Shown: positions 1 through 64,000 of the stretch, piece by piece | Position numbering within the stretch: position 1 is the stretch's first letter | Layout: the number at the start of each line of letters is the position of its first letter | Notes under the pieces: model-generated | Databases searched by the model: none | What the model was told of the DNA's origin: nothing | Seen by the model: only the letters and a program-made list of their open reading frames with translations | Position numbers and translations under genes: made by a program | Assembly (NCBI GenBank): GCA_903951425.1 | Contig: CAJBBX010000110.1 | Coordinates: forward strand, 1 to 64,000 | From: an uncultured Chthonomonas sp. | GTDB lineage: Bacteria; Armatimonadota; Chthonomonadetes; Chthonomonadales; CAJBBX01 | Length of the DNA stretch: 64,000 nucleotides | Direction of reading: 5' to 3'

Positions 1-68
1 GATGGGGGTTGCCGTAGAGGCAGGACACACTATGACCTCTCACCAAACGACCAAAACCCCCACCCCAG

Positions 69-101
69 CCCTCCCCCTCCCGCTTCGCGGCAAGGGGAGG
101 G
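69..101. repeat. GC-rich hairpin, REP-like or terminator
   Basis: The arms CCCTCCCC (69-76) and GGGGAGGG (94-101) are perfectly complementary. Inside them CCGC (80-83) pairs with GCGG (87-90) around a TTC loop, leaving a small internal bulge. There is no T-run, so it is either a factor-independent terminator of unusual form or a dispersed intergenic palindrome. No second copy was noticed in this window. Confidence 0.5.
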
Positions 102-205
102 AGCAGGGCCGCGCCCCCCACCGAGCCCGCTGTCGGTGGCTGTTCGCGACGACAGGCAAGGGCGGCTCCCACCGGTAAGCCGGCGCCTCAGGCCGTCGGT
201 CGAGT

Positions 206-231
206 GCCTGTCCGTCGCCCGGCGGACAGGC
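206..231. repeat. 9-bp inverted repeat
   Basis: GCCTGTCCG (206-214) is the exact reverse complement of CGGACAGGC (223-231), with an 8-nt spacer. It lies about 100 bp upstream of the putative -10 element of the GH89 gene. It could be a regulator-binding palindrome or the terminator of a gene to the left; the sequence does not decide. Confidence 0.4.
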
Positions 232-330
232 GTATCGAGACCCACGGCCGCACGCCCTGCCGCAGCCGCCTTTGGCGCCTCGGGCCTCCGCGCCCGGGTC
301 TGGGAGGGCCGCGCCGTCGTCGTCGTCGCG

Positions 331-361
331 TACAATAGGGCGTCCTGACCGGACCTGGAGG
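331..361 (+). promoter_or_regulatory. Possible -10 box and Shine-Dalgarno of the GH89 gene
   Basis: TACAAT at 331-336 resembles a sigma-70 -10 hexamer, but I see no good -35 at the expected distance. GGAGG at 357-361 lies 8 nt before the ATG at 370 and supports that start. Confidence 0.35.
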
Positions 362-369
362 CGCCCGCC

Positions 370-2964
370 ATGGCTCGTATTGCTGCACTTCTCCTTTGTG
401 TCGCATGGGTCGGCGCGTTGCCCGCCCTGGGGGCCGAGGCGCGTTCGCCCGAGGCCGCCGTGCGCGGCCTGCTGCAGCGGCTTGTGCCCGCCCAGGCGGA
501 CCGGTTTGCGCTGGAGGCCATCCCGGCGGAGCGGGGGCGCGATGTGTGGGAGGTCCAGGCCTCCGGCGGGCGGGTGACGCTGCGTGGCTCTACGGGCGTG
601 GCCATGGCCTCCGGGCTCAACTGGTACTTGGAGAACCGGTGCCGATGCGATGTCTCCTGGTGCGGCGTGAACCTGCGCCTGCCGCGTCGGCTGCCCGATG
701 TGCGCCCCGCCGTGCGCCGCTCGACCCGCTACCGGGCGCGGTATATGCTCAACTACTGCGCGTTCAGCTACTCGCTGGCCTGGTGGGACTTCGCGCAGTG
801 GGAGCGGCTCATCGACTGGATGGCGCTGCACGGCATCAACATGCCGTTGGCCGTCACCGGTCAGGAGGCCGTCTGGGAGGCGCTGGGAAGCCGCCTCGGG
901 CTGACGCGGGCCGAGATGGATCGCTTCCTGGTGGGCCCCGCCTACCTGCCCTTCGGCTGGATGGGCTGCATCGACGGCTGGGGCGGCCCGCTCCCCGCTG
1001 GATGGGTGGCGAGCCACGCCGAGCTTCAGCGGCGCATCCTGGAGCGGCAGCGCTCGTTCGGCATGACCCCGGTGCTGCAGGGCTTCACGGGTCACGTGCC
1101 CGACGCCCTGTCCCGCGTGATGCCGGGCGCCAAGCTGCAGCGGTTGCCGAGCTGGGCCGGCTTCCCGGGCACCACCTTCATTGATCCCACCGACCCAGCC
1201 TTCCGCCGCGTGGGCAAGGCCTTCGTGGAGGAGCAGACGCGCCTCTTCGGCACCGACCACCTCTACGCCGCCGATACCTTCATCGAGATGTCGCCGCCCA
1301 GTTCCGACCCCGCCTTCCTCGCCGAGATGGGCAGGGCCGTCCACGGCGCCATGGCCGACGCCGACCCAGCCGCCGTCTGGGTGATGCAGGGCTGGCTGTT
1401 CGTGAACAATCCCGGCTTCTGGCAGCCCGCCCAGGCTCGGGCGCTTCTCACCTCGGTGCCGAACGACCGGATGCTGGTGCTGGACCTCTTCTGCGAGACC
1501 GAGCCCGCGTGGAAGAAGACGCAGGCCTTCTACGGCAAGCCGTGGGCCTTCTGCACGATCCAGACCTTCGGCGATACCGTGAGCCTCCACGGCGGCCTCC
1601 GGCAGATCGCGGCGAACCTGCGCGAGGCGCTGGCCGTAGGCGCAGCGGGCGACCTACAGGGCATCGGGCACATCATGGAGGGGCTGGGCTGCAACCCCGT
1701 GGTCCACAGCTTCGTGACGGACATGGTCTGGCGCGACGACGTGCCGGAGGTCGACGCCTGGCTGCACGACTACGTGATCCGCCGCTACGGTCGCGACGAT
1801 CCCTCCGCGCAGAGGGCCTGGCAGGGACTGCTTCGGACGGCCTACGCCGCCTCCGGCCCTGCGGGCACGCTGCTCGCCGAGCGGCCGGGGCTGGGCCGAG
1901 GCCAGGCCGCCCTGAGCAGTGACCTGTACGAGGCCGGCCGCAACCTGCTGCAGGCGTCGCCCCGGCTGGCAGCCGTCGACACGTACCGGTTCGACCTGGT
2001 GAACGTCACCCGGCAGATCGTGGCGGCGTCGGCGTTGGAGCCCTACTCCGAGATGGTGGCCGCCTATGGCGCCGGCGACCGCGCCGCCCTGGCCCGAGCC
2101 GCTGCCCGGTTGGATGGGATCGCCCTGGACCTCGACGAACTGCTCGGCACGCGCCGCGAGCTGTTGCTCGGCCGATGGCTGGCCGACGCCCGGCGATGGG
2201 GCGCCTCCGACGCCGACCGGCGCCTGCTGGATTGGAACGCCCGCACGCAGATCACGCTCTGGGGGCCGCCGGACAGCATGCTCCACGGCTACGCCCAGAA
2301 GCAGTGGTCGGGCATGATGGATGGTTTCTGCGCGGCCCGCTGGCGGCGGTTCGCCGAGGCGCTGGACGCGGCGCTGGCGGCGGGCAAGCCCTTCGACGCC
2401 GCAGCCTTCGAGGCCGACATCCGCCGTTGGGAGTACCGTTGGACGCACGGCGCTGAGGCCTACCCCGCGGAGCCGGCCGGAGACCCGGTGGCCATTGCCG
2501 CACGGCTCCTGGCGACCTACCGGTGGCGGCAACCAGCCCGCGACGCCGTGAGCCTCACCACGGGCAAGCCCGCGACCTGCTCGCACTCCCTGGCTCCGTT
2601 CCCCGCATCGGCCGCCAACGACGGCGTCACCGGCAATGCCGACAGCTACTGGGCCACAGACATCAACGTCAGCCCCGAGGCCTGGTGGCAGGTGGACCTG
2701 CTTCGGCCGTCCAGCGTGGGGCGGGTGGTGGTGGTCAACTACTACGGCGACGCGCGCACCTACGGCTTCACCGTGGAGGGATCGTTGGACGGCCGTACCT
2801 GGCGCATGCTGGCCGATCGCCGCGATAGCACGCTCCAGTCCACGAGGCAGGGCATCACCTGCACGTTCGCCCCGGTTCGCACGCGCTACCTGCGCGTCAA
2901 CGTCACAAGTTGCTCCGCGAACAGCGGCCGCCACCTGGTGGAGGTGATGGCCTTCGCGAAGTAG
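370..2964 (+). CDS. Alpha-N-acetylglucosaminidase (GH89) with C-terminal F5/8-type carbohydrate-binding domain
   Basis: Predicted secreted exo-glycosidase removing terminal alpha-linked N-acetylglucosamine, the activity of human NAGLU on heparan-type chains. The 864-residue protein has a short Sec-type leader (about residues 1-21), an N-terminal small domain, then the GH89 barrel with typical blocks such as LNYCAFSYSLAWWDFAQWER and HGINMPLA. The two glutamates aligning with the catalytic pair of NAGLU are E306 (TFIEMSPPS) and E437 (IMEGLG). About residues 728-864 form an F5/8 type C (CBM32-like) domain ending in the usual VEVMAF strand. An ATG with GGAGG 8 nt upstream supports the start. The nearest genes are a toxin-antitoxin remnant and, on the other strand, further glycan enzymes. 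Family assignment is firm; the natural substrate is inferred. Confidence 0.93.
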   Translation: MARIAALLLCVAWVGALPALGAEARSPEAAVRGLLQRLVPAQADRFALEAIPAERGRDVWEVQASGGRVTLRGSTGVAMASGLNWYLENRCRCDVSWCGVNLRLPRRLPDVRPAVRRSTRYRARYMLNYCAFSYSLAWWDFAQWERLIDWMALHGINMPLAVTGQEAVWEALGSRLGLTRAEMDRFLVGPAYLPFGWMGCIDGWGGPLPAGWVASHAELQRRILERQRSFGMTPVLQGFTGHVPDALSRVMPGAKLQRLPSWAGFPGTTFIDPTDPAFRRVGKAFVEEQTRLFGTDHLYAADTFIEMSPPSSDPAFLAEMGRAVHGAMADADPAAVWVMQGWLFVNNPGFWQPAQARALLTSVPNDRMLVLDLFCETEPAWKKTQAFYGKPWAFCTIQTFGDTVSLHGGLRQIAANLREALAVGAAGDLQGIGHIMEGLGCNPVVHSFVTDMVWRDDVPEVDAWLHDYVIRRYGRDDPSAQRAWQGLLRTAYAASGPAGTLLAERPGLGRGQAALSSDLYEAGRNLLQASPRLAAVDTYRFDLVNVTRQIVAASALEPYSEMVAAYGAGDRAALARAAARLDGIALDLDELLGTRRELLLGRWLADARRWGASDADRRLLDWNARTQITLWGPPDSMLHGYAQKQWSGMMDGFCAARWRRFAEALDAALAAGKPFDAAAFEADIRRWEYRWTHGAEAYPAEPAGDPVAIAARLLATYRWRQPARDAVSLTTGKPATCSHSLAPFPASAANDGVTGNADSYWATDINVSPEAWWQVDLLRPSSVGRVVVVNYYGDARTYGFTVEGSLDGRTWRMLADRRDSTLQSTRQGITCTFAPVRTRYLRVNVTSCSANSGRHLVEVMAFAK

Positions 2965-3064
2965 GCGCGGGGTGTAGGTCCGCCAGGGCCGGGGTATAAG
3001 GAAACACAGGCATGCCGAGCGGAGGTCACCGCCGCCTATGGCGCCATGCTGCTTGGAGATCGAG

Positions 3065-3262
3065 ATGAGTGTGAAGGAACTGGAGACCGCGATAGCCGAC
3101 CTGAGCCGCGAGGAGCAGGACGAACTGGCAGAGTGGCACGATAGGCATCTCGAGGCGCAGTGGGATCAGCAGATTGCGCGGGACGGCGCGGCGGGTCGCC
3201 TCAACGGCCTTCTGGCGGAGGCCCGAGCCGACATCGGCGCCGGTCGGCGGAAGACGCTGTAG
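3065..3262 (+). CDS. Small addiction-module antitoxin-like protein
   Basis: A 65-residue acidic helical protein beginning MSVKELETAIADLS and rich in Glu, Asp and Arg, with the look of short antitoxins that accompany RelE/ParE-like toxins. An upstream in-frame ATG at 3038 exists, but the ATG at 3065 has TTGGAG six bases before it and is preferred. A TATAAG at 2995-3000 could be the -10 of its promoter. The next frame on the same strand, 9 nt downstream, is a RelE-like toxin broken by a stop codon, so the antitoxin survives without a functional partner. The role is inferred from size, charge and partnership; I do not recognise a specific named family. Confidence 0.6.
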   Translation: MSVKELETAIADLSREEQDELAEWHDRHLEAQWDQQIARDGAAGRLNGLLAEARADIGAGRRKTL

Positions 3263-3271
3263 GCGCGGTCT

Positions 3272-3532
3272 ATGCCACACCATGCCTCGTCGGGCTTCTG
3301 GGCGCGGTAGGACGCCCTTCCTGTTGACCTGCGCCGGGCCGCCGACAGGGCGTCTGTGCTGCTCAAGCGGGATCCCAACCATCCCTCGTTGCACCTGAAG
3401 CGCATCGGCCCATTCTGGTCCGCAAGGGTGACCCAAGTCGTGCGCGTCCTCGGCGTTGAGGCCGAGGACGGCATCACGTGGGTCTGGATCGGCTCACACC
3501 GCGACTACGAGCGCCTGATCGACCGCAGGTAG
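3272..3532 (+). pseudogene. RelE/ParE-like toxin remnant with an in-frame amber codon
   Basis: Read from the ATG at 3272 the frame gives MPHHASSGFWAR, then TAG (3308-3310), then DALPVDLRRAADRAS and on to DPNHPSLHLKRIG, ITWVWIGSHRDYERL and a normal TAG at 3530-3532. The part after the stop matches the RelE-like toxin pattern seen in many genomes (H-P-S-L-x-x-K, W-S-x-R-V, W-x-W-I-G-x-H-x-x-Y). In that family a tyrosine usually sits at the stop position, so a TAC/TAT to TAG change is the simplest explanation. No good alternative start follows the stop. It is 9 nt behind the intact antitoxin. A sequencing error remains possible. Confidence 0.7.
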
Positions 3533-3577
3533 CTCGCGGCAGGTTCCGCGCCGGGATCGGCCGCCGACCTCGGTGAC

Positions 3578-6238
3578 CTAATGGTGCTCCAGGTGGTCCG
3601 TGCCTGCTGTGTGGTCGTGGTAGACGCCGGCCCGGTGGAGTTTGTTGTGCATCTCGCGGTGGGCCTGCGTAAGGAGCAATCGCATGCGGCGCGTGGCGGC
3701 GGCCTCGGCGCGGGTGCCCACGGTGTCGAGGTAGGCCATGGCGCCTTCGATCTGCTCCACGATGGTCAGCGCGTCCGGCGCGGAGAAGGCGGGCTTGCCG
3801 GAGACCTCGGCCATGACGGGCGAGGTGTGGGCGGCGATCATCTCCGGTTTGTCGGGGTAGCGGCCGCGCACCAGCAGCGCCAGCCAGGAGCTGCCCTCCA
3901 CCTTGACGCTCCAGCTACCGCGGCCCTCCGTGGCGCCCACGGCGCGCATCTCGTGCACCTCGCCGTTCACCACCAGATCCACGCGGGTCATGGGCGTGGT
4001 GACGCTGGCCACCTGCCAGTCGATCTCCAGCGTGCCGCCGCCCCGCCCGAGCTTGAGCCGCGAGCCGGCCGGCTTGCCTTCGACGCTGAACTCCACCAGC
4101 GGACCGTACGTGGCGAAGGTGTTGCCCGACCGCACCGCGTCTTTCCATGCCTCGTAGTCGAACGGCCGGCCGGCCGGGACCTTGGCGTAGGTCCGGATGG
4201 CCCCCACGGGAGTGTTGGCGCTCATCTTGTCGGTGCCGGCCACGCAGGCCACGAAGATGCCGCAACTGAGGTACCGGTACCAGTCACAGAGCGAGTAGGG
4301 GTCGATGCCCGAGTAGAGATTGCCCCAGGAGGTCATCTCCAGCCCATCTACCAGGCCCTGCACAATGGCCGCCGCGTTCTCGGCGCGGGGGTTGGGGAAG
4401 TGCGGCACGACGACGATCCCGCCCTGCGACCGGCACTGGCGGGCCCATTCGCTCAGAAGGGTGTCGATGGGATCGCCCAGGGCCGACTCGTCCGGCCCGC
4501 CCACAGTCATGGGCGCGATGACGGAGCCGTTGTAGCCCAGCAGCGAGATGTGGCCCATGACATGCTGCCGGTTCTCGGTGCCCACGCGCACGAGCCACTC
4601 GCCGTCGTGTCCGGTCTCGCGGGAGCCGTAGGTCGTGCGGCCGTCGAAGTCGCCGGCGTTCGTCATCAACTCGCCCCACTGGCTGGCCAGCAGGTTCACC
4701 ACGTTGACGCCCTCGGCCGATCCCTCCAGGTGCGCGCTGGTGGGCGAGAGGAAGTGGACGTGCGTGTCGGCGGTGACCCAGCCCCGTGCGCGCCAGTCGA
4801 GCGCCCGCTCGATCTCGACCTCGACGACCTTGGTGGCGCGGGTGACGCGGATTACATTGCGCACCGGCGCGATCTCGAAGCCCTTGCTCACCTCCAGGTA
4901 GACGGGGCCCAGCGGCAGGTCGGCCACGGTCTCGCCGGTGATGTAGGTGCAGCGGTGCTGTCCCGCGTGGACGAAGTCGACGGACCAGTCCTCATACCAG
5001 TGGTCATTGGGGATGCGGGCCCGGTCCAGCGGCTGCAGCTGCTCGCCGGCGGCGCCGTGGAGGTGGAGCTTCACCGGCACGGGCTTGCGGCTGCCCTTCT
5101 CCACGACGCGGATCGCCACGCGCCGGGTGGCCGGCGCCACGGCGGAGAGCGGGCCGGTCGCATCGGGCGTCACATCGGCCGCCGGCACCGACACGCCGCC
5201 CGGCAGCACGAAGCGCGCCTCGGGGTGGCCCGTGTACTCCACCAGCAGCTCGTTCCCGCTCAGCGCGGGCAGGCGGTTGTTGTAGGTGTCCGGCCATGCC
5301 GAGTTGGGGTAGAGGCGGCGACGCTCCAGCGAGATGACCTGGCCAAGGTCCATCTTAACGTGCTCGGACTGGCCCACCCCGTCGAGATCCGGGTGGAAGC
5401 CCTGCCCGTCCGGCAGGCGCAGGATGGCCTTGCGGCGCGTCTCCCATCGCATCGGGTAAGTGGAGACGCGGCCGGCGGTGACGGCGCAGCAGATGAGCGC
5501 GCCCGACCGGTGCTCCAGCCGCACGCCGGCCAGCGGTTTCTCCGGGTGCGGGTTCTCCCAGGCCCAGAGCCAGTTGGTCCAGCGCGCGAGGTCGGGCTGC
5601 GCGGCGCGGGTCTCGCCGGGCCCCCACGAGAGGCCCTGCCTGGGCTGCTCCGTGATGGTACGGAAGGGGAAGGGCCGCTGGTGCGCCAGCGCCTGGAAGC
5701 AGCAGTCGCCCCACTGCCGGCTCATCATGCCCACCTGGTGGCGCCTGCGGATGGCCGTTCGCTCCTCGGAGCCGTCGGCGTAGAGCATCACGTAGTCGGC
5801 CACGCGCTCGTTGAGCAGACCCGAGCCGCGGAAGCCAACCAGGATGCCGCGGGCGTCGGGCTTCTGGAAGGCGACGTCGCAGGTATGCATGAAGACAAGC
5901 CACGGCGCCGTTGTGGGCGACCACTTCAGCGTCTGCGAGCCCGCCTGGAGCAGGACCACGCGGTCCACGGCGAAGGGGATGCCCCAGCAGACGCAGTCGC
6001 CGTCCGGAGCGTGGGCCGCAGCGTCGCGCGCGGTCTGCGAGAGCGGCTGCGAGGCCAGCTCAGGCACCCCGAGCGAACCCGGCAGGGCGATGGGCGAGAA
6101 GAGCGGCGAGGCAGGCCCGTCGGTCGGACCCACCTTCGCCGGTGACGCTGCATTGGCCATGGCGGCACCCCCTGGTCGAGACAGAGCGGCTCCTGCCGAA
6201 CCTCCCAGCAGGCCGCGTCGCGTGATCGTGGAAGGCAT
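3578..6238 (-). CDS. CehA/McbA-type PHP-domain metallohydrolase, Tat-exported
   Basis: An 886-residue predicted exported metal-dependent hydrolase. The N-terminus (MPSTITRRGLLGGSAGAA) is a twin-arginine leader, so the ATG at 6238, preceded by GAGGGGCG, is chosen over an upstream GTG at 6280. The middle carries beta-sandwich segments, and the PHP region begins near residue 485 with the metal-binding pair H493-x-H495 in ADTHVHFLSP. Later hallmarks are VVPHFPNPRAENAA, an aspartate in AGTDKMSAN, and the ATYGPLVEF stretch found in CehA/McbA relatives. McbA/CehA proteins hydrolyse carbamate esters, but most genomic homologues have no known substrate. It follows the DUF5696-type gene (stop at 6281) and is likely co-transcribed. 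A paralogue lies at 13165-15402. Confidence 0.8.
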   Translation of the reverse strand: MPSTITRRGLLGGSAGAALSRPGGAAMANAASPAKVGPTDGPASPLFSPIALPGSLGVPELASQPLSQTARDAAAHAPDGDCVCWGIPFAVDRVVLLQAGSQTLKWSPTTAPWLVFMHTCDVAFQKPDARGILVGFRGSGLLNERVADYVMLYADGSEERTAIRRRHQVGMMSRQWGDCCFQALAHQRPFPFRTITEQPRQGLSWGPGETRAAQPDLARWTNWLWAWENPHPEKPLAGVRLEHRSGALICCAVTAGRVSTYPMRWETRRKAILRLPDGQGFHPDLDGVGQSEHVKMDLGQVISLERRRLYPNSAWPDTYNNRLPALSGNELLVEYTGHPEARFVLPGGVSVPAADVTPDATGPLSAVAPATRRVAIRVVEKGSRKPVPVKLHLHGAAGEQLQPLDRARIPNDHWYEDWSVDFVHAGQHRCTYITGETVADLPLGPVYLEVSKGFEIAPVRNVIRVTRATKVVEVEIERALDWRARGWVTADTHVHFLSPTSAHLEGSAEGVNVVNLLASQWGELMTNAGDFDGRTTYGSRETGHDGEWLVRVGTENRQHVMGHISLLGYNGSVIAPMTVGGPDESALGDPIDTLLSEWARQCRSQGGIVVVPHFPNPRAENAAAIVQGLVDGLEMTSWGNLYSGIDPYSLCDWYRYLSCGIFVACVAGTDKMSANTPVGAIRTYAKVPAGRPFDYEAWKDAVRSGNTFATYGPLVEFSVEGKPAGSRLKLGRGGGTLEIDWQVASVTTPMTRVDLVVNGEVHEMRAVGATEGRGSWSVKVEGSSWLALLVRGRYPDKPEMIAAHTSPVMAEVSGKPAFSAPDALTIVEQIEGAMAYLDTVGTRAEAAATRRMRLLLTQAHREMHNKLHRAGVYHDHTAGTDHLEHH

Positions 6239-6280
6239 TGCGCCCCTCGCTTCGGGCTCGGCCACGCCGGCCGTCCGCAC

Positions 6281-8890
6281 CTAGTTTCGGCGTCCGGCAG
6301 GCGTTCCCTCCTGCACCGGAGCGGCGATTTGCAGCGCCATGGGCTCCGAGGCGGGCAGCCGTAGCCGCACCACGCCTCCGGCCGCCCGGCCGGCGACCGG
6401 CGCCACCGCTCCTGTGAGCAGATTGGTGGCTTGCAGCGACTTGCCCGCGAGGTCGACCGGGAGGGCCAGCTCCACGTCCCGCTCCGTCGGCGAGAAGGCC
6501 ACCAGCATCCGGGGCCGGCGGAGCATGACCAGGTCGTCCTCCACCACGGTGACGCTGTCGACGACCACGCGCCAGGCTCCCGTCCGCTCGTCGGCCTCGA
6601 CATAGCTGGCGTCGTCGTAGGTCACCCGGCAGACGTCGCCCTTGCGGGACCATCGCTGCATCCGTCGCTCGCGCAGCAGCGTCCAAGGCAGGTTGACGAG
6701 ATAGATGGCCCGCGCAATCTCGTGTGGGTCGGTCTCTTTGGTCCAATCGCAAGAGAAGCCCGCGCCCCAGAGCGCCGAGTCCTGCGGGTAGTGGTCGGTC
6801 TGGGCGCCGTTGCCGTAGGTGGTGGGCCCGCCGTGGTAGATGAAGGGCACGAAGGGGATGCACTCCTCGCCGCCGATGATCGTGTCACGCTTGTGCCAGA
6901 GGTGCCACGAGTGGCCGATGACGCCCGCGAACGGCGCGGTGAAGCCCTCCGACGTGAGGTCGAGGCCCAGGCGGTTGAACTCGCGTACGACGCTCACCTT
7001 GCCGGCCAGCGCGTCGTGGGTGTTCTCCGGCGCCTCGCGGTTGTAGTCGCGCCTGATCGGAACCGCCGAGAGCACGTCGATGTGGTAGCTCTCGCGGAGG
7101 CCCAGGCGTTCCACCGTGGCGCGGACCCGCTCCAGCCCTGCCTTCCGGGCGTACTTGCCGCACGCGAGGACGTAGGACTGGCCCCCTGCCCAGACGCCGC
7201 CCTTCTGCGGTTCGCCCTGCTCGTCTCGGGCAATGACGGCCTCGTCGTATGCCGGGCTGTTGAGGTAGGCGTCGTCGAAGTTGTCATGCACGCTGAGCGT
7301 GGCGTTGAGCTTCGCCGCCTCGGCAACGCATCGTCGGAACTCGTCCAGCCCGCCCAGCCTCGCGTTGACTTTGTCGGTTGCGGGGTAGCCGGTGTCGTGT
7401 CCCTCGTACTGCCAGCCGACCAGGTAGGCCACCTGTTTCTGCCATGGCGCCAACCGGCGGACCGTGCGCACTACGTCCAGCGCCTGCGCGAAGGTGGTGT
7501 AGCTGGTCGAGCCGGGCGCGTCGCAGAAGATCTTGTAGAGCATGGCGTCGCGGTAGATCGCCTTGGGTCGCCCCGTCAGGCCCTTGCGCAGCGCCACGGC
7601 GGCGTCGACCCATGTGGCGCGTCCGTCGCCGTCGCCGTCAGCCACGAGGCGGACGCTCAGCGAGGGCTTCTCCTCGAGCCGCACGCGGGCCGCGCGTGGT
7701 CCCGCCTGGGCGCGATAGGCCAGGAGCGGCTCCACGTAGCCTACCAGCCGACCCGGCTCACCGGCGACCACGGCGCGCAGTTCGCTGTCCCAGCACCGCG
7801 TCTCCACCACGGCGGCGGCGGAGCCCGTGCCCGCGGCGGCGCAGAGGGCCATGTTGAACCAGTCCATACGAATCCGGGCCTGCCCGGGCGAGGCGCCTGC
7901 AAGCCGGATGAGCCTGCCCGACTGCGTGGGGATCGCCAGCCAGCCGTCGCCGCCCACGCCCAACAGAGGCGGCAACGCCACATCGAGAAGCTCATAGCCC
8001 GGCATCTCGGCCACGTTCTCGACGGTGACCGTGAGCCGGGAGGCCGTGGCGCGGATCACCACGTCGAGCTTCACCGCCGCCTCGCTTCCGCATCTGACGT
8101 CTGCCGAGTAGCGCACGGCCGTGGGGCTCGTCCGTATCTTCCACGCGCCGTCAGGGATCACGACGGAGATGGCGGCGCCGTCCGTGGCTCGCCGGATTCG
8201 GACCCGAGCGGGGAACCTCGGACCCGAGTTCCGCAGCGTGGCGCCGCCCGCCGTGCAGCTGATGATTCGAGGTCCCGAGGCGGATAGGGCGGCCCGGCTT
8301 GTCCCCGCGCCGATCGGTAACGCCAGCCCGCCCTCGGGCGCGGAGAGGAGCTCCCACGCGGAGCGCGTGGCGGCGGGCCGGCTGATCGTCCATCGCACCG
8401 GGTGGTCGGTCTCGATCGATGTGCCGGGCAGCACTGTGATACGTCCGAGCCGCGTGCGGCCCTCGCCGTCGAGCGCCTCAGAGAGCGGGCATCGTGCGCC
8501 GGTGGCCTTGTCGTAGAGGCCTGCGAAGAGGTCGTAGGGGCCGGGCGGCAGCGTGGGCGGGATGGTGAGGTCGTGCGGCGGCTCGGCGATGCGGCTACCG
8601 CCGGGCCAGGCGTAGGTGGGTAGCGCCGGGCTGAAGTCGCCGCCGTGCTGCCACGCGCCGGCGATGGGCTCGGCGGGCGTCAGGTGGACGTAGACCGTCA
8701 TCTCGGAGCTCGACGGCGCTGAGCCGGCGTTTTCGAACTCGTAGAGGCACCGGACGGCGCCACCGGCCCGTGCGCGGTCGCTGGAGAGCGAGACCGACGC
8801 CAGCCTGGGAGTGAAGCCGCCCTGCCCTGCCCAACCTGGAGCCGCCGCCGCAACCGCCACCACGCCCAGCAGCGCCTTAGCCATGGCCAT
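6281..8890 (-). CDS. Secreted glycosidase-like protein of the DUF5696 type
   Basis: An 869-residue protein with a Sec-type signal (MAMAKALLGVVAVAAAAPGW). After an N-terminal beta-sandwich resembling an interaction domain (FENAGSAPSS, GPYDLFAGLYD), the second half looks like a TIM-barrel glycosidase: YKIFCDAPGSTSYTTFAQAL, VAYLVGWQYEGHDTGYP, LSVHDNFDDAYLN, YHIDVLSAVPIRRDYNRE and FTAPFAGVIGHSWHLWHKRD. These resemble DUF5696/GH101-like sequences. D and E residues in the barrel strands could be catalytic, but I cannot identify the pair with certainty. The start at 8890 is set by AAGGGGGAA in the correct position; the frame is open further upstream but lacks a signal there. It is divergent from the propeller glycosidase and upstream of the PHP hydrolase. 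The substrate is unknown. Confidence 0.6.
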   Translation of the reverse strand: MAMAKALLGVVAVAAAAPGWAGQGGFTPRLASVSLSSDRARAGGAVRCLYEFENAGSAPSSSEMTVYVHLTPAEPIAGAWQHGGDFSPALPTYAWPGGSRIAEPPHDLTIPPTLPPGPYDLFAGLYDKATGARCPLSEALDGEGRTRLGRITVLPGTSIETDHPVRWTISRPAATRSAWELLSAPEGGLALPIGAGTSRAALSASGPRIISCTAGGATLRNSGPRFPARVRIRRATDGAAISVVIPDGAWKIRTSPTAVRYSADVRCGSEAAVKLDVVIRATASRLTVTVENVAEMPGYELLDVALPPLLGVGGDGWLAIPTQSGRLIRLAGASPGQARIRMDWFNMALCAAAGTGSAAAVVETRCWDSELRAVVAGEPGRLVGYVEPLLAYRAQAGPRAARVRLEEKPSLSVRLVADGDGDGRATWVDAAVALRKGLTGRPKAIYRDAMLYKIFCDAPGSTSYTTFAQALDVVRTVRRLAPWQKQVAYLVGWQYEGHDTGYPATDKVNARLGGLDEFRRCVAEAAKLNATLSVHDNFDDAYLNSPAYDEAVIARDEQGEPQKGGVWAGGQSYVLACGKYARKAGLERVRATVERLGLRESYHIDVLSAVPIRRDYNREAPENTHDALAGKVSVVREFNRLGLDLTSEGFTAPFAGVIGHSWHLWHKRDTIIGGEECIPFVPFIYHGGPTTYGNGAQTDHYPQDSALWGAGFSCDWTKETDPHEIARAIYLVNLPWTLLRERRMQRWSRKGDVCRVTYDDASYVEADERTGAWRVVVDSVTVVEDDLVMLRRPRMLVAFSPTERDVELALPVDLAGKSLQATNLLTGAVAPVAGRAAGGVVRLRLPASEPMALQIAAPVQEGTPAGRRN

Positions 8891-9015
8891 CAGTTCCCCC
8901 TTGCGGCGACCGTTCCGCCGCCATGCCCGCCAGCCGATCCGTCGCCAAGCGGTACCATGGACTGCCATGGCCCGGCCGATGCGCTTGCCGGCCCCATGTG
9001 CAGGGGAGGTGGCAT

Positions 9016-9909
9016 GTGGCGACGCCGAGGATCGTGGGCCCATGGGTGACAGTCTACCGGCCGGGCCCCGATCGGTTCGACGGTCCGGACACGGTTGAGC
9101 TGACTGCGGGGCGCGTCTACGCCGAATGGGTGCCCAACGACCACACCGTGGCGCGTGGTCGCGATGGCCGATGGCACGCGCTCGGCATCACGCACCCGAT
9201 GACGACGCCGGCCAACGTGCATGACGGCGAGTACCAGCTCTTCCACGCGGCGGCCCCGCCCGGCGAGCTTGCCGACGTCCTGGTCGACGGCCTTTGGGAG
9301 GAGCTGCCCAAGGCGCTCCGACCGACCGACCGGCCCGGCGAGCCGCCCCAGATCTATGCGCCGCATGTGGTGCAGCGCGGCGACGCCTACGTGATGGTCT
9401 ACGGCCCCGACCCGCTACGCCTGGCGACTTCTCCCGACCTGGTCCACTGGACGCCGCGAGGCCCGCTCTTCTGGGAGGAGCCGACCACCCGCGACCCCAT
9501 GCTCTTCCGAGTGGGCGAGGCCGAGCATCTTATCTACTGTAGCCTCGACCGGGTGATGATGCGCACGGCATCCGACCTCCGAACGTGGAGCGCCGCGGAG
9601 ACGATCCTCCGGATGCCGAACGGGATCGCGCCGGAGTCGCCCTTCATGGTCCTGTGTGAAGGCGCCTTCTACCTGTTCGTCTGCGGCTACGACGGCCTCT
9701 GGGACGGCTCGAGCCTGGCCGGGGCGTACCAGCACAAGACCTGGGTCTACCGGTCGGACCGCCCCGGCGGCTTCGATCCGGCCAACCCGATCGCGCAGTT
9801 GGACGCCCACGCGCCGGAGGTGGTCCGCGGCGAGGACGGCGCCTGGTACCTCTCCAGCGTGGAGTGGCCCCAGCGCGGACTGAGCCTCGCCAGGATGGCC
9901 TGGGAGTAG
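9016..9909 (+). CDS. Five-bladed beta-propeller glycosidase-like protein (GH43/GH32 superfamily)
   Basis: A 297-residue protein without an obvious signal peptide, so possibly cytoplasmic. It shows the repeating blade pattern and the three acidic positions of the GH43/GH32/GH62/GH68 fold: D42 in VPNDHTVARG, D160 in TRDPMLF and E207 in APESPF, plus a LATSPDLVHWTPRG blade typical of this superfamily. A GTG at 9016 is chosen because AGGGGAGG lies six bases upstream and homology-like sequence starts just after it; the frame continues upstream without a recognisable domain. It diverges from the DUF5696-type gene across about 125 bp that must hold both promoters. It could instead be a glycoside phosphorylase-like propeller; the exact family is not settled. 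Confidence 0.65.
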   Translation: MATPRIVGPWVTVYRPGPDRFDGPDTVELTAGRVYAEWVPNDHTVARGRDGRWHALGITHPMTTPANVHDGEYQLFHAAAPPGELADVLVDGLWEELPKALRPTDRPGEPPQIYAPHVVQRGDAYVMVYGPDPLRLATSPDLVHWTPRGPLFWEEPTTRDPMLFRVGEAEHLIYCSLDRVMMRTASDLRTWSAAETILRMPNGIAPESPFMVLCEGAFYLFVCGYDGLWDGSSLAGAYQHKTWVYRSDRPGGFDPANPIAQLDAHAPEVVRGEDGAWYLSSVEWPQRGLSLARMAWE

Positions 9910-10027
9910 CTTCGGATTCGCCGCAGATTCCCTTTCCGCTTACAGGCAGGCTACGCGAGTAGTCGTCCATAGGTCGCTGCGAACAACGATGTCCAGCAGG
10001 CAGGCGGCCATGGGAAGGCGGGATAGC

Positions 10028-11047
10028 ATGGAGTGTCTAGACAGAGCACTACTGGTCAAGAGCCTCGCGAGCCGGGTTAAGGTCGGTGAGCCGACGGCGT
10101 TCCGCGGCCTCACGGTATGGCCGCTGCTGGGTGACGCATCGGTTGAACCTGGCTACCTGACCCTCGATGAGGCCCTGCAGCGCGGCGTGGCCCAGGTGAC
10201 GGAGGTCTCGGCATCGGGCAGTGTCCCCGAGCTGAAGTTCGCCAACAGCGCGGAGATGCCTGTATTCCTGATGGACGGCGAGGAGTTGGTGGGCGCAAAG
10301 CAGAACCGTGTCCTCAACCTCTCGATCCTTGCGCCGGCCGGGAAGACCATCGTGATCCCGGTCTCGTGCGTGGAGGCCGGCCGTTGGCGCCAGACCAGCG
10401 CGGCATTCCAGTCATCGCCGCGAGCCCACTTCGCCACCGGGCGTGCCAAGCGGAACGCCAGCGTCACCGAGGCCCGTCAGGACCGCGGCTCGTCGCAATC
10501 CGATCAGGGCGAGGTCTGGTCCGACATCGCGCAGATGGCCGATCGACTGAGCGTGGACGCGCCCACGCACGCCATGGCGGACGCCTTCGAGCAGCACGCG
10601 CCGGCTATCGAGGACTTCGTGCGGGCCTTCGCGCCCGTGGAGGGGCAGGTCGGTGCGGCGTTCGCCGTCGGCGGCCACACCAGCGGCATGGACCTGTTCG
10701 ACTGCCCGGTGACGCTGGCGAAGATGCTGCCCAAGCTTGTTCGCAGCTACGCGTTGGATGTCCTTGCCGCGGATCCTGCGTCGAAGCCGCCGTCGGGTAC
10801 CGGCGCGGCACGGCTACTGCAGGCCGTCAGCGACGCCACGGTGAGCGTCCATGGGGCGGCGGGCGAGGGCGAAGACCTGCGGTTCGCGGCACCCAGGCTG
10901 GCCGGCGGCGCGCTGGTCGCGTGGGGGCGCATCGTGCATCTGGCGGCATTCCGCGTCTCGCCTGGCGACCAAGAGGCCGGCCCGGTATCGACCACCCTCG
11001 CGTCGCCGGCGAGCCGCCGCAGAAACAGGGGGCTCATCGTCTACTAG
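10028..11047 (+). CDS. ARPP-1 family protein (DUF6569-type)
   Basis: A 339-residue soluble protein with the ARPP-1 hallmarks: an early FRGLTVWPL strand, YLTLDEAL, EVSASGSVPEL, then MPVFLMDGEELVGAKQNR and ILAPAGKTIVIPVSCVEAGRW. ARPP-1 (ARG and rhodanese-phosphatase-superfamily associated protein) was defined from gene neighbourhoods linked to nucleotide or NAD-derivative conflict systems; its biochemical activity is not established. The start at ATG 10028 has GGAAGG upstream; an earlier ATG at 9989 is in frame. No ADP-ribosyl-glycohydrolase or rhodanese-phosphatase partner is present, so here it appears as a solo gene. It converges with the GH99-like gene across a hairpin at 11051-11109. Confidence 0.75.
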   Translation: MECLDRALLVKSLASRVKVGEPTAFRGLTVWPLLGDASVEPGYLTLDEALQRGVAQVTEVSASGSVPELKFANSAEMPVFLMDGEELVGAKQNRVLNLSILAPAGKTIVIPVSCVEAGRWRQTSAAFQSSPRAHFATGRAKRNASVTEARQDRGSSQSDQGEVWSDIAQMADRLSVDAPTHAMADAFEQHAPAIEDFVRAFAPVEGQVGAAFAVGGHTSGMDLFDCPVTLAKMLPKLVRSYALDVLAADPASKPPSGTGAARLLQAVSDATVSVHGAAGEGEDLRFAAPRLAGGALVAWGRIVHLAAFRVSPGDQEAGPVSTTLASPASRRRNRGLIVY

Positions 11048-11050
11048 CCC

Positions 11051-11109
11051 CGGTAAGCCCGTTGGCCGCCGCCGTGATACCCAGGCGGCGGCCATGCGGG
11101 AGCTTACGG
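11051..11109. terminator. Bidirectional hairpin between convergent genes
   Basis: TGGCCGCCGCC (11063-11073) is a perfect complement of GGCGGCGGCCA (11084-11094), with a 10-nt loop. The stem is extended by GTAAGC (11053-11058) pairing with GCTTAC (11102-11107) and by CCCG with CGGG. It fills the 64-bp space between two convergent stop codons, the expected place for a shared terminator. There is no T-tract. Confidence 0.75.
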
Positions 11110-11111
11110 GA

Positions 11112-13103
11112 TCAGCGCTTCCAGATGAACCTGTAGTTGAAGCGGCGGTTCGGGGCTGCGTCGCCGTCGGTGCAGAGGCTGATGGCGTCCTGCAGGTCTT
11201 GCGGGTTGTCGGCCCACTTGAAGTCGAAGGAGGCCGCCGCGCCGCCGCCGATGCCAAGCAGCTTGCGGGGGATGCTCAGCTCCAGCGCCTTGCCGGATGC
11301 GCGGTACGGCAGCTTGGCCACGGTCTCCCACACGCCGGCCTTGGTCCAGCGCATCAGCGTGGTGGTCGTTGAACTGAGGACGCTCCGGTTGGCGACGAAG
11401 TCGTATCCCTGCCAGCCCGTAGCCGGGTTCTTGTCGATGTCAATCAGCAGGAGCATCCAGTTGCGGCCGGTGTAGGGGCTGAGCGGCGCGGCGGCCTCGG
11501 CCGTGAACGCCACAGCGTCGCGGCCCATGGCCGCCTTGGCGGAGACGATGTCATTGCGTCCGGACGTGTTGCTGTACTTCAGGCCGCCGTAGCCGATGTA
11601 GTCGCGGTGTGCGTTGTCGCCGACCGTGTCGCGGTACTCGACGCTGACGCCGGACCAGTCGCCGAACGCGCCGTCGACCTTAATCTGTGCCAGCCCTCGG
11701 TTCTCAGGGATGGGCCGGACGCCCTTGTAACGGCGGATGTTCTGCGCCATCTGCATGTAGTAGTTGTCGGTGTAGCCGCCCTTCATGGGCTGGACGCAGC
11801 GGTTGAACTCCGGGTTGTACTGGTCCACGAAGAAGTAGTCGCTCTGCCGCCCGAGGAAGGGGAATTTGGTGCCCGCGGCGGGCGGGTACTTGCCGGCGGT
11901 CCACTCGTTCCAGTCGTTGATGTAGAGGAACTGCGGGTTGGCGGCCAGCGCCTCGTCCCAGCGTTGCTGGAAGTAGATGCCGTAGCCCTCGGGGTTCGTC
12001 ACGGTCCTGCCGAGCCAGGGGACGAAGGTTGGTTCGGGCATGTCCTGGTCGGTGAGCTTCGGCTCGCCCTTCTCACGGGTCCAGGACTTGCCGACATGGC
12101 TGGAGGGGTGCTGGGCCGGGGTGACGGCCGCCTCTTCGCGCTTGCCCTGGTGCGTGGAGACCAGGTCCATGGGGTTCATCTTCTTCACCGGCTCGTGCGC
12201 CAGGTCGTAGCCGAAGCTCCAGTTGTCCTCGGTGCCGACGAACCGCTTGCCCGCCCACTCGTAGTAGCCCCACCACATGGTGCGGAGGGTGAAGTAGTCC
12301 TTCACCTCCTTGGTGTAGTCCTTGTAGAGCGGCTCGCAGTAGTCCGGATCGCCGTAGTGAGGATGCGAGGGGTCGGTCTTGGCCGCCGCGACGTAGTTCG
12401 GGTTAGGGTTGGTGAAGCCGCCGCCGTTGGCGTCCGTGGAGGGCATGCCGTTGTGGAGCATCAGGGGTTTGCCGTCCCAGATGTACCAGAGGTCCTTGTA
12501 CTTCTCGGCCTTGTAGATCTTCTCGTAGAGGTCCTGCACCACGGTGATGACCGGCCCGTTGAAGGCCCAGAAGCAGAACTTGGGAACCTTGTTGCCCTCG
12601 GCCTTCATCTTCTGCATCACCGGGAAGATGACGTCCCACTCGTCCCAGTAGCGCACGGCGTTGGTCACGTCCATCACCAGGACATCGACGCCCGCGTCGG
12701 CGAGCATGGACATGTCCTTGCGGATGACCCACTCATCCTTGCTCAGGAAGTAGCCCATCTCCGGCTCGCCCCAATGGTAGGAGCCCTCGGTCCAGAGCGG
12801 GTGGTTGGCTTCGAGCCGCGCCTTGGGGTCCTTGGCCAGGATGCGCGCTACGTCTGCGCTGTAGGGGCTCTTGAAGTTCTTGTTGTGGCTGTCACTGTGC
12901 CAGGCTATGTAGAAGATGCCTACCACGCGGCGCTGGTCGTTCTTCACGGGACCCACGGCCTTCAGGTCGGGCATGGTGCGGCCCAGGGCGTCGGACGCCA
13001 CCCATGTGTCGGAGAAGAGGTCCCTTGTCCGCGGCTCCTGGGCCGAGGCAGTCCGGGCCATGCATAGGGCTGCCGCAAGCGCGGCCACGAGCCAGTGTCT
13101 CAT
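11112..13103 (-). CDS. Secreted GH99/GH71-like protein with C-terminal CBM9-like domain
   Basis: A 663-residue exported protein with a signal peptide (MRHWLVAALAAALCMARTASA); start at ATG 13103. The first two thirds resemble GH99/WbsX-like barrels: VVGIFYIAWHSD, ADAGVDVLVMDVTNAVRYWD, KVPKFCFWAFNG, and a late YINDWNEWTAGKYPP block containing the Asn-Asp-x-Asn-Glu motif typical of the group. From about residue 510 a CBM9/DOMON-like region starts (IKVDGAFGDWSGVSVEYRDT) and continues to the end, often a carbohydrate- or haem-binding sandwich. It is the third gene of a leftward run with the glycyl radical enzyme and the PHP hydrolase. An endo-acting alpha-mannosidase-like role is possible but not shown. 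Confidence 0.7.
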   Translation of the reverse strand: MRHWLVAALAAALCMARTASAQEPRTRDLFSDTWVASDALGRTMPDLKAVGPVKNDQRRVVGIFYIAWHSDSHNKNFKSPYSADVARILAKDPKARLEANHPLWTEGSYHWGEPEMGYFLSKDEWVIRKDMSMLADAGVDVLVMDVTNAVRYWDEWDVIFPVMQKMKAEGNKVPKFCFWAFNGPVITVVQDLYEKIYKAEKYKDLWYIWDGKPLMLHNGMPSTDANGGGFTNPNPNYVAAAKTDPSHPHYGDPDYCEPLYKDYTKEVKDYFTLRTMWWGYYEWAGKRFVGTEDNWSFGYDLAHEPVKKMNPMDLVSTHQGKREEAAVTPAQHPSSHVGKSWTREKGEPKLTDQDMPEPTFVPWLGRTVTNPEGYGIYFQQRWDEALAANPQFLYINDWNEWTAGKYPPAAGTKFPFLGRQSDYFFVDQYNPEFNRCVQPMKGGYTDNYYMQMAQNIRRYKGVRPIPENRGLAQIKVDGAFGDWSGVSVEYRDTVGDNAHRDYIGYGGLKYSNTSGRNDIVSAKAAMGRDAVAFTAEAAAPLSPYTGRNWMLLLIDIDKNPATGWQGYDFVANRSVLSSTTTTLMRWTKAGVWETVAKLPYRASGKALELSIPRKLLGIGGGAAASFDFKWADNPQDLQDAISLCTDGDAAPNRRFNYRFIWKR

Positions 13104-13164
13104 TGCGTGTTCCTTGTTCGGATGAGTTGCGGCGGTTACAGCGGCGACTGGTAGCGCCGAATGC

Positions 13165-15402
13165 TTAGTTCGACCCGGGAGCCTCGATCTTCCTGCGCTC
13201 GGCGCCTGCAAGTTCGAGGAGAGCGCGGTACTCCGCCCGAGCGCGGGCGATCCGTTCGCGCACCTCCGGCGCTCTGTCGGCGATGGAGTGCGTGTAGGTA
13301 TCCAGTTCCCGGCCGGGCTGCGCGGCCTCGGCGGAGGCCGTGGTGAGCGCGGCATCGATCTCGTCCAGCGTGGCCATCTGGCGCGCGATGATTTCCGGCG
13401 CGTCGGCTACGCTCCAAGACCGGAAGCCCTCGCTCTCCAGCCAGACCGGGTTAGTGAGCGCCTCGGAGCCGTCCTCGCCCCATGCGCGGGCGACGACCCA
13501 GCCGCCCTGGCCCGTCGGCAGCGGGAGGTCTATGGCCAGGTCCGCGCCGGCCGGCCCCCTGGCTTCGACGGCCCTGGCGGTTCTGCCGAGCACGACCACC
13601 TCAAGCCGCCTGGGCGCCCACTCGCCCGGCAGGCCGAAGGCCCGGGCCCGCACACGCACCGTCTGCCCCGGCCTGACCTGCAGCGCCTCGCCCGGCAGCT
13701 TGCCGCCCACCGTCAGCTCCACCATGACGCCATTGGAGATGAAGGTCCGTCCTGCGCGCACGGCGTCAAACCACCGGTCGGGGTTGAAGCGCCCCCGCCC
13801 GCAGTAGGCGTAAGTGCGCACCGCGCCGATGGTGCCGCCATAGGGTGTATCGCTTCCGGCCGTGGCGGTGATGCGGTAGCCGAGGTTAAGGAAGTCGTAG
13901 TAGAGCGACGTACCCAGGCCGGCCTGCATGACGCTGGCGAAGTCGACGATGCCGAAGGGGGCGTAGAGCGCCATCTCCCGCTCGGTCAGCAGCTCCTTAA
14001 CGCCGCTGCCCACGTGGGTGTGACCGTAGAGGCCGCCCTGGCGGTGGATTTCGCCGGCCACCCAGTCGTTCAGCAGGTAGCGCGAGGTGTCGCGCACGCG
14101 GGCGGTCAGGTTCAGGCCGATGGCGTGACCCAGCGCCGAACGTGGGTCCTCCTGGCCCGGCACCAGCCAGTGATCGCCAAGGTGGGCGCGGAATGCCGGT
14201 CCGAAGCCCCGCTGTGGGTACCAGGTCCGCGCCGGGTCGCCCATCTCCAGCACGTTGCAGACGTTCAGGTCCACCGCCCGGCAGAACGCCAGCAGCTTGT
14301 CGGCGTCTTCGCTGTGCATCAGGCGCGAGTGGACGTGGTCATCGCCCGAGAACCAGCCACGGTCGGCCATCCGCACCCACCGGCGTAGCCGGATATCGGC
14401 CGATGCGCGGCCGGCCTCGGGCACCCGCACGGTCCGGCGTACGGGTGCGTATTCAGGGCCCCGCACGATCTGGATCTCCCAGTCGCCCGCCGGGATCGCC
14501 ATATCGAACGGGCCAGGCACTACCCAGTAGCTGCCCTGGTGGCGTAGCGGGATCCAGACCGGGTAGCCCCTGCCGGGCCCGTAGATCGGCAGGCTGGTGA
14601 TGGCGTTCATCATCTCCCGGTAGTCGACGGAGCCCGCCGGCTCCCAGAGCCTTGCTCCGTCGACGGAGGTGAGGCGCATGAGCACGGGCGCGGGCCGGTC
14701 CCGCTCATCACGGACCGTGACCGCCAACTGGCCCATGGGCCGGGCGGCGAAGGTGAGCGATGCCAAGAGCAGCGGGCCTGCGGGCGGCTGGAGGCGCACC
14801 ACCACGACGCTGCTGTCCGCCGGAAGCTGCTCGATGCGAAGCAGGACCACCGTGCGGCCGCCCTGCGCAACGGGGATCGTGAGCGGTGCGTGGTCCCGTT
14901 CCGAGGCCAGGTTCATGTCATGGACGACGAACCGCTCGCCGGCGCCGGGCATTCGCACCGAGAGGATGGCCAGGCCGGTCTGCCCGTCTATGCCGACCGG
15001 CGGAGCAACGATCGGCGCCGCCCCTGCACGGTAGTCCAGATCGATGCGCTCGGCGCGGCCGTCGACGAACGCAAGCAGGGCTCGCTCGGCCCGCCATCGA
15101 TGGTACTCGGCGGCTGCCGGCCCTCCGAACCCACGGCCGGCGCGTGCCGCGTCCCGTGCGGCCAGCGCTGCACCGATCGCTACCACGCGCGCCCCATCCG
15201 CCTCGGAGAGCCCTGCCCGCATGGCCGGGAGGAGGGCGCGCATGAACTCCTCTGAGCCGGCGATGGGCGGCTGCGTACGGGCGATCTCCGCGGCGGTGGG
15301 TGAGCCGTCGCCGGCGTCGTGGGCGCGGGCGGCCGGAATCAGAACGACGAGGCAGGCGAGTGCGACCAGCGGAGCGCCGAGCCGATGTCCTCTACCCGCC
15401 AC
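13165..15402 (-). CDS. CehA/McbA-type PHP-domain metallohydrolase, secreted
   Basis: A 745-residue protein with a hydrophobic leader (APLVALACLVVLIPAARA). The N-terminal half is an uncharacterised helical and beta-sandwich region; the PHP domain carries H356-x-H358 in FSGDDHVHSRLMHS, then YGHTHVGSG, TATAGSDTPYGG and TFISNGVMVELTVGG, the normal order of metal and substrate motifs in CehA-like proteins. Its start overlaps the end of the glycyl radical enzyme gene by 11 bp, which implies translational coupling. The C-terminal tail (EIIARQMATLDEIDAAL) mirrors the end of the PHP paralogue at 3578-6238 (IVEQIEGAMAYLDTV), so the two are probably full-length paralogues. The substrate is unknown; an ester or amide is likely from the family. 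Confidence 0.78.
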   Translation of the reverse strand: MAGRGHRLGAPLVALACLVVLIPAARAHDAGDGSPTAAEIARTQPPIAGSEEFMRALLPAMRAGLSEADGARVVAIGAALAARDAARAGRGFGGPAAAEYHRWRAERALLAFVDGRAERIDLDYRAGAAPIVAPPVGIDGQTGLAILSVRMPGAGERFVVHDMNLASERDHAPLTIPVAQGGRTVVLLRIEQLPADSSVVVVRLQPPAGPLLLASLTFAARPMGQLAVTVRDERDRPAPVLMRLTSVDGARLWEPAGSVDYREMMNAITSLPIYGPGRGYPVWIPLRHQGSYWVVPGPFDMAIPAGDWEIQIVRGPEYAPVRRTVRVPEAGRASADIRLRRWVRMADRGWFSGDDHVHSRLMHSEDADKLLAFCRAVDLNVCNVLEMGDPARTWYPQRGFGPAFRAHLGDHWLVPGQEDPRSALGHAIGLNLTARVRDTSRYLLNDWVAGEIHRQGGLYGHTHVGSGVKELLTEREMALYAPFGIVDFASVMQAGLGTSLYYDFLNLGYRITATAGSDTPYGGTIGAVRTYAYCGRGRFNPDRWFDAVRAGRTFISNGVMVELTVGGKLPGEALQVRPGQTVRVRARAFGLPGEWAPRRLEVVVLGRTARAVEARGPAGADLAIDLPLPTGQGGWVVARAWGEDGSEALTNPVWLESEGFRSWSVADAPEIIARQMATLDEIDAALTTASAEAAQPGRELDTYTHSIADRAPEVRERIARARAEYRALLELAGAERRKIEAPGSN

Positions 15403-17674
15403 GGTGTCTGTACCTCGTCACAATCTCCCGCTGCACGGCGGGGTCGAGGCCCACGAAGCGCGCTGAGAAGCCGCCAACGCGGACCGTCAGGTTTGGGTAG
15501 TCCGCCGGGCGCTCCAGCGCCGCCTCCAGGTCGGCCACCGAGGTGGTGTTCCCCTGCATGATCTGGCCGCCTCGGCTCACGAAGGCCCGGATCACGGCCT
15601 CCATCGTGGCATCGTCGGCCCACGCCGGGTCCATGTCCCACATGGTGGTGGCGCCCCCGGCGATGGCCCCCTGCGGGAGCGAGGTGCAGGAGTTGATGGC
15701 CGCCGTGAGCCCGCAGGCCATGCCCGATGCCTGCGGTGTGAGCCCGTGCGCCACGGCCGCCCCGGCCCGGCGTCCGTCCGGTGACGCGCCCAACGCCTGG
15801 CCCACCATGGGCGTCCAGACGAAATTGAAGACCATGGGCAGGAGCCGCCCGCCCAGTCGGCTGCTCGTGGCGGCGTAGGAGTCGGCGACGCTCTGCAGCA
15901 CTCGCGCCGCCAAGGCGTCGGCTTCGGCGTGCTCCTGGCCGAACCGGGGCAGGCGGCAGAGGGCGCGGTGCAGCGCCTCGTGGCCGGCGAAGTCGGCGCG
16001 CAAGGCAGCCAGCAGCTCGTCGGCGGTGCATAGGCCATCGGCGAAGAGGGCGCGGTAGACGGCGTAGAGCGCGTCGGCGGCGTTGGGGATGCCCACCGGG
16101 GCGGTGCCGTAGTCGTTGTACCGTGCGCCGCCCTCGTGCAGGTCGAGGCCGCTCTCCAGGCAGTCATGCACCAGGCTGGAGATCAGGAACGTTGGCCGCC
16201 GCTCGCCGACGCATTCCCCCCAGATGTCGAGCCTTCGGACCGCTACGGCGGCCTCGCGGACTAGCTCCGCCTCGAACGCCGCGTAGAGCGCCTCGAACGA
16301 GGCGTAGCCCGCCAATCCGGGGCCGAAGCCTGAGCGGCGGCGGCCTGTGACGAGGCATTCGCCGCCGGTGAGCAGCAGTTCGACGACCTTGGGGATGCTG
16401 TGGATCATGGTGAAGCGGAGGTCGCCGGCCTTCGCCTGTGCGCTGATCTCCATGCAGCCTCCGCACATGTAGTCCGCAGCATCGTCGGGGTCCACGCCTG
16501 CGCTGACCATGGCGGGGATGATCGCGTCGTCGTTGAGGATCTGCGCCCGGTTGTCGCCGGCCACCATGTACCTCGCCGCCAACCGAACGAACTCATCCGG
16601 CGCGGCCTTAGCCAGCCGCATGTAGACGGCCGGGTGGGTCTGGCTCAGCTCCATGTAGCACTCGACGATTAGGCTCGAAAGCGCGTTGCCGGTCCAGCGC
16701 CCCTGCGCGTCCGCGCCGCCGACCATGACTGTCTCGACCCAGCCGTCGGCGGGCGCCAGGCGCTCGTGGAACTTCAGCAGCATCTCAGAGACCAGGCCCC
16801 GCGCATCTGCCGGCGTGATGGCGCCCGAGGCCAGGTCGCGGTGAAGGTACGGACCCAATACCGTGTCAACCCGACCCGGCCCATTGCCGCCGAAGGGGTT
16901 CTCGTACATGACGGCGAGGTGCTGGAAGTGGAACGCCTGCAGCGCCTCGTGGAAGCTGCGGGCCGGAAGCGCCGGGACGCGCTTGCAGATAGCTATGAGG
17001 CGTTCCAGACGGGTGCGCTCGTCCGGCTCGGCGTCCGGTAGGCAGGCCTCCATGGCGGCAACATGGGCTTCGTTCCAAGCCAGCACGGCCTCCCATCCGA
17101 TGGCGGCGCCCTCGTAGAACGGCGCGTGGGCCGGGTCCTCGGCGGCGCGGCGGCGGCACCGTTCGATAAGCGCCAGCACGCCCTGCTCCACGATGAGGCG
17201 CCAGTCCCAGCCTATGTGGCCGGGGAATGCGCCGCCGGAGATCAGGAACGCGCCGCCCGTGTCGCCGGTCAGCTCTGCGTCTTCCGGTAGCTCCTCGGCC
17301 ACGCGGCGGAAGCCCTCCGCCACCACGGAGAGGCCATCCCAGCGCGCGTCGCCACCTCCTCCCCACTGCGGGCATCCGCCGCCGGGGCAGGCCTGGTGGA
17401 TGGTCCCCACGAGGCCCTCGCCGGGGTAGATGCGCACGGGCTCGTGTGTCAGCGCGTAGGCCAGCGATCGGGCGTGGCGTTCGCGATGAGGTAGCGCGGC
17501 GTAGAGGCCGAAGAAGGCCTCCGACAGTCGCTGCTCCTTCAGGGAGGCCGGCTTGGGCGCCAGTGCGCGCTCCTGGATGGCATGTCGCGTCGGGATGTCG
17601 GCGTCACGGTGCACGGGTCGGCCTCCTCGCCCAAGTTGGGCCTGTTTCGAGAGTACCTCGTAGGCGCGATCCAT
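15392..17674 (-). CDS. Glycyl radical enzyme, dehydratase/lyase type
   Basis: A 760-residue member of the pyruvate formate-lyase/glycerol dehydratase superfamily. The C-terminal RVGGFSARF block holds the glycine expected to carry the radical (G735), and the active-site loop is CGGCMEIS with thiyl cysteine C407 and general-base-type E409. The Cys-x-Glu arrangement is that of diol/glycerol dehydratase-like members rather than of pyruvate formate-lyase, which has two adjacent cysteines. The start is uncertain: ATG 17674 is chosen, and a GTG at 17761 would overlap the divergent gene. No radical-SAM activase lies in the window, although one is needed for function. The PHP gene overlaps its 3' end. 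These enzymes are oxygen-sensitive, implying anoxic expression. The substrate is not identifiable. Confidence 0.85.
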   Translation of the reverse strand: MDRAYEVLSKQAQLGRGGRPVHRDADIPTRHAIQERALAPKPASLKEQRLSEAFFGLYAALPHRERHARSLAYALTHEPVRIYPGEGLVGTIHQACPGGGCPQWGGGGDARWDGLSVVAEGFRRVAEELPEDAELTGDTGGAFLISGGAFPGHIGWDWRLIVEQGVLALIERCRRRAAEDPAHAPFYEGAAIGWEAVLAWNEAHVAAMEACLPDAEPDERTRLERLIAICKRVPALPARSFHEALQAFHFQHLAVMYENPFGGNGPGRVDTVLGPYLHRDLASGAITPADARGLVSEMLLKFHERLAPADGWVETVMVGGADAQGRWTGNALSSLIVECYMELSQTHPAVYMRLAKAAPDEFVRLAARYMVAGDNRAQILNDDAIIPAMVSAGVDPDDAADYMCGGCMEISAQAKAGDLRFTMIHSIPKVVELLLTGGECLVTGRRRSGFGPGLAGYASFEALYAAFEAELVREAAVAVRRLDIWGECVGERRPTFLISSLVHDCLESGLDLHEGGARYNDYGTAPVGIPNAADALYAVYRALFADGLCTADELLAALRADFAGHEALHRALCRLPRFGQEHAEADALAARVLQSVADSYAATSSRLGGRLLPMVFNFVWTPMVGQALGASPDGRRAGAAVAHGLTPQASGMACGLTAAINSCTSLPQGAIAGGATTMWDMDPAWADDATMEAVIRAFVSRGGQIMQGNTTSVADLEAALERPADYPNLTVRVGGFSARFVGLDPAVQREIVTRYRHRGG

Positions 17675-17748
17675 GCTCCTGACCGCCGCCCGAACGGTCT
17701 GGTAGAATCGGCGCAGGGACCATCGACGATGTATGGGGAGTGGTTGCG

Positions 17749-19353
17749 ATGACCTGGACACATGCGCTCACGGGTGCGCACCTGATCAACGGCGAATGGG
17801 TGGCTTCCGGCGTCGGCTTCGCGCAGCCCTGCTCACCCGAGACCGGCGAGCCGGTCCCGCCGGCCTTTGGCGAGGCGGGCGCCGCAGAGGTGGAGGCAGC
17901 CTCCGTAGCCGCTTCTGTCGCCTTCGAGGAGGCTCGGGACATACCGCACCATCGGTGGGCCGACCTGCTGGAGGCCGTCGCGGTGCGCCTCCTCGGACTG
18001 GGCGACGCTCTGATCGACCGAGCCATGGCCGAGACCGCGCTCATCGAGGCCAGGCTGGTCGGCGAACTGGCGCGCACGGTCACCCAGCTTCGCCTCTACG
18101 CACGCATCGCTCGATCTGGGGCCTGGCTCGAGGCTGTCATCGACAGCGCTGAGCCCGACCGGCGGCCCACCCCCCGCCCGGACCTGCGGCGCATCTTCCG
18201 TCCCATCGGACCCGTAGCGGTCTTCGGCGCGGGCAACTTCCCCTTCGCGTACGGCGTCTGCGGCGGCGATACGGCGTCCGCACTGGCCTGCGGCAATCCC
18301 GTGGTGGCGAAGGGCCACCCCGGCCACCCGGGGGTCGACGAGTTGTGCGCCGCCGCGGTCCTGCAGGCGCTGGGCGATACGGGACTACCGGCGGGCATGT
18401 TCGGGCTAGTCCAGGGCTCAGGCACGACGGTCGGCGCGGCGGTGGTGGAGCATCCCGCGTGCGAAGCCGTGGGCTTCACCGGTTCGCTGGCCGGCGGTCG
18501 CGCCCTGTTCGATCGGGCCGCCGCCCGGCCCCGGCCCATACCCGTCTTCGCCGAGATGGGCAGCGTGAACCCCATCGTCTTGCTCCCCGCCGCGGTTCGT
18601 GAGCGGCTGGACGCCATCGCGGAGGGCCTCTGCCTCTCGGTGACCAATGGCGGGGGCCAGTTCTGCACCAAGCCGGGGCTCGTGTTCTTGGTGACGGGCC
18701 CCGACGCCGACCGGTTCGCCGAGGCCCTGGGTCGCGAGATGCGCCGGGTGGCGCCGACCACGCTACTCAGCCGGTCCATATCGGGCAACTTCCTGCGCCG
18801 CGCCGAGGCGCTCGGCAGCGCCGTCGGCGTGGAGACGCTGGAGGCGGGTTGCCGGCCCGGCCCATGCCGCCACAGTGCGCGGCTCTTCGCCGTAAGCAGT
18901 GCCGTCTGGCGCACCAACGCCGACCTCCACGCCGAGGCCTTCGGTCCCTGTACGCTGCTGGTGATCTGCGAGGACCTCGGTGACCTCGCCGCCACGATCG
19001 CCTGCCTCGACGGGCAGCTGACGGGCGCCGTGTTCGCAGGTGCGGCCGATACCGACGCCGACGTCCGCCGCATGGCCGCGATCCTGGAGCGCCGCGTAGG
19101 CAGGCTTATCCTGAACGGCTACCCGACCGGGGTTGAGGTGTGCGGCGCCGTCGTGCATGGCGGCCCGTACCCCGCCACGACCGCGGCGAACTCCACCTCC
19201 GTGGGGACGCTGGCCGTCCGGCGGTTCGTGAGGCCCGTCAGCTACCAGAACCTGCCCGACGCCCTCCTGCCGCCGGCGCTGCAGGACGCCAACCCGCTGG
19301 GATTGGAGCGAACGGTCGACGGCGAGGCCACGAGGGGCGCAGTTGCCCGGTAG
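17749..19353 (+). CDS. Alpha-ketoglutarate-semialdehyde-type aldehyde dehydrogenase
   Basis: A 534-residue NAD(P)-dependent aldehyde dehydrogenase. It has the signatures of the ketoglutarate semialdehyde dehydrogenase branch: IFRPIGPVAVFGAGNFPFA, AKGHPGHPG, GFTGSLAGG, the glutamate E269 in FAEMGSVNP, and the catalytic cysteine C306 in GGGQFCTKPG. That branch oxidises 2,5-dioxopentanoate to 2-oxoglutarate at the end of glucarate, galactarate, pentonate or hydroxyproline breakdown. ATG 17749 with GGGGAG upstream is preferred; a GTG at 17740 is in frame. It diverges from the glycyl radical enzyme across about 75 bp and converges on aat. No dehydratase of the sugar-acid pathway is adjacent, so the pathway is inferred from the family alone. 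Confidence 0.85.
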   Translation: MTWTHALTGAHLINGEWVASGVGFAQPCSPETGEPVPPAFGEAGAAEVEAASVAASVAFEEARDIPHHRWADLLEAVAVRLLGLGDALIDRAMAETALIEARLVGELARTVTQLRLYARIARSGAWLEAVIDSAEPDRRPTPRPDLRRIFRPIGPVAVFGAGNFPFAYGVCGGDTASALACGNPVVAKGHPGHPGVDELCAAAVLQALGDTGLPAGMFGLVQGSGTTVGAAVVEHPACEAVGFTGSLAGGRALFDRAAARPRPIPVFAEMGSVNPIVLLPAAVRERLDAIAEGLCLSVTNGGGQFCTKPGLVFLVTGPDADRFAEALGREMRRVAPTTLLSRSISGNFLRRAEALGSAVGVETLEAGCRPGPCRHSARLFAVSSAVWRTNADLHAEAFGPCTLLVICEDLGDLAATIACLDGQLTGAVFAGAADTDADVRRMAAILERRVGRLILNGYPTGVEVCGAVVHGGPYPATTAANSTSVGTLAVRRFVRPVSYQNLPDALLPPALQDANPLGLERTVDGEATRGAVAR

Positions 19354-19359
19354 CCCGGC

Positions 19360-19941
19360 CTAGTCGAAGATGCAGTCGGCGGCGAGGGCGGCTGCCAGAC
19401 GGCGCTCGTACTTGCGGCCGGGTATCTCCACGGCGCCCAGCGTGGCCAGATGGTCGGTCATGTATTGCACGTCCATGAGGGTGAAGCCGCGCTCATTGAG
19501 CCGGGCGACGAGGGCGGCTAAGGCCACCTTGGAGGCGTCCGTGCGGGTGTGGAACATGCTCTCGGCCATGAAGGCGCCGCCCAGCGCCACGCCGTAGGTG
19601 CCGCCGGCCAGTTCGCCGTCGGCCCAGACCTCCACGGAGTGGGCCACGCCGAGGCGGTGCAACTCGCAGTAGGCCTCGATGAAGTCCTCGCTGATCCAGG
19701 TCTCGTCGCGGTCGGCGCAGGCCCGCATGACGGGTTCGAACGCGCTGTCGATGGTGACGGTGAAGCAGCCGCGGCGAAGCGTCTTGGCCAGCGACCGGGA
19801 GACGTGGAAGCCGTCTAAGGGCATAACGGCCCTTGGATCGGGCCTGAACCAGTAGATGCGGCCCGAGTCCGGCTCAGCCATGGGGAATGCGGCCTGGCAG
19901 TAGGCCGATATGAGCCGCTGTGGCTGCAACGAAGGGTGCAT
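19360..19941 (-). CDS. aat: Leucyl/phenylalanyl-tRNA-protein transferase
   Basis: A 193-residue cytoplasmic enzyme of the N-degron pathway that adds Leu or Phe from aminoacyl-tRNA to proteins with N-terminal Lys or Arg. The family signature is complete: AYCQAAFPMA and WFRPDPRAV at the start, FTVTIDSAFEPVMRACADRD, TWISEDFIEAY, GVAHSVEVWADGELAGGTYG, the FMAESMFHTRTDASKVAL core, and DVQYMTDHLATLGAVEI. The length is normal for the shorter bacterial form. It converges with the aldehyde dehydrogenase (6 nt between stops) and diverges from the MFS exporter. No clpS or clpA is in view. Confidence 0.95.
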   Translation of the reverse strand: MHPSLQPQRLISAYCQAAFPMAEPDSGRIYWFRPDPRAVMPLDGFHVSRSLAKTLRRGCFTVTIDSAFEPVMRACADRDETWISEDFIEAYCELHRLGVAHSVEVWADGELAGGTYGVALGGAFMAESMFHTRTDASKVALAALVARLNERGFTLMDVQYMTDHLATLGAVEIPGRKYERRLAAALAADCIFD

Positions 19942-20066
19942 ATCGAAGTCTACCCACAGGCCGCTGCCGTTCGGGCGATGCTTGGCAAGGGAAGGCCGTA
20001 TGGCTCGATACCGCTGACGTTTGCGTCCTGCGAGCCGTACGGGCCGCCGGCGCGGAAAGCGACCGC

Positions 20067-21296
20067 ATGAAGAGATCGCCGCTCCTGATCCTGTTCATCA
20101 CCGTTGTCATCGACCTTCTGGGCTTCGGGATCATCCTCCCGTTGCTGCCGCTCTATATCGACAAGTTCGGCGGGACCCCTGTGGTGGCCGGATGGCTCTC
20201 CACGGTCTTCTCGGTGATGCAGTTCATCTTCGCGCCTATCTGGGGCCGCGCCTCGGATGTCTGGGGCCGGCGTCCGCTCATCCTGCTGAGCCTGGCCGGG
20301 TCGGCGCTCTCGTTCTTCATTTTCGGCCTGGCTCATTCGCTCTGGATGCTCTTCCTGGCCCGCACCGCGGCCGGCGCGCTGACGGCGGCCAGCCTGCCGG
20401 CGGCCCAAGCCTATATCGCCGATGTGACGCCGCCGGAAAAACGCTCTCGCGGCATGGCCCTGATCGGCATGGCGTTCGGCATCGGCTTTGCCGGCGGGCC
20501 CATGATCGGCGGTTGGCTGGGGCACCGCTACGGCCTCTCTGCGCCGGCGTTTGCAGTGGCGGGGTTGGCGGCTGCGAACTTCGTCTGGTCGTTCTTCGCC
20601 CTGCCGGAGCCGCGTGAGCACGCAGAGGGCGCTACCGAGACCCGTTCCGTGCAGGCGTTGCGGCCTGCGCGTGTGATGGCCGCCTTCGCCAATCCGGCTA
20701 TCGGTCGCTTGATGACGGTCTTCGGCCTCTCCACCTTCTCCTTCGCCATGATGGAGGCTACCTTCACCTGGCTCATCCTGTTCCGGTTCGTGGAGCCGTC
20801 GTTGGGGGCGGGAGTGTCCCACGCCGTGCTGGAGCAGGAGGCCGCACGGGCCGCGGGGCACGTCTTCATGGTGGTGGGTCTTACGGCGATCGTGGCCCAG
20901 GGAGCCGTGATGAGCGGCCTGGCGCAGCGGGCAGGCGAGGCGCGCGTGGTGGCCGTGGGCGCCCTGATCCTGACCGGTGCGCTGTTGGGTATCGCCGGCG
21001 CGGCCACCATGGCGACGCTGACGGTCCTGGCCGCCGCCCTTTCCGTTGGTAGCGCCATGGTGCAGCCGGTGCTGCTGAGCCTGGTGAGCAAGCGGGCGCC
21101 GGAAGGTGAGCGGGGCGGCGTGCTGGGCGTGCAGCAGGGCCTGGGCAGTCTGGCGCGGATGGTGGCGCCTCCCGCGGGCACCTACCTCCTCCAGCGGTTC
21201 AGTCCGGCCACGCCCTACTATCTGGCGGCGTGCCTCATGGGCCTCGCCGTCATCGCCGCGTTGACGCTGGGTCGTCCCGCGCCCGATCCGGCTTAG
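20067..21296 (+). CDS. MFS drug-exporter-like transporter (TetA/Bcr type)
   Basis: A 409-residue inner-membrane protein with about twelve hydrophobic segments. The first helix region (LLILFITVVIDLLGFGIILP) and the loop motif GRASDVWGRRPLILLSLAGS are classic for TetA/Bcr-like proton-driven exporters. ATG 20067 directly before the first membrane segment is chosen; the frame is open to 19920 but that extension would overlap the start of aat. Its stop overlaps the convergent gspF-like gene by 4 bp. The substrate is unknown. Confidence 0.85.
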   Translation: MKRSPLLILFITVVIDLLGFGIILPLLPLYIDKFGGTPVVAGWLSTVFSVMQFIFAPIWGRASDVWGRRPLILLSLAGSALSFFIFGLAHSLWMLFLARTAAGALTAASLPAAQAYIADVTPPEKRSRGMALIGMAFGIGFAGGPMIGGWLGHRYGLSAPAFAVAGLAAANFVWSFFALPEPREHAEGATETRSVQALRPARVMAAFANPAIGRLMTVFGLSTFSFAMMEATFTWLILFRFVEPSLGAGVSHAVLEQEAARAAGHVFMVVGLTAIVAQGAVMSGLAQRAGEARVVAVGALILTGALLGIAGAATMATLTVLAAALSVGSAMVQPVLLSLVSKRAPEGERGGVLGVQQGLGSLARMVAPPAGTYLLQRFSPATPYYLAACLMGLAVIAALTLGRPAPDPA

Positions 21297-22531
21297 TCGC
21301 CGGCGGAGAACGTGTCGGCGAACTCGAAGACCGAGGTGAAGTAGAGCTTCATCAGCACGATCAGCAGCACGCCGGTAAGGACGATGGTCAGCACCGAGCC
21401 GATGCGGAACATGAGGTAGCGCGTGGCGCCGACCGAATGCTCCACCCGTTGCTGGTAGTAGGTGCAGATGCTGTCCAGCGCATCGACCACCTGGCCGGAG
21501 ACCACGCCCGTGGCCAGCATCTGTTCGGTCTCGTCGGCGAAGAGCCTCGTCTGCGCGAAGGCCTCGTGCAGCGGCATCCCTCCACGGATCAGCACGTAGG
21601 CCTCATTCAGGCGCCGGCGCACCTCGGCATTGGGCGCCACGTTCATAGCCCCCTCCCAGGCGGTGTCGGGCATCATCCCGGCGGCGGTCAGGCGGCGCAG
21701 CATCCGCAGAAAGGCCAGCAGTGAGCGTTGCCGCTCCAGGTCGCCCGCAGGTCCTAGCTTCAGCACCATCTGGTCGCGCCAGGCCCGCCGGTCCCACCGC
21801 ATCATGCGCTTCTGCGCGAAGGCCCAGCCGAGCCAGAGCGCCGCAAGGATCGGCATGTTGCGTAGGCAGAGCAGCATGAAGTAGGCGCGCAGGTCGTTCC
21901 TCGGGAAGATGTGCGGGAAGACCGGCTGGGCGATGAAGATCGCCACGATGGCTTGCTGGACGAACGCGATGGGTAGCCAGAGCCCCTTGCGCATGGCCAC
22001 GGCGTGCTCGGCTTCGGTGGCCAGCTCGTCCAGGGCGATCTCAACGAAGCCGCCCAGCTCGCCGGCGGCCACGGCGCCCACGGCGTGCGGCGCGAAGACC
22101 TCGGGGCGGCGCGCCATGGCGTCGGACATGCGGCCGCCCGCCCGCACGACCTCAAGCATCTCCTGCGCCGCCACGGAGAGCCCCTTCTGGCGCGTGCGGG
22201 GCGCCAGGTTCTCCAGCGACTGGTATGGCGAGATACCGGACTTGAGGAGTTGCGCGAACTGGCGGAAGAAGAGCGCAGTCTCGGCATGGCTGGGCGAGGG
22301 TAGCCCGCCTGCCGGACGCGGCGCGGCCACGGGTGGCGCCGGACTCGGAGCCGATGCGGAGCCGGCCTGAGCGACCACGGGCCGTGCCTGCGCACCCGGC
22401 GGCAGGATGGCGATGTGGCGGTAGCCGCGTCCTTGCAGCCGCGCCTCCACGGCCAGTGCGTCCGGCGCGTCCATGGCGCCGGACATCACCTTCCCCTGCG
22501 GGTTCTCGGCCTCATAGCGAAAGAGCGGCAT
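21293..22531 (-). CDS. Type II secretion/type IV pilus inner-membrane protein of the GspF/PilC family
   Basis: A 412-residue polytopic membrane protein that would form the inner-membrane platform of a pilus or type II secretion machine. It opens with the family N-terminus PLFRYEAENPQGKVMSGAMD, has a Pro/Ala-rich linker (about residues 45-75), then two T2SSF repeats: FFRQFAQLLKSGISPYQSLE in the first and LLAFLRMLRRLTAAGMMPDT in the second. Hydrophobic segments follow each repeat (QAIVAIFIAQPVFPHIF; VLTIVLTGVLLIVLMKLYF). The conserved GGRMSDAMA and EIALDELA patterns are present. No gspE/pilB or prepilin peptidase is nearby; the pilin-like gene at 60385 is far away. Confidence 0.85.
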   Translation of the reverse strand: MPLFRYEAENPQGKVMSGAMDAPDALAVEARLQGRGYRHIAILPPGAQARPVVAQAGSASAPSPAPPVAAPRPAGGLPSPSHAETALFFRQFAQLLKSGISPYQSLENLAPRTRQKGLSVAAQEMLEVVRAGGRMSDAMARRPEVFAPHAVGAVAAGELGGFVEIALDELATEAEHAVAMRKGLWLPIAFVQQAIVAIFIAQPVFPHIFPRNDLRAYFMLLCLRNMPILAALWLGWAFAQKRMMRWDRRAWRDQMVLKLGPAGDLERQRSLLAFLRMLRRLTAAGMMPDTAWEGAMNVAPNAEVRRRLNEAYVLIRGGMPLHEAFAQTRLFADETEQMLATGVVSGQVVDALDSICTYYQQRVEHSVGATRYLMFRIGSVLTIVLTGVLLIVLMKLYFTSVFEFADTFSAGD

Positions 22532-22549
22532 TCGGTCTGCTCGACGCGC

Positions 22550-22873
22550 CTAGGCTGTAGCCGAAGCGCTGTGGCCCGGCCGCCCGGCCACCGGCGCGAA
22601 CGTCAGCCGCACACCGACCGCCTCAAGCACGGTCTCGACGGTGCGAAATGCAGGATTGCCGGTCTCGGTCAGCGCTTTGTAGAGGCTCTCACGGCCCAGC
22701 ATGGCCCGCTGCGCTACCTCAGTCATGCCGCCGCCGGCCCGAACGACGTTTCGCAGGGCGACTAGAAACGCCTTGACGCCGCCGTCGTCCAGCGCTTCGC
22801 TCAGATAACCGGCCGCGAACTCAGGGTCACGTAACTCCTCTCCGAGTGCTTCCACCAGATCAACCGTCGGCAT
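22550..22873 (-). CDS. HTH antitoxin of the COG3636 addiction-module family
   Basis: A 107-residue DNA-binding protein. It starts with a segment where the family usually tethers its toxin (DLVEALGEELRDPEFAAGYL), followed by a Cro/CI-type helix-turn-helix (MTEVAQRAMLGRESLYKAL, TVETVLEAVGVRLTF). Such antitoxins repress their own operon and neutralise a RelE/HigB-like toxin. ATG 22873 is chosen; it overlaps the end of the upstream toxin frame by 14 bp, the normal toxin-first order for this family. The toxin is inactivated by two nonsense codons, so this gene may persist only as a regulator or a relic. Confidence 0.8.
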   Translation of the reverse strand: MPTVDLVEALGEELRDPEFAAGYLSEALDDGGVKAFLVALRNVVRAGGGMTEVAQRAMLGRESLYKALTETGNPAFRTVETVLEAVGVRLTFAPVAGRPGHSASATA

Positions 22874-23186
22874 GGCCGTACTCCTTCCACCAAGCCTGGG
22901 CTTGGGCGACATCCCGCTCCTGTGTTCGCTTGGAGCCGCCGGCCAGGATCAAGACCGCGGTTGCCTGCCGTATGCCGAAATAGACGCGTTAGCCTGGCCC
23001 CATGTTGATCCTCAGTTCCCACACGCCTGCGCCGACAGGCTTGCAGTCTCCCACTGCCCCTTGTTCGAGTCGCACCAGCCGCGCGGTGATCCGCTGCATG
23101 GGCCTTATGTCGACCAGCTCACGCAGTCAGTCGCGGAACGGCGCCCGCCCGCTCGGAAGCACCAGCATGCGGATCTCGTAGGGCAC
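22860..23186 (-). pseudogene. COG3657-type RelE-like toxin remnant with two in-frame stops
   Basis: From GTG 23186, preceded by GGAGG six bases upstream, the frame reads MPYEIRMLVLPSGRAPFRD, TGA (23129-23127), LRELVDIRPMQRITARLVRL, then GDCKPVGAGVWELRINMGPG, TAA (22991-22989), RVYFGIRQATAVLILAGGSK, ending WWKEYGHADG and TGA. Around the stops it matches the COG3657 toxin pattern closely: the first stop sits where a Trp (FRDWL) and the second where a Tyr (GPGYRVYF) is conserved. Both are single-base changes. The ribosome-binding site and the overlap with the antitoxin are still intact, which suggests recent decay. Confidence 0.8.
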
Positions 23187-23236
23187 GGGCCACCTCCAAG
23201 TGTATCCTATAGGGTACGCGCCTCCTTGCGCAAGCG

Positions 23237-26200
23237 TTACGCCAGCGTGACCTCCAGCGTTTGGCCGGCCTTCAGCACCACATCCCGGGTGAATGTGATG
23301 ATGGCTCGCCCTTGTTTCGTCGCTACCCGGCAGGCCAACGGCGCGCCTGCCGCTGTGGCGGTGACGCGCTTACCGGGTGAGCCTGCCAGGGAACCCAGGG
23401 CCAGTGTCCGCAGCCGCAACGAGCCCCAGCGCGTGACCAGTGACGCCTTGAGCGTGGCGCCGGCCGCCTTCTGGCTGTAGGAGCCCCAGCCTTCGGCGCC
23501 CGTCCATGCGGCCTCGAACCGCTCGGGCGACAGCCGTGGCGTGAAGCCCATGTGACCTTTGGGGCCGTGATACTCGAATCCGCACGCCGTCAGGTAGACG
23601 CCGTGGCTCGCCATGCTTCGCGCGTAGTGGTCGCCGCACTCCACCTCGTTATACGGGTTGCGGCGCGAGGCGTGGTAGCGGTCGTGGATCATCCGCGTCA
23701 CGGCCAGCCCCTCGGTGACCATTCCGTCGGCGAGCATGTGGCCGGCGGCCTGGTACTCGAAGCCGTTCATGCACTCGTTGAAGTAGAAGTCGAACCCCTT
23801 GCTCTGCCGCCTGGCCTCGCCCTTGGGCCACGAGCACATGAGGAGGCCGCCCTCGCCGGGCATGGCGTACCATCGGCCCGGCGCGTGGGCCTTGCGGTAT
23901 GGACCCACGTCCGGCGCGAAGTTGTAGCGCCAGAGCGCCTTGAGGGCCGAGCGCACGTGGCCGGGATCGAGGACCGGGCCCAGCGCGAGTTGGTGCGACC
24001 AGCTGTCGCCCAGCACCTGGTCGATCTCGCAGCCGTCGTAGGAGCCGATGGCCTCGGTGTGGGCCGGGTCGCCAATGTGCAGGTAGTACTCGCCGTCGAA
24101 GAGCTTGGCGTCGATGGTCTTCCGCCCGGCATCGTAGAGCCCGCCGCATCGCACCGCGAAGTCGGGGTCGCCCATCTCGCGGGCCATCTCCTGCCCTGCC
24201 CGCAGCGCGGCCATGTAGAGGCCGCTGAGCCAGGCCACCTGGCCGTGCCAGTCGGCGTCAAGCGTGTTGTGCTGCGGACCGTCGAGGATGCCGTCGCCGT
24301 CGGCGTCGCGACTGATGAGGAACTCCAGCGACTTGCGCACGCGGGGCCAGAGCTTGCGGAGCCATAGGTCGTCGGCGCTCATCTGGTGCTCGCGGTAGGC
24401 GCGGAGGATGCAGCCGGCCTGGGCGTCGGCGGCCCAGTAGCGCATGCACTCGCCGCGGAAGTTGATCCAGCCGGTCGCGGGCTCGAACCCGGCGCCGTAG
24501 TCGCCCATGTCCCGGGCTGCCCGCTCCAACTGCGGGAAAAGGCGCGCCACGGATTGGGCGTAGTGCCAGACGTGGGCGCAGGTCCCGGCACAGCAGCCGA
24601 CCCCCTCCCAGCCGTAGAAGCGGCCGTTGCGGAGCCAGTAGGAGGTGGATGTGGCCATGGTTGAGGCGTTTGCGAACGTGCGATCCAGGAACCAGACCGG
24701 CAGCGACGAGCGGTACCAGGTGTCGCGCCAGAGCCGCGTCTCGCGGGCTAGGCGGGGTAGGTTGGACGCCACGTACCGCGCCACCGCGCCCGCGGAGCCG
24801 AACTTCACCGCGTAGTGGCGGCCGCGGGGCAGGGGCGAGAGATCCAGGTTGGGGAAGTGCCACGCCAGTACGAAGCTGACGGTGGCCGACTTGCCCGGCG
24901 CCAGGCGCAGCGTCTTTCGCACCCCGCCTACGGGCTTGGTGGCCAATGCCTCCTCGGTGGCACGGGCGTCCCTGCCCGTGTCGCTTGCGGCGAAGAGAGC
25001 CTGCGCGGGCTCGCCGTCGGGCATTCGCTCGGCCGCCACGCCGCCGCCCGCAGCCAGCGCCAGGGCCATGGTGCCGAAGTCAGGCCGCTCGGGCAGCGAC
25101 GCCTCAGGCCGGGCGGGCACGTCGCTGAAGACGATGTGGTCGCCGCCGATGTTGCCCCAGCCGCCCCGCTCGTCGTCCACAAAGCGGATCTGGGCCTGCT
25201 TGCCCGCGTGGGCGCGGACGTCGAAGCTCTTGGGCGTCATGCGGTTGTTGGCGTCGCCGGTGAGGGCGGCCACGGGCTTGCCGTCGACCAGCACCTGCAC
25301 GCAGGTCCGGTCCTTGTGGTTGCCCCCGCCGATGAGCATGTGGATATAGTCGCGCTCGACCGTGAAGGGTCGGCTCGTCAGCGTGCCCACGGCGCCGTCC
25401 TTGCCGCCCACGTCGGAGCCCGGCGCGGCGGCGTGGGAGTTCACCACGCGCTTGCCCCGGCCGGCCACGTCGCCCTGGTACTCGGGGATCTTGCTGATCT
25501 CCACGGGGCCGGATCCGAAGGCCGTGCCGGTGGCGGTCCAGCCGTCGTAGGTCTTTTTCTCGAAGTCGTCGAAGAGGATTTCGGGCCGAGGATCCCTGGG
25601 CTGTTCTGCGGTTTGGAGCTTGATCGAGTGCTCGATCAGCGTGATGCCAGCCTCGCGGGTCGCCTGCGTGGTGCGGCCGGGCACGCCGCTGCCGGGGCAG
25701 ACGGCGTTCTCCAACCAGCCGCCGATGTCGCACTCGATGGGCGCCGAGGTGACGTTGCGGACGGTGTACTGCATGACGGTGGCCGGTAGCGCGGAGTCGT
25801 CGGCGTTGAGCGGGATGAAGGGCGAGAAGGCCTCCAGCCGCACGCTGACGGGCAGGCCGGGACCTGCGTAGTCGACGATGCCGATGGGGTACTCGCCTCG
25901 GAAGGCGACGTCGGGGAAGCCCTGCCGGTCCAGCCGCAGCGTCTGCTCCTTGCCTCCCGCCTTCACGCGGAGCGCGAAGCCCTGCTCGAAGGGGTAGTCG
26001 GGCTGCGGCGGACGCGCATAGCCCGCGTCGCCGGTGGGCATGTGCTGGTTGAAGATGTCCCAGCGCCAGAGCCTCCCGTCGCCGCCCAGGTAGACCTGTC
26101 CTGCGCCGATGCCGCCCACGGGCATGCCGATGTACCGCAACGCGGCGCCCCTGTAGACTGTGGGCGCGCCTTTGGCCGTGAGCGACTTCACCCAGGCGGG

Positions 26201-26392
26201 CGCCAGCTTCTTGTCGGCCGGAGCGGTGCTGATGGGCGCCTCGTCCGGCTCGAACGGGCCTGCGATCGCGCCCTCGGCTGCGGCGGCCGAGGCGGCGATG
26301 CCGATGCTCAGCAGGGCCTCGCGGCGGGTCGGTAGCGGGCGGTTCGGGTTGGCGTTGGGGCTCTGGTCGCGGGTTGGCATGGTCTTCTCCAT
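23237..26392 (-). CDS. GH116 glucosylceramidase-like enzyme with a nested beta-sandwich insert, Tat-exported
   Basis: A 1051-residue exported hydrolase of the non-lysosomal glucosylceramidase (GBA2) family, which cleaves beta-glucosides or beta-xylosides. The N-terminus carries a twin-arginine-type leader (RREALLSIGIAASAAA). GH116 landmarks: IGMPVGGIGAGQVYLGGDG, LWRWDIFNQHMP, AFSPFIPLNADDSALPATVM, CAGTCAHVWHYAQSVARLFP, DGILDGPQHNTLDADWHGQ and WPKGEARRQ. Residues about 272-425 (FDDFEKKTYDGWTATGTAFG through DHIVFSDVP) do not belong to the GH116 core and resemble the beta-sandwich of GH32 levanase-type proteins. Starts at 26392 and 26380 are both possible. It lies 3 nt after the sulfatase frame on the same strand, so the two were probably co-transcribed. 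Confidence 0.85.
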   Translation of the reverse strand: MEKTMPTRDQSPNANPNRPLPTRREALLSIGIAASAAAAEGAIAGPFEPDEAPISTAPADKKLAPAWVKSLTAKGAPTVYRGAALRYIGMPVGGIGAGQVYLGGDGRLWRWDIFNQHMPTGDAGYARPPQPDYPFEQGFALRVKAGGKEQTLRLDRQGFPDVAFRGEYPIGIVDYAGPGLPVSVRLEAFSPFIPLNADDSALPATVMQYTVRNVTSAPIECDIGGWLENAVCPGSGVPGRTTQATREAGITLIEHSIKLQTAEQPRDPRPEILFDDFEKKTYDGWTATGTAFGSGPVEISKIPEYQGDVAGRGKRVVNSHAAAPGSDVGGKDGAVGTLTSRPFTVERDYIHMLIGGGNHKDRTCVQVLVDGKPVAALTGDANNRMTPKSFDVRAHAGKQAQIRFVDDERGGWGNIGGDHIVFSDVPARPEASLPERPDFGTMALALAAGGGVAAERMPDGEPAQALFAASDTGRDARATEEALATKPVGGVRKTLRLAPGKSATVSFVLAWHFPNLDLSPLPRGRHYAVKFGSAGAVARYVASNLPRLARETRLWRDTWYRSSLPVWFLDRTFANASTMATSTSYWLRNGRFYGWEGVGCCAGTCAHVWHYAQSVARLFPQLERAARDMGDYGAGFEPATGWINFRGECMRYWAADAQAGCILRAYREHQMSADDLWLRKLWPRVRKSLEFLISRDADGDGILDGPQHNTLDADWHGQVAWLSGLYMAALRAGQEMAREMGDPDFAVRCGGLYDAGRKTIDAKLFDGEYYLHIGDPAHTEAIGSYDGCEIDQVLGDSWSHQLALGPVLDPGHVRSALKALWRYNFAPDVGPYRKAHAPGRWYAMPGEGGLLMCSWPKGEARRQSKGFDFYFNECMNGFEYQAAGHMLADGMVTEGLAVTRMIHDRYHASRRNPYNEVECGDHYARSMASHGVYLTACGFEYHGPKGHMGFTPRLSPERFEAAWTGAEGWGSYSQKAAGATLKASLVTRWGSLRLRTLALGSLAGSPGKRVTATAAGAPLACRVATKQGRAIITFTRDVVLKAGQTLEVTLA

Positions 26393-26395
26393 AGG

Positions 26396-27792
26396 TTACC
26401 GGGCAGGCAGGATGGCGGGCTCGGCCTCGCCGGCCTGCTTCAATCGACGGATCAAGAGCGCGGCCATCTCGGCGCGCGTTTGTGCGTGAGCCGGGTCCGA
26501 CACGAGGTTGTGCAGCTCGTCGGGGTCGGCGTTCAGGTCATAGAGGTGGGCCTCACGGTAGGTGTCGGCGGCGCTGTCCACCCAGCCCTTCTTGTCCGGC
26601 GCCTGGACGGCGTACTTCCATCGGCGGGTCCGCACGGCGCGGCCGACGTGGTTCTCGCTGATCTGCAGGAAGACGTGGACCTCCGCTCGGAGCCTGCGGC
26701 CACGGGCTGGAGGGCCCCGCCGCCCATGGGCGTTGCAGGCGCGACCCCGGCAGCGGCAAGCAGGGTGGGCGGGAGGTCGATGAGGCTCACCGGGTCTCGC
26801 ACCACCCGGCCGTGGCGGAAGCCCGGCCCGCGCAGGACCATGGGGATGCGGATGGAGCTATCGTGGCACGAGCGCTTGTACTCGTTGTTGCGCGTGCGGA
26901 AGTGGCAGCCGTGGTCCGACGTGAAGACGATGAGCGTCCTGTCCAGCATCTTGCGCTTGCGGAGGGCCTCGCGGAGGCGGCCCAGGTTGCGGTCCAGCGC
27001 GGCGCAGGCGCCCAGGTAGTCGGGCATCTCCTCGGCCCAGTTGCCCTTGAAGTGCGCCAGGTCGCCGGGGGCGCGGAAGGCTGCGTAGGCCTGCTTGGAG
27101 CCCTCGGGGCCCTCGAAATGGTCGCGGTCATTCTGGTGGTGCGGCTCAAGGTAGGAGACAAAGAGGAACCAGGGCCGCTCGCCGTCCTGCTGCTCGAGGA
27201 ACCGGAGTGCGTAGTCGGTGAGCATATCGGGGCGGTAGCGGGCGGGGTCGAAGTCGACGCGCCGGCCGTCGCCGTCGTAGACGTAGCCGCCGTAGCCGTG
27301 CGACGTGAACTCCAGCACGTCGGCGGCCATCCATGTGTCGCGGAAGCCGCCTCGGAGCTCGGGTGGCACGGCGCGGGTCTGGTAGTTTTGCTTCTCGCCG
27401 GTCGAGGCTAGGTGCCACTTGCCCACGTACCCGGTGCGGTAGCCCGCCTGGCCGAGCATGGTTGCCAGCGTGGCCTCGCCGGCGGGCAGGGCGATGTCAT
27501 TGCGCCAGCAACCGGTCTGCGTCGCCCACCGGCCGGTCATCACGCACGAGCGGGCCGGGCCGCAGACGGGTTGGCAGGTGAAGGCCTGGTCGAATCGGAC
27601 CCCTTCGCGGGCCATGGCGTCCAGGTTCGGCGTGAGGCCGGGGAAGAGCGGCCGCCCGTAGCAGTCCACGGTATCCCAGCGCTGCTGGTCTGTGAAGAAG
27701 AAGAGGATGTTGGGCCGCCGGGCGGGCGCGGCCTCGGCATGGGCGCCCAGCGCCGTAGCCCCCATTCCGCATACGAACGTGCGCCGATCCAT
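26396..27792 (-). pseudogene. Type I sulfatase, frameshifted near 26690
   Basis: A secreted formylglycine-dependent sulfatase. From ATG 27792 the protein begins with a Tat-like leader (MDRRTFVCGMGATALG), then RRPNILFFFTDQQRWDTVDC (metal-binding Asp), the modification motif C77-G-P-A-R, TGYVGKWHL and TSDHGCHFRTRNNEYK. After LIDLPPTLLAAAGVAPATPM the reading frame is lost: the expected C-terminus (VHVFLQISENHVGRAVRTRR through LYDLNADPDELHNLVSDPAH) continues in another frame to the stop at 26396. The total length of 1397 nt is not a multiple of three. The shift lies between about 26680 and 26720, just before the final region. It may be a real mutation or a base-calling error in a GC-rich stretch. 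Confidence 0.8.
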
Positions 27793-27957
27793 GGCAAGGC
27801 TCCTCCGGTGGTTGCAGTACCGTTCGACGCTGGCGGGCGAGGCTCCTGCCTCGGGGCGGCGTGCCTTGCTCCAAATCCGGCCGGTCGAGTGCGGGCCTGC
27901 GCAACGAGCGGCTGTACGTGTGCGTCCATCGGTCTGTGGTGATAAGGGCAGTCGCAC

Positions 27958-27990
27958 ACAGGGCGGGAGCCGCCGTGGCCCCCGCCCTGT
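27958..27990 (-). terminator. Hairpin terminator downstream of the E2 gene
   Basis: ACAGGGCGGG (27958-27967) and CCCGCCCTGT (27981-27990) are perfectly complementary over 10 bp with a 13-nt loop. The hairpin lies 26-58 bp beyond the E2 stop codon on the minus strand, where a terminator is expected. The 223-bp gap between the sulfatase start and the E2 stop holds nothing else I can identify. Confidence 0.65.
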
Positions 27991-28015
27991 TGCTGTCCGT
28001 CTGCCGCCCTCCGGC

Positions 28016-29401
28016 TTACGCCAGGATGGAGAGCGGGCTCTCCAGCAGCTCCTTGAGGGTCAGGAGGAACTTGGCCCCCGGGGCGCCGTCGAGCACGCGG
28101 TGGTCCAGCGAGAGGCTCAGGTTCATCATGGAGCGGATCACCACCTGGCCGTTGCGCACCACGGGCTTCTCTGCCGTGCGGCAGACGCCCAGGATGCAGG
28201 ACTGCGGCGGCACGATGATCGGGTCGAACGAGTCGACGCCGAACATGCCGATGTTGGTGATGGTGAACGTCCCGCCGGACATGTCCTCCTGCGTCTGCTT
28301 GCCGTCGCGGGCGCGGGCGACCAGGGCCTTCAGGTCCAGGCTGATCTCGCCCAGCGACCGGTTCTCGGCGCCGCGGATCACGGGCACCACCAGGCCCGTG
28401 GCCGTGGCCACCGCCACGCCGACGTTGCGGTCGGCGTAGAGGCGGATCTCATCACCCACCAGGGCGGCGTTGCAGAGCGGATGGTCCTTCAGGGCGCGGG
28501 CCACGGCCTTCACCAGCACGTCGGTGACGGTGACCTTGGTCTCGTGCGTCTTCTGGATGACGGGTACGAGCTTCTCGCGCAGGGCGATGCACTCGGTCAT
28601 GTCGACTTCCATGTTCAACGTGATATGCGGCGCCGTGAAGCGCGACTTGGTCACCACGTCGGCGGTCATCTTGCGCAGGCCCTTGAAGGGGATCACATCG
28701 GCGATGGCCGGCGAGCCCGCGGGGGCGGCCGGAGCGGCCGCAGGGGCGGGAGCCGGCGCCGGGCTTGCGGTGCCTTCGGCGAACTTGCGCACGTCGTCGG
28801 CACGGACCTTGCCGTCGGACGAGGGCACGGAGCCCACGGGCACGCCCAGGGCCTCGGCGATCTTGGCGGCCAGCGGCGTTGCCTTCACCGCGCCGACCGT
28901 CTCCAGCGCCGCGGCGTAGGCCTTCACATCCTCCTCGATGACGCGCCCGCCGGGGCCGCTGCCTTTGCCGGCCAGTGCCGATGCGGCGATGCCCAGTTCG
29001 TCGGCCAGGCGGCGCGCGCGCGGCGAGATGGCGACCGCCGCGCCCGTGGCGGCTGCGGGAGCGGCCTCCGGGGCGGCCTGCTGCGCGGCGGGAACGGCGG
29101 CGGCGGCCGCCTCGGGAGTGGGAGCGGCTGGTGCATCGCCGGCAGGAACATCGGCGGACTCGCCCTGGGCGCCGATGACGGCGATGGGCGCGTGGACGTT
29201 GACCACGGCGTCCGCCCCCTCGATGATCCGAAGGACAGTGCCGTCGGCAGGCGCCTCGACCTCGAAGTTAGCCTTGTCGGACATCACTTCAAGTAGCGGT
29301 TCGCCGGCCTTCACAGGGTCGCCTTCCTTCTTGAACCACTGAAGGATGGTGCCTTCCTCCATCGTGTTGCCCAGCATCGGCATGTTGAAGACTATGGCCA
29401 T
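28016..29401 (-). CDS. 2-oxoacid dehydrogenase E2 component (dihydrolipoamide acyltransferase)
   Basis: A 461-residue E2 core subunit that transfers acyl groups from the lipoyl arm to CoA in a pyruvate or branched-chain dehydrogenase complex. Residues 1-80 are one lipoyl domain with the lipoylated lysine K43 in VMSDKANFEVEA. After an Ala/Pro linker comes a peripheral-subunit-binding domain (about 124-163, AISPRARRLADELGI, GPGGRVIEEDV), then a second similar segment (about 172-209, KATPLAAKIAEALGV, GKVRADDV). The catalytic domain starts near 232 and ends with the active-site H434 and D438 in SLDHRVLDG. E1 and E3 genes are not adjacent. A hairpin follows the stop; nadD is 54 bp upstream. Confidence 0.92.
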   Translation of the reverse strand: MAIVFNMPMLGNTMEEGTILQWFKKEGDPVKAGEPLLEVMSDKANFEVEAPADGTVLRIIEGADAVVNVHAPIAVIGAQGESADVPAGDAPAAPTPEAAAAAVPAAQQAAPEAAPAAATGAAVAISPRARRLADELGIAASALAGKGSGPGGRVIEEDVKAYAAALETVGAVKATPLAAKIAEALGVPVGSVPSSDGKVRADDVRKFAEGTASPAPAPAPAAAPAAPAGSPAIADVIPFKGLRKMTADVVTKSRFTAPHITLNMEVDMTECIALREKLVPVIQKTHETKVTVTDVLVKAVARALKDHPLCNAALVGDEIRLYADRNVGVAVATATGLVVPVIRGAENRSLGEISLDLKALVARARDGKQTQEDMSGGTFTITNIGMFGVDSFDPIIVPPQSCILGVCRTAEKPVVRNGQVVIRSMMNLSLSLDHRVLDGAPGAKFLLTLKELLESPLSILA

Positions 29402-29455
29402 GGAACGCCTCCTAGCGTGAGAGTGTCACTGTTCGGGGTCTTGCGTGGCTGCTCG

Positions 29456-30094
29456 CTATAGGTTCGACGGCGGCCTGCCGGGCTCCTCCCCGCGGTAGAG
29501 CCTATGCCTGTGGATATACCGAAGCACGGTGTAGGGGACCAACCCCTCGGTGCTCGCGCCTGTGGCTATCCTGCCGCGTACCTCGGTGGCCGAAGTGTCG
29601 CTGTGCGTCGTCTCCAGCAGCAGTATCCGGTCCATCCAACCGGCCGGCAACCTCTCGGCCAGCCACTCGCGCGTGAAGCCCGGGCGCGCGGCGGCCACGA
29701 CGCTGCTGAGGGCCAGCACGCGCTCCGGATCGTGCCACGTGGGCAGCTCGGCCACGGCGTCGACCCCGGTGATGAAGAAGAGGCGGCAACCCGGCCGTTG
29801 TTCGGTCAACGCCTGCAGAGTGTCGACGGTGTAGGAGATGCCTTTGCGGACGATCTCCGCGTCTGACACCTCCATGGCCTCGAAGGGTTCGGCGGCAAGG
29901 CGCGCCATGGCCAACCGGTGCGCCGGAGCTGCCAGGCAGGCCCCCGAGCGATGCGCCGGGCGGCCGTTCGGCACAAGCAGCAACCGGTCCAGGGCCAGCT
30001 CCCTCAGGGCCTCCGTGGCCACATGCAGGTGCCCGTTGTGGATCGGGTCGAACGTCCCGCCGTAGACGCCGAGACGCTGGGGAACCGGAGGCAT
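29456..30094 (-). CDS. nadD: Nicotinate-nucleotide adenylyltransferase
   Basis: A 212-residue cytoplasmic enzyme that adenylylates nicotinate mononucleotide in NAD biosynthesis. The nucleotidyl-transferase motif GVYGGTFDPIHNGHL is at residues 8-22, followed by LLLVPNGRPAHR, ISYTVDTLQAL, LFFITGVDAVAELPTWHD and the C-terminal ATP motif DTSATEVRGRIATG. All are as expected for NadD. It lies 18 nt after the membrane-anchored basic protein and 54 nt before the E2 gene in a leftward run. The usual partners obg, rsfS and a LytR-type gene are not seen next to it. Confidence 0.95.
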   Translation of the reverse strand: MPPVPQRLGVYGGTFDPIHNGHLHVATEALRELALDRLLLVPNGRPAHRSGACLAAPAHRLAMARLAAEPFEAMEVSDAEIVRKGISYTVDTLQALTEQRPGCRLFFITGVDAVAELPTWHDPERVLALSSVVAAARPGFTREWLAERLPAGWMDRILLLETTHSDTSATEVRGRIATGASTEGLVPYTVLRYIHRHRLYRGEEPGRPPSNL

Positions 30095-30112
30095 GGCGGA
30101 ACCGGCGCCGCG

Positions 30113-30808
30113 CTAGTCGATGGAGCCGCTGGGCTGGATGCCGCCTGGCGCGTCCGTGTCGGCGCCACGGCGGCGCGTGCCGTTGCCGGTCCGCGTGGGG
30201 CTGGTGCGCGGCGGATCGCCCTCGGTGTCGCGGCTTCGCCGGGCGCCGGACGGGCGCTCACGGTCGCGCGTTCGGGTGGTCGAGTTGCGCGGGCGGTCGC
30301 TGTCTGCGGAGGGCGCCGCATCGGCGTCGCGGTTGCGGCGAGTGCGTGTGCGGCGCGGGGTCGTCGCAGGCTTGTCGTCATCCGTGGCGCGATCAGGTTC
30401 GGCTCGTCGCGGCTCGGGGCGCACGGCAGGCGTGTCGACGTCGGTACGGCGCGACCGTCGGCGGCGGGTGGTCGGCTCGGGGGCGTCGTCGGAGCCGTCG
30501 ATGGCAGGGCTCACCTGGACCTGGATGGGCACCGGCTTGCGGCGACCTGTCGCCGGAGCGGGCGTCGGCGAGGCGTCCGGCGTCACATCGGGCGCGGGCG
30601 CGACGTCCGGCGTCGTCTGGGTTGCTGCAGGCGTTACGGCCGCCGCCGGCTGCGGCGGTGGCTGCTTGCTCCGGAAGAGCCGGATGCCCGGCGCGATGAC
30701 TGCGGCGCCTACGACAAAGGAGGCCAGAAGCAGTAAGCTCCAGACCATGCACGACTTAAGGCAGGCCCCTCGGTGTTCGCCGGGGTTTGGGGAGGTCATG
30801 CGCCGCAT
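30113..30808 (-). CDS. Membrane-anchored Arg/Pro/Thr-rich protein of unknown function
   Basis: A 231-residue protein with one N-terminal membrane segment (MVWSLLLLASFVVGAAVIAP, about residues 21-40). The rest is low complexity: a Pro/Ala/Thr-rich stretch followed by many Arg clusters and Asp/Thr pairs, ending GGIQPSGSID. It is likely tethered to the membrane with a disordered, basic tail; the side of the membrane is not clear. It lies 18 nt upstream of nadD and 8 nt downstream of the MFS gene, which supports it as a real gene in the run. The high GC leaves an equally long open frame on the other strand, but that one lacks a membrane segment or operon context. No function is proposed. Confidence 0.55.
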   Translation of the reverse strand: MRRMTSPNPGEHRGACLKSCMVWSLLLLASFVVGAAVIAPGIRLFRSKQPPPQPAAAVTPAATQTTPDVAPAPDVTPDASPTPAPATGRRKPVPIQVQVSPAIDGSDDAPEPTTRRRRSRRTDVDTPAVRPEPRRAEPDRATDDDKPATTPRRTRTRRNRDADAAPSADSDRPRNSTTRTRDRERPSGARRSRDTEGDPPRTSPTRTGNGTRRRGADTDAPGGIQPSGSID

Positions 30809-30816
30809 AGTATAGA

Positions 30817-32034
30817 TTAGCTTACCGGGGCCGACTCCGGCTTGTCAAGCCGCACCGCGAGCATCAAGCCCGCGGCCGCCACGGCCGTGCAGGCTCCCAC
30901 CGCGAAGGGCGCCCATCGGTGCAGCTCGTAGAGGAACCCCGCGCCGATGCTGGCCGGCAGGGCCGCCAGTCCCACCACCATGTGGAAAGCGCCGATCTCC
31001 GTGGCGCGTCGGTCCGCATGGGTCAGGTCGGCCGCCATGGCCCGCTGCACACCCTGGGTCAGCGTGTAGTAGAAGCCGTACAGAACGAAGAGCAGGCAGG
31101 CCGCAGCCATGCCCTGCAGCAGGGCGAAGCCGAGGTAGACCGCCGCGAAGACGAGCCATCCCAGCGCGATGAGCGGCTTGCGGCCCACGCGGTCCGAGAG
31201 GCGCCCGACCGGGTAGCCCAGCGCCGCCTCTACCACGTTGAAGAGGGCGTAGAGGAGGAAGACCTGCTCGGGCCGCACGCCCATGTCGTTCTGGGCGCGC
31301 AGGATGAGGAAGGTGTCCGATGAGTTGCCCAGCCCGAAGAGGGCGCAGATGAGCAGGTACCGCTTGTAGGCCGGGCTCAGGCCGGTGATCGTTGGAAGCG
31401 CCTTGCGCACCAGGTCGGCGGGCGTCCGCTTCTCCTTCACCATCACGGCCAGCACCAGCACGCCCAGCAGGCCGGGCACGAAGGCCACCCAGTAGAGGGA
31501 GCGCCAGTTCTGGGCGTCCGTGCCGTGCAGGAAGCGGCTCAGCAGCAGGTAGCCCAGCAGGGGCCCGCCCACGGCGCCGATGGTGTCCATGCTGCGGTGG
31601 AAGCCGAAGGCCTGGCCGCGCCGGTCGGCGTCGCAGTTCTCAGTGATCAGCGCGTCGCGCGGCGCCGTGCGGAGGCCTTTGCCCAGGCGGTCCACGAAGC
31701 GCGCCGCCAGCACGTGCCCCCACGAGCCGGCCAGGGCGATCATCGGTTTGCCCAGAGCGCCGAAGCCGTAGCCCGCCACCACGAAGGGCTTCCGGGCGCC
31801 GATCTTGTCGGAGAGCCAGCCCGAGTAGAGCTTGAGGAGGCTCGCGGTGCTCTCCGCCACGCCTTCGATAAGGCCCAGGGCCCACGCGGGCGCGCCCAGC
31901 ACCCGCGTGAGGAACATGGGGTTGAGCGGATAGACCATCTCGCTGGAGACGTCGGCCAGCAGGCTGACGATCCCCAGCGCACGCACGACGGGGCTCAGGC
32001 CGCGCCGCTTCGCACCGTCGCCACTCTCCGTCAC
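30817..32034 (-). CDS. MFS transporter
   Basis: A 405-residue polytopic inner-membrane protein of the major facilitator superfamily. The loop between helices 2 and 3 reads GWLSDKIGARKPFVVAGYGF, and a matching loop in the second half reads GRLSDRVGRKPLIALGWLVF, the twofold repeat of the fold. RFVDRLGKGLRTAPRDALI is a strongly conserved block in one group of MFS permeases of unknown substrate. It lies between metG (29 nt upstream) and the membrane-anchored basic protein on the same strand. Confidence 0.85.
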   Translation of the reverse strand: MTESGDGAKRRGLSPVVRALGIVSLLADVSSEMVYPLNPMFLTRVLGAPAWALGLIEGVAESTASLLKLYSGWLSDKIGARKPFVVAGYGFGALGKPMIALAGSWGHVLAARFVDRLGKGLRTAPRDALITENCDADRRGQAFGFHRSMDTIGAVGGPLLGYLLLSRFLHGTDAQNWRSLYWVAFVPGLLGVLVLAVMVKEKRTPADLVRKALPTITGLSPAYKRYLLICALFGLGNSSDTFLILRAQNDMGVRPEQVFLLYALFNVVEAALGYPVGRLSDRVGRKPLIALGWLVFAAVYLGFALLQGMAAACLLFVLYGFYYTLTQGVQRAMAADLTHADRRATEIGAFHMVVGLAALPASIGAGFLYELHRWAPFAVGACTAVAAAGLMLAVRLDKPESAPVS

Positions 32035-32063
32035 GGGTCAGCCCCTCTCCGGCGCGGCGCGCC

Positions 32064-34073
32064 TCAGCGCACGCGCGCCCCTGCCGGCACCTCGGTCTCG
32101 GGTTGCAGTAGGATCGCCTGGCCCTCGGTGTCGGCGGCCAGGATCATCCCCTGCGATTCGATGCCGCGCATCTTCCTCGGGGCCAGGTTGGCCACGATGA
32201 CGACCTGCTTGCCGGCAACCTCCTCCGGCTCGTACATTTCGGCGATGCCGGCCAGGATGGTCCGCTGCTCCGTGCCCAGGTCCACCGTCAGCTTGAGCAG
32301 CTTGTCCGCCTTGGGGATGCGCTCGGCGGTGAGCACGCGGGCCACGCGAAGCTCCACCTTGGCGAAGTCGTCATACGTGATGGTCGCGGGGCCTTCGGGC
32401 GCGGGAGCCGGGGCGGGGGCGGGGGCGGGTGCTTCGGTCACGGGCTTCTCCTTGGGTTGTGCGGCAGGCTTGACGGGCGCCGGCTGCGGCGCGGCCGCAG
32501 GGGCCTCCTGGATGCGCGGGAAGAGCGGCGCGGGCGCCGGCAACACGGCGGCGGCGGGCAGCAATCCCCAGGCGCAGGCATCGTCCCACGTGGCGGACGC
32601 GCCCTCCATGCCGATCTGGCGGAAGAGCGCGGCCGACGCGGTGGGCATCACCGGCGCGACGAGGCAGGCGATCACGCGCACGGCCTCGAGGCAGGTGTAG
32701 AGGACCGTCGCCAGCTCCTCGCGCTCGCCGCGCTTGGCCAGGGCCCAGGGCGTCTTCTCTTCGATGTAGCGGTTCATGCGCGCCACCAGCCGCCAGGCGG
32801 CCTCCAGCGCGCCGTTGAACCGGTACTCCTCCAGCGCGGCGGCGTAGTCGGTTGCCACCTGCGCGGCGAAGGCGCGGACCTCCTCATCGACCCCCGCCGG
32901 GGTGGGCGCGGCGCCGTCGAAGTAGCGCGAGGCCATGGTCACCGTGCGGTTGCAGAGGTTGCCGATGTCGTTGGCCAGGTCGGTGTTGTAGCGCTTCAAG
33001 AAGCCCTCGTGGCTGTACTCGCTGTCGCCGTGGAAGACCATCTCGCGGATGAGCAGGTAGCGCAAGGCGTCTACGGCCACGGGCTTGTCCGCGCCGGTCA
33101 GCTCCGCCAGCTCGTCGGCCAGGGCCAGCGGGTGCGGCAGGCCGCCGGTGCGCTTGCCCTCCTTCTGCCCTGTGGCGCCCACCCACCAGCCATGGGCGTA
33201 GACCTGCTTCGGCAGCGGCAGCCCCAGCGCCATCAGCATGGCGGGCCACATGGTGGCGTGGAAGCGGACGAAGATCTCCTTGGCCATCAGGTGCGCGTCG
33301 GCGGGCCAGAGCCGCTCGTAGCGCACCATGTCGGTGGGCCAGCCGGTGGCGGCCAGATAGTTGATCAGGGCGTCGAACCAGACGTAGACCACCTTGTCCG
33401 GCTCGTCGGGCACGGGGATGCCCCATCCGTTGTTGCCGCGCGTTACGCTGGCATCGCGGAGCCCCTGCTTGATGAAGGCGATCACTTCGTTCCTGCGGAA
33501 CTCGGGCTGCAGCCAGCCGGGGTTCGCCTCGATCTGCTCCAGCAGCTTGTCGCCGTAGGCCGAGAGGCGGAAGAACCAGTTCTCCTCCTGCACCCTGCGC
33601 AGCGGCTTGCGGCACTCGGCGTTGGGGCAGAGGCCGTCCGGCTTCACGTCGGTGTCGCGGAAGAAGGTCTCGTCGGAGACGCAGTACCAGCCCTCGTAGG
33701 TCCCCTTGTAGATGTCGCCGGAGTCGCGCAGGCGTCGGAAGACCTCCTGCACCACTCTCACATGGCGCGGCTCGGTGGTCCGGATGAAGTCGTCATACGC
33801 GAAATCCATCCCGTCCCACGCGGCGCGAAACTCGGCTGCCAGGTCGGTGACGAACGGCAGCGGCTCCTTGCCCGCCTCGGCAGCCGCCTCGAAGCACTTG
33901 GTAGCCTGCTCATCGGTCCCCGTGAGGAACCAGACCTTGCGCCCGCGCATGCGCTGGTATCGGGCCAGCATATCGCAGCAGAGCGTCGTCAGCGCCGACC
34001 CGATGTGGGGGCTACCGTTGACATAGTAGATGGGCGTGGTGATATACACAGTCTTGGACGGCTTGTCGGTCAT
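32064..34073 (-). CDS. metG: Methionyl-tRNA synthetase with divergent KMSKS loop
   Basis: A 669-residue enzyme that charges tRNA-Met in the cytoplasm. ATG 34073 starts right before the catalytic domain (YITTPIYYVNGSPHIGSAL, HIGH motif at H23-I-G-S). Methionine-pocket and fold blocks are normal (WFLTGTDEQATKCFEAA, EENWFFRLSAYGDKL, YVWFDALINYLAATGWP). The KMSKS position is unusual: K304-E-G-K307-R308 in ATGQKEGKRTGG, keeping both lysines but losing Met and both serines. An Ala/Pro linker at about 525-560 leads to a C-terminal tRNA-binding (EMAP/Trbp111-like) domain, VELRVARVLTAERIPKADKL through ANLAPRKMRGIESQGMILA. It heads the leftward run and diverges from the BREX operon. Confidence 0.93.
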   Translation of the reverse strand: MTDKPSKTVYITTPIYYVNGSPHIGSALTTLCCDMLARYQRMRGRKVWFLTGTDEQATKCFEAAAEAGKEPLPFVTDLAAEFRAAWDGMDFAYDDFIRTTEPRHVRVVQEVFRRLRDSGDIYKGTYEGWYCVSDETFFRDTDVKPDGLCPNAECRKPLRRVQEENWFFRLSAYGDKLLEQIEANPGWLQPEFRRNEVIAFIKQGLRDASVTRGNNGWGIPVPDEPDKVVYVWFDALINYLAATGWPTDMVRYERLWPADAHLMAKEIFVRFHATMWPAMLMALGLPLPKQVYAHGWWVGATGQKEGKRTGGLPHPLALADELAELTGADKPVAVDALRYLLIREMVFHGDSEYSHEGFLKRYNTDLANDIGNLCNRTVTMASRYFDGAAPTPAGVDEEVRAFAAQVATDYAAALEEYRFNGALEAAWRLVARMNRYIEEKTPWALAKRGEREELATVLYTCLEAVRVIACLVAPVMPTASAALFRQIGMEGASATWDDACAWGLLPAAAVLPAPAPLFPRIQEAPAAAPQPAPVKPAAQPKEKPVTEAPAPAPAPAPAPEGPATITYDDFAKVELRVARVLTAERIPKADKLLKLTVDLGTEQRTILAGIAEMYEPEEVAGKQVVIVANLAPRKMRGIESQGMILAADTEGQAILLQPETEVPAGARVR

Positions 34074-34361
34074 CGTGGAGAACCTCGCGGGAATGGACGC
34101 CTGAGCCCGGCGGCAGCACAGCCACAGGCCCGCGGTAGGCGCCGACTGCACCCCCTCAGGATACTCCATGCGATGCGCTCCATGCTGGGACCAGGGGCTT
34201 GGGATGGGCCGCATCGGCGGTCTGACTCCCGCGCCGCGGTCCGCCACGTTTGCTTGATTGCCCGTTAGCGCCGTCTGGGTCGAAGGGATAGCATCCTCCT
34301 GCGGCGAAACTTAATGCACCGGCGTCTGGCCGGCCACTGCTCCCGCTGCCCGGAGGTCCGC

Positions 34362-35138
34362 ATGCTGACTGTTGTCCCTGATCCAGCGGTCGCCTGCGGG
34401 TTCGTCAATGAGCCCGTGGGCACGCATACGAGCCGGACCATCATGGTCCCGGAACTGCGCATGCTGCTGGCTGCCGTCGCCTCAACGGCCGAGTACCCCA
34501 CCATCCGGGCGGCTGTCGTCGATGACAACGTCTGCGGCAAGGCGACGGTATCCGGGCGACGAGAGCTGTTCCGCCGGTTGTCGGAGCTCTATTCGTTCCG
34601 GAGCGACGCGGCCATCTATCGGGCCTTCCGACTGCTTTGGAACACCGATGCACCGGACGCCCCACTCCTGGCGATGCTGCTCGCTTGCGCCCGTGATCCG
34701 CTGCTCCGCTCCACAGCGCCCATCGTCCTGGACGCCGCTCCGGGCGACCACCTCACGCCGCACGAGTTGGCCGATGTAGTGGAGGCCGCCTTTCCCTTCC
34801 GCTACAGCCCCATCATTCGCAGCAGCGCCGGTAGGCATACGATCGCGTCATGGGCCCAGTCCGGGCATCTCCGGGGTCGCGCGACCAAGATACGGGCATG
34901 TGCCGAGGCAGGCCCGGCTTCGACGGCGTTCGCCCTCTACCTGGGCTACCTTTGCGGCAGCCGAGGCATCGGGCTCTACTCAACGCTTTGGGCGCGCATC
35001 CTCGACGCCGAGCCCGCTTCCATCGACCGTCACGCCTTCGCCGCCGCCCAGCACGGCTGGCTGGACTATCGGAGGATAGACGACGTGGTCGACCTCGGCT
35101 TCGGCTACCTCGATGCCGCATGCAGGAGCGCCCGCTGA
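34362..35138 (+). CDS. brxA: BREX protein BrxA (DUF1819)
   Basis: First gene of a BREX phage-defence operon. The 258-residue soluble helical protein belongs by sequence character to DUF1819: RTIMVPELRMLLAAVAS, DDNVCGKATVSGRRELFRRL, LLACARDPLLRSTAPIVLDA, SSAGRHTIASWAQSGHLRGR and FALYLGYLCGSRG. BrxA proteins bind DNA and are part of the core system, with an unresolved mechanism. ATG 34362 follows CGGAGG by six bases and is preferred to the in-frame ATG at 34314. The stop overlaps the brxB start by one base (TGATG). The 288 bp between this gene and metG must hold the promoter; no consensus elements stand out and no brxR-type regulator is present. Confidence 0.85.
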   Translation: MLTVVPDPAVACGFVNEPVGTHTSRTIMVPELRMLLAAVASTAEYPTIRAAVVDDNVCGKATVSGRRELFRRLSELYSFRSDAAIYRAFRLLWNTDAPDAPLLAMLLACARDPLLRSTAPIVLDAAPGDHLTPHELADVVEAAFPFRYSPIIRSSAGRHTIASWAQSGHLRGRATKIRACAEAGPASTAFALYLGYLCGSRGIGLYSTLWARILDAEPASIDRHAFAAAQHGWLDYRRIDDVVDLGFGYLDAACRSAR

Positions 35139-35686
35139 TGGCAGGAATCGAGAAGCTGGTGACCGCCTACGAGCGCTTCGTGAAGCTCCCATGGGATCCC
35201 AACGTGGCAGGCGCCCAACGCGTCTGGTTCGCGGTCTACGCCCCTTCGGAGGAGCGCCGCCTCAGGGCGCGCCTTGCCGCCTTTGAGGCCGCAACGCTGA
35301 GTTCCGGGCATGCTTGGAAGCAACTCGACATGACGGCCGAGTTCGCGGCCTGGCTGGCGGCCCAGGAGTACCGCGAAGCCTACTTCGACGCGCCGGAGGA
35401 CCTGGAGCCTGCCCTCGACTACTTCCGTCAGAGCCTTGCCGCAACTGTAACAGCGGCACTCACCGCGCCCGGAGTGACGGACACTACGGTTGTGGCCATC
35501 AGCGGCATCGCCTCGCTCTTTGGGGTGGCTCGGGTGTCGCAGCTCATCGACGACGTCTCCGGCGACATCCGGGGCAGGCTTCTGGTGATGTTCCCCGGCG
35601 AGCGCGACGGCTCCCGCTATCGGCTTCTGGATGCCCGTGACGGCTGGAACTACCACGCCATACCGATCACCGCGGAGGAGGGCTGA
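35138..35686 (+). CDS. brxB: BREX protein BrxB (DUF1788)
   Basis: A 182-residue soluble protein of the DUF1788 family, a core BREX component needed for defence and thought to bridge other BREX proteins. Family-like features: an N-terminal AYERFVKLPWD segment, RLRARLAAFEAAT, and a C-terminal half with LFGVARVSQLIDDV followed by LVMFPGERDGSRYRLL and WNYHAIPI. The length is normal. Translation is coupled to brxA by a one-base overlap; the stop is 4 nt from the presumed TTG of brxC. Confidence 0.85.
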   Translation: MAGIEKLVTAYERFVKLPWDPNVAGAQRVWFAVYAPSEERRLRARLAAFEAATLSSGHAWKQLDMTAEFAAWLAAQEYREAYFDAPEDLEPALDYFRQSLAATVTAALTAPGVTDTTVVAISGIASLFGVARVSQLIDDVSGDIRGRLLVMFPGERDGSRYRLLDARDGWNYHAIPITAEEG

Positions 35687-35690
35687 CCCC

Positions 35691-38600
35691 TTGCAGACCA
35701 GCAGCAGCGTGTTCGTCGTGGACCCCAAGACGGCGTCGATCCCCAACGACGGTGTCGCCAAGGTGCTGGAGCCAAGCACTCCCGAGGAGTGGGCGGTTCT
35801 GAGGCACGAGGTACGGACCTTCGTCTGCGATGGCGAGTACCGCGCGGGTCTTGAGCGCATTCTGGCCACGTTCATGCGCGGCCTGGGCGAACCCATCCAG
35901 CCCGCGGTCTGGGTCTCCGGCTTCTACGGCAGCGGCAAGAGCCACATGGTCCGCATTCTGGAGATCCTGTGGCGCGACGTGAAGTTCCAGGATGGAGCAT
36001 CGGCAAGGGGCCTCGCGACGCTCACTCCGGAGATTCACGACTACCTGCGCGAACTCCAGACGGCCGGCAACCGAGAGGGCGGCGTCTGGTCCGCCGGCGG
36101 CTCGTTGGCCGCCTGCCCCGACAGCGTCCGGATGGCGCTGATGGGCATCGTGTTACGCGGGGCCGGCCTGCCTGCGCGGTACCAGCAGGCGCGGTTCGTT
36201 CTCTGGCTGAAGTCCGAAGGCATGTTCGATGCGGTGCAGGCGGGAGTTGCGGCTGCCGGCAGGGACTGGAATTACGAGCTGACGAACATGCTGGTATCGC
36301 CGGTGCTCTCCAAGTCCCTTCTGGTTGCCTATCCCGGCTTCGCCGAGAGCGAGTCCGCCACCCGGCAGCTCCTGAAGGCGCAGTTCCCGTCGGTCGATGA
36401 CGTGTCGGACGACGAGATGCTGGCCACCCTCGAGCAGGTTCTGCACCTGGTCTCCAACAAGCCCGGCAAGCTGCCCCTTGCCCTGATCGTGCTGGATGAG
36501 CTTCAGCAGTACATCGCCGAGAACACCGACCGGATGCTTCGGGTCCAGAATGCGGTCGAATCCCTGTCCACCAAGTTCGGCAGCCGGGTGCTCATTGTGG
36601 CGACCGGTCAGTCGGCGCTTCAGGGCGGATCGGCGCTCTCCAAGCTGCAAGGCAGGTTCACCGTCAACGTGTCGCTTTCCGACAAGGATGTGGAGACCGT
36701 CGTTCGGCAGGTAGTGCTCCGCAAGAAGGCCGATTCGCATGCCCCGCTGACGGACATGCTGGCGAGATGCAGCGGGGAGATCGACCGCCATCTTGCCGGC
36801 ACCAAGCTCGGACCATCGGCGGCCGATACGACGGAGGTGAAGGCAGCCGACTATCCGCTTCTGCCGGTCCGGCGCCGATTCTGGGAGCGGGTCCTCCGGG
36901 CTGTCGATCGCGCCGGCACTGCCGGACAACTCCGCACCCAGCTCAAGGTCGTGCATGAAGCGGTTCGTGAGATCGCCGATCGGCCGCTGGGCACCGTGGT
37001 TGCCGCGGACCGCATCTACGGCCAGCTCGCTCCGACGCTGCTCCAGAACGCCGTCCTCCTGCATGAAGTGGACGAGACGATCAAGAAACAGGACGACGGG
37101 TCGCCCGATGGCCTGCTCCGCATGCGGCTCTGCTCGCTCATCTACCTGATCGCGCAGCTTCCCAGAGAGAGCGGCGCCGATACAGGGGTCAGGGCGACAG
37201 CCGACACGCTGGCCGATCTGTTGGTCGAGGACCTTGTATCGGGCGGCGCAGCGCTTCGGGGCCAGATACCGACCCTTCTTTCGGCCATGGTGACAAGCGG
37301 CGAACTGATGGTCGTGGAGGGGGAGTACCGGCTTCAGACCCGCGAGAGCGCCGAATGGGAGAAGGAGTACAGGAGCCGGCTGACGGCCTACAGCAGCGAT
37401 GCGGTGCGCCTCGCCACCGACCGGTCCGCCGCGCTGAAAGTCGCCTGTGCGGCATTGCTGAAGGACGTGACCCTTAGCCATGGCGCCGCCAAGATCATGC
37501 GCAAGGTCGAGCTTGCGTTTGCCTCCGAGGCGCCGAGCACCGATGGCGGTGTCGTGCCGGTCTGGATCCGCGACGAATGGTCCGTGCCCGAGAAGACCGT
37601 GCGCGAAGATGCTCAGGCAGCAGGCTCCGAGGGTCCGATCGTCTATGTGCATCTACCGCGCCGCTCCTCCGACGATCTGGCGAAGACGTTGGCGGGTCTG
37701 GCGGCAGCGACCGAGACCCTTGGCCGCCCCACTGCGCCCACATCGGAGGCGCTTGAGGCCAGGCAGGGCATGACGACACGTAAGGCCACGCTGCAGGCGC
37801 AGTTGCAGACGCTGGTGGCCGCGGTGCTGAAGGATGCGCGCGTATGGCAGGGCGGCGGCGCCGAAGTGGTCGCCGGCGACCTGCGTGCGTCCGTCGCCGA
37901 GGCCATGAAGGCATCGCTCCAGCGCCTCTATCCCGACTTCAAGGTCGGGGATGCGGAGGGATGGGACACCGTCAAGAAGCGGGTTCGGGATGGCAGCGGT
38001 GATGCCCTGGGAGCGATTGGATACAAGGGGGATGCCAAGGACGAGCCTGCCTGTCAGCGCGTCCTGACCTATCTTGCCAATGCGTCGCGCAAGGGGCTCG
38101 ACATTCGGAAACGGTTCACCGGCCCGCCCTTCGGCTGGGGCCAGGACGCAGCCGACGGCGCCATCCTGGCGCTTGCCGCAGCCGGCTGCGTCAGGGCCAC
38201 CTGGAACGGCTCGCCGATCAAGGCGCCGGATATCGACCAGGGCAAGCTGGGTCAGGTCGAGTTCCGCTCTGAGACCACCACGGTGACGGCAACCGAGCGC
38301 ATGGCCGTCCGGGCCATGATCATCAAGGCGAAGGTGCCGTGCAAGCCCGGCGACGAGGCCGCTGTACTGGCCTCCTTCGTCGACGCACTCAAGACGCTGG
38401 CCGTCAAGGCAGGCGGCCAGGCGCCGCTGCCCCCTCGGCCATCGACGAAGGAACTGGACGATCTCGCCGCGCTGGCGGGCAACGACGCCGTAGCATCTGC
38501 CTACTCTCAGATCGATGCACTCGACCAAATGCGTAATGCATGGGGTGCGGCAGCGAAACTGGCCGACGAGCGCATGCCGAGGTGGACGTTGCTCCAGCGC

Positions 38601-39146
38601 CTCCTCAAGCATGCCGCGGGCCTGGAGGCGGCCGCCGCGGCGACGTCTCAGGCCGATGCCATCTTGGCGCACCGGTCTCTGCTGGTCGAGCCGGATCCCG
38701 TCCAACCGGTCTGCACTGCGCTGGTTGACGCCCTCCTCGCCGCGGTAAATGCGGCGAAGGATGCCTACGCTTCGGCCTACTGCAGCCGGATGGATGCCCT
38801 TGAAGCCGACGCCACATGGACTGCGCTTAGCAAGGCGGAACAGGCAGAGATCCTCGCGCAGCATGACCTGGGTCCCGGTAAGCCGTTGGACATCAGCACA
38901 GAGGCCAGGCTGCTCGAAGCGTTGGATGCGACGGGCCTGGCCGCATGGTCCAGCAGAACGGCCGCCCTGCCCGAACGGTTCAGCGGCGCACTGCTGGAGG
39001 CGGCCCAGCGGATCGAGCCCGAGGCTGTCATGGTGAAGCCTCCCGGCGCCAAGCTCAGCACTGTCGACGACGTGGACAAGTACCTCGGTGAGCTGCGACA
39101 AGCGATCCTCGAGCAGATCGAAGCCGGCCATCCGGTGGTGATCTAA
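35691..39146 (+). CDS. brxC: BREX ATPase BrxC
   Basis: The large P-loop ATPase of BREX, about 1151 residues, a normal length. Walker A is GFYGSGKSH at residues 77-85 (K83) after PAVWVSG; the Walker B-like LIVLDELQQYI has D269 and E270. GSRVLIVATGQSAL and LQGRFTVNVSLSDKDVETVV follow, as in other BrxC proteins. The C-terminal two thirds is helical, with coiled stretches and no recognised enzymatic domain. The start is not certain: no ATG lies near the brxB stop, and TTG 35691 is the first usable codon, with GTG 35709 as an alternative. BrxC is required for BREX methylation and defence. Confidence 0.88.
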   Translation: MQTSSSVFVVDPKTASIPNDGVAKVLEPSTPEEWAVLRHEVRTFVCDGEYRAGLERILATFMRGLGEPIQPAVWVSGFYGSGKSHMVRILEILWRDVKFQDGASARGLATLTPEIHDYLRELQTAGNREGGVWSAGGSLAACPDSVRMALMGIVLRGAGLPARYQQARFVLWLKSEGMFDAVQAGVAAAGRDWNYELTNMLVSPVLSKSLLVAYPGFAESESATRQLLKAQFPSVDDVSDDEMLATLEQVLHLVSNKPGKLPLALIVLDELQQYIAENTDRMLRVQNAVESLSTKFGSRVLIVATGQSALQGGSALSKLQGRFTVNVSLSDKDVETVVRQVVLRKKADSHAPLTDMLARCSGEIDRHLAGTKLGPSAADTTEVKAADYPLLPVRRRFWERVLRAVDRAGTAGQLRTQLKVVHEAVREIADRPLGTVVAADRIYGQLAPTLLQNAVLLHEVDETIKKQDDGSPDGLLRMRLCSLIYLIAQLPRESGADTGVRATADTLADLLVEDLVSGGAALRGQIPTLLSAMVTSGELMVVEGEYRLQTRESAEWEKEYRSRLTAYSSDAVRLATDRSAALKVACAALLKDVTLSHGAAKIMRKVELAFASEAPSTDGGVVPVWIRDEWSVPEKTVREDAQAAGSEGPIVYVHLPRRSSDDLAKTLAGLAAATETLGRPTAPTSEALEARQGMTTRKATLQAQLQTLVAAVLKDARVWQGGGAEVVAGDLRASVAEAMKASLQRLYPDFKVGDAEGWDTVKKRVRDGSGDALGAIGYKGDAKDEPACQRVLTYLANASRKGLDIRKRFTGPPFGWGQDAADGAILALAAAGCVRATWNGSPIKAPDIDQGKLGQVEFRSETTTVTATERMAVRAMIIKAKVPCKPGDEAAVLASFVDALKTLAVKAGGQAPLPPRPSTKELDDLAALAGNDAVASAYSQIDALDQMRNAWGAAAKLADERMPRWTLLQRLLKHAAGLEAAAAATSQADAILAHRSLLVEPDPVQPVCTALVDALLAAVNAAKDAYASAYCSRMDALEADATWTALSKAEQAEILAQHDLGPGKPLDISTEARLLEALDATGLAAWSSRTAALPERFSGALLEAAQRIEPEAVMVKPPGAKLSTVDDVDKYLGELRQAILEQIEAGHPVVI

Positions 39147-39150
39147 GCCC

Positions 39151-42100
39151 ATGGCCACCCTCCACCCAACGCAGCGCACCCTACTGGAGCGCACCATCAC
39201 TACCGCTCGGATCGAGTCGGAGAAGGCCGCTCGGGCCGCGTTGGTCACCCTGGCCGTAGACCAGGATGAGCCGTTCGCAGCGCATGGCGCCGATGAGCGG
39301 GCGCTGCGCAACCGGCTTCGCGTCGAGAGGCGCCGCGTTGGCGGGCTCGATGCGCTGGTGCAGGAGTGCGCCTACGCCCAGTGGCACCGGATGCTCTTCG
39401 CCCGCTTCCTGGCCGAGAACCACCTGCTGATCCACCCGAAGTTCGGCATCCCGGTGACGCTTGAGGAGTGCGCTGAGCTTGCCGACGACGAAGGCGAACC
39501 GGATGGCTGGATGGTGGCGGCCAAGTTCGCGGCGCTCATGCTCCCGGGCATCTTCTGCGTGGCCGACCCCGTCATGCAGCTCCGGCTTACTCCGGAGGGA
39601 CGCGCGGCGCTGGAAGATCTGCTTGCCGGTATTCCGGATGTGGTCTTCGGCGCCGAGGACTCGCTGGGCTGGGTCTACCAGTACTGGCAGGCGCAGCGCA
39701 AGCAGGAGGTGAACAAGAGCGGCGCCAAGGTCGGCGGCGACAACATTGCGCCGGTCACCCAGCTCTTTACCGAGCCCTACATGGTCCGATTCCTGCTGCA
39801 CAACACGTTGGGAGCCTGGTGGGCGTCCCGCCACCCCGGTCACCCGCTGCTGGCCGACATGGAGTATCTGCGGACCAAGGACGACGGCTCGCCGGCAGCA
39901 GGCGGCTTCGAGGGCTGGCCGGCCACGGCGGCTGAGCTGTGCGTTCTCGACCCCTGCTGCGGTTCGGGCCACTTCCTGGTTGCCGCCTTCGAGCTCCTGG
40001 TACGCATGCGGATGGCCGAAGAGGGGCTGACCGAGGCACAAGCCGCCGAGGCCGTCCTCCGCGATAACCTGGTGGGTTTGGAGCTGGACCCCCGCTGCAC
40101 CCAGATCGCCGCGTTCAACCTGGCGCTGGCCGCCTGGAAGTCCGGCGGAGCCCGGCAGCTGCCGCTGCCTTCCGTGGCCTGCGTCGGTCTCAAAGTAGGC
40201 GGCCGCCTGCACGAGTGGGTCCGCCTTGCCGACGGCGACCATGAGATGGAAGCAACCCTCCGCCGCCTCTACCACCTCTTCGAACAGGCGCCCGATCTGG
40301 GCAGCCTACTGGACCCGGCCAGGGCGACAGTCGAGGATGGGCTCTTCGGTCAAGACTGGGCGGATGTCGCGCCGCTGGTGGAGAAGGCGCTGGCCGACAC
40401 CCCAGCCGACGACCCCGCAGCCGCCCTCTTCGGAATGGCAGCCCAAGGTGCAGCACGCGGCGCCGAGCTACTTGCCCGACGCTATCACCTCGTGGTCACC
40501 AACGTGCCCTACCTGGCGCGGGGCAAGCAAGGTGACGCGCTCAGGACCTTCATCGATACCTTCCACAGCGACGGCAAGGCGGATCTGGCAACTGCATTTG
40601 TGGATCGCTGCCTGCGCTACTGCGCACCGGGAGGTGCAGTTGCGCTTGTGACGCCTCAGAACTGGCTGTTCCTGGGCTCCTACAGGGCCCTGCGGCAGCG
40701 CCTGCTAAGCGAGTGCTGTTGGAATGCTGTAGCAGGTCTGGGCATGGCGGCGTTCAGCGACATGTACTGGTGGGCGTTCAACACGAGCCTTGTCGTTATC
40801 ACTGCAAGTAGACCCTGTGCGGAGCACTCGATCGCACTGCTGGACGCCGCGTCACCACGGGTAATTGCTGAAAAGTCCGTGATCCTGCAGACGAGTCACG
40901 TCGGGTTCTCAAGCCAGGCCGATCAGAGCGAGAACCCTGATGCGCGCATCACCCTTGTGGCCGGCAGGGCAACTTCAATGCTAACCGCGTATGCTGCCGG
41001 TCTGGTCGGCATACAGACTGCCGACTACCCAATGTTCGGCCGTTGCTTCTGGGAGTTCTGCATTGCGAGTAGCGACTGGGAGTACCAACTCAGCACCGTT
41101 CAGCGTACGTGTCCATCCGGGGGGCGCGAACACCTGATCTGGTGGCAAGGATGGAACGGCGAGCTAGCGCGGAGACATGCGAACGGAAACGCATACGTGA
41201 GGGGACGAGCAGCATGGAGGAAACCGGGCGTTGCCGTGAGTTCGATGGGCTCGTTGCCCGTTGCACTGCATACAGGTGAGTTGTTCGATAACAACGTTGC
41301 CGTTGTCCTTCCCCACGACCCCGCCCACTTGCCCGCAATCTGGTGCTTCTGCTCCTCGCCCGAGTACGCCGAGGCGGTGCGGCGGATCGACCAGAAGCTG
41401 AACGTCACCAACGCCACGCTGGTGAAGGTGCCCTTCGACCTGGAGCGGTGGCAGAAGGTTGCCGCCGAGCGCTACCCCCACGGCCTGCCCGAGCCAGACT
41501 CCGACGACCCGACCCAATGGCTCTTCCATGGCTCCGTAGCTCGCTCCAGAGAGCCGCTGCAGGTGGCGGTGGCGCGCCTTCTGGGCTTCCGTTGGCCCCG
41601 CCAGCAAGGTCAGACGGTCTCCGGCGCCGGACCGGTGCCCGACGACGGACTGGGTGCCCACTCCGACGCCGACGGCGTGGTCTGCCTGCCTGCGGTTGGC
41701 GGCGAGATGCCCGCCGCCGATAGGCTTCGCGCGCTGCTTGCGACTGCCTACGGGGCAGATTGGTCGCAGGCCTCACAGGAAGCGCTGCTGGCGCAAGCCG
41801 AGTATGCAGGCAAGTCGCTGGAGGAGTGGCTGCGCGACGGCTTCTTCGCCCAGCATGCCCGCCTCTTCCACAACCGGCCCTTCATCTGGCACATCTGGGA
41901 CGGCGCCAAGGGTGGCTTCTCGGCGCTGGTGAACTACCACAAGCTGGACCGGCGCCTGTTGGAACGGCTCACGTACACCTACCTGGGCTCCTGGATCACG
42001 GCGCAGAAGCAGGCCGACGAACAGGGCCAAGCCGGCGCCAACGCCCTCCATGTCGCCGCCCTCAAGCTGCAGGAGAAGCTCAAGGCCATTCTGGAAGGCG

Positions 42101-42363
42101 AACCACCCTACGACATCTACGTCCGATGGAAGCCCCTGCACCAACAGCCCATCGGCTGGGAGCCGGACCTCAACGACGGCGTCCGCATGAACATCCGCCC
42201 ATTCGTAACGGCCGGCATCCTCCGCAGCAAGTTCACCATCAACTGGAACAAGGACCGGGGCACCGACCCCGAACCCAACTGCTCAGGAACAACGGAGAGG
42301 CTGAACGACCTGCACTTCACGCGGGAGGAGAAGGAGAGGGCGAGAAGGATCGCACCCGGATAG
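39151..42363 (+). CDS. pglX: BREX adenine-specific DNA methyltransferase PglX
   Basis: The 1070-residue methyltransferase that marks host DNA at a non-palindromic site so BREX spares it. An N-terminal helical part (to about 200) leads to SAM motif I, D267-P-C-C-G-S-G-H-F, the catalytic motif IV N451-V-P-Y (usually N-P-P-Y) in LVVTNVPYLARGKQ, and ALVTPQNWLFLGSYRALR. About residues 510-730 (40690-41340) are the expected target-recognition region; 40801-41340 counts to about 60% G+C while blocks on either side count 72-75%. The C-terminal part (FIWHIWDGAKGGFSALVNYH, LNDGVRMNIRPF) is conserved again. It begins 4 nt after brxC. It is shorter than many type 1 PglX proteins, and the motif IV variant is noted. 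Confidence 0.93.
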   Translation: MATLHPTQRTLLERTITTARIESEKAARAALVTLAVDQDEPFAAHGADERALRNRLRVERRRVGGLDALVQECAYAQWHRMLFARFLAENHLLIHPKFGIPVTLEECAELADDEGEPDGWMVAAKFAALMLPGIFCVADPVMQLRLTPEGRAALEDLLAGIPDVVFGAEDSLGWVYQYWQAQRKQEVNKSGAKVGGDNIAPVTQLFTEPYMVRFLLHNTLGAWWASRHPGHPLLADMEYLRTKDDGSPAAGGFEGWPATAAELCVLDPCCGSGHFLVAAFELLVRMRMAEEGLTEAQAAEAVLRDNLVGLELDPRCTQIAAFNLALAAWKSGGARQLPLPSVACVGLKVGGRLHEWVRLADGDHEMEATLRRLYHLFEQAPDLGSLLDPARATVEDGLFGQDWADVAPLVEKALADTPADDPAAALFGMAAQGAARGAELLARRYHLVVTNVPYLARGKQGDALRTFIDTFHSDGKADLATAFVDRCLRYCAPGGAVALVTPQNWLFLGSYRALRQRLLSECCWNAVAGLGMAAFSDMYWWAFNTSLVVITASRPCAEHSIALLDAASPRVIAEKSVILQTSHVGFSSQADQSENPDARITLVAGRATSMLTAYAAGLVGIQTADYPMFGRCFWEFCIASSDWEYQLSTVQRTCPSGGREHLIWWQGWNGELARRHANGNAYVRGRAAWRKPGVAVSSMGSLPVALHTGELFDNNVAVVLPHDPAHLPAIWCFCSSPEYAEAVRRIDQKLNVTNATLVKVPFDLERWQKVAAERYPHGLPEPDSDDPTQWLFHGSVARSREPLQVAVARLLGFRWPRQQGQTVSGAGPVPDDGLGAHSDADGVVCLPAVGGEMPAADRLRALLATAYGADWSQASQEALLAQAEYAGKSLEEWLRDGFFAQHARLFHNRPFIWHIWDGAKGGFSALVNYHKLDRRLLERLTYTYLGSWITAQKQADEQGQAGANALHVAALKLQEKLKAILEGEPPYDIYVRWKPLHQQPIGWEPDLNDGVRMNIRPFVTAGILRSKFTINWNKDRGTDPEPNCSGTTERLNDLHFTREEKERARRIAPG

Positions 42364-42432
42364 GTGCTGGGAGAGGCCGAACGTGCCCGCACGGCCGAAG
42401 GAGCGACAGGGCGCTAGGCCAAGGAGACCAAC

Positions 42433-43461
42433 ATGAGTTTCGATTACCACTCAAGGCTCACACTGCGCGACTTCACAACGTTCCACGACGCCACTCTGGA
42501 GTTCGTGCCGGGGCTCAACGTGATCATTGGCGAGAACGGGTCCGGGAAGACGCACATCCTGAAGGCACTGTATGCATGGCAGACGGCACGTCACCTTGCC
42601 GACAACGGGCGGAGCGCCGAGTACGCCCGCGTCTTCGCCGACACCTACGGCGCCAGATCGGCTGCGGAGCTTCAACGGGCGAGCCCGAAGATTGCGGAGG
42701 TCTCTGGGAGGTTCGGGAACAGCGAATGGTCGGTTGCGTTCCAGGCGGGCAACGCAACCGACAACGGTGTGCGGCCGACCGTAACGAGGCCGGTCTTCAT
42801 ACCCGCGATCGATATGATGGCCCACGCCCGTAACATGACGGGGATACTGCGGGACTACGCCGATTTCGACAGGACGTGCTTCGACTTCGTGTCCATGGTC
42901 ACAGCGCAGCCGGCTCGAACGGACGAGGATCCGCCTGGGCCAGACATAGGCTCGATGAGGGCGCTCCTGCCCGGCGCAGTCGATTGGGACGACGAAGAGC
43001 AGCGCTTTCATGTTGATGAAGACGGACGACGCATGCCATTCGCGCTGGCTGCGGAAGGGGTGCGCAAGGTCGCCGCCTTGCAGCGCCTTGTAGACGGCGG
43101 CTGGCTCCGCCCAGGAGGCGTGCTGCTGTGGGACGAGCCTGAGGCCAGCGTCAATCCGGTGTGGATCGACGAGATCGTGGAGGCTCTCGTCGCGCTCGTA
43201 CAGCACGGCGTGCAGGTGTTTGTCGCCACACACAACTACGTCGTACTGAAGCAGACGGACCTTACACTCAGGCGCCGTAGAGCCCGCGGCGAACCAGACA
43301 CTCCCGTTCGGTTCGTGGCACTTCAGAGGCAGCGCAAGGTCAGCCGAGCCACATGGAGCGACCACTTCAGCGATCTCGACCCGAACGCGATTCTGGATCA
43401 GTACGACCAGATGCTTGACGAGGACCTGCGTCTCGCCGACCTGTCGGACGGGGAACAATGA
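42433..43461 (+). CDS. AAA (ABC/OLD-like) ATPase inserted in the BREX operon
   Basis: A 342-residue soluble ATPase with Walker A G33-E-N-G-S-G-K39-T after an ABC-type N-terminus (LTLRDFTTFHDATLEFVPGL), Walker B LLWDEPEAS with D234-E235, and a switch histidine in VFVATHNYVVL. This is the layout of the AAA_15/AAA_21 group found in many nuclease-coupled defence pairs. It has no TOPRIM domain, so it is not a full OLD nuclease. It starts 69 nt after pglX with AAGGAG six bases before the ATG, and its last codon overlaps the following nuclease-like gene (ATGA). Sampled blocks are about 58% G+C, below the flanking BREX genes. It is not a core BREX gene. Its most likely role is to control the nuclease. 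Confidence 0.8.
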   Translation: MSFDYHSRLTLRDFTTFHDATLEFVPGLNVIIGENGSGKTHILKALYAWQTARHLADNGRSAEYARVFADTYGARSAAELQRASPKIAEVSGRFGNSEWSVAFQAGNATDNGVRPTVTRPVFIPAIDMMAHARNMTGILRDYADFDRTCFDFVSMVTAQPARTDEDPPGPDIGSMRALLPGAVDWDDEEQRFHVDEDGRRMPFALAAEGVRKVAALQRLVDGGWLRPGGVLLWDEPEASVNPVWIDEIVEALVALVQHGVQVFVATHNYVVLKQTDLTLRRRRARGEPDTPVRFVALQRQRKVSRATWSDHFSDLDPNAILDQYDQMLDEDLRLADLSDGEQ

Positions 43462-43979
43462 GCGTGTACAAGGAGAGTGGGTTCACATTCGACTTCGGCG
43501 CCGCCTCGGCCATTGCTGTTCACGACAAGGCCGACCCGCATGACGGTAACACCTTCTGGCCAGGGGTGGACTTCCGGGTCGCTGATGGAGGCCGCGAAGT
43601 CTGGATCGAAGTGAAAAGCTGGAGCTACAGGCGAATTCTGGATCGTGTTGAACGGCGCGGCGCCATGAAGGACTACGAAGCCAAGTTGGCACAGAAGACG
43701 ACGGAGGAGTTCCGCGACGAGATCGTGGCGAAGTTCCTTGGAACATCCTGCTACCTCGGCTGGTCCGGGCTCGGCATCCCACCGAGGGTGCTGTACGTCG
43801 TGTTTCTGGAGCCACCGGATCGCGGCAGTCGTGCACTACTTGGGCCGTTCCGGGACCGTCTCCGCGATGAGTTCAAGAACGCCCAGGCCCGGCCCTGGGG
43901 GAAGCGGATCGGCCACTGCGTCGTTGATCTGCAGGGCTTCCAGCAGAAGCTCCCGGGCTACACAGTGACCCCGGCATGA
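43458..43979 (+). CDS. Small PD-(D/E)XK nuclease-like protein, partner of the ATPase
   Basis: A 173-residue protein with a PD-(D/E)XK-type core: D38 in GVDFRVADGG, then E51-V52-K53 in VWIEVKSW, with hydrophobic strands on both sides as the fold requires. A later RVLYVVFLEPPD strand and a C-terminal IGHCVVDLQGFQQKLPG could complete it. The start codon overlaps the ATPase stop (ATGA), so the two are translationally coupled and probably act together. Sampled blocks are about 58-60% G+C. It is followed 24 nt later by pglZ. I do not recognise a named family; restriction-type cleavage of invading DNA is an inference from the motif and context. HNH and TOPRIM motifs are absent. Confidence 0.65.
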   Translation: MSVYKESGFTFDFGAASAIAVHDKADPHDGNTFWPGVDFRVADGGREVWIEVKSWSYRRILDRVERRGAMKDYEAKLAQKTTEEFRDEIVAKFLGTSCYLGWSGLGIPPRVLYVVFLEPPDRGSRALLGPFRDRLRDEFKNAQARPWGKRIGHCVVDLQGFQQKLPGYTVTPA

Positions 43980-44003
43980 CGTGCAGGGTATGGCTGGAAC
44001 ACC

Positions 44004-46337
44004 ATGCTAGATGACACCACTGTGACTGTACTGGGCGCGCTCGGCGCCGCGCTGCGTGCGGCAGCCGCCTACAACAAGCACGACCAAGCCGCACCGGTTG
44101 CAGTTCTCTGGCCCGACAAAGACCGGCACTGGGAGCCCCTCATTCCGAGGCTGCGGGAGGCCCTGGCGGTCTTGACCCTTGGCCCGTACGATCCGGCGAC
44201 CCGAACCGGGCCGGCGATCTGGATTCGCTGCATGGTCGAACGGGCACTGCCTGAGGCGGATTGGCCCGCCGATGCTGTGCCGGTCGTCTACCTGCCGGGT
44301 GTCAGCAAGCAGGAGCTGCGGGCCGTCGAGGAGTGCCCAAGGCTGCTCCAGCCGCTTGCCGAACTGCAGTACCGGGGTGTGCTCTTTACCCACAAGAACG
44401 GTCGTGACTGGACGATACCGGGATTCATTCAGGCCCCAGATGCAGGCATTGGCGCAGCAGTTGCCGAGGACACAGCCACAAAGGATGCCGCTCGGAATGC
44501 GCTGCTGAAGCTGGCGGACACCACTGTGGACGCCTTGCGGGCCCAAGCGCCTTTGAACGCGGCATTCTTCAATGACCTGCTGAACCCGGACCCGGTGCTC
44601 CAGCTCTTACGCTGGATGGATGCGCCGGAAGCGCAGCGCACCGCCGCCACTCCGGAGGAGTGGGCCGCCTTTCGGGCAACCTGCCAGAGCCAGTTTGGGC
44701 TCGACCCGGATAAGGATGGCGCATTGACGGCAGCACAGCGTTTGGGGGACGGCGAGGGTTCCTGGTCCGTCGTGTGGAGCCGCTTTGCCGAAGCCCCAAC
44801 CAAGTACAAGGGTCTTCCCGACCTCCTTCGCGCGGCGAAGCCGGCAAAGCCGGATAGCCTGTTCTACAAGCGTGAGTGCTGGCCCCAGGAGACTGAGCAG
44901 GCCGAAGCGGAGCTCCGCGACGAACTCAATGGCCTGGCGGTGAAGACCGGCCCGCAAGCTGCGGCTGCCATCCAGGCGCTGGAGTCGCATCACGCGGTGC
45001 GCCGGCAGTGGGTCTGGCATATACTCGGGTTGTCACCACTCGCCGGCGCCATGCCCGCCCTCGCTCGGATGGCACAGGCGGTTCAGACACCGTTGGCGGG
45101 ATCAACGCCGACCGCGATCGCCGAGGCCTATGCGGCCGGCGGCTGGCGGGCGGATGCGGCCATGCTGGAGTGCCTCGGAGCGGTTTCGGCAGCCGAAGAT
45201 GCTACGGCGGTCAAGGGTGTGGTCCGTGCGCTCTATGCGCCGTGGCTGTTGGCAGCAGCGGCGGCGTTCCAGAACGCAGTGAAGTCAGCGCCGCTGCCGA
45301 CCGCACATCCGGCCGCCGCACCGGGGCAGCCAAAGCCCGGCCGCTGCATCCTCTTTGCCGATGGCTTGCGGTTGGACACCGCCAAGCTGCTCGAGCAGGA
45401 GCTGGTCTCCCACGGCGTCGACGTGACGGCCAAGTGGCAGTTCGGCGCACAACCCGGCGTAACCGATACCGGCAAGCCGGCGGTCTCCCCTGTCGCCGGC
45501 GCCATCCGGGCAGGCGAAGGTCTCGGCACCAAGGTGGCGTCCGACGATGTGAAGGTGACGGCTGACATCCTTCGCCGTGAGCTGGCAGCGGCAGGCTGGC
45601 AGGTTCTGGCCGAAGACGAAGCCGGCGACCCGAACGGATCGGCGTGGACGGAGTGTGGCCGGCTCGACTCCTGTGGGCACGCGGAAGGCTGGCGGCTGGC
45701 AATGCGGCTCGGCGAGGTGATCGACGAGCTTGTCGAGCGGATCCGATTCCTGCTGAAGGCGGGCTGGAGCGAGGTCCGGGTAGTCACCGACCACGGTTGG
45801 CTCCTTCTCCCCAGCGGATTACCGAAGGCCGAACTGGCCGAGCACCTGACGGAAGTGATGAAAGGCCGCTGTGCCCGCCTCAAGCCCGTGACCGCGCCGC
45901 CGCACCAGTCGGCGCCCTGGTACTGGGATCCTGCGGTCACGGTCTCTGCGGCTCCGGGCATCAGCTGCTATACGGCAGGCAAGGAGTATGAACACGGCGG
46001 CCTGAGCCCACAAGAGTGCGTCCTGCCAGTGCTGACTGTTCGGCAGCCCGATGCCCTGAAGCAACCGGCGGCGGTCAGTGAGGCCAAATGGGTCGGCTTG
46101 CGGTGCCGGATTCTGGCGACCGGCGACAGTAAGGGCGTATCGGCGGCACTGCGCACCAAGCCGGCTGATCCGGCGACGTCACTGTCGGGTCAACCCGTCC
46201 CCTTGGACGCGAACGGCAAGGCGGGACTGTTGGTCGAGGACGACTCCGCGGAGGGGTCGGCGGCGGTGATCGTTCTGCTCGGCCCGTCCGGTCAGGTCAT
46301 CTCACAGAAGAGCACGATTGTTGGGGAGGACGGCTAA
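44004..46337 (+). CDS. pglZ: BREX phosphatase-like protein PglZ
   Basis: A 777-residue alkaline-phosphatase-superfamily protein that is a signature component of BREX. The N-terminal third (AAPVAVLWPDKDRHWEPLIP, LTLGPYDPATRTGPAIWIRC) resembles the shorter, type B-like PglZ of BREX type 1. The PglZ domain follows: CILFADGLRLDTAKLL with metal-type D453, FGAQPGVTDTGKPAVSPVAG, and VRVVTDHGWLLLPSG with D596-H597. Its stop overlaps the brxL start (TAATG). Blocks here sample about 77% G+C, in contrast to the cassette just before it. It acts with PglX; its enzymatic substrate is not established. Confidence 0.9.
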   Translation: MLDDTTVTVLGALGAALRAAAAYNKHDQAAPVAVLWPDKDRHWEPLIPRLREALAVLTLGPYDPATRTGPAIWIRCMVERALPEADWPADAVPVVYLPGVSKQELRAVEECPRLLQPLAELQYRGVLFTHKNGRDWTIPGFIQAPDAGIGAAVAEDTATKDAARNALLKLADTTVDALRAQAPLNAAFFNDLLNPDPVLQLLRWMDAPEAQRTAATPEEWAAFRATCQSQFGLDPDKDGALTAAQRLGDGEGSWSVVWSRFAEAPTKYKGLPDLLRAAKPAKPDSLFYKRECWPQETEQAEAELRDELNGLAVKTGPQAAAAIQALESHHAVRRQWVWHILGLSPLAGAMPALARMAQAVQTPLAGSTPTAIAEAYAAGGWRADAAMLECLGAVSAAEDATAVKGVVRALYAPWLLAAAAAFQNAVKSAPLPTAHPAAAPGQPKPGRCILFADGLRLDTAKLLEQELVSHGVDVTAKWQFGAQPGVTDTGKPAVSPVAGAIRAGEGLGTKVASDDVKVTADILRRELAAAGWQVLAEDEAGDPNGSAWTECGRLDSCGHAEGWRLAMRLGEVIDELVERIRFLLKAGWSEVRVVTDHGWLLLPSGLPKAELAEHLTEVMKGRCARLKPVTAPPHQSAPWYWDPAVTVSAAPGISCYTAGKEYEHGGLSPQECVLPVLTVRQPDALKQPAAVSEAKWVGLRCRILATGDSKGVSAALRTKPADPATSLSGQPVPLDANGKAGLLVEDDSAEGSAAVIVLLGPSGQVISQKSTIVGEDG

Positions 46338-48382
46338 TGGAACTCGATGTCCTGGATCGACTGGCTGCCGAGGCCTTCGACGGCTACATCGTTCGGAAGG
46401 ACCTGGTCCGCCGCTTTAAGGGACAGTATCCGGTCCCGACCTACGTCGGCGAGTTCCTGCTTGGCCGCTACTGCGCCAGCACCGACGAGGAGGAGATCGC
46501 CGAGGGGCTCAACATCGTTGACCGGCAGATGAGCGAGCGCACCGTTCGGGCCGGCGAAGAGGAGCTGTTCAAGGCCAACGCCCGAGAGCGGGGCACCGTC
46601 AAGATCATCGACATCATCACGGCCCGGCTCGACCCCGAAACCGACTCCTATGTGGCGACGCTTCCGAGCCTCAGGCTCAACCTGGTGCGCATCGATCCGG
46701 ACATGGTCAACAACAACCAGCGGATGCTCACTGGTGGCTTCTACGCCGAGGTGGAGCTGGAGTATGACGCCGCCATCGCTCAGGAGAAGAAGGGCCGACC
46801 GTTTGGGGTCAGTTCGCTGCGGCCCATCCAGCTCTCCAAACGCGGCGCCCTGGACGACCTGGCGACAAGCCGCGCAGCCTTCACCACCGAACAGTGGAAG
46901 CAGTTCCTGCTGCGCAGCGTCGGACTCGAACCGACAGAGCTCACGCCGCGCGCCCAGGACGTGCTGCTGGCCCGCATGGTGCCCTTTGTGGAGCGGAACT
47001 ACAACGCCGTAGAGCTTGGGCCCCGGGGCACCGGCAAGAGCCACCTGTACCAGCAAGTGAGCCCCTACTCCCACCTGGTCAGCGGCGGCAAGGCCACCGT
47101 CGCCCGGATGTTTGTCAACAACGCCAACGGCCAGCGCGGGTTGGTCTGCCAGTACGACGTGGTCTGCTTCGATGAGGTCTCCGGCGTCTCCTTCGACCAG
47201 AAGGACGGCGTCAACATCATGAAGGGCTACATGGAGAGCGGCGAGTTCAGCCGAGGGCGCGAGAGCATCCGGGCCAATGGCGGAATCGTCATGGTCGGCA
47301 ACTTCGACGTCGACGTGGAGCACCAGCAGCGGATCGGCCACCTCTTCGGACCTATGCCGCCGGAGATGCGCGACGACACCGCGCTGATGGACCGGATCCA
47401 TGCGTACCTGCCCGGTTGGGACGTGCCGAAGATGGAGAGCCGGCTGTTCACCGACCACTTCGGGCTGGTGAGCGACTTCCTGTCGGAGTGCTGGACCCGG
47501 CTGCGCGGCGAGACCCGTTTCTCGGCTCTCATGGGCCGTGTGACGTTCGGCAGCGCCCTGAGCGGCCGCGATGCCACAGCCGTCAACAAGACCGTCAGCG
47601 GCCTCCTGAAGCTGCTCTATCCCGATGCCGCCGCGCCGGTCCCCGATGCCGACATGGAGTGGGCGGTCCGGTTGGCGTTGGAGTGCCGCCGCCGGGTCAA
47701 GGAGCAGCAGAAGCGGATCGGCTCCGCCGAGTTCCGCAGCACCCAGTTCTCCTACCGCATGGGTGAGGATGGCGTTGAGACCTTCGTCAGCACACCTGAG
47801 CTGGCCGGCGCCGAGGGCATCGGCGCCGACCCGCTGCCTCCCGGCCATGCCTGGGGAATCAGCCCGGGCGGCGCCGACGAAGCGCCGGGCCTCTATCGGA
47901 TCGAGGCGACCGAGGGACCTGGTTCAGGCATGCGGATCACCAACGTGACCCCTTGCGGCACCTTACGCGAGAGCGTCAACACCGCCTACCAGAACCTGCT
48001 GTCCAGGCGCCGAGAACTGGTCGGCGAGCGCGACCCGCGCCAGCATGAGCTCAACGTCCAGGTTCGCGCCATGGACACCAACAAGAGTGGCGCCTTCCTG
48101 GGCATGGCCGTCCTGCTCGCCTTCGCCGGCGCCCTGCTTGAGCGCAGCCTCAAGGGCGGCCTGATCGTCATCGGCGGCATCTCCGTCGGCGGATCGGTCG
48201 AGCCCATCCACAACGCGGTCCTGCTGGCAGAACAAGCCGTGGAGCGCGGCGCCCAAACGGCCCTATTCCCGGTAGCCGCCCGCCGCCAACTCAACGACCT
48301 GAGCGACGAGATGGCCGCCAAGATCAACATCGTGTATTACACCGACGCCAGGGATGCGCTGGTGAAGGCGTTGTGTGACTGA
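46337..48382 (+). CDS. brxL: BREX Lon-like AAA+ protein BrxL
   Basis: A 681-residue AAA+ protein, the last gene of the BREX operon and the hallmark of type 1 systems. Walker A is GPRGTGKSH with K234, Walker B is VVCFDEVSG with D279-E280, and the highly conserved VGNFDVDVEHQQRIGHLFGP and LPGWDVPKM blocks are present. The C-terminal 130 residues resemble a Lon protease domain (KSGAFLGMAVLLAFAGA, IVIGGISVGGSVEPIHNAVL). The lysine of the Lon dyad, expected in the GGLKEK-like segment, reads as His-Asn here, so proteolysis is doubtful by eye. BrxL assembles into DNA-binding rings and is needed for phage exclusion. No defence gene follows. Confidence 0.93.
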   Translation: MELDVLDRLAAEAFDGYIVRKDLVRRFKGQYPVPTYVGEFLLGRYCASTDEEEIAEGLNIVDRQMSERTVRAGEEELFKANARERGTVKIIDIITARLDPETDSYVATLPSLRLNLVRIDPDMVNNNQRMLTGGFYAEVELEYDAAIAQEKKGRPFGVSSLRPIQLSKRGALDDLATSRAAFTTEQWKQFLLRSVGLEPTELTPRAQDVLLARMVPFVERNYNAVELGPRGTGKSHLYQQVSPYSHLVSGGKATVARMFVNNANGQRGLVCQYDVVCFDEVSGVSFDQKDGVNIMKGYMESGEFSRGRESIRANGGIVMVGNFDVDVEHQQRIGHLFGPMPPEMRDDTALMDRIHAYLPGWDVPKMESRLFTDHFGLVSDFLSECWTRLRGETRFSALMGRVTFGSALSGRDATAVNKTVSGLLKLLYPDAAAPVPDADMEWAVRLALECRRRVKEQQKRIGSAEFRSTQFSYRMGEDGVETFVSTPELAGAEGIGADPLPPGHAWGISPGGADEAPGLYRIEATEGPGSGMRITNVTPCGTLRESVNTAYQNLLSRRRELVGERDPRQHELNVQVRAMDTNKSGAFLGMAVLLAFAGALLERSLKGGLIVIGGISVGGSVEPIHNAVLLAEQAVERGAQTALFPVAARRQLNDLSDEMAAKINIVYYTDARDALVKALCD

Positions 48383-48402
48383 CACCGGGTGCACGAGGTG
48401 TC
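48381..48402 (+). terminator. Weak hairpin after brxL
   Basis: GACACC (48381-48386), overlapping the brxL stop codon, is complementary to GGTGTC (48397-48402) with a 10-nt loop. There is no T-run. The remaining 168 bp to the convergent FG-GAP gene hold no recognisable feature. Confidence 0.3.
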
Positions 48403-48570
48403 GATACCAGGCTACATGTGGCTGTTCCACTGCAGTACACGCACGGCTCTGACCATGAGTGCAAGGTTTAGCGAAGCGGCAAACGGCCCACCGACGGCGC
48501 CGAGAGTGACATGGCGCCCCTTGCGCCCATCGCTCGGGATCGGTTACGGGCGAGAGTCTACCACGCGCGC

Positions 48571-51246
48571 TTACCGCCGCTTGGCCGCCTGCGCCGGCTT
48601 CAGGATGCGGACCGAGAGGTCGTCGGCGTCGACGATGATCTCGGCCAGCCCGTCGCCGTCCACGTCCGCGACGATGACGCCTCGAAGGCCGGCGTCGAAC
48701 GTCTTGCGCCAGAGGATGGCTCCCTGCCCGTTCTTGTCGGCCAGCGCCACCAGCTCGCCGTTCGGCATGGCTACCACGAACTCGTCGCGGCCGTCGCTGT
48801 TGATGTCGGCGGCCGCGATGTTGAAGGCGGCGTCGGACCTGGCGCCCAGGTCGATCTTCCACCGGTCCTGCGCGGTCACTGCGTCGGAGCAGTGGAACAC
48901 CCCGTCATGCGTGATCGATGCTACGTCCCAGCCGGCAAGGCGGCCGCGCAACCGGCCCATCGCGCAACCGCAGAAGTCCCGCTCGTAGATGCTGCCGTAG
49001 GCCGACATGGCCAGGCGCCGGCCGGACGTGTCGAGGACCTCGAGCTTCTCCAGTCCGGGCCCCAGCACCAGCCGCGTCTCGCCTGCCGCACCGAAGGGCC
49101 CCACCATAGGCAGGACGTATTTGGAGCCGTCGGCCCGGCCGGGGACATCGCTGTACCAGCCCCGCGCAACCGTCCGCATAGCTCCGCGCTCATCGCAGAG
49201 CATGTGCTTGCCGTGGTTGTCGATAAAGAACATCCACTGACCACTATCGCGGAATGCGGCGGCGGGCCGAGGGTATGGACCCTCCTTCGGGTCGTACCAG
49301 ACCTGCCGGCCGGTATCGTCCCAGATGCCTGACGACAGGGTGTGAACCCCGGTCTGCATGCCCACGAAGAGGCGCATGGCGTTGTCGCCGTAGGGAAGCA
49401 TGAGCCCGGGGATTCGCAACGGCGGGTCCGGCAGCTCGATCCTGAGCAGGGGCTTGGGCCGGGCGGCGCCGTTGGCGGCAGGGGTCGGATCGTAGACGTA
49501 GGCAAGGTCTTCCTGCCAGTCTACGGCGCAGACGCGCCGTCCGCCGTCCGGGGCCTGCCAGATGGTCGGCACGGAGCCGCGCACCTCCCACCGGGATTTC
49601 CACGCGCCGCTGCGAGCGAGGTCGGGCACGCCGCCGGTGAGGGTCAGGTCCGTTCGCGCGACCACCAGCTCGCGGCGGCCGGACGCCGAGCAGACCAGCG
49701 GCGAGTAGGCGCCGGACGCGCCCACGGCGGTGGTCTCGGTCACCTGCAGGTCCGGCCGGACCGCCTCCGTGTCGGGCATGGACGCGAGGACAGCCCTGGC
49801 AGTGCTCGTGATGCCGAACGGCTCGAGCAGGGCCTTGCCGCCTTGCAGCCTCAGCAGGACCTCCGCGGCGTCCTTGCCCGGCCGGCGAACGAGGATGCCC
49901 CGCTTGCCGTCGGTGCGGAGGGCGTACACAAGGCTCTCGCGCCCGGAGAAGAAGCCCTGGCCGAGGGGTAGCGGGCCGGCGCCTACGGAGGGGCTCACGC
50001 CCTCGACGAAGGCCACGTCGCGGTAGGTGGCGCCGTCCACGATCTGAAGGGTCGTGATGGGCTTGCGCCGGCGCGCCGGCTCGGAACTGGTCACGATCTC
50101 GGGGCGTCCGTCACCGTCCAGGTCGTAGCAGCCCCAGCAGTAGCGGCCCGGCAGGTCGGCCATCGGGGTCTTCCAGCCGGCGAACGGGTCGAACACCACG
50201 GTATGCCACCGCTTGTCGCCGCCCAGGTTGTAGAGGCCGAGGGCCATCTCGCGCCGCCCATCGCCATTCAGGTCGGCGAACGCCGCCACGCTGGGTCGTA
50301 GCTCGTAGTCATCATCGGGGAGGTCATGCTCGACCCACTTGGACCACTTGTACTCGAACCGCTTGCCGCCCACGTTGCGGGCGACGCCGAGGTACTCCTC
50401 CACCTGGCACGAGGCCATCACCGCATCCGGGTAGCCGTCACCGTCGATGTCCTCGGCCTGCAGGAGGCCGTACGGCCTGCCGGTGCCGTCCTCGCCATCG
50501 ATGGGATAGTGGATATCGAACTTCAGCGCGCCCGTGTCCGTGCTGATGACGGCGAAGTAGGTGGGCTTGGCCGCCAGCAGGATCTCCGGCTTGCCGTCCT
50601 TGTCCATGTCGGCCAGCACGATGTAGGGCCCGAAGTTGGCCCAGTACTTGTCCTTGTACACGGCGTGCCAGAGCAGGCGCGGCGGCCCCGGACGGCTGAA
50701 CTCAAAGCAGAACCCCTCCAGCGTGTTCTGGGGAAAGGCGAAGAGGCGTCCGCCCTCGCGGGCCGGCAGGAAGCGGAACCCGCCCTGCTTGGCGCCCGGC
50801 GGCGGGGCCCATGTCCAGAGCGTCCGGCCCGTGGCCAGGTCCACCAGCGCGTAGCCGCTGTTGCCGGCCGTGGCCAGCACGGCCTCCGCGCCGACCGCCG
50901 GGAAGCGGACGATATCGAGGATCTGCCCCACGCCGAACGTGCTGCGCTGCCATGCGACCTTGCCGCTCGGGTAGACCACCTCGAGGCCGCCGCCGGACTG
51001 GCGCAGGAAGGCCTCCTTGCCTGCCACCCGGATCGGGCGCACCATGCCGTAGGCCCGCCGAAGGCTGCCGTACCTCCAGACCTCCTGCGGCGCAGTTCGA
51101 AACCGGCCCGGCACATCGGCCCGGCCCGTGTTGGCCGCGTCGTGCCGCGGCATGGGCCAGAGCCCGGCGGGGACCCGACCGGCGACCGGCCGAGCTGGTC
51201 CCGTCAGGGCCGCGGCAAGCCAGAGCACGGCTAGCGCGTGAAGCAT
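48571..51246 (-). CDS. Secreted FG-GAP/VCBS beta-propeller protein
   Basis: An 891-residue exported protein with a leader (MLHALAVLWLAAALTGPARP). It contains at least six acidic calcium-type loops in FG-GAP/VCBS-like repeats: DMDKDGKPEI, DIDGDGYPDA, DLNGDGRREM, DLDGDGRPEI, DINSDGRDEF and DVDGDGLAEI. Between them lie PQQ/WD-like strands (GYALVDLATGRTLWTWA), so it is best read as one or two beta-propellers that bind calcium and perhaps polysaccharide. It is the last gene of the seven-gene leftward run, 52 nt after the aminotransferase gene, and converges with the BREX operon. No catalytic motif was seen. Confidence 0.75.
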   Translation of the reverse strand: MLHALAVLWLAAALTGPARPVAGRVPAGLWPMPRHDAANTGRADVPGRFRTAPQEVWRYGSLRRAYGMVRPIRVAGKEAFLRQSGGGLEVVYPSGKVAWQRSTFGVGQILDIVRFPAVGAEAVLATAGNSGYALVDLATGRTLWTWAPPPGAKQGGFRFLPAREGGRLFAFPQNTLEGFCFEFSRPGPPRLLWHAVYKDKYWANFGPYIVLADMDKDGKPEILLAAKPTYFAVISTDTGALKFDIHYPIDGEDGTGRPYGLLQAEDIDGDGYPDAVMASCQVEEYLGVARNVGGKRFEYKWSKWVEHDLPDDDYELRPSVAAFADLNGDGRREMALGLYNLGGDKRWHTVVFDPFAGWKTPMADLPGRYCWGCYDLDGDGRPEIVTSSEPARRRKPITTLQIVDGATYRDVAFVEGVSPSVGAGPLPLGQGFFSGRESLVYALRTDGKRGILVRRPGKDAAEVLLRLQGGKALLEPFGITSTARAVLASMPDTEAVRPDLQVTETTAVGASGAYSPLVCSASGRRELVVARTDLTLTGGVPDLARSGAWKSRWEVRGSVPTIWQAPDGGRRVCAVDWQEDLAYVYDPTPAANGAARPKPLLRIELPDPPLRIPGLMLPYGDNAMRLFVGMQTGVHTLSSGIWDDTGRQVWYDPKEGPYPRPAAAFRDSGQWMFFIDNHGKHMLCDERGAMRTVARGWYSDVPGRADGSKYVLPMVGPFGAAGETRLVLGPGLEKLEVLDTSGRRLAMSAYGSIYERDFCGCAMGRLRGRLAGWDVASITHDGVFHCSDAVTAQDRWKIDLGARSDAAFNIAAADINSDGRDEFVVAMPNGELVALADKNGQGAILWRKTFDAGLRGVIVADVDGDGLAEIIVDADDLSVRILKPAQAAKRR

Positions 51247-51298
51247 GGCGGCCTTCCCTTTCGCTCCGAGCCGACGCCGGCAAGAGCCCGCGGAGCGC

Positions 51299-52543
51299 TC
51301 AGCGCCCGCCTCGCGCCGACAGCCAGCAGGCGACCTTACGGATGCCCGCCGCGGTCTCCTCCAGGTCGGCCTGGGTGTAGCCCTCGTTCACGCCGAGCAT
51401 CACGCAGTCGCGCAGTATCCGCTCGGCCTCCGGGCAGAGGCCCGGCCCGTACTGCTGCGACGCGTAGGCGTGGGAGCCGCGCCGGAACGCGCTGTGCTCC
51501 GCGAAGACCGGATAGCAGTAGACCGGCGTGCCGATGTAGTGCGCCCCGACGCCGATGCCCTCGGCGCTGACGGCGGCGGCGAACTCATCGGCATCGGCGC
51601 CCAACTCCTCGGGAACCACCTGCATCATGTAGAACCACCAGGAGGGGTTACAGCCCGGCGTGGGCTGCGGCGTGCGAAGGCCGGGGACGCCCGCGAGCTG
51701 CTCGTTTAGCGCCTCGCACCAGGTCCGGCGCCGGGCCACGATGCCGTCCAGTTTGGCCAATTGCGCCAGGGCCACGGCGCCCTGCAGCTCCGTGAGGCGG
51801 TAGTTGGCGGCCAGGAAGGCGGGGTTCCGCATGGCGACGCCGGGCCGGCGGTCGTAGGACTTGTCGGTGGCGAGCCGAAGCCGCACGGCCAGTTCGTCGT
51901 CGTTTGTGACCACCATCCCGCCGTCGCCGCAGGAGATGTGCTTGAACTCGTTCAGGCTGAAGCAGCCGATGCGGCCCACCGTGCCGATGGGCTTGCCACG
52001 CCATGTGCATCCGAACGCTTGAGCGCAATCCTCCACCAGCGCGATGTCGCGCTCGGCGCAGATCGCCGTCAGCGCGTCCAGGTCACAGGCGTTGCCCGCC
52101 AGGTGCACGGCCACCACCGCACGGGTGCGATCGGTGATCAGGGCCTGGACCGACGCGGGATCCATGGTCCCGGTGGCGGCGTCGAGGTCCGCGAAGATCG
52201 GCACGGCGCCCTGGAACAGGATCGGGATCACCGACCCCATGTCCGTGATGGGCGCGACGATCACCTCGTCGCCCGGCGAGATGCCCAGCGCCATGAGAGC
52301 CGCATGGATCGATGCGGTCCCGCTACTGGTGGCGATGGTATGCGCGACGCCGTTCATGGAGGAGAAGGCGGCCTCCAGGGCCTTTACCTTGGCTCCCGCC
52401 GAGTAGAAGAGGGTCTGCTGCCCGATCGCCTCCTCCAACTGCGCCAGTTCGTCGGCGCCGTAGCGCGTCGCCCGGCCGTAGGGCGCGCCCTTTGCCTTGG
52501 GGCCGCCCGCAATGGCCGGAAGCGGAGTTGGGTCGCAAGTCAT
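51299..52543 (-). CDS. DegT/DnrJ/EryC1/StrS-family PLP aminotransferase
   Basis: A 414-residue fold-type I PLP enzyme of the sugar aminotransferase family. Landmarks: TIATSSGTASIHAALMALGI, GDEVIVAPITDMGS, VHLAGNACDLDAL, VEDCAQAFGC, and the PLP lysine K201 in SLNEFKHISCGDGG. Members usually aminate keto-sugars of nucleotide sugars or act on cyclitols; here no nucleotide-sugar pathway is adjacent, and the neighbours are another aminotransferase and a Gfo/Idh/MocA oxidoreductase. It is similar in layout to the gene at 61370-62614 (ITDYGTLQGLI, CCQAVFSTYKG), so the two are paralogues flanking the same regulator. The substrate is unknown. Confidence 0.85.
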   Translation of the reverse strand: MTCDPTPLPAIAGGPKAKGAPYGRATRYGADELAQLEEAIGQQTLFYSAGAKVKALEAAFSSMNGVAHTIATSSGTASIHAALMALGISPGDEVIVAPITDMGSVIPILFQGAVPIFADLDAATGTMDPASVQALITDRTRAVVAVHLAGNACDLDALTAICAERDIALVEDCAQAFGCTWRGKPIGTVGRIGCFSLNEFKHISCGDGGMVVTNDDELAVRLRLATDKSYDRRPGVAMRNPAFLAANYRLTELQGAVALAQLAKLDGIVARRRTWCEALNEQLAGVPGLRTPQPTPGCNPSWWFYMMQVVPEELGADADEFAAAVSAEGIGVGAHYIGTPVYCYPVFAEHSAFRRGSHAYASQQYGPGLCPEAERILRDCVMLGVNEGYTQADLEETAAGIRKVACWLSARGGR

Positions 52544-52600
52544 GCTGGTCTCCTCCTGTTGGCGTTTGCACGAGCCGCCGGGCGAGGCGGCCTATCGCGG

Positions 52601-53983
52601 CTATCCCCGCCCCTCCGCCTGGATGGCTTCCGCTACGGCCTCACCCAGGGCGCAGAGCCCGTCCAGGATCGCATCCTCGGTGATAGTCAGCGGCGGGCTG
52701 ATTTTTACACAAGCCCCGCCTACCCCTACCGGCGCGAAGAAGAGCAGGCCCTTCTGGAAGCACTTCTCCACGATCCGGTGTGCCAGGTCCGGGTTCGGCT
52801 CTTTCCCGCCCGGCTGCACCATCTGCAAGCCGGCCACCAGTCCCTTGCCATGGACGCAACCCACGAGGTCCGGGTGCGCGGCCTGGATCCGAAGCAGCCC
52901 AGGCATGAGGACCCCTTCCATGCGGCGGGCGTTCTCCACCAGTCCACCGTCGATGATGGACCGGATGCTTGCGAGCGCGGCCCGGCAGCAGACCGGGTTG
53001 CCGGTGTGGGTGCTCGTCATGCTGCCCGGCGGGTAGAGGTCCATCATATCCGTGCGTCCCAGGACGGCGCCCAGCGGAAGCGAACTGGTGATCCCCTTGC
53101 CGCAGGTGATGATGTCCGGCGTCACGCCATAGTGCTCGAAGCCCCAGAATGTGCCGCACCGGCCGAAGCCCGCCTGCACCTCGTCGAAGATGAGCGCTAC
53201 GCCGTGCTCGTCGCACCACCGGCGTAGCTCCTGGGCGTAGGCGACCGGCAGGAAGTCCGGACCTACGCCCTGATAGGTCTCCGAGATGACGCCGGCAATC
53301 CTATCAGGACCCACACCCAGCGCATCGAGGGCCCGCAGGAAGGAGCTGAAGCCGGTATCGGTGACCCGGAAGCCGTCAGGGAAGGGGATGTGGTGGATGT
53401 CGGGATCCAGGTTGCCGATCCACGCGTTGCCGCCGCCCAGGGCGCCCATCTGCTGGGAACCCATGGTGCGGCCATGGAAGGCCTGGCTGAAGCTGACGAT
53501 GCCGATCTTCTTCGGTCCGCCCGTGTGCGCGCCCCAGGTGCGTGCCAGCTTCAGCGCGCATTCGGTAGTCTCGGACCCGGTCGTGAGGAGGAAGCACTTG
53601 CCGAGGCCTGCCGGCGCGAGGCCCACCAGCAGCTCCACCAGCTCCGACCGGACGGCGCTGGGGAAGCAGTAGTTGTGCAGCAGGCCATGCTGCACCTGGT
53701 CGATGATCGCCTCGCGCACGGCCGGGTTGCCGTGCCCGGCGTTGGTGACGAGCACCCCGGAGGACCAATCAAGCCACTTGTTGCCGTAGGCATCATAGAC
53801 ATTGACGTCCTCGGCCCGGTCCCAGACGATCGGCGGTTGGCCCGACATTGAGCGCGGCTCGTGCTCCAGCAGGCTCCGCAGCACCGGCAGCGAATCCGGG
53901 TGCGGCACGGGTGTGCAGATCCGGCGGAACGGCGTCTCTACCGGCGGAACGGTCTTCGATGTCACGTCGAAGGGCTTGCCCAT
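52601..53983 (-). CDS. Class III PLP aminotransferase
   Basis: A 460-residue omega-amino-acid-type transaminase (GABA, ornithine or diaminobutyrate aminotransferase superfamily). Features: DAYGNKWLDWSSGVLVTNAG, LLTTGSETTECALKLARTWG, SFSQAFHGRTMGSQQMG, the active-site aspartate in ALIFDEVQAGFGRCGTFWG, and the PLP lysine K296 in ITCGKGITSSLPLG. The C-terminal QMVQPGGKEPNP and SPPLTITEDAILDGL are normal. It lies between the Gfo/Idh/MocA and DegT genes, 57 and 66 nt from them. It presumably moves an amino group to or from a small amine or amino-aldehyde; the amino donor is unknown. Confidence 0.88.
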   Translation of the reverse strand: MGKPFDVTSKTVPPVETPFRRICTPVPHPDSLPVLRSLLEHEPRSMSGQPPIVWDRAEDVNVYDAYGNKWLDWSSGVLVTNAGHGNPAVREAIIDQVQHGLLHNYCFPSAVRSELVELLVGLAPAGLGKCFLLTTGSETTECALKLARTWGAHTGGPKKIGIVSFSQAFHGRTMGSQQMGALGGGNAWIGNLDPDIHHIPFPDGFRVTDTGFSSFLRALDALGVGPDRIAGVISETYQGVGPDFLPVAYAQELRRWCDEHGVALIFDEVQAGFGRCGTFWGFEHYGVTPDIITCGKGITSSLPLGAVLGRTDMMDLYPPGSMTSTHTGNPVCCRAALASIRSIIDGGLVENARRMEGVLMPGLLRIQAAHPDLVGCVHGKGLVAGLQMVQPGGKEPNPDLAHRIVEKCFQKGLLFFAPVGVGGACVKISPPLTITEDAILDGLCALGEAVAEAIQAEGRG

Positions 53984-54049
53984 CGCATGCTCCTTAGTTC
54001 ATGGCTCCCAGGCCGCGCCGCATGGGCGGGCCATCTGCGGCCTGCTCTC

Positions 54050-55234
54050 CTACAGGTAGGCCCGGGCGGCGTCGCCCAGTTCCTCCCGAACCAGCGCCTC
54101 GACATCCACCTGCACGCCCCGCGTCGCGCCGCCCGGGCAACCGTCGCCGGACGCGAGGCTCCGCTCGGCGGCCTGCAGGATCACGGTGGTCCAGAAGCCC
54201 AGCTCCACGGGATCGAGCAACTGGTCCCGCTCCTCGGCCGGCATCTCCCCGCGCCGCGCACGAAGCAGCTTGCCGTAGAGCCTACCGGGCCTGCTGATCC
54301 CATAGCCGCTCACAGACCCGTCCGGCTCGAAGTTGCGGAACAGCGGATTGCGCTCCTGGATGCCCTCGGCGGCCAGCTCCCGGAAGCCGGGGGTGTCCAG
54401 CCCCAGGTCGACCATGCCGTTGGTGCAGATGAGCCTGGCCGACTGGACGGTGGTGGCGTGGGCGCTGTTGGGCAGGTGCCAGCCCGTGAGGATGTGGGCT
54501 ACTCCGCCGTTCTCAAAGGTCACCTCGGTGTCGCACATGTCGCACCCCTTCGAGGAGATGGGCCGGAGAGACGCCAGCTTCTGGTTCCATGATGAGGCGC
54601 GCACGGTGACCGGCCGAAGCCCGATGATGCTCAGTAGCGCGTCCGCCATATGCACGGTGAGGAACGAGATGGGCGAGTTCTTCTCCACGAAGTCCGGCGA
54701 CGCGAAGAAGCGAGGCTCGTGGTTCGGGTCGGCCACCATCAGCTTGTCCAGCATGTACCAGACGGAACACTGGTACTCCCCGTAGTCGCCGCGTCGGTAG
54801 CGTGCCGCGGCCTCGCGGATGCGCGGGTCGTCCCGCTTGTGGAAGTCCACCACCAGTAGGCGGCCGCTCGTCCGCGCGGCGTCGATCATGGCGTGCGCGG
54901 CGCCAATGGTATCGGCCAGCGGCTTGGGGACCAGCACGTCCAGCCCGGACCTCAGCGCACGGACCGTGGGCTCCTCATGGAGGCTGTCCGGCGTGTTCAC
55001 CTGCACGGCGTCCAGCTCAGTGCCGGACAGCATGTCCACGTAGCTGGGGTACCGGCGGTCCGGCGGGATGCCGTACGGATCGCAGAATGCCGCGAGGGCC
55101 TCCGCGCTCGGGTCGGCTGCCGCCTCCACCGAGAGGAGGCGGCTGTAGTCGCTGTGGAAGTAGAGGTGCCGGTAGATCTCGCGCACCACGGACCCGGTAC
55201 CGATGATCCCCAGTCGCAGTCTGTCCATGCTCAT
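54050..55234 (-). CDS. Gfo/Idh/MocA-family oxidoreductase
   Basis: A 394-residue NAD(P)-dependent oxidoreductase. The Rossmann motif LRLGIIGTGSVVREIYRHL is at the N-terminus, followed by DAVQVNTPDSLHEEPTVRAL and the VLVPKPLADTIGAAHAMIDA block that contains the conserved lysine. The C-terminal alpha/beta domain has FLTVHMADALLSIIGLRPVT. Members oxidise or epimerise sugars, cyclitols or amino-sugars. It is 66 nt from the class III aminotransferase and 30 nt from the M20 hydrolase in the leftward run. Confidence 0.85.
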   Translation of the reverse strand: MSMDRLRLGIIGTGSVVREIYRHLYFHSDYSRLLSVEAAADPSAEALAAFCDPYGIPPDRRYPSYVDMLSGTELDAVQVNTPDSLHEEPTVRALRSGLDVLVPKPLADTIGAAHAMIDAARTSGRLLVVDFHKRDDPRIREAAARYRRGDYGEYQCSVWYMLDKLMVADPNHEPRFFASPDFVEKNSPISFLTVHMADALLSIIGLRPVTVRASSWNQKLASLRPISSKGCDMCDTEVTFENGGVAHILTGWHLPNSAHATTVQSARLICTNGMVDLGLDTPGFRELAAEGIQERNPLFRNFEPDGSVSGYGISRPGRLYGKLLRARRGEMPAEERDQLLDPVELGFWTTVILQAAERSLASGDGCPGGATRGVQVDVEALVREELGDAARAYL

Positions 55235-55264
55235 GGCTCCTTTTGCCAGGCGCGCCGGTGCGGC

Positions 55265-56977
55265 CTAGCCGGCGGCAGGCTCTGCCTGGCTCCGCTTGAT
55301 GATGAAGTAGGCCAAGAACTCAGCAAACCGGGCCAGTTCGTCCAGGTCCATCTGCTCGCCGTCCGAATGCGCGTGTACCAGGTGCCCCGGCCCGCCGGTG
55401 AGGACCGTGGCATCCGGCCGTTCATGCGCGAAGATCCGGGAGTCACAGGATACATCCCAGCCCCTCAACGGAGCGCCGTCCCAGATCGACGCCTGCTGGG
55501 CCGCCTCGACAGCATCGAGGGCTGCTTCGGCATCCGGGTCGCCTGCGAATGCCGCGTTGTGCAGCTTGTCGTAGGTGACGGACAGGAACGCCTCCGGCCT
55601 CTCGGCCCGGCCGGCCATCCGCAGGTAGCTTCCGGCGCCGCGCATGACGGCGTCGGCGAGGCGGCGCTGCACTTCGGGTAACTCGTGGGTGGGCAAGAAC
55701 CCCTGTCCCCCCTCCATGACGAGCCGCGCCTGGTCGTTCCAGTCCTGGAGGGCCAGGCTCACCGTGCCGCCGCATCGGCGCTCCAGGGCAGCCCGGCTCG
55801 CCATGGCCGCCCGCGCCATGGAGGCCATCTTGGTGATCGCGCCGTCGTTCAGCAGGATGGAGCCCATGTGTCCCGTAGATCCGTGTACCACCACCGAGTA
55901 GCCGGTGCTCGTTCGCTCCAGGTCGTAGTGGGTTGCCACTTTGGGGCGGCCGGTCTGGGGATCCGTCACCTTGGTCTTGTCGCCGTAGACGCCGATGTAC
56001 TCCGCCAGGCCGCTCTCGAGGACATCAGCCACCAGGTCCCTGGCTTTCTCCAGCCGGTCCGGCACGGCGGGATCCACCACGACGTCGAAGGCCACGCGTC
56101 CGTTGATCCGAGAGGGATGCTCGCCGAAACCGCCCAGGATCCCGTGGCAGGTCTGCACGGGCCGGTGCGCAAAGAGGGGATGCCGGCTCTCGGCCTTGAT
56201 GGCGCGCCCCTCGCGCTCCACCTCAGCGTATATGTAGGCCGAGGCCTCGAACAGGTTGGCGCCGGGCAGGCGGCCCTCCACCTTATACCAGACCGCGCCG
56301 CGGTTGGCCGGGTGGATCACGCCGGATGTGCACTCAAGCACGAGGAGCGTGTCGTAGCGCCGGTTCACATCGTCGTCCAGGGCCAGGGAGAGCGAGCCGT
56401 TTCCGCCCATCTCCTCATCGATGACGAACATGGCTGTGAGGTTCCGCCCCAGCGAGCCGCCGCCATCCTGCAGCCAGTCCGAGACGAGCGACAGGGCGCC
56501 CACGATGGCTACCAGCGGGCCCTTGTCGTCGCAGGAGCCGCGCCCGCAGACGGTCGCGCCCTCCCGCCGCGGCGGTATGTAGGGGCGTACCACGTCGATA
56601 TGCGCGTTGAGCGCCAGGCCCGGCAGGTCGGGGCGCTCGCCGTCGGCCTGGAACAGCAGGTTGCAGCGGCCGGCATAGGCGCCGGCCACGTCCAGCGGCG
56701 CGCCGCCGGCTCCGTCGCTGGTGTAGTAGGGCTTGGAGTAGTAGGGATGCCCGGCGATGGCGGGGTCGATGGGCTTCCTCAGGGTCCTTGCGCCGGCCAG
56801 GCCGGCCAGGCCCAGCTCCCGCTCGATGCGGGCGAAGACGCGGGCCTCGGCGGCGGCAAGGGCCTCGACGTTCGCCACGGGCGTCGTGTCCACCGCGCAA
56901 ATGTCCATCAGCAACGCGGCGAGCCTCTCGCGGAACTCCGGGCTCCGCGCGGACCGGGTGATCATCTGCATATCCAT
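55265..56977 (-). CDS. M20-family metallohydrolase (peptidase/deacylase)
   Basis: A 570-residue zinc-type amidohydrolase of the ArgE/DapE/M20 family. Metal-ligand motifs are present in order: LALNAHIDVV (His and Asp), GRGSCDDKGPLVAIVGAL (Asp), VIDEEMGGNGS (Glu-Glu), and a final AHSDGEQMDLDEL (His). An insert of about 200 residues is the usual dimerisation domain (FEASAYIYAEVEREGRAI to STGHMGSILLND). ATG 56977 (MDMQMITRSA) is chosen over an upstream start at 57025. Family members remove acyl groups or cleave dipeptides; the operon suggests an N-acyl or peptide-like substrate but does not name it. The length is above most M20 enzymes. Confidence 0.82.
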   Translation of the reverse strand: MDMQMITRSARSPEFRERLAALLMDICAVDTTPVANVEALAAAEARVFARIERELGLAGLAGARTLRKPIDPAIAGHPYYSKPYYTSDGAGGAPLDVAGAYAGRCNLLFQADGERPDLPGLALNAHIDVVRPYIPPRREGATVCGRGSCDDKGPLVAIVGALSLVSDWLQDGGGSLGRNLTAMFVIDEEMGGNGSLSLALDDDVNRRYDTLLVLECTSGVIHPANRGAVWYKVEGRLPGANLFEASAYIYAEVEREGRAIKAESRHPLFAHRPVQTCHGILGGFGEHPSRINGRVAFDVVVDPAVPDRLEKARDLVADVLESGLAEYIGVYGDKTKVTDPQTGRPKVATHYDLERTSTGYSVVVHGSTGHMGSILLNDGAITKMASMARAAMASRAALERRCGGTVSLALQDWNDQARLVMEGGQGFLPTHELPEVQRRLADAVMRGAGSYLRMAGRAERPEAFLSVTYDKLHNAAFAGDPDAEAALDAVEAAQQASIWDGAPLRGWDVSCDSRIFAHERPDATVLTGGPGHLVHAHSDGEQMDLDELARFAEFLAYFIIKRSQAEPAAG

Positions 56978-57049
56978 GTTAGCCGCTTCCCATGGGGCGG
57001 GGTCCGCCGCCCGGTTCAGGCGCAACCGGCGCCGCAGTGTGATGGTGCG

Positions 57050-58099
57050 TCAGAACTTGCCGTCCCGCGCCTCGAAGTGCGTCGGCTTGCCCAGGGATTC
57101 GCCTCCCCGCATGACCCAGTCGGCGAGCCACCGCATCATCTGCTCGGCGTCGGCCCTGGGAGCGCCGTAGAGCCCCAGGCCCTTCGCCCCATCGCTCAGC
57201 AGGGCTGTGGGCGTCGGGTCGCCGCGGAACAGCGGCGCCTTGCCCATCATCTCGCCGAACCGCTCGGCCACCGAGCGGACGCTAAGCTGCTCGGGACCGG
57301 CGATATTCAGGACGAAGGGGGGCACGGCGGCGTGCGCCAGCGACTGGAGGGCCATGGCGTTGGCATCGGCCTGCCAGATCACGTTGACGGCTGCGGTCTC
57401 CAGCGAAATGGGCTGCCCCCTCCAGACGTTCCAGGCGATATCGGCCAGCACGCCGTAGCGGATCGCCACCGCGTAGTTGAGCCGGAGGATCGCGGTAGGC
57501 ATCTGCAGTGAGCGGCTGAAGTGCTCGAGCATCCGCTCGCGCCCCAAGCAGCTCATAGCATACTCGCCCACAGGCGCCGGAGGGTCGGCCTCGACCGCGC
57601 CCCGGTGGCCGACGGGAGAGAAGGGATAGACGTTGCCGGTGCTGAACGCCGCCACCCGGGAGCCGCGAAACCTGGCGCAGACGCGAGCCGGCAGGTAGCA
57701 GTTCATGGCCCAGGTGAGGGCCTCCTGGCCCGTGGAGCCGAACTTCATGCCCGCCATGGTGACGATGAGCGGGCAGTCTGGGAGCGCATGGAGGGCGTCG
57801 TCGTCCAGCAGGTCGCAGGCGATGGTCTCGACGCCCCAACGCCGCAACTGCAGGTCCAGCCCGCCGGAGGTGAAGCGCGATACGCCGATGACGCGGCGCG
57901 AACTGCCGGCAGCATCCATGGCTCGCCGGGCCATGCGGGCGAGGCTCGGGCCCATCTTGCCGCCCACACCCAGCACCATGAGGTCGCCGTCCAGGCCGCG
58001 AAGGGCCTCTACGACGCCGTCCGTCGGTTCGCTGAGGAGATCGTCCAGATGGTTCGCATCACGGATCGCGTCGGGGAGCGCACCTTGGATGGGTCTCAT
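57050..58099 (-). CDS. NAD(P)-binding epimerase-like protein
   Basis: A 349-residue short-chain dehydrogenase/epimerase-like protein. The nucleotide-binding loop is LGVGGKMGPSLARMARRAMD, near residue 45. VAAFSTGNVYPFSPVG resembles the catalytic Ser/Thr region, and VGEYAMSCLGRERMLEHF contains the expected Tyr, but the residue four positions later, where extended SDRs have Lys, is Cys. The substrate-binding half (VFNIAGPEQLSVR-like, here PFVLNIAGPEQLSVRSVAER) is normal for sugar epimerases. ATG 58099 (MRPIQGALPDAIR) is chosen. It lies 10 nt after the M55 gene. Catalysis may be altered, or the protein may only bind a ligand. Confidence 0.75.
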   Translation of the reverse strand: MRPIQGALPDAIRDANHLDDLLSEPTDGVVEALRGLDGDLMVLGVGGKMGPSLARMARRAMDAAGSSRRVIGVSRFTSGGLDLQLRRWGVETIACDLLDDDALHALPDCPLIVTMAGMKFGSTGQEALTWAMNCYLPARVCARFRGSRVAAFSTGNVYPFSPVGHRGAVEADPPAPVGEYAMSCLGRERMLEHFSRSLQMPTAILRLNYAVAIRYGVLADIAWNVWRGQPISLETAAVNVIWQADANAMALQSLAHAAVPPFVLNIAGPEQLSVRSVAERFGEMMGKAPLFRGDPTPTALLSDGAKGLGLYGAPRADAEQMMRWLADWVMRGGESLGKPTHFEARDGKF

Positions 58100-58109
58100 C
58101 TCGCGTCCC

Positions 58110-58931
58110 TTAAGCCTGCCGCCACCCGGCGTGTGGCCACTCGTAGATGTCCCTCGGGTCGTCGATGGTCCATTCAACGATCCGCGCGTGGGGCCGCCGG
58201 ACGCCGGTATGGCTCGCGAGGCCGTCGGCACGGCCGCTCCATGCGAACTCCACCGAAACCTCGATGGGTCCCGAAAGCCGCCACGCGGATCCACGCTCCA
58301 CCGTGCGAAGCGCGGCGGCCATGTCGCTACGGATGCCGGCGCGGACCCGGTCCGTGGGATAGAGCTCGCAGGTGGCCCAGCCGGTGCCGCGCTTGGTGGG
58401 CGTGGAGCCTGCGCCGGGGAAGAGCCTCGCCGCCTCGGCGCAGAGCGCCTCGTCACCGGACACATAGGCCAGCGGAACCCCGTAGGCGCCCGCATAGAGA
58501 GCCATCTGGCTCATCTCGCCGGCCTCCCGGCCGTTGATCAGGTAACGGCAGATATCCTTGGGCGACTGCGTGTGGTCCAGGAAGCCGTCCACCGTGCCGG
58601 CCATGGCGTGCTGCCCCAGCAGGGCGAAAGCGTGGACCTCCTCGTCCAGCCCCTCCCAGCGGAGCGGGTCGCGGCGGGCGATCCAGGTCTTGCGGGCCCG
58701 CGGGTCCAGGGCGGCCGTGAAGCCCCGGTTGCCGTTTCGTCCGTGCCCGTCCAGGATGCGGACCTCGGTTGCGCCGGCGTCGAAGGCGCCGGCAATCGCC
58801 GCGTTGGCGTCGGCCGTGAGCTGGTCCAGGCCATACCGGTAGACAGGCGAGTCATCATCCGGGTCGTAGCACTGGTCCCAGTGATCGATCCCTGCCAGGC
58901 CTTCCATGTCGGTGCAGATCCAGACGATCAT
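58110..58931 (-). CDS. M55-family D-aminopeptidase-like protein (DppA type)
   Basis: A 273-residue zinc aminopeptidase homologue of DppA, which releases D-amino acids from peptides in a ring-shaped decamer. The metal motif D8-M-E10-G is at the N-terminus (MIVWICTDMEGLAGI), followed by VRILDGHGRNGN, FALLGQHAMAGTVDGFLDHT, and YGVPLAYVSGDEALCAEAA, all as in family M55. ATG 58931 is chosen because the family begins there. It is the first gene of the seven-gene leftward run and diverges from the LacI-type regulator. DppA acts on D-Ala-D-Ala-like peptides, but the substrate here is not known. Confidence 0.88.
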   Translation of the reverse strand: MIVWICTDMEGLAGIDHWDQCYDPDDDSPVYRYGLDQLTADANAAIAGAFDAGATEVRILDGHGRNGNRGFTAALDPRARKTWIARRDPLRWEGLDEEVHAFALLGQHAMAGTVDGFLDHTQSPKDICRYLINGREAGEMSQMALYAGAYGVPLAYVSGDEALCAEAARLFPGAGSTPTKRGTGWATCELYPTDRVRAGIRSDMAAALRTVERGSAWRLSGPIEVSVEFAWSGRADGLASHTGVRRPHARIVEWTIDDPRDIYEWPHAGWRQA

Positions 58932-58997
58932 GGCGGGAGGGCGCCTCCTGGTCGTTCCGGCGCCGGTGGTTCGTCGTCCGGCGGGCCGGGGCCGCAC

Positions 58998-59026
58998 TTG
59001 ACAAGCCGCGCAGCCTGATGTACTAT
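58998..59026 (+). promoter_or_regulatory. Sigma-70 promoter of the LacI-type regulator
   Basis: TTGACA (58998-59003) is a perfect -35 hexamer; TACTAT (59021-59026) matches the -10 consensus TATAAT at 4 of 6 positions; the spacing is exactly 17 bp. It points rightward at the regulator gene. The leftward run must use another promoter in the same 202-bp gap; no clear -35 for it was seen. Confidence 0.75.
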
Positions 59027-59036
59027 AGCATAGGCA

Positions 59037-59048
59037 ACCGTATACCGT
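59037..59048. promoter_or_regulatory. Candidate operator of the LacI-type regulator
   Basis: ACCGTATACCGT is a near-palindrome: five of the six base pairs of the arms match, around a central GTATAC. It begins 10 nt after the -10 element, so a protein bound there would block transcription start, as LacI-family operators do. Binding is an inference. Confidence 0.45.
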
Positions 59049-59133
59049 ACTCCTTTGCCTAGTGTCTACGCGGTGATGGGCGCCGCTGGCGCGTGCCCCA
59101 ATGAATGGCCGCCAGCCGGCCGGAGGGTCCAAG

Positions 59134-60150
59134 ATGGCAGCGAAGCTCGCCGATGTGGCGAAGCATGCTGGTGTGTCGACGGCCACAGCGTCACGCGTCC
59201 TGAACAACAGGATGGTGATGCCCATTTCGGCCGCCACCATGGACCGCGTCAAGCGCGCGGCCCGTGATCTGGACTACCGCCCAAACCCCATGGCTCGCGC
59301 TCTCCTGACCGGCCGGACCCACGCCCTGGGCCTCTTCAGCCGTGAGATGGGCGACCCCCACTTCATGCAGCTCCTTGAGGCGGCGGAGTCCGAGGCTCTG
59401 CAGTTGGGCTACCACCTGGTGGTCTCCAGCTCCCAGGGAGCAGTGGGCGGGCCGGGCCGGGTGGACGGACTGCTCGTCTTCGGCGCACCCGAGCAACAGG
59501 GCCGTGCCAGGCGATCTGACGGCTTCCCGGTCATCACGGTGAACAGCACGCTGGACCCGGAGCCTGACACCATCGGCTGGAGCGACGCAGAAGGCATGTA
59601 CTCGGCCGTGCGCCACCTGGCGGAGCTGGGACACAGGCGGATCGCCGGGCTGTTCTGCTACGGCGAGGAGCCGCATGCGGACTCGCCGAAGCTGGTGGGC
59701 TTTCGGCGCGCCGTCGAGCAGTACGGCGTTGAGTGGCGGCCCTACTGGCGGGGACGCGACCCCTTCGAAGTGCACCAGACCAACCAGTTCGACAACGGCT
59801 ACCTGGCGGCGCAGGACCTGTTGTCGGACTGGCAGGGCTTCACGGGCATCGTGGCCCGAAATGATTACATCGCGCTGGGAGCGCTGCGGGCCCTGCGCGA
59901 GGCCGGCAAGTCGGTGCCGGGCGAGGTCTCCGTGGTTGGCTACAACGACTCCATGCTGGCCACGTGCGCGGACCCGCCGCTGACCTCGATCCGCACACCC
60001 ATCGCTGTGGCCGGCGCGATGGCGGTCCAGTTACTGGTTCAGGCACTCAATGGGGGCTCAGTCGAGCATGGGTGCACCATGCTTCCCGTCTCGCTGACGG
60101 TTCGCGGTTCAACTGCGCGGCCGGGCTCGAGTGAAGGTCAGGCGCGATAG
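59134..60150 (+). CDS. LacI-family transcriptional regulator
   Basis: A 338-residue repressor-type regulator. The N-terminal helix-turn-helix reads LADVAKHAGVSTATASRVLN, followed by the hinge helix region (RVKRAARDLDYRPNPMARAL, LTGRTHALGLF). The ligand-binding domain has the periplasmic-binding-protein fold with FTGIVARNDYIALGALRALR and VVGYNDSMLATCADPPLTSI. It probably binds a sugar-like ligand and controls the divergent seven-gene run. ATG 59134 has GGAGG seven bases upstream; an earlier ATG at 59101 is less likely. It has its own strong promoter and a candidate operator nearby, suggesting autoregulation. Confidence 0.9.
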   Translation: MAAKLADVAKHAGVSTATASRVLNNRMVMPISAATMDRVKRAARDLDYRPNPMARALLTGRTHALGLFSREMGDPHFMQLLEAAESEALQLGYHLVVSSSQGAVGGPGRVDGLLVFGAPEQQGRARRSDGFPVITVNSTLDPEPDTIGWSDAEGMYSAVRHLAELGHRRIAGLFCYGEEPHADSPKLVGFRRAVEQYGVEWRPYWRGRDPFEVHQTNQFDNGYLAAQDLLSDWQGFTGIVARNDYIALGALRALREAGKSVPGEVSVVGYNDSMLATCADPPLTSIRTPIAVAGAMAVQLLVQALNGGSVEHGCTMLPVSLTVRGSTARPGSSEGQAR

Positions 60151-60384
60151 GCAGGCTAAGCGGCCAGGCTTGGCGACCGGCCGCCTGAACAGGGCGCCAG
60201 AGGAAGAACAGCAGCAATGACGCGAAAGGAGGGCGAGCTGGCGACGCGCTCAAAGTAAGCCATCAGGGGTTTTGAATTGGGGGTTGTACACGTGCAGGCT
60301 GCCGTTCATGCGCTGCGCGGCGACCCATGCACTCACCCGGGCCACACGGTTCCCGGTATGGTCACCAAAGGAGACGTCCCCGAC

Positions 60385-61095
60385 ATGAGCAATAGGCGAG
60401 GCTTCACTCTGATCGAACTCCTCGTAGTGATAGCGATCATCGCTATCCTCGCGGCGATTCTGTTCCCGGTGTTCGCCCAGGCACGCGCCAAGGCGCGGCA
60501 GACATCCTGTCTGTCCAACGTCAAGCAGCTGGGCACGGCTATCCGCATGTACGTGCAGGACTACGACGAGATGTACCCGTTCGCGGCGAACCTTGAGTCG
60601 GGCTTCGCCGATGCCGACAAGTGGTACGGCACCCTCAAGCTGCAGCCCTACGTCAAGAGCGCCGCCATCCTCTTCTGCCCCTCTATGTCGAAGTTCACGC
60701 AGTACAACAAGCTCTGCACCTACTCCTACAACATCCATCTGGGGTACTTCTACTATCCGGCCGGAGGCGCCTACAGCTTCTACCAGGGCGCGACCGACTC
60801 CCAGATCAACTTCCCGGCCCAGACGGCGACCATCAACTGCGCCAAGCCGTCGTGGTACTACTACGACTCGCTTTACCACAGCATATACGGCGAGTACTAC
60901 GCGTTCATCAACGGCACCAGCGGCATGTACGACGTCGCCAGGTTCATCCTCGCGGACCCGAGCCTGTGGGACACGATCTTCATCCACAGCGGTGGCATCA
61001 ATGTCGCCTACTGTGACGGCCATGCCAAGTTCAACAACGGCAAGTACCTGATCACCTACGCCGGCTACATGCAGTGGGATCTCACGTCGAAGTAG
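60385..61095 (+). CDS. Prepilin-like secreted protein (DUF1559 type, H-x-DG tail)
   Basis: A 236-residue protein with a type IV prepilin leader: a short basic stretch (MSNRRG) cut before [40 protein letters not shown] follows, the version typical of Armatimonadota and Planctomycetes. The globular part has [11 protein letters not shown] and many Tyr residues, and the tail [20 protein letters not shown] is the H-x9-DG-like motif of this protein type. Such proteins occur in many copies per genome and are thought to form surface pseudopili. ATG 60385 is preceded by AAAGGAG at 11 nt. No prepilin peptidase or assembly ATPase is nearby; a hairpin follows the gene. Confidence 0.88.
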
Positions 61096-61114
61096 CCTGT
61101 CGAGCATGGTGCGT

Positions 61115-61158
61115 GTGAGTTGCCGGCGCGGACCAGGTGGCGCCGCGCCGGCGCTCAC
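61115..61158 (+). terminator. Strong hairpin after the prepilin-like gene
   Basis: GCCGGCGCGG (61122-61131) and CCGCGCCGGC (61143-61152) form a perfect 10-bp stem with an 11-nt loop, extended by GTGAG (61115-61119) pairing with CTCAC (61154-61158). It begins 20 bp after the stop codon. The following 211 bp up to the next gene show only an A/T-rich patch (ATATCATAAGATAGG) just before its ribosome-binding site. Confidence 0.75.
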
Positions 61159-61369
61159 GATGTCCAGTCCAGGCACGGGAGATCACGGAACGCCCGCGGG
61201 CGCGCCGGGTTGCCAGAGGCTCTTGCATCCCGTGGTCGCGTACGCCGTCGGGGTCTCAGGTGCGGCAAGAGGACGCCCTTTCCACCAGCCATCCAGCGCT
61301 CTGCAGGGTTTCCCGTCGCCTCTGAGCACCTTTGTTGCACTCAGTGATATCATAAGATAGGAGATTTCA

Positions 61370-62614
61370 ATGGCGAACGTCGAGCGAGCGAAGTATGGGG
61401 CGGCTGCCTTCGCGGACCTGACCGGCAAGCTCCCCGGCCCCTTCCCGCGCACCATCGGGCCGAACACCGCCGGTTACCTTCAAGAGGTCTTGGAGAGCGG
61501 CCTGAGTTGCGACATGATCGGCCGCTTTGAGCGTGCGTTTGCCGCCGAACTCGGCGTGAAGCACTGCATCGCCGCGCCGGGGTGTACGCCCTCGCTGGCC
61601 ATGCTGGCGTCGGCCCTGGAGTTCGCGCACGGCGATGAGATCATCGTCAGCCCGATCACCGACTACGGCACGCTGCAAGGGCTCATCCGGGAGAACTACA
61701 TCCCGGTCTTCGCCGATACGGCGCCCGGCAGCGTGAACATGAGCGCCGAGACCATCGCGCCATGCATTTCCGACAGGACCCGTGCGATCATCTGCGTCCA
61801 CAAGACCGGCATGATGAACGATATGGACCCGATCATGGAGCTCGCGGCGAAGCACAACCTTGTGGTGATCGAGGACTGCTGCCAGGCCGTCTTCTCGACC
61901 TACAAGGGCAGGTTGGCGGGCACCATCGGCCATGCGGCGGCGTTCTCTTTTGACTCCGAGAAGACCATGGGCTCGGACACGGGCGGCTGCATTGTCACCA
62001 ACGACGACGACCTGACAGAGCGGATGCGCTTCTACGGCCAGAGCCGCGGCGCAAAGATGCAGCCCCACTTCGGCCGCCTCCATGTCGTGCCGGGCTACGC
62101 CTTCCGCATGCCCCTATGCACGGCGGCGGTGACGCTCGGGCAGCTTGAAATCATCCACGAGAACGTGGCCCAGCGCGACAAGATGATCCGGCTGCAGACC
62201 GAGCTCATGGCCGAGATCCCCGGCATCATCCCGCTGCCCATCCCGGACTACCAGGAGGTCTACTCCTGCTGGATGGTCTGCATCAACCTGGCGCCCGGCG
62301 CGTTCACATGCGGAGCCGAGGAGTTCGGCGACCAGCTCGCGGCCGAGGGCCTCCCCGGCGCCGGCATCGGCAACTACTACCTCATGCCCGAGGCCCTCAC
62401 GTTCCTGAACGAGAACGCGCAGGCCGGCAAGTACCCCTACTCAAAGCCGCCCGCATCGCGCGACTACCGGTATGACGAGACCACGTGCCCCACGGCGCAC
62501 AACACCCTTCAGAGCCTCGTCAGGTGGTCCACTTTCTGCGAAAAGTACGAGCCGGAGCACTGCCGGCTGGCAGCCGAGATCGTGCGCGTGGTGGCCGACC
62601 GGAACCGGAGCTGA
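61370..62614 (+). CDS. DegT/DnrJ/EryC1/StrS-family PLP aminotransferase (second copy)
   Basis: A 414-residue PLP enzyme paralogous to the one at 51299-52543. Features: CIAAPGCTPSLAMLASALEF (the cofactor-phosphate loop), DEIIVSPITDYGTLQGL, CVHKTGMMNDMDPIMELA, VIEDCCQAVF and the PLP lysine K198 in SFDSEKTMGSDTGG. AGGAG six bases upstream fixes ATG 61370. The next gene begins 5 nt after its stop and the third overlaps that one, so this heads a rightward operon with an isochorismatase-like hydrolase and a kinase. It probably aminates a keto-cyclitol or keto-sugar; the substrate is unknown. Confidence 0.87.
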   Translation: MANVERAKYGAAAFADLTGKLPGPFPRTIGPNTAGYLQEVLESGLSCDMIGRFERAFAAELGVKHCIAAPGCTPSLAMLASALEFAHGDEIIVSPITDYGTLQGLIRENYIPVFADTAPGSVNMSAETIAPCISDRTRAIICVHKTGMMNDMDPIMELAAKHNLVVIEDCCQAVFSTYKGRLAGTIGHAAAFSFDSEKTMGSDTGGCIVTNDDDLTERMRFYGQSRGAKMQPHFGRLHVVPGYAFRMPLCTAAVTLGQLEIIHENVAQRDKMIRLQTELMAEIPGIIPLPIPDYQEVYSCWMVCINLAPGAFTCGAEEFGDQLAAEGLPGAGIGNYYLMPEALTFLNENAQAGKYPYSKPPASRDYRYDETTCPTAHNTLQSLVRWSTFCEKYEPEHCRLAAEIVRVVADRNRS

Positions 62615-62619
62615 CGCAC

Positions 62620-63405
62620 ATGGCCTCAATGACCCTGCCCGTCACGTTCTACTGCGCGGTGCCCAGCAGCAATCCGCGCGGCCTCGTGACGGAGGATTGG
62701 GAACTCGATCTGGCCAAGACCGCCTTCGTGGAGCTCCACGGATGGAACGTGGGTTGCCCGGGCGGGCCGCCCGTGCCCGAGGAGTACTGGGTCGATGTGG
62801 GCTCGCCGCAGAACCACGAGCTCGCCTGGAGGGTCATCGAGGACCATGCCGCGCCGGCGCTGGAGGCGGCGCGCAAGGCCGGAATGACGGTGGCCCACGT
62901 GCAGCCGGACAGCATCGCCAAGCTCTACAAGGGTATACAGCCGCCCATGCCCGAGGCGCTGCCGGCGGAGCCGTCGTGGGGCTGGGCGCCCGTCAGCTCC
63001 CACGCCTCGGATCGCGCGCAACGAGTCCACGGCCAGGGGTTCATGAACTGGCCGGGCTGGAAGGACCTCGACATCGCCATTCCGCTAAAGCCGATCGACG
63101 GTGAGGCGATGCTGGCTACCACCGACCAGTTCGACGCCTGGCTACGGAGCAAGGGTATCGACACGCTGGTCTACATCGGCTTCTGCACCAACCTCTGCAT
63201 CCTGGACTCGCCGGCCTCCATGAAGCCCATGGCCGGCCGGGGATACCGGTGCATCCTGCTGCGCGAGGCCACCCTGGCCGTGGAGTTCCCGGAGACCATC
63301 GAGCAGAGGCTCTGCACGCAGGTGGCCCTCCGGTACATCGAGTCCTGGGTGGGCTATACGGCCTCCACCTTGGACTTCGCAGTAGCCACAGCGAGCGTCC
63401 GATGA
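62620..63405 (+). CDS. Isochorismatase-superfamily (cysteine) hydrolase
   Basis: A 261-residue alpha/beta hydrolase of the isochorismatase-like superfamily, whose members cleave vinyl ethers or amides (nicotinamide, N-carbamoyl compounds). The thiol is probably C193 in VYIGFCTNLCILDSPASM, and a lysine lies in IPLKPIDGEAMLATTDQFDA. At the position where the family has the catalytic Asp (VVDMQ-like), this protein reads TAFVELHGWNVG with Glu38, an unusual change. ATG 62620 follows the aminotransferase stop by 5 nt; the last codon overlaps the next start (ATGA). A role in hydrolysing an amide before or after amination is a guess from the operon. Confidence 0.78.
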   Translation: MASMTLPVTFYCAVPSSNPRGLVTEDWELDLAKTAFVELHGWNVGCPGGPPVPEEYWVDVGSPQNHELAWRVIEDHAAPALEAARKAGMTVAHVQPDSIAKLYKGIQPPMPEALPAEPSWGWAPVSSHASDRAQRVHGQGFMNWPGWKDLDIAIPLKPIDGEAMLATTDQFDAWLRSKGIDTLVYIGFCTNLCILDSPASMKPMAGRGYRCILLREATLAVEFPETIEQRLCTQVALRYIESWVGYTASTLDFAVATASVR

Positions 63406-64000
63406 GCACGGGCGGCGGTCTCGCGACCCGACGGATGACGCCGGAAGAGATCGCCGCCGTACTGCTCCGCTACGGTATCCGCGCCGCCGCACAGCCGTCC
63501 CTGCATGGCGGTGGCACCGCGAACTCCAACGCGGTCGTGCAGACCGACCGCGGCCCCCTGTTCGTAAAGCGCCGCAACCCCAGGTATTCCGCCGAGGGAT
63601 GCGTCGCCTTCGACCACAGCCTCATGGAGTACCTGGCTCCACGGCGCGTGGGCACGCCGCTGGCGCTGCGGACGCTGGAAGGGACCCGCTGGCTCCGCCT
63701 CGAGGGATCGGTCTACGAGGTCTACCCGTGGATGTCCGGCGAGCCCCATGACCGCCACTCCGTGCAGCAGGTCGCTGCGGCGGGCCGGGCCCTTGCTGCG
63801 TACCACGACGCCGTGCGCCACTTCCCGCCGCCGGCCGGCAAGGAGTGGCCCCGGTACCGCGATCCGGCCGTGATCCGCGACGGCCTGCGGGGGATCGAAG
63901 CCGAGGTGGCGGCGACACTGGCCGCGCCTGATGCGGAGTACCTCCGCGGGCAGGTAGAGGCCGTTAGCCTCGGGCTGACGGACGAGAAATACCACTCCCT
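63402..64000 (+). CDS. APH-family small-molecule kinase, N-terminal part cut by the window end
   Basis: At least 199 codons without a stop, running off the right edge. ATG 63402 overlaps the preceding stop (ATGA). The sequence LHGGGTANSNAVVQTDRGPL, FVKRRNPRYS, VYEVYPWMSGEPHD and AAAGRALAAYHDAV resembles the N-lobe and hinge of aminoglycoside-phosphotransferase-like kinases: the lysine in FVKRR is the ATP-binding residue and the VYPWMSG region is the hinge. Relatives phosphorylate amino-sugars, homoserine or choline. The catalytic HxD loop would lie beyond the window. In an operon with an aminotransferase and an amidase-like hydrolase, an amino-sugar or cyclitol substrate is a reasonable inference. 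Confidence 0.75.
   Translation, partial: MSTGGGLATRRMTPEEIAAVLLRYGIRAAAQPSLHGGGTANSNAVVQTDRGPLFVKRRNPRYSAEGCVAFDHSLMEYLAPRRVGTPLALRTLEGTRWLRLEGSVYEVYPWMSGEPHDRHSVQQVAAAGRALAAYHDAVRHFPPPAGKEWPRYRDPAVIRDGLRGIEAEVAATLAAPDAEYLRGQVEAVSLGLTDEKYHS

Follow-up and report, generated by a model that had tools for sequence, protein, structure and literature searches.

A HEC-02 candidate ATPase-nuclease cassette within a complete type 1 BREX operon of an Armatimonadota genome

A complete type 1 BREX operon in an Armatimonadota genome carries two coupled genes. Each matches, along its entire length, its counterpart in the PADLOC two-gene candidate HEC-02, and the gene order is the same. We read this pair, with a probability of roughly 65%, as a self-contained candidate anti-phage cassette in which an ATP-dependent sensor would unleash a nuclease on infection, forming a second layer of defense beside BREX. 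A named candidate is now found in a clean native setting, a type 1 BREX operon with all its core genes. The same HEC-02 cassette also occurs on its own and in two or more types of BREX, and sister operons in which the corresponding junction is empty or otherwise filled constitute a natural experiment. The cassette is suited to asking whether defenses layered within a single operon work separately or whether one detects the failure of another. The preprint behind the name HEC is reportedly that of Payne et al. 2024. HEC denotes "Hma-embedded candidates" from a guilt-by-embedding preprint, as cited in passages of PMC12988326 and PMC12255303, and several HECs, HEC-06 among them, are reported there to be antiviral (passages of PMC12988326). 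Our literature search returned no relevant paper on HEC-02 and no experiment on the HEC-02 family. An earlier note on this DNA had described a compact two-gene module of an ATPase and a PD-(D/E)XK nuclease nested in BREX, and profiles, models and operon order agree with that description. Its statement that the pair matched no named system is superseded by the HEC-02 matches, and such pairs in BREX are already described in sections of PMC12839542. The operon spans 34314-48382 of the window, which is the whole 64,000-nucleotide stretch that was analyzed, and profile searches give the order brxA-brxB-brxC-pglX-(pair)-pglZ-brxL with the following features:

34314-35138, + strand: brxA (PADLOC BrxA, 3.7e-70)
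35141-35686, + strand: brxB (PADLOC BrxB, 1.3e-67); start set after the brxA stop, longest ORF from 34850
35631-39146, + strand: brxC (PADLOC BrxC, E=0; NF033441, 703.6 bits); longest ORF, true start may be downstream of the brxB stop
39151-42363, + strand: pglX methyltransferase (PADLOC PglX, E=0)
42364-42432, + strand: spacer between pglX and the cassette, 69 nt, with an AAGGAG-like ribosome site
42433-43461, + strand: ABC/OLD-type ATPase (HEC-02A), 342 aa ORF; predicted sensor/switch subunit
43458-43979, + strand: PD-(D/E)XK nuclease (HEC-02B), 173 aa ORF; predicted effector subunit
44004-46337, + strand: pglZ, BREX-1 type B (NF033450, 837 bits; PADLOC PglZ, 4.9e-276)
46337-48382, + strand: brxL (BrxL_ATPase, 4e-128; PADLOC BrxL)

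The ATPase and nuclease ORFs lie between pglX and pglZ and share an ATGA overlap at 43458-43461; the coordinates and overlap given in the earlier note match the sequence, and its cassette start of 42364 is the first base 3' of the pglX stop codon. The junctions of the operon measure, in order, 2, -56, 4, 69, -4, 24 and -1 nt, where the value of -56 nt hinges on the choice of ORF start. This list makes the 69-nt spacer the sole large gap in the operon, as had been claimed, and no private promoter, terminator or significant RNA hairpin was found in that spacer. The cassette is also lower in G+C than its host operon (62.9% for the ATPase gene and 62.1% for the nuclease gene, versus 65.8-67.6% for the BREX genes) and falls within the lowest 1.4% of 1550-bp stretches in the 64-kb window. 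The direction of the contrast noted previously thus stands while its size had been overstated, since the values are 62-63% versus 66-68% and not 58-60% versus 70-77%.

The loci closest to the window come from Chthonomonas-type MAGs, and the BREX operon is flanked by a methionyl-tRNA synthetase gene (metG) and an FG-GAP repeat gene. In one congener (G002:C103, L135, compared with window positions 34212-48522) the BREX operon is absent and both flanks lie ~120 bp apart on one contig. Within the genus, therefore, operon and cassette together form a variable block. Neither the nuclease nor the window's pglZ was found in the congeners G001 and G002. As separate observations, the first ~160 bp of metG in G002:C103 are unaligned with the window, and the metG homologue of the other congener (G001:C24:31846-33984, L130) has one in-frame TGA within the match.

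Assignment of the first protein to the ABC/OLD type is based on its motifs and on an ABC head fold in its predicted structure. It has a Walker A motif (GENGSGKT) at residues 33-40, a Walker B with catalytic Glu (DE, 234-235), a switch histidine at His267 and a degenerate ABC signature (AEGxRK, residues 207-212). Profile searches matched it to PADLOC HEC-02A (PDLC04213, 9e-70, residues 7-333 on profile 4-331/337) and to AAA_21 (2.4e-20). The AlphaFold2 model has a mean pLDDT of 92.6 and resembles SMC/Rad50/PtuA heads at Z 18-20.5 in a structure search, which supports a Rad50/SMC/PtuA-like fold for the predicted structure. Residues N29, G33, N35, G38, K39, K44, E208, G209, D234, E235, P236, E237 and H267 are invariant in the 90 rows compared.

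The second protein has the motif residues D38, E51-x-K53 and K92, and HEC-02B (PDLC04220, 3.6e-10, residues 1-170 on profile 1-164/172) is the only PADLOC family that it matches. It gave no family at a meaningful score in Pfam and NCBIfam and no sequence match among solved structures. Across the related nucleases E51 and K92 are each conserved in 82/82 rows, and K53 in 80/82 (two have R), while D38 is present in 72/82 and replaced by E in the remaining ten. In the AlphaFold2 model (mean pLDDT 93.3) D38 comes just before strand 39-43, while E51 and K53 are within strand 46-54, which is followed by helices that include K92 and by further strands. The D...(D/E)xK arrangement of the PD-(D/E)XK superfamily thus lies on adjacent core strands of the model, and its residues are near-invariant in the 82 rows. 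The top VIA rows, at Z 5-7, are mostly PD-(D/E)XK enzymes, namely the CARF nucleases Cdn1 and Can2 together with BspD6I, EcoO109I, BstEII and FokI; Z values of this size, at most 7.0, can also arise from non-specific similarity. With Foldseek alone the nuclease had no significant match (best E 0.14), and the fold call consequently rests on motif, topology and VIA enrichment together. The predicted structure with its motif conservation supports a PD-(D/E)XK fold, and the model and its VIA neighbors do not point to the absence of this fold, which the earlier note had named as what would overturn its reading. The motif positions listed in that note, Walker A, DE, switch His267, D38 and E51-x-K53, are all exact.

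As expected of HEC-02, the genes are neighbors on one strand and overlap by 4 nt, and this exact overlap is also the commonest spacing among related ORFs. A nuclease ORF lies directly 3' of the ATPase ORF, at -77 to +13 nt, in 87/93 related ATPase ORFs, and the linkage is therefore beyond chance. The other six (L062, L069, L075, L084, L097 and L106) have no detected adjacent nuclease, and no ATPase-nuclease fusion was found among the 93 ATPase ORFs. A search for mobile carriage of close relatives gave only five plasmid and two phage-record matches, all below 31% identity.

Most copies of the pair stand apart from BREX. Among 91 distinct related loci from genome and viral contigs, which are not independent samples, the pair accompanies BREX of types 1 and 3 in 17, and no BREX was detected in the fetched DNA at the remaining 74. 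At 40 of these 74 loci there are at least 5 kb on each side, so that absence is informative, and other loci are cut short by contig ends. Additionally, type 1 brxC, the marker for a genome-wide comparison, was not found in any of the genomes of the 11 pair-bearing Armatimonadota relatives, which are the nearest relatives. Because of these 74 loci and 11 relatives, we regard the pair as a self-contained cassette and not a BREX subunit. The immediate neighbors of non-BREX copies are mostly ordinary genes, with scattered defense genes nearby (type III restriction, HmaB, Argonaute and type I specificity). On the ATPase tree the nearest relatives of the window pair are non-BREX copies, and the BREX label requires 12 changes, of which well-supported branches force no fewer than 11; thus, the association has been gained or lost many times. 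The pair is also missing from six Armatimonadota BREX relatives (L034-L039, where the L038 contig starts at pglZ). An invariant or core BREX part is rejected on this ground, in agreement with the cassette reading of the earlier note. That note's further proposal, gating by BREX methylation, finds no support in the same counts of loci and closest relatives, and as a general mechanism it is unlikely because non-BREX pairs usually lack a neighboring methyltransferase.

Where the pair does occur in BREX, its placement is recurrent. In type 1 operons it is directly 3' of pglX in the window, L054, L056 and L076, and directly 3' of brxC, before pglX, in L072, L102 and L122-L124; the gene after the pair in L125 is a PglX match. 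The type 3 copies sit immediately 3' of pglXI in L099, L108, L115 and L120 and 5' of pglXI in L061. The pair precedes pglZ and brxHII in L068 and L114, where the methyltransferase side is not seen, and in the type 1 locus L066 it is outside the BREX core. Consequently, every readable in-core copy adjoins a methyltransferase gene. This repeated placement makes functional coupling to BREX a modest possibility. For example, the pair could stay silent while BREX works and fire when a phage protein blocks the methyltransferase complex, much as PARIS, likewise an OLD-ABC protein with a nuclease, is triggered by the anti-restriction protein Ocr (summarized in part of PMC12839542). Repeated embedding in BREX, with nearly all readable copies adjoining the methyltransferase gene, speaks for such a guard. 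Nevertheless, we think it improbable, as the majority of copies are solitary: no BREX was detected near them or, where the genome was checked, type 1 brxC was not found; guarding BREX specifically therefore cannot be the general function. Similarly doubtful is a version in which the pair is more than random cargo and its repeated insertion beside pglX or pglXI in types 1 and 3 reflects a functional link with the condition of the methyltransferase complex, with phage inhibition of BREX triggering the nuclease.

The positions flanking the methyltransferase, and the pglX-pglZ junction in particular, look like a general cargo slot because related operons carry different cargo there. In L035, L036 and L039 pglX and pglZ touch with nothing between them. 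Around this junction there are DUF5655 and unknown genes in L034 (8779-12308), an AAA_21/PHP protein and a Schlafen-AlbA protein in L102 (14992-19281), and AbiEi/AbiEii and Gp49-like/HI1420-like toxin-antitoxin pairs in L037 (7699-11858). The latter occupants bear on the idea that the HEC-02 pair is itself an addiction cassette, its ATPase neutralizing the nuclease and stabilizing the operon with no direct anti-phage role. Two small coupled genes with a patchy distribution, in a region that toxin-antitoxin pairs fill in a related BREX operon, would suit this idea. We nonetheless hold it to be very unlikely, given that the ATP-hydrolysis residues are strictly conserved beyond the needs of sequestration and that a simple sequestration model was ruled out for WonAB (PMC12137116). 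Several additional features of these loci deserve mention. In L037 (5912-11163) pglX occurs as two ORFs of 596 and 510 aa with AbiEi/AbiEii between them, either a natural split or an interruption. The type 3 operons L099 (9989-12768), L114, L115 and L120 have HEC-02 together with a HEC-01A-like ATPase and so hold two candidate modules per operon. L122-L125 are contigs classed as viral whose BREX operons carry the HEC-02 pair 3' of brxC, and L122-L124 have two pglX copies in tandem.

We propose that a HEC-02 module may have inserted 3' of pglX in a type 1 BREX operon and that it is now probably transcribed with that operon. Like SMC/Rad50/PtuA heads, the ATPase would dimerize or form higher oligomers when bound to ATP, and it may keep the PD-(D/E)XK nuclease inactive or properly placed. 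Upon sensing an infection cue it would release or position the nuclease, which would then cut nucleic acid. By analogy with WonAB and Septu, such a sensor ATPase that unleashes a nuclease in infection is the most likely mechanism. The response is probably abortive: damage to the host is more likely than sequence-specific restriction, given that the module lacks its own methyltransferase or specificity subunit and, outside BREX, is usually not adjacent to one. Reading the pair as a restriction module is a less probable alternative. In that case the ATPase would scan or load on phage DNA for the nuclease to cut, complementing BREX in the manner of BrxU, the type IV enzyme of E. fergusonii; phages with modified DNA that evades BREX would be one possible target. 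PD-(D/E)XK is the classical restriction fold, type II restriction enzymes are among the structural neighbors of the nuclease, the ATPase is similar to the DNA-binding heads of SMC/Rad50, and BrxU is itself a type 1 BREX cargo gene that confers complementary protection (PMC8565348). Against this, profiles and models disclosed no DNA-recognition or modification-reading domain in either protein, and WonAB, with the same architecture, does not work by DNA degradation (PMC12137116); we accordingly consider restriction unlikely.

A published analogue speaks for the sensor-nuclease reading. WonAB, from the Vibrio cholerae WASA-1 prophage, consists of an OLD-ABC ATPase and a small PD-(D/E)xK nuclease (PMC12137116). 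It shares the two-gene architecture of the cassette and, compared by published architecture only, is the closest tested mechanism. Defense by WonAB depends on a catalytic lysine in each protein, and specifically on ATP-site residues of WonA and on K71 of WonB, and proceeds by abortive infection, in which phage DNA entry and the start of replication are allowed and translation is then shut down (PMC12137116). The catalytic residues of WonA are K34, E300 and H333, versus K39, E235 and H267 here, and the inserts therefore differ between the two ATPases. PD-T4-4 and "OLD-ABC ATPase + Novel REase" are grouped with WonAB and have the same architecture. Among defense ATPases the nearest in fold is PtuA of Septu/retron PtuAB (residues 1-342 aligned, Z 19-20), and both systems are ATPase-nuclease pairs. 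However, PtuB is an HNH nuclease while the partner here is PD-(D/E)XK-like, the ATPase has 342 aa versus 456-551 in the matched PtuA proteins, and it scores 48 bits against an NCBIfam PtuA cut-off of 500 bits. Identity with Septu was rejected, as the nuclease is not HNH and its PADLOC match is to HEC-02B only. Identity with PARIS (AriAB) was also rejected, as the nuclease has no TOPRIM (AriB) match in Pfam, NCBIfam or PADLOC. BrxU of the E. fergusonii pEFER BREX locus is likewise a non-core nuclease gene in a type 1 BREX operon, located 3' of brxC (PMC8565348), but it is a single GmrSD-family type IV enzyme and not a pair of an ABC ATPase and a PD-(D/E)XK nuclease. Within HEC-02, the nuclease described here is fairly divergent from HEC-02B (38 bits), and while HEC candidates were named for embedding in Hma, the host operon here is type 1 BREX. 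Sections of a January 2026 BREX survey (Rakesh and Krishnan, PMC12839542) report OLD-type ABC ATPases and PD-(D/E)XK nucleases inside BREX loci, place OLD-ABC pairs with alternative nucleases in 594 taxa, and regard nucleases linked to OLD-ABC proteins in BREX as effectors that serve as a backup and are often suicidal. The OLD-ABC and PD-(D/E)XK REase pairs of BREX/BR loci in those sections share both protein classes and setting with the window pair. Consequently, the pair is a known pattern in a published kind of setting and not a new type of system, and it is a good example of that pattern because the family is already named and is found in many bacterial phyla, both inside BREX and apart from it.
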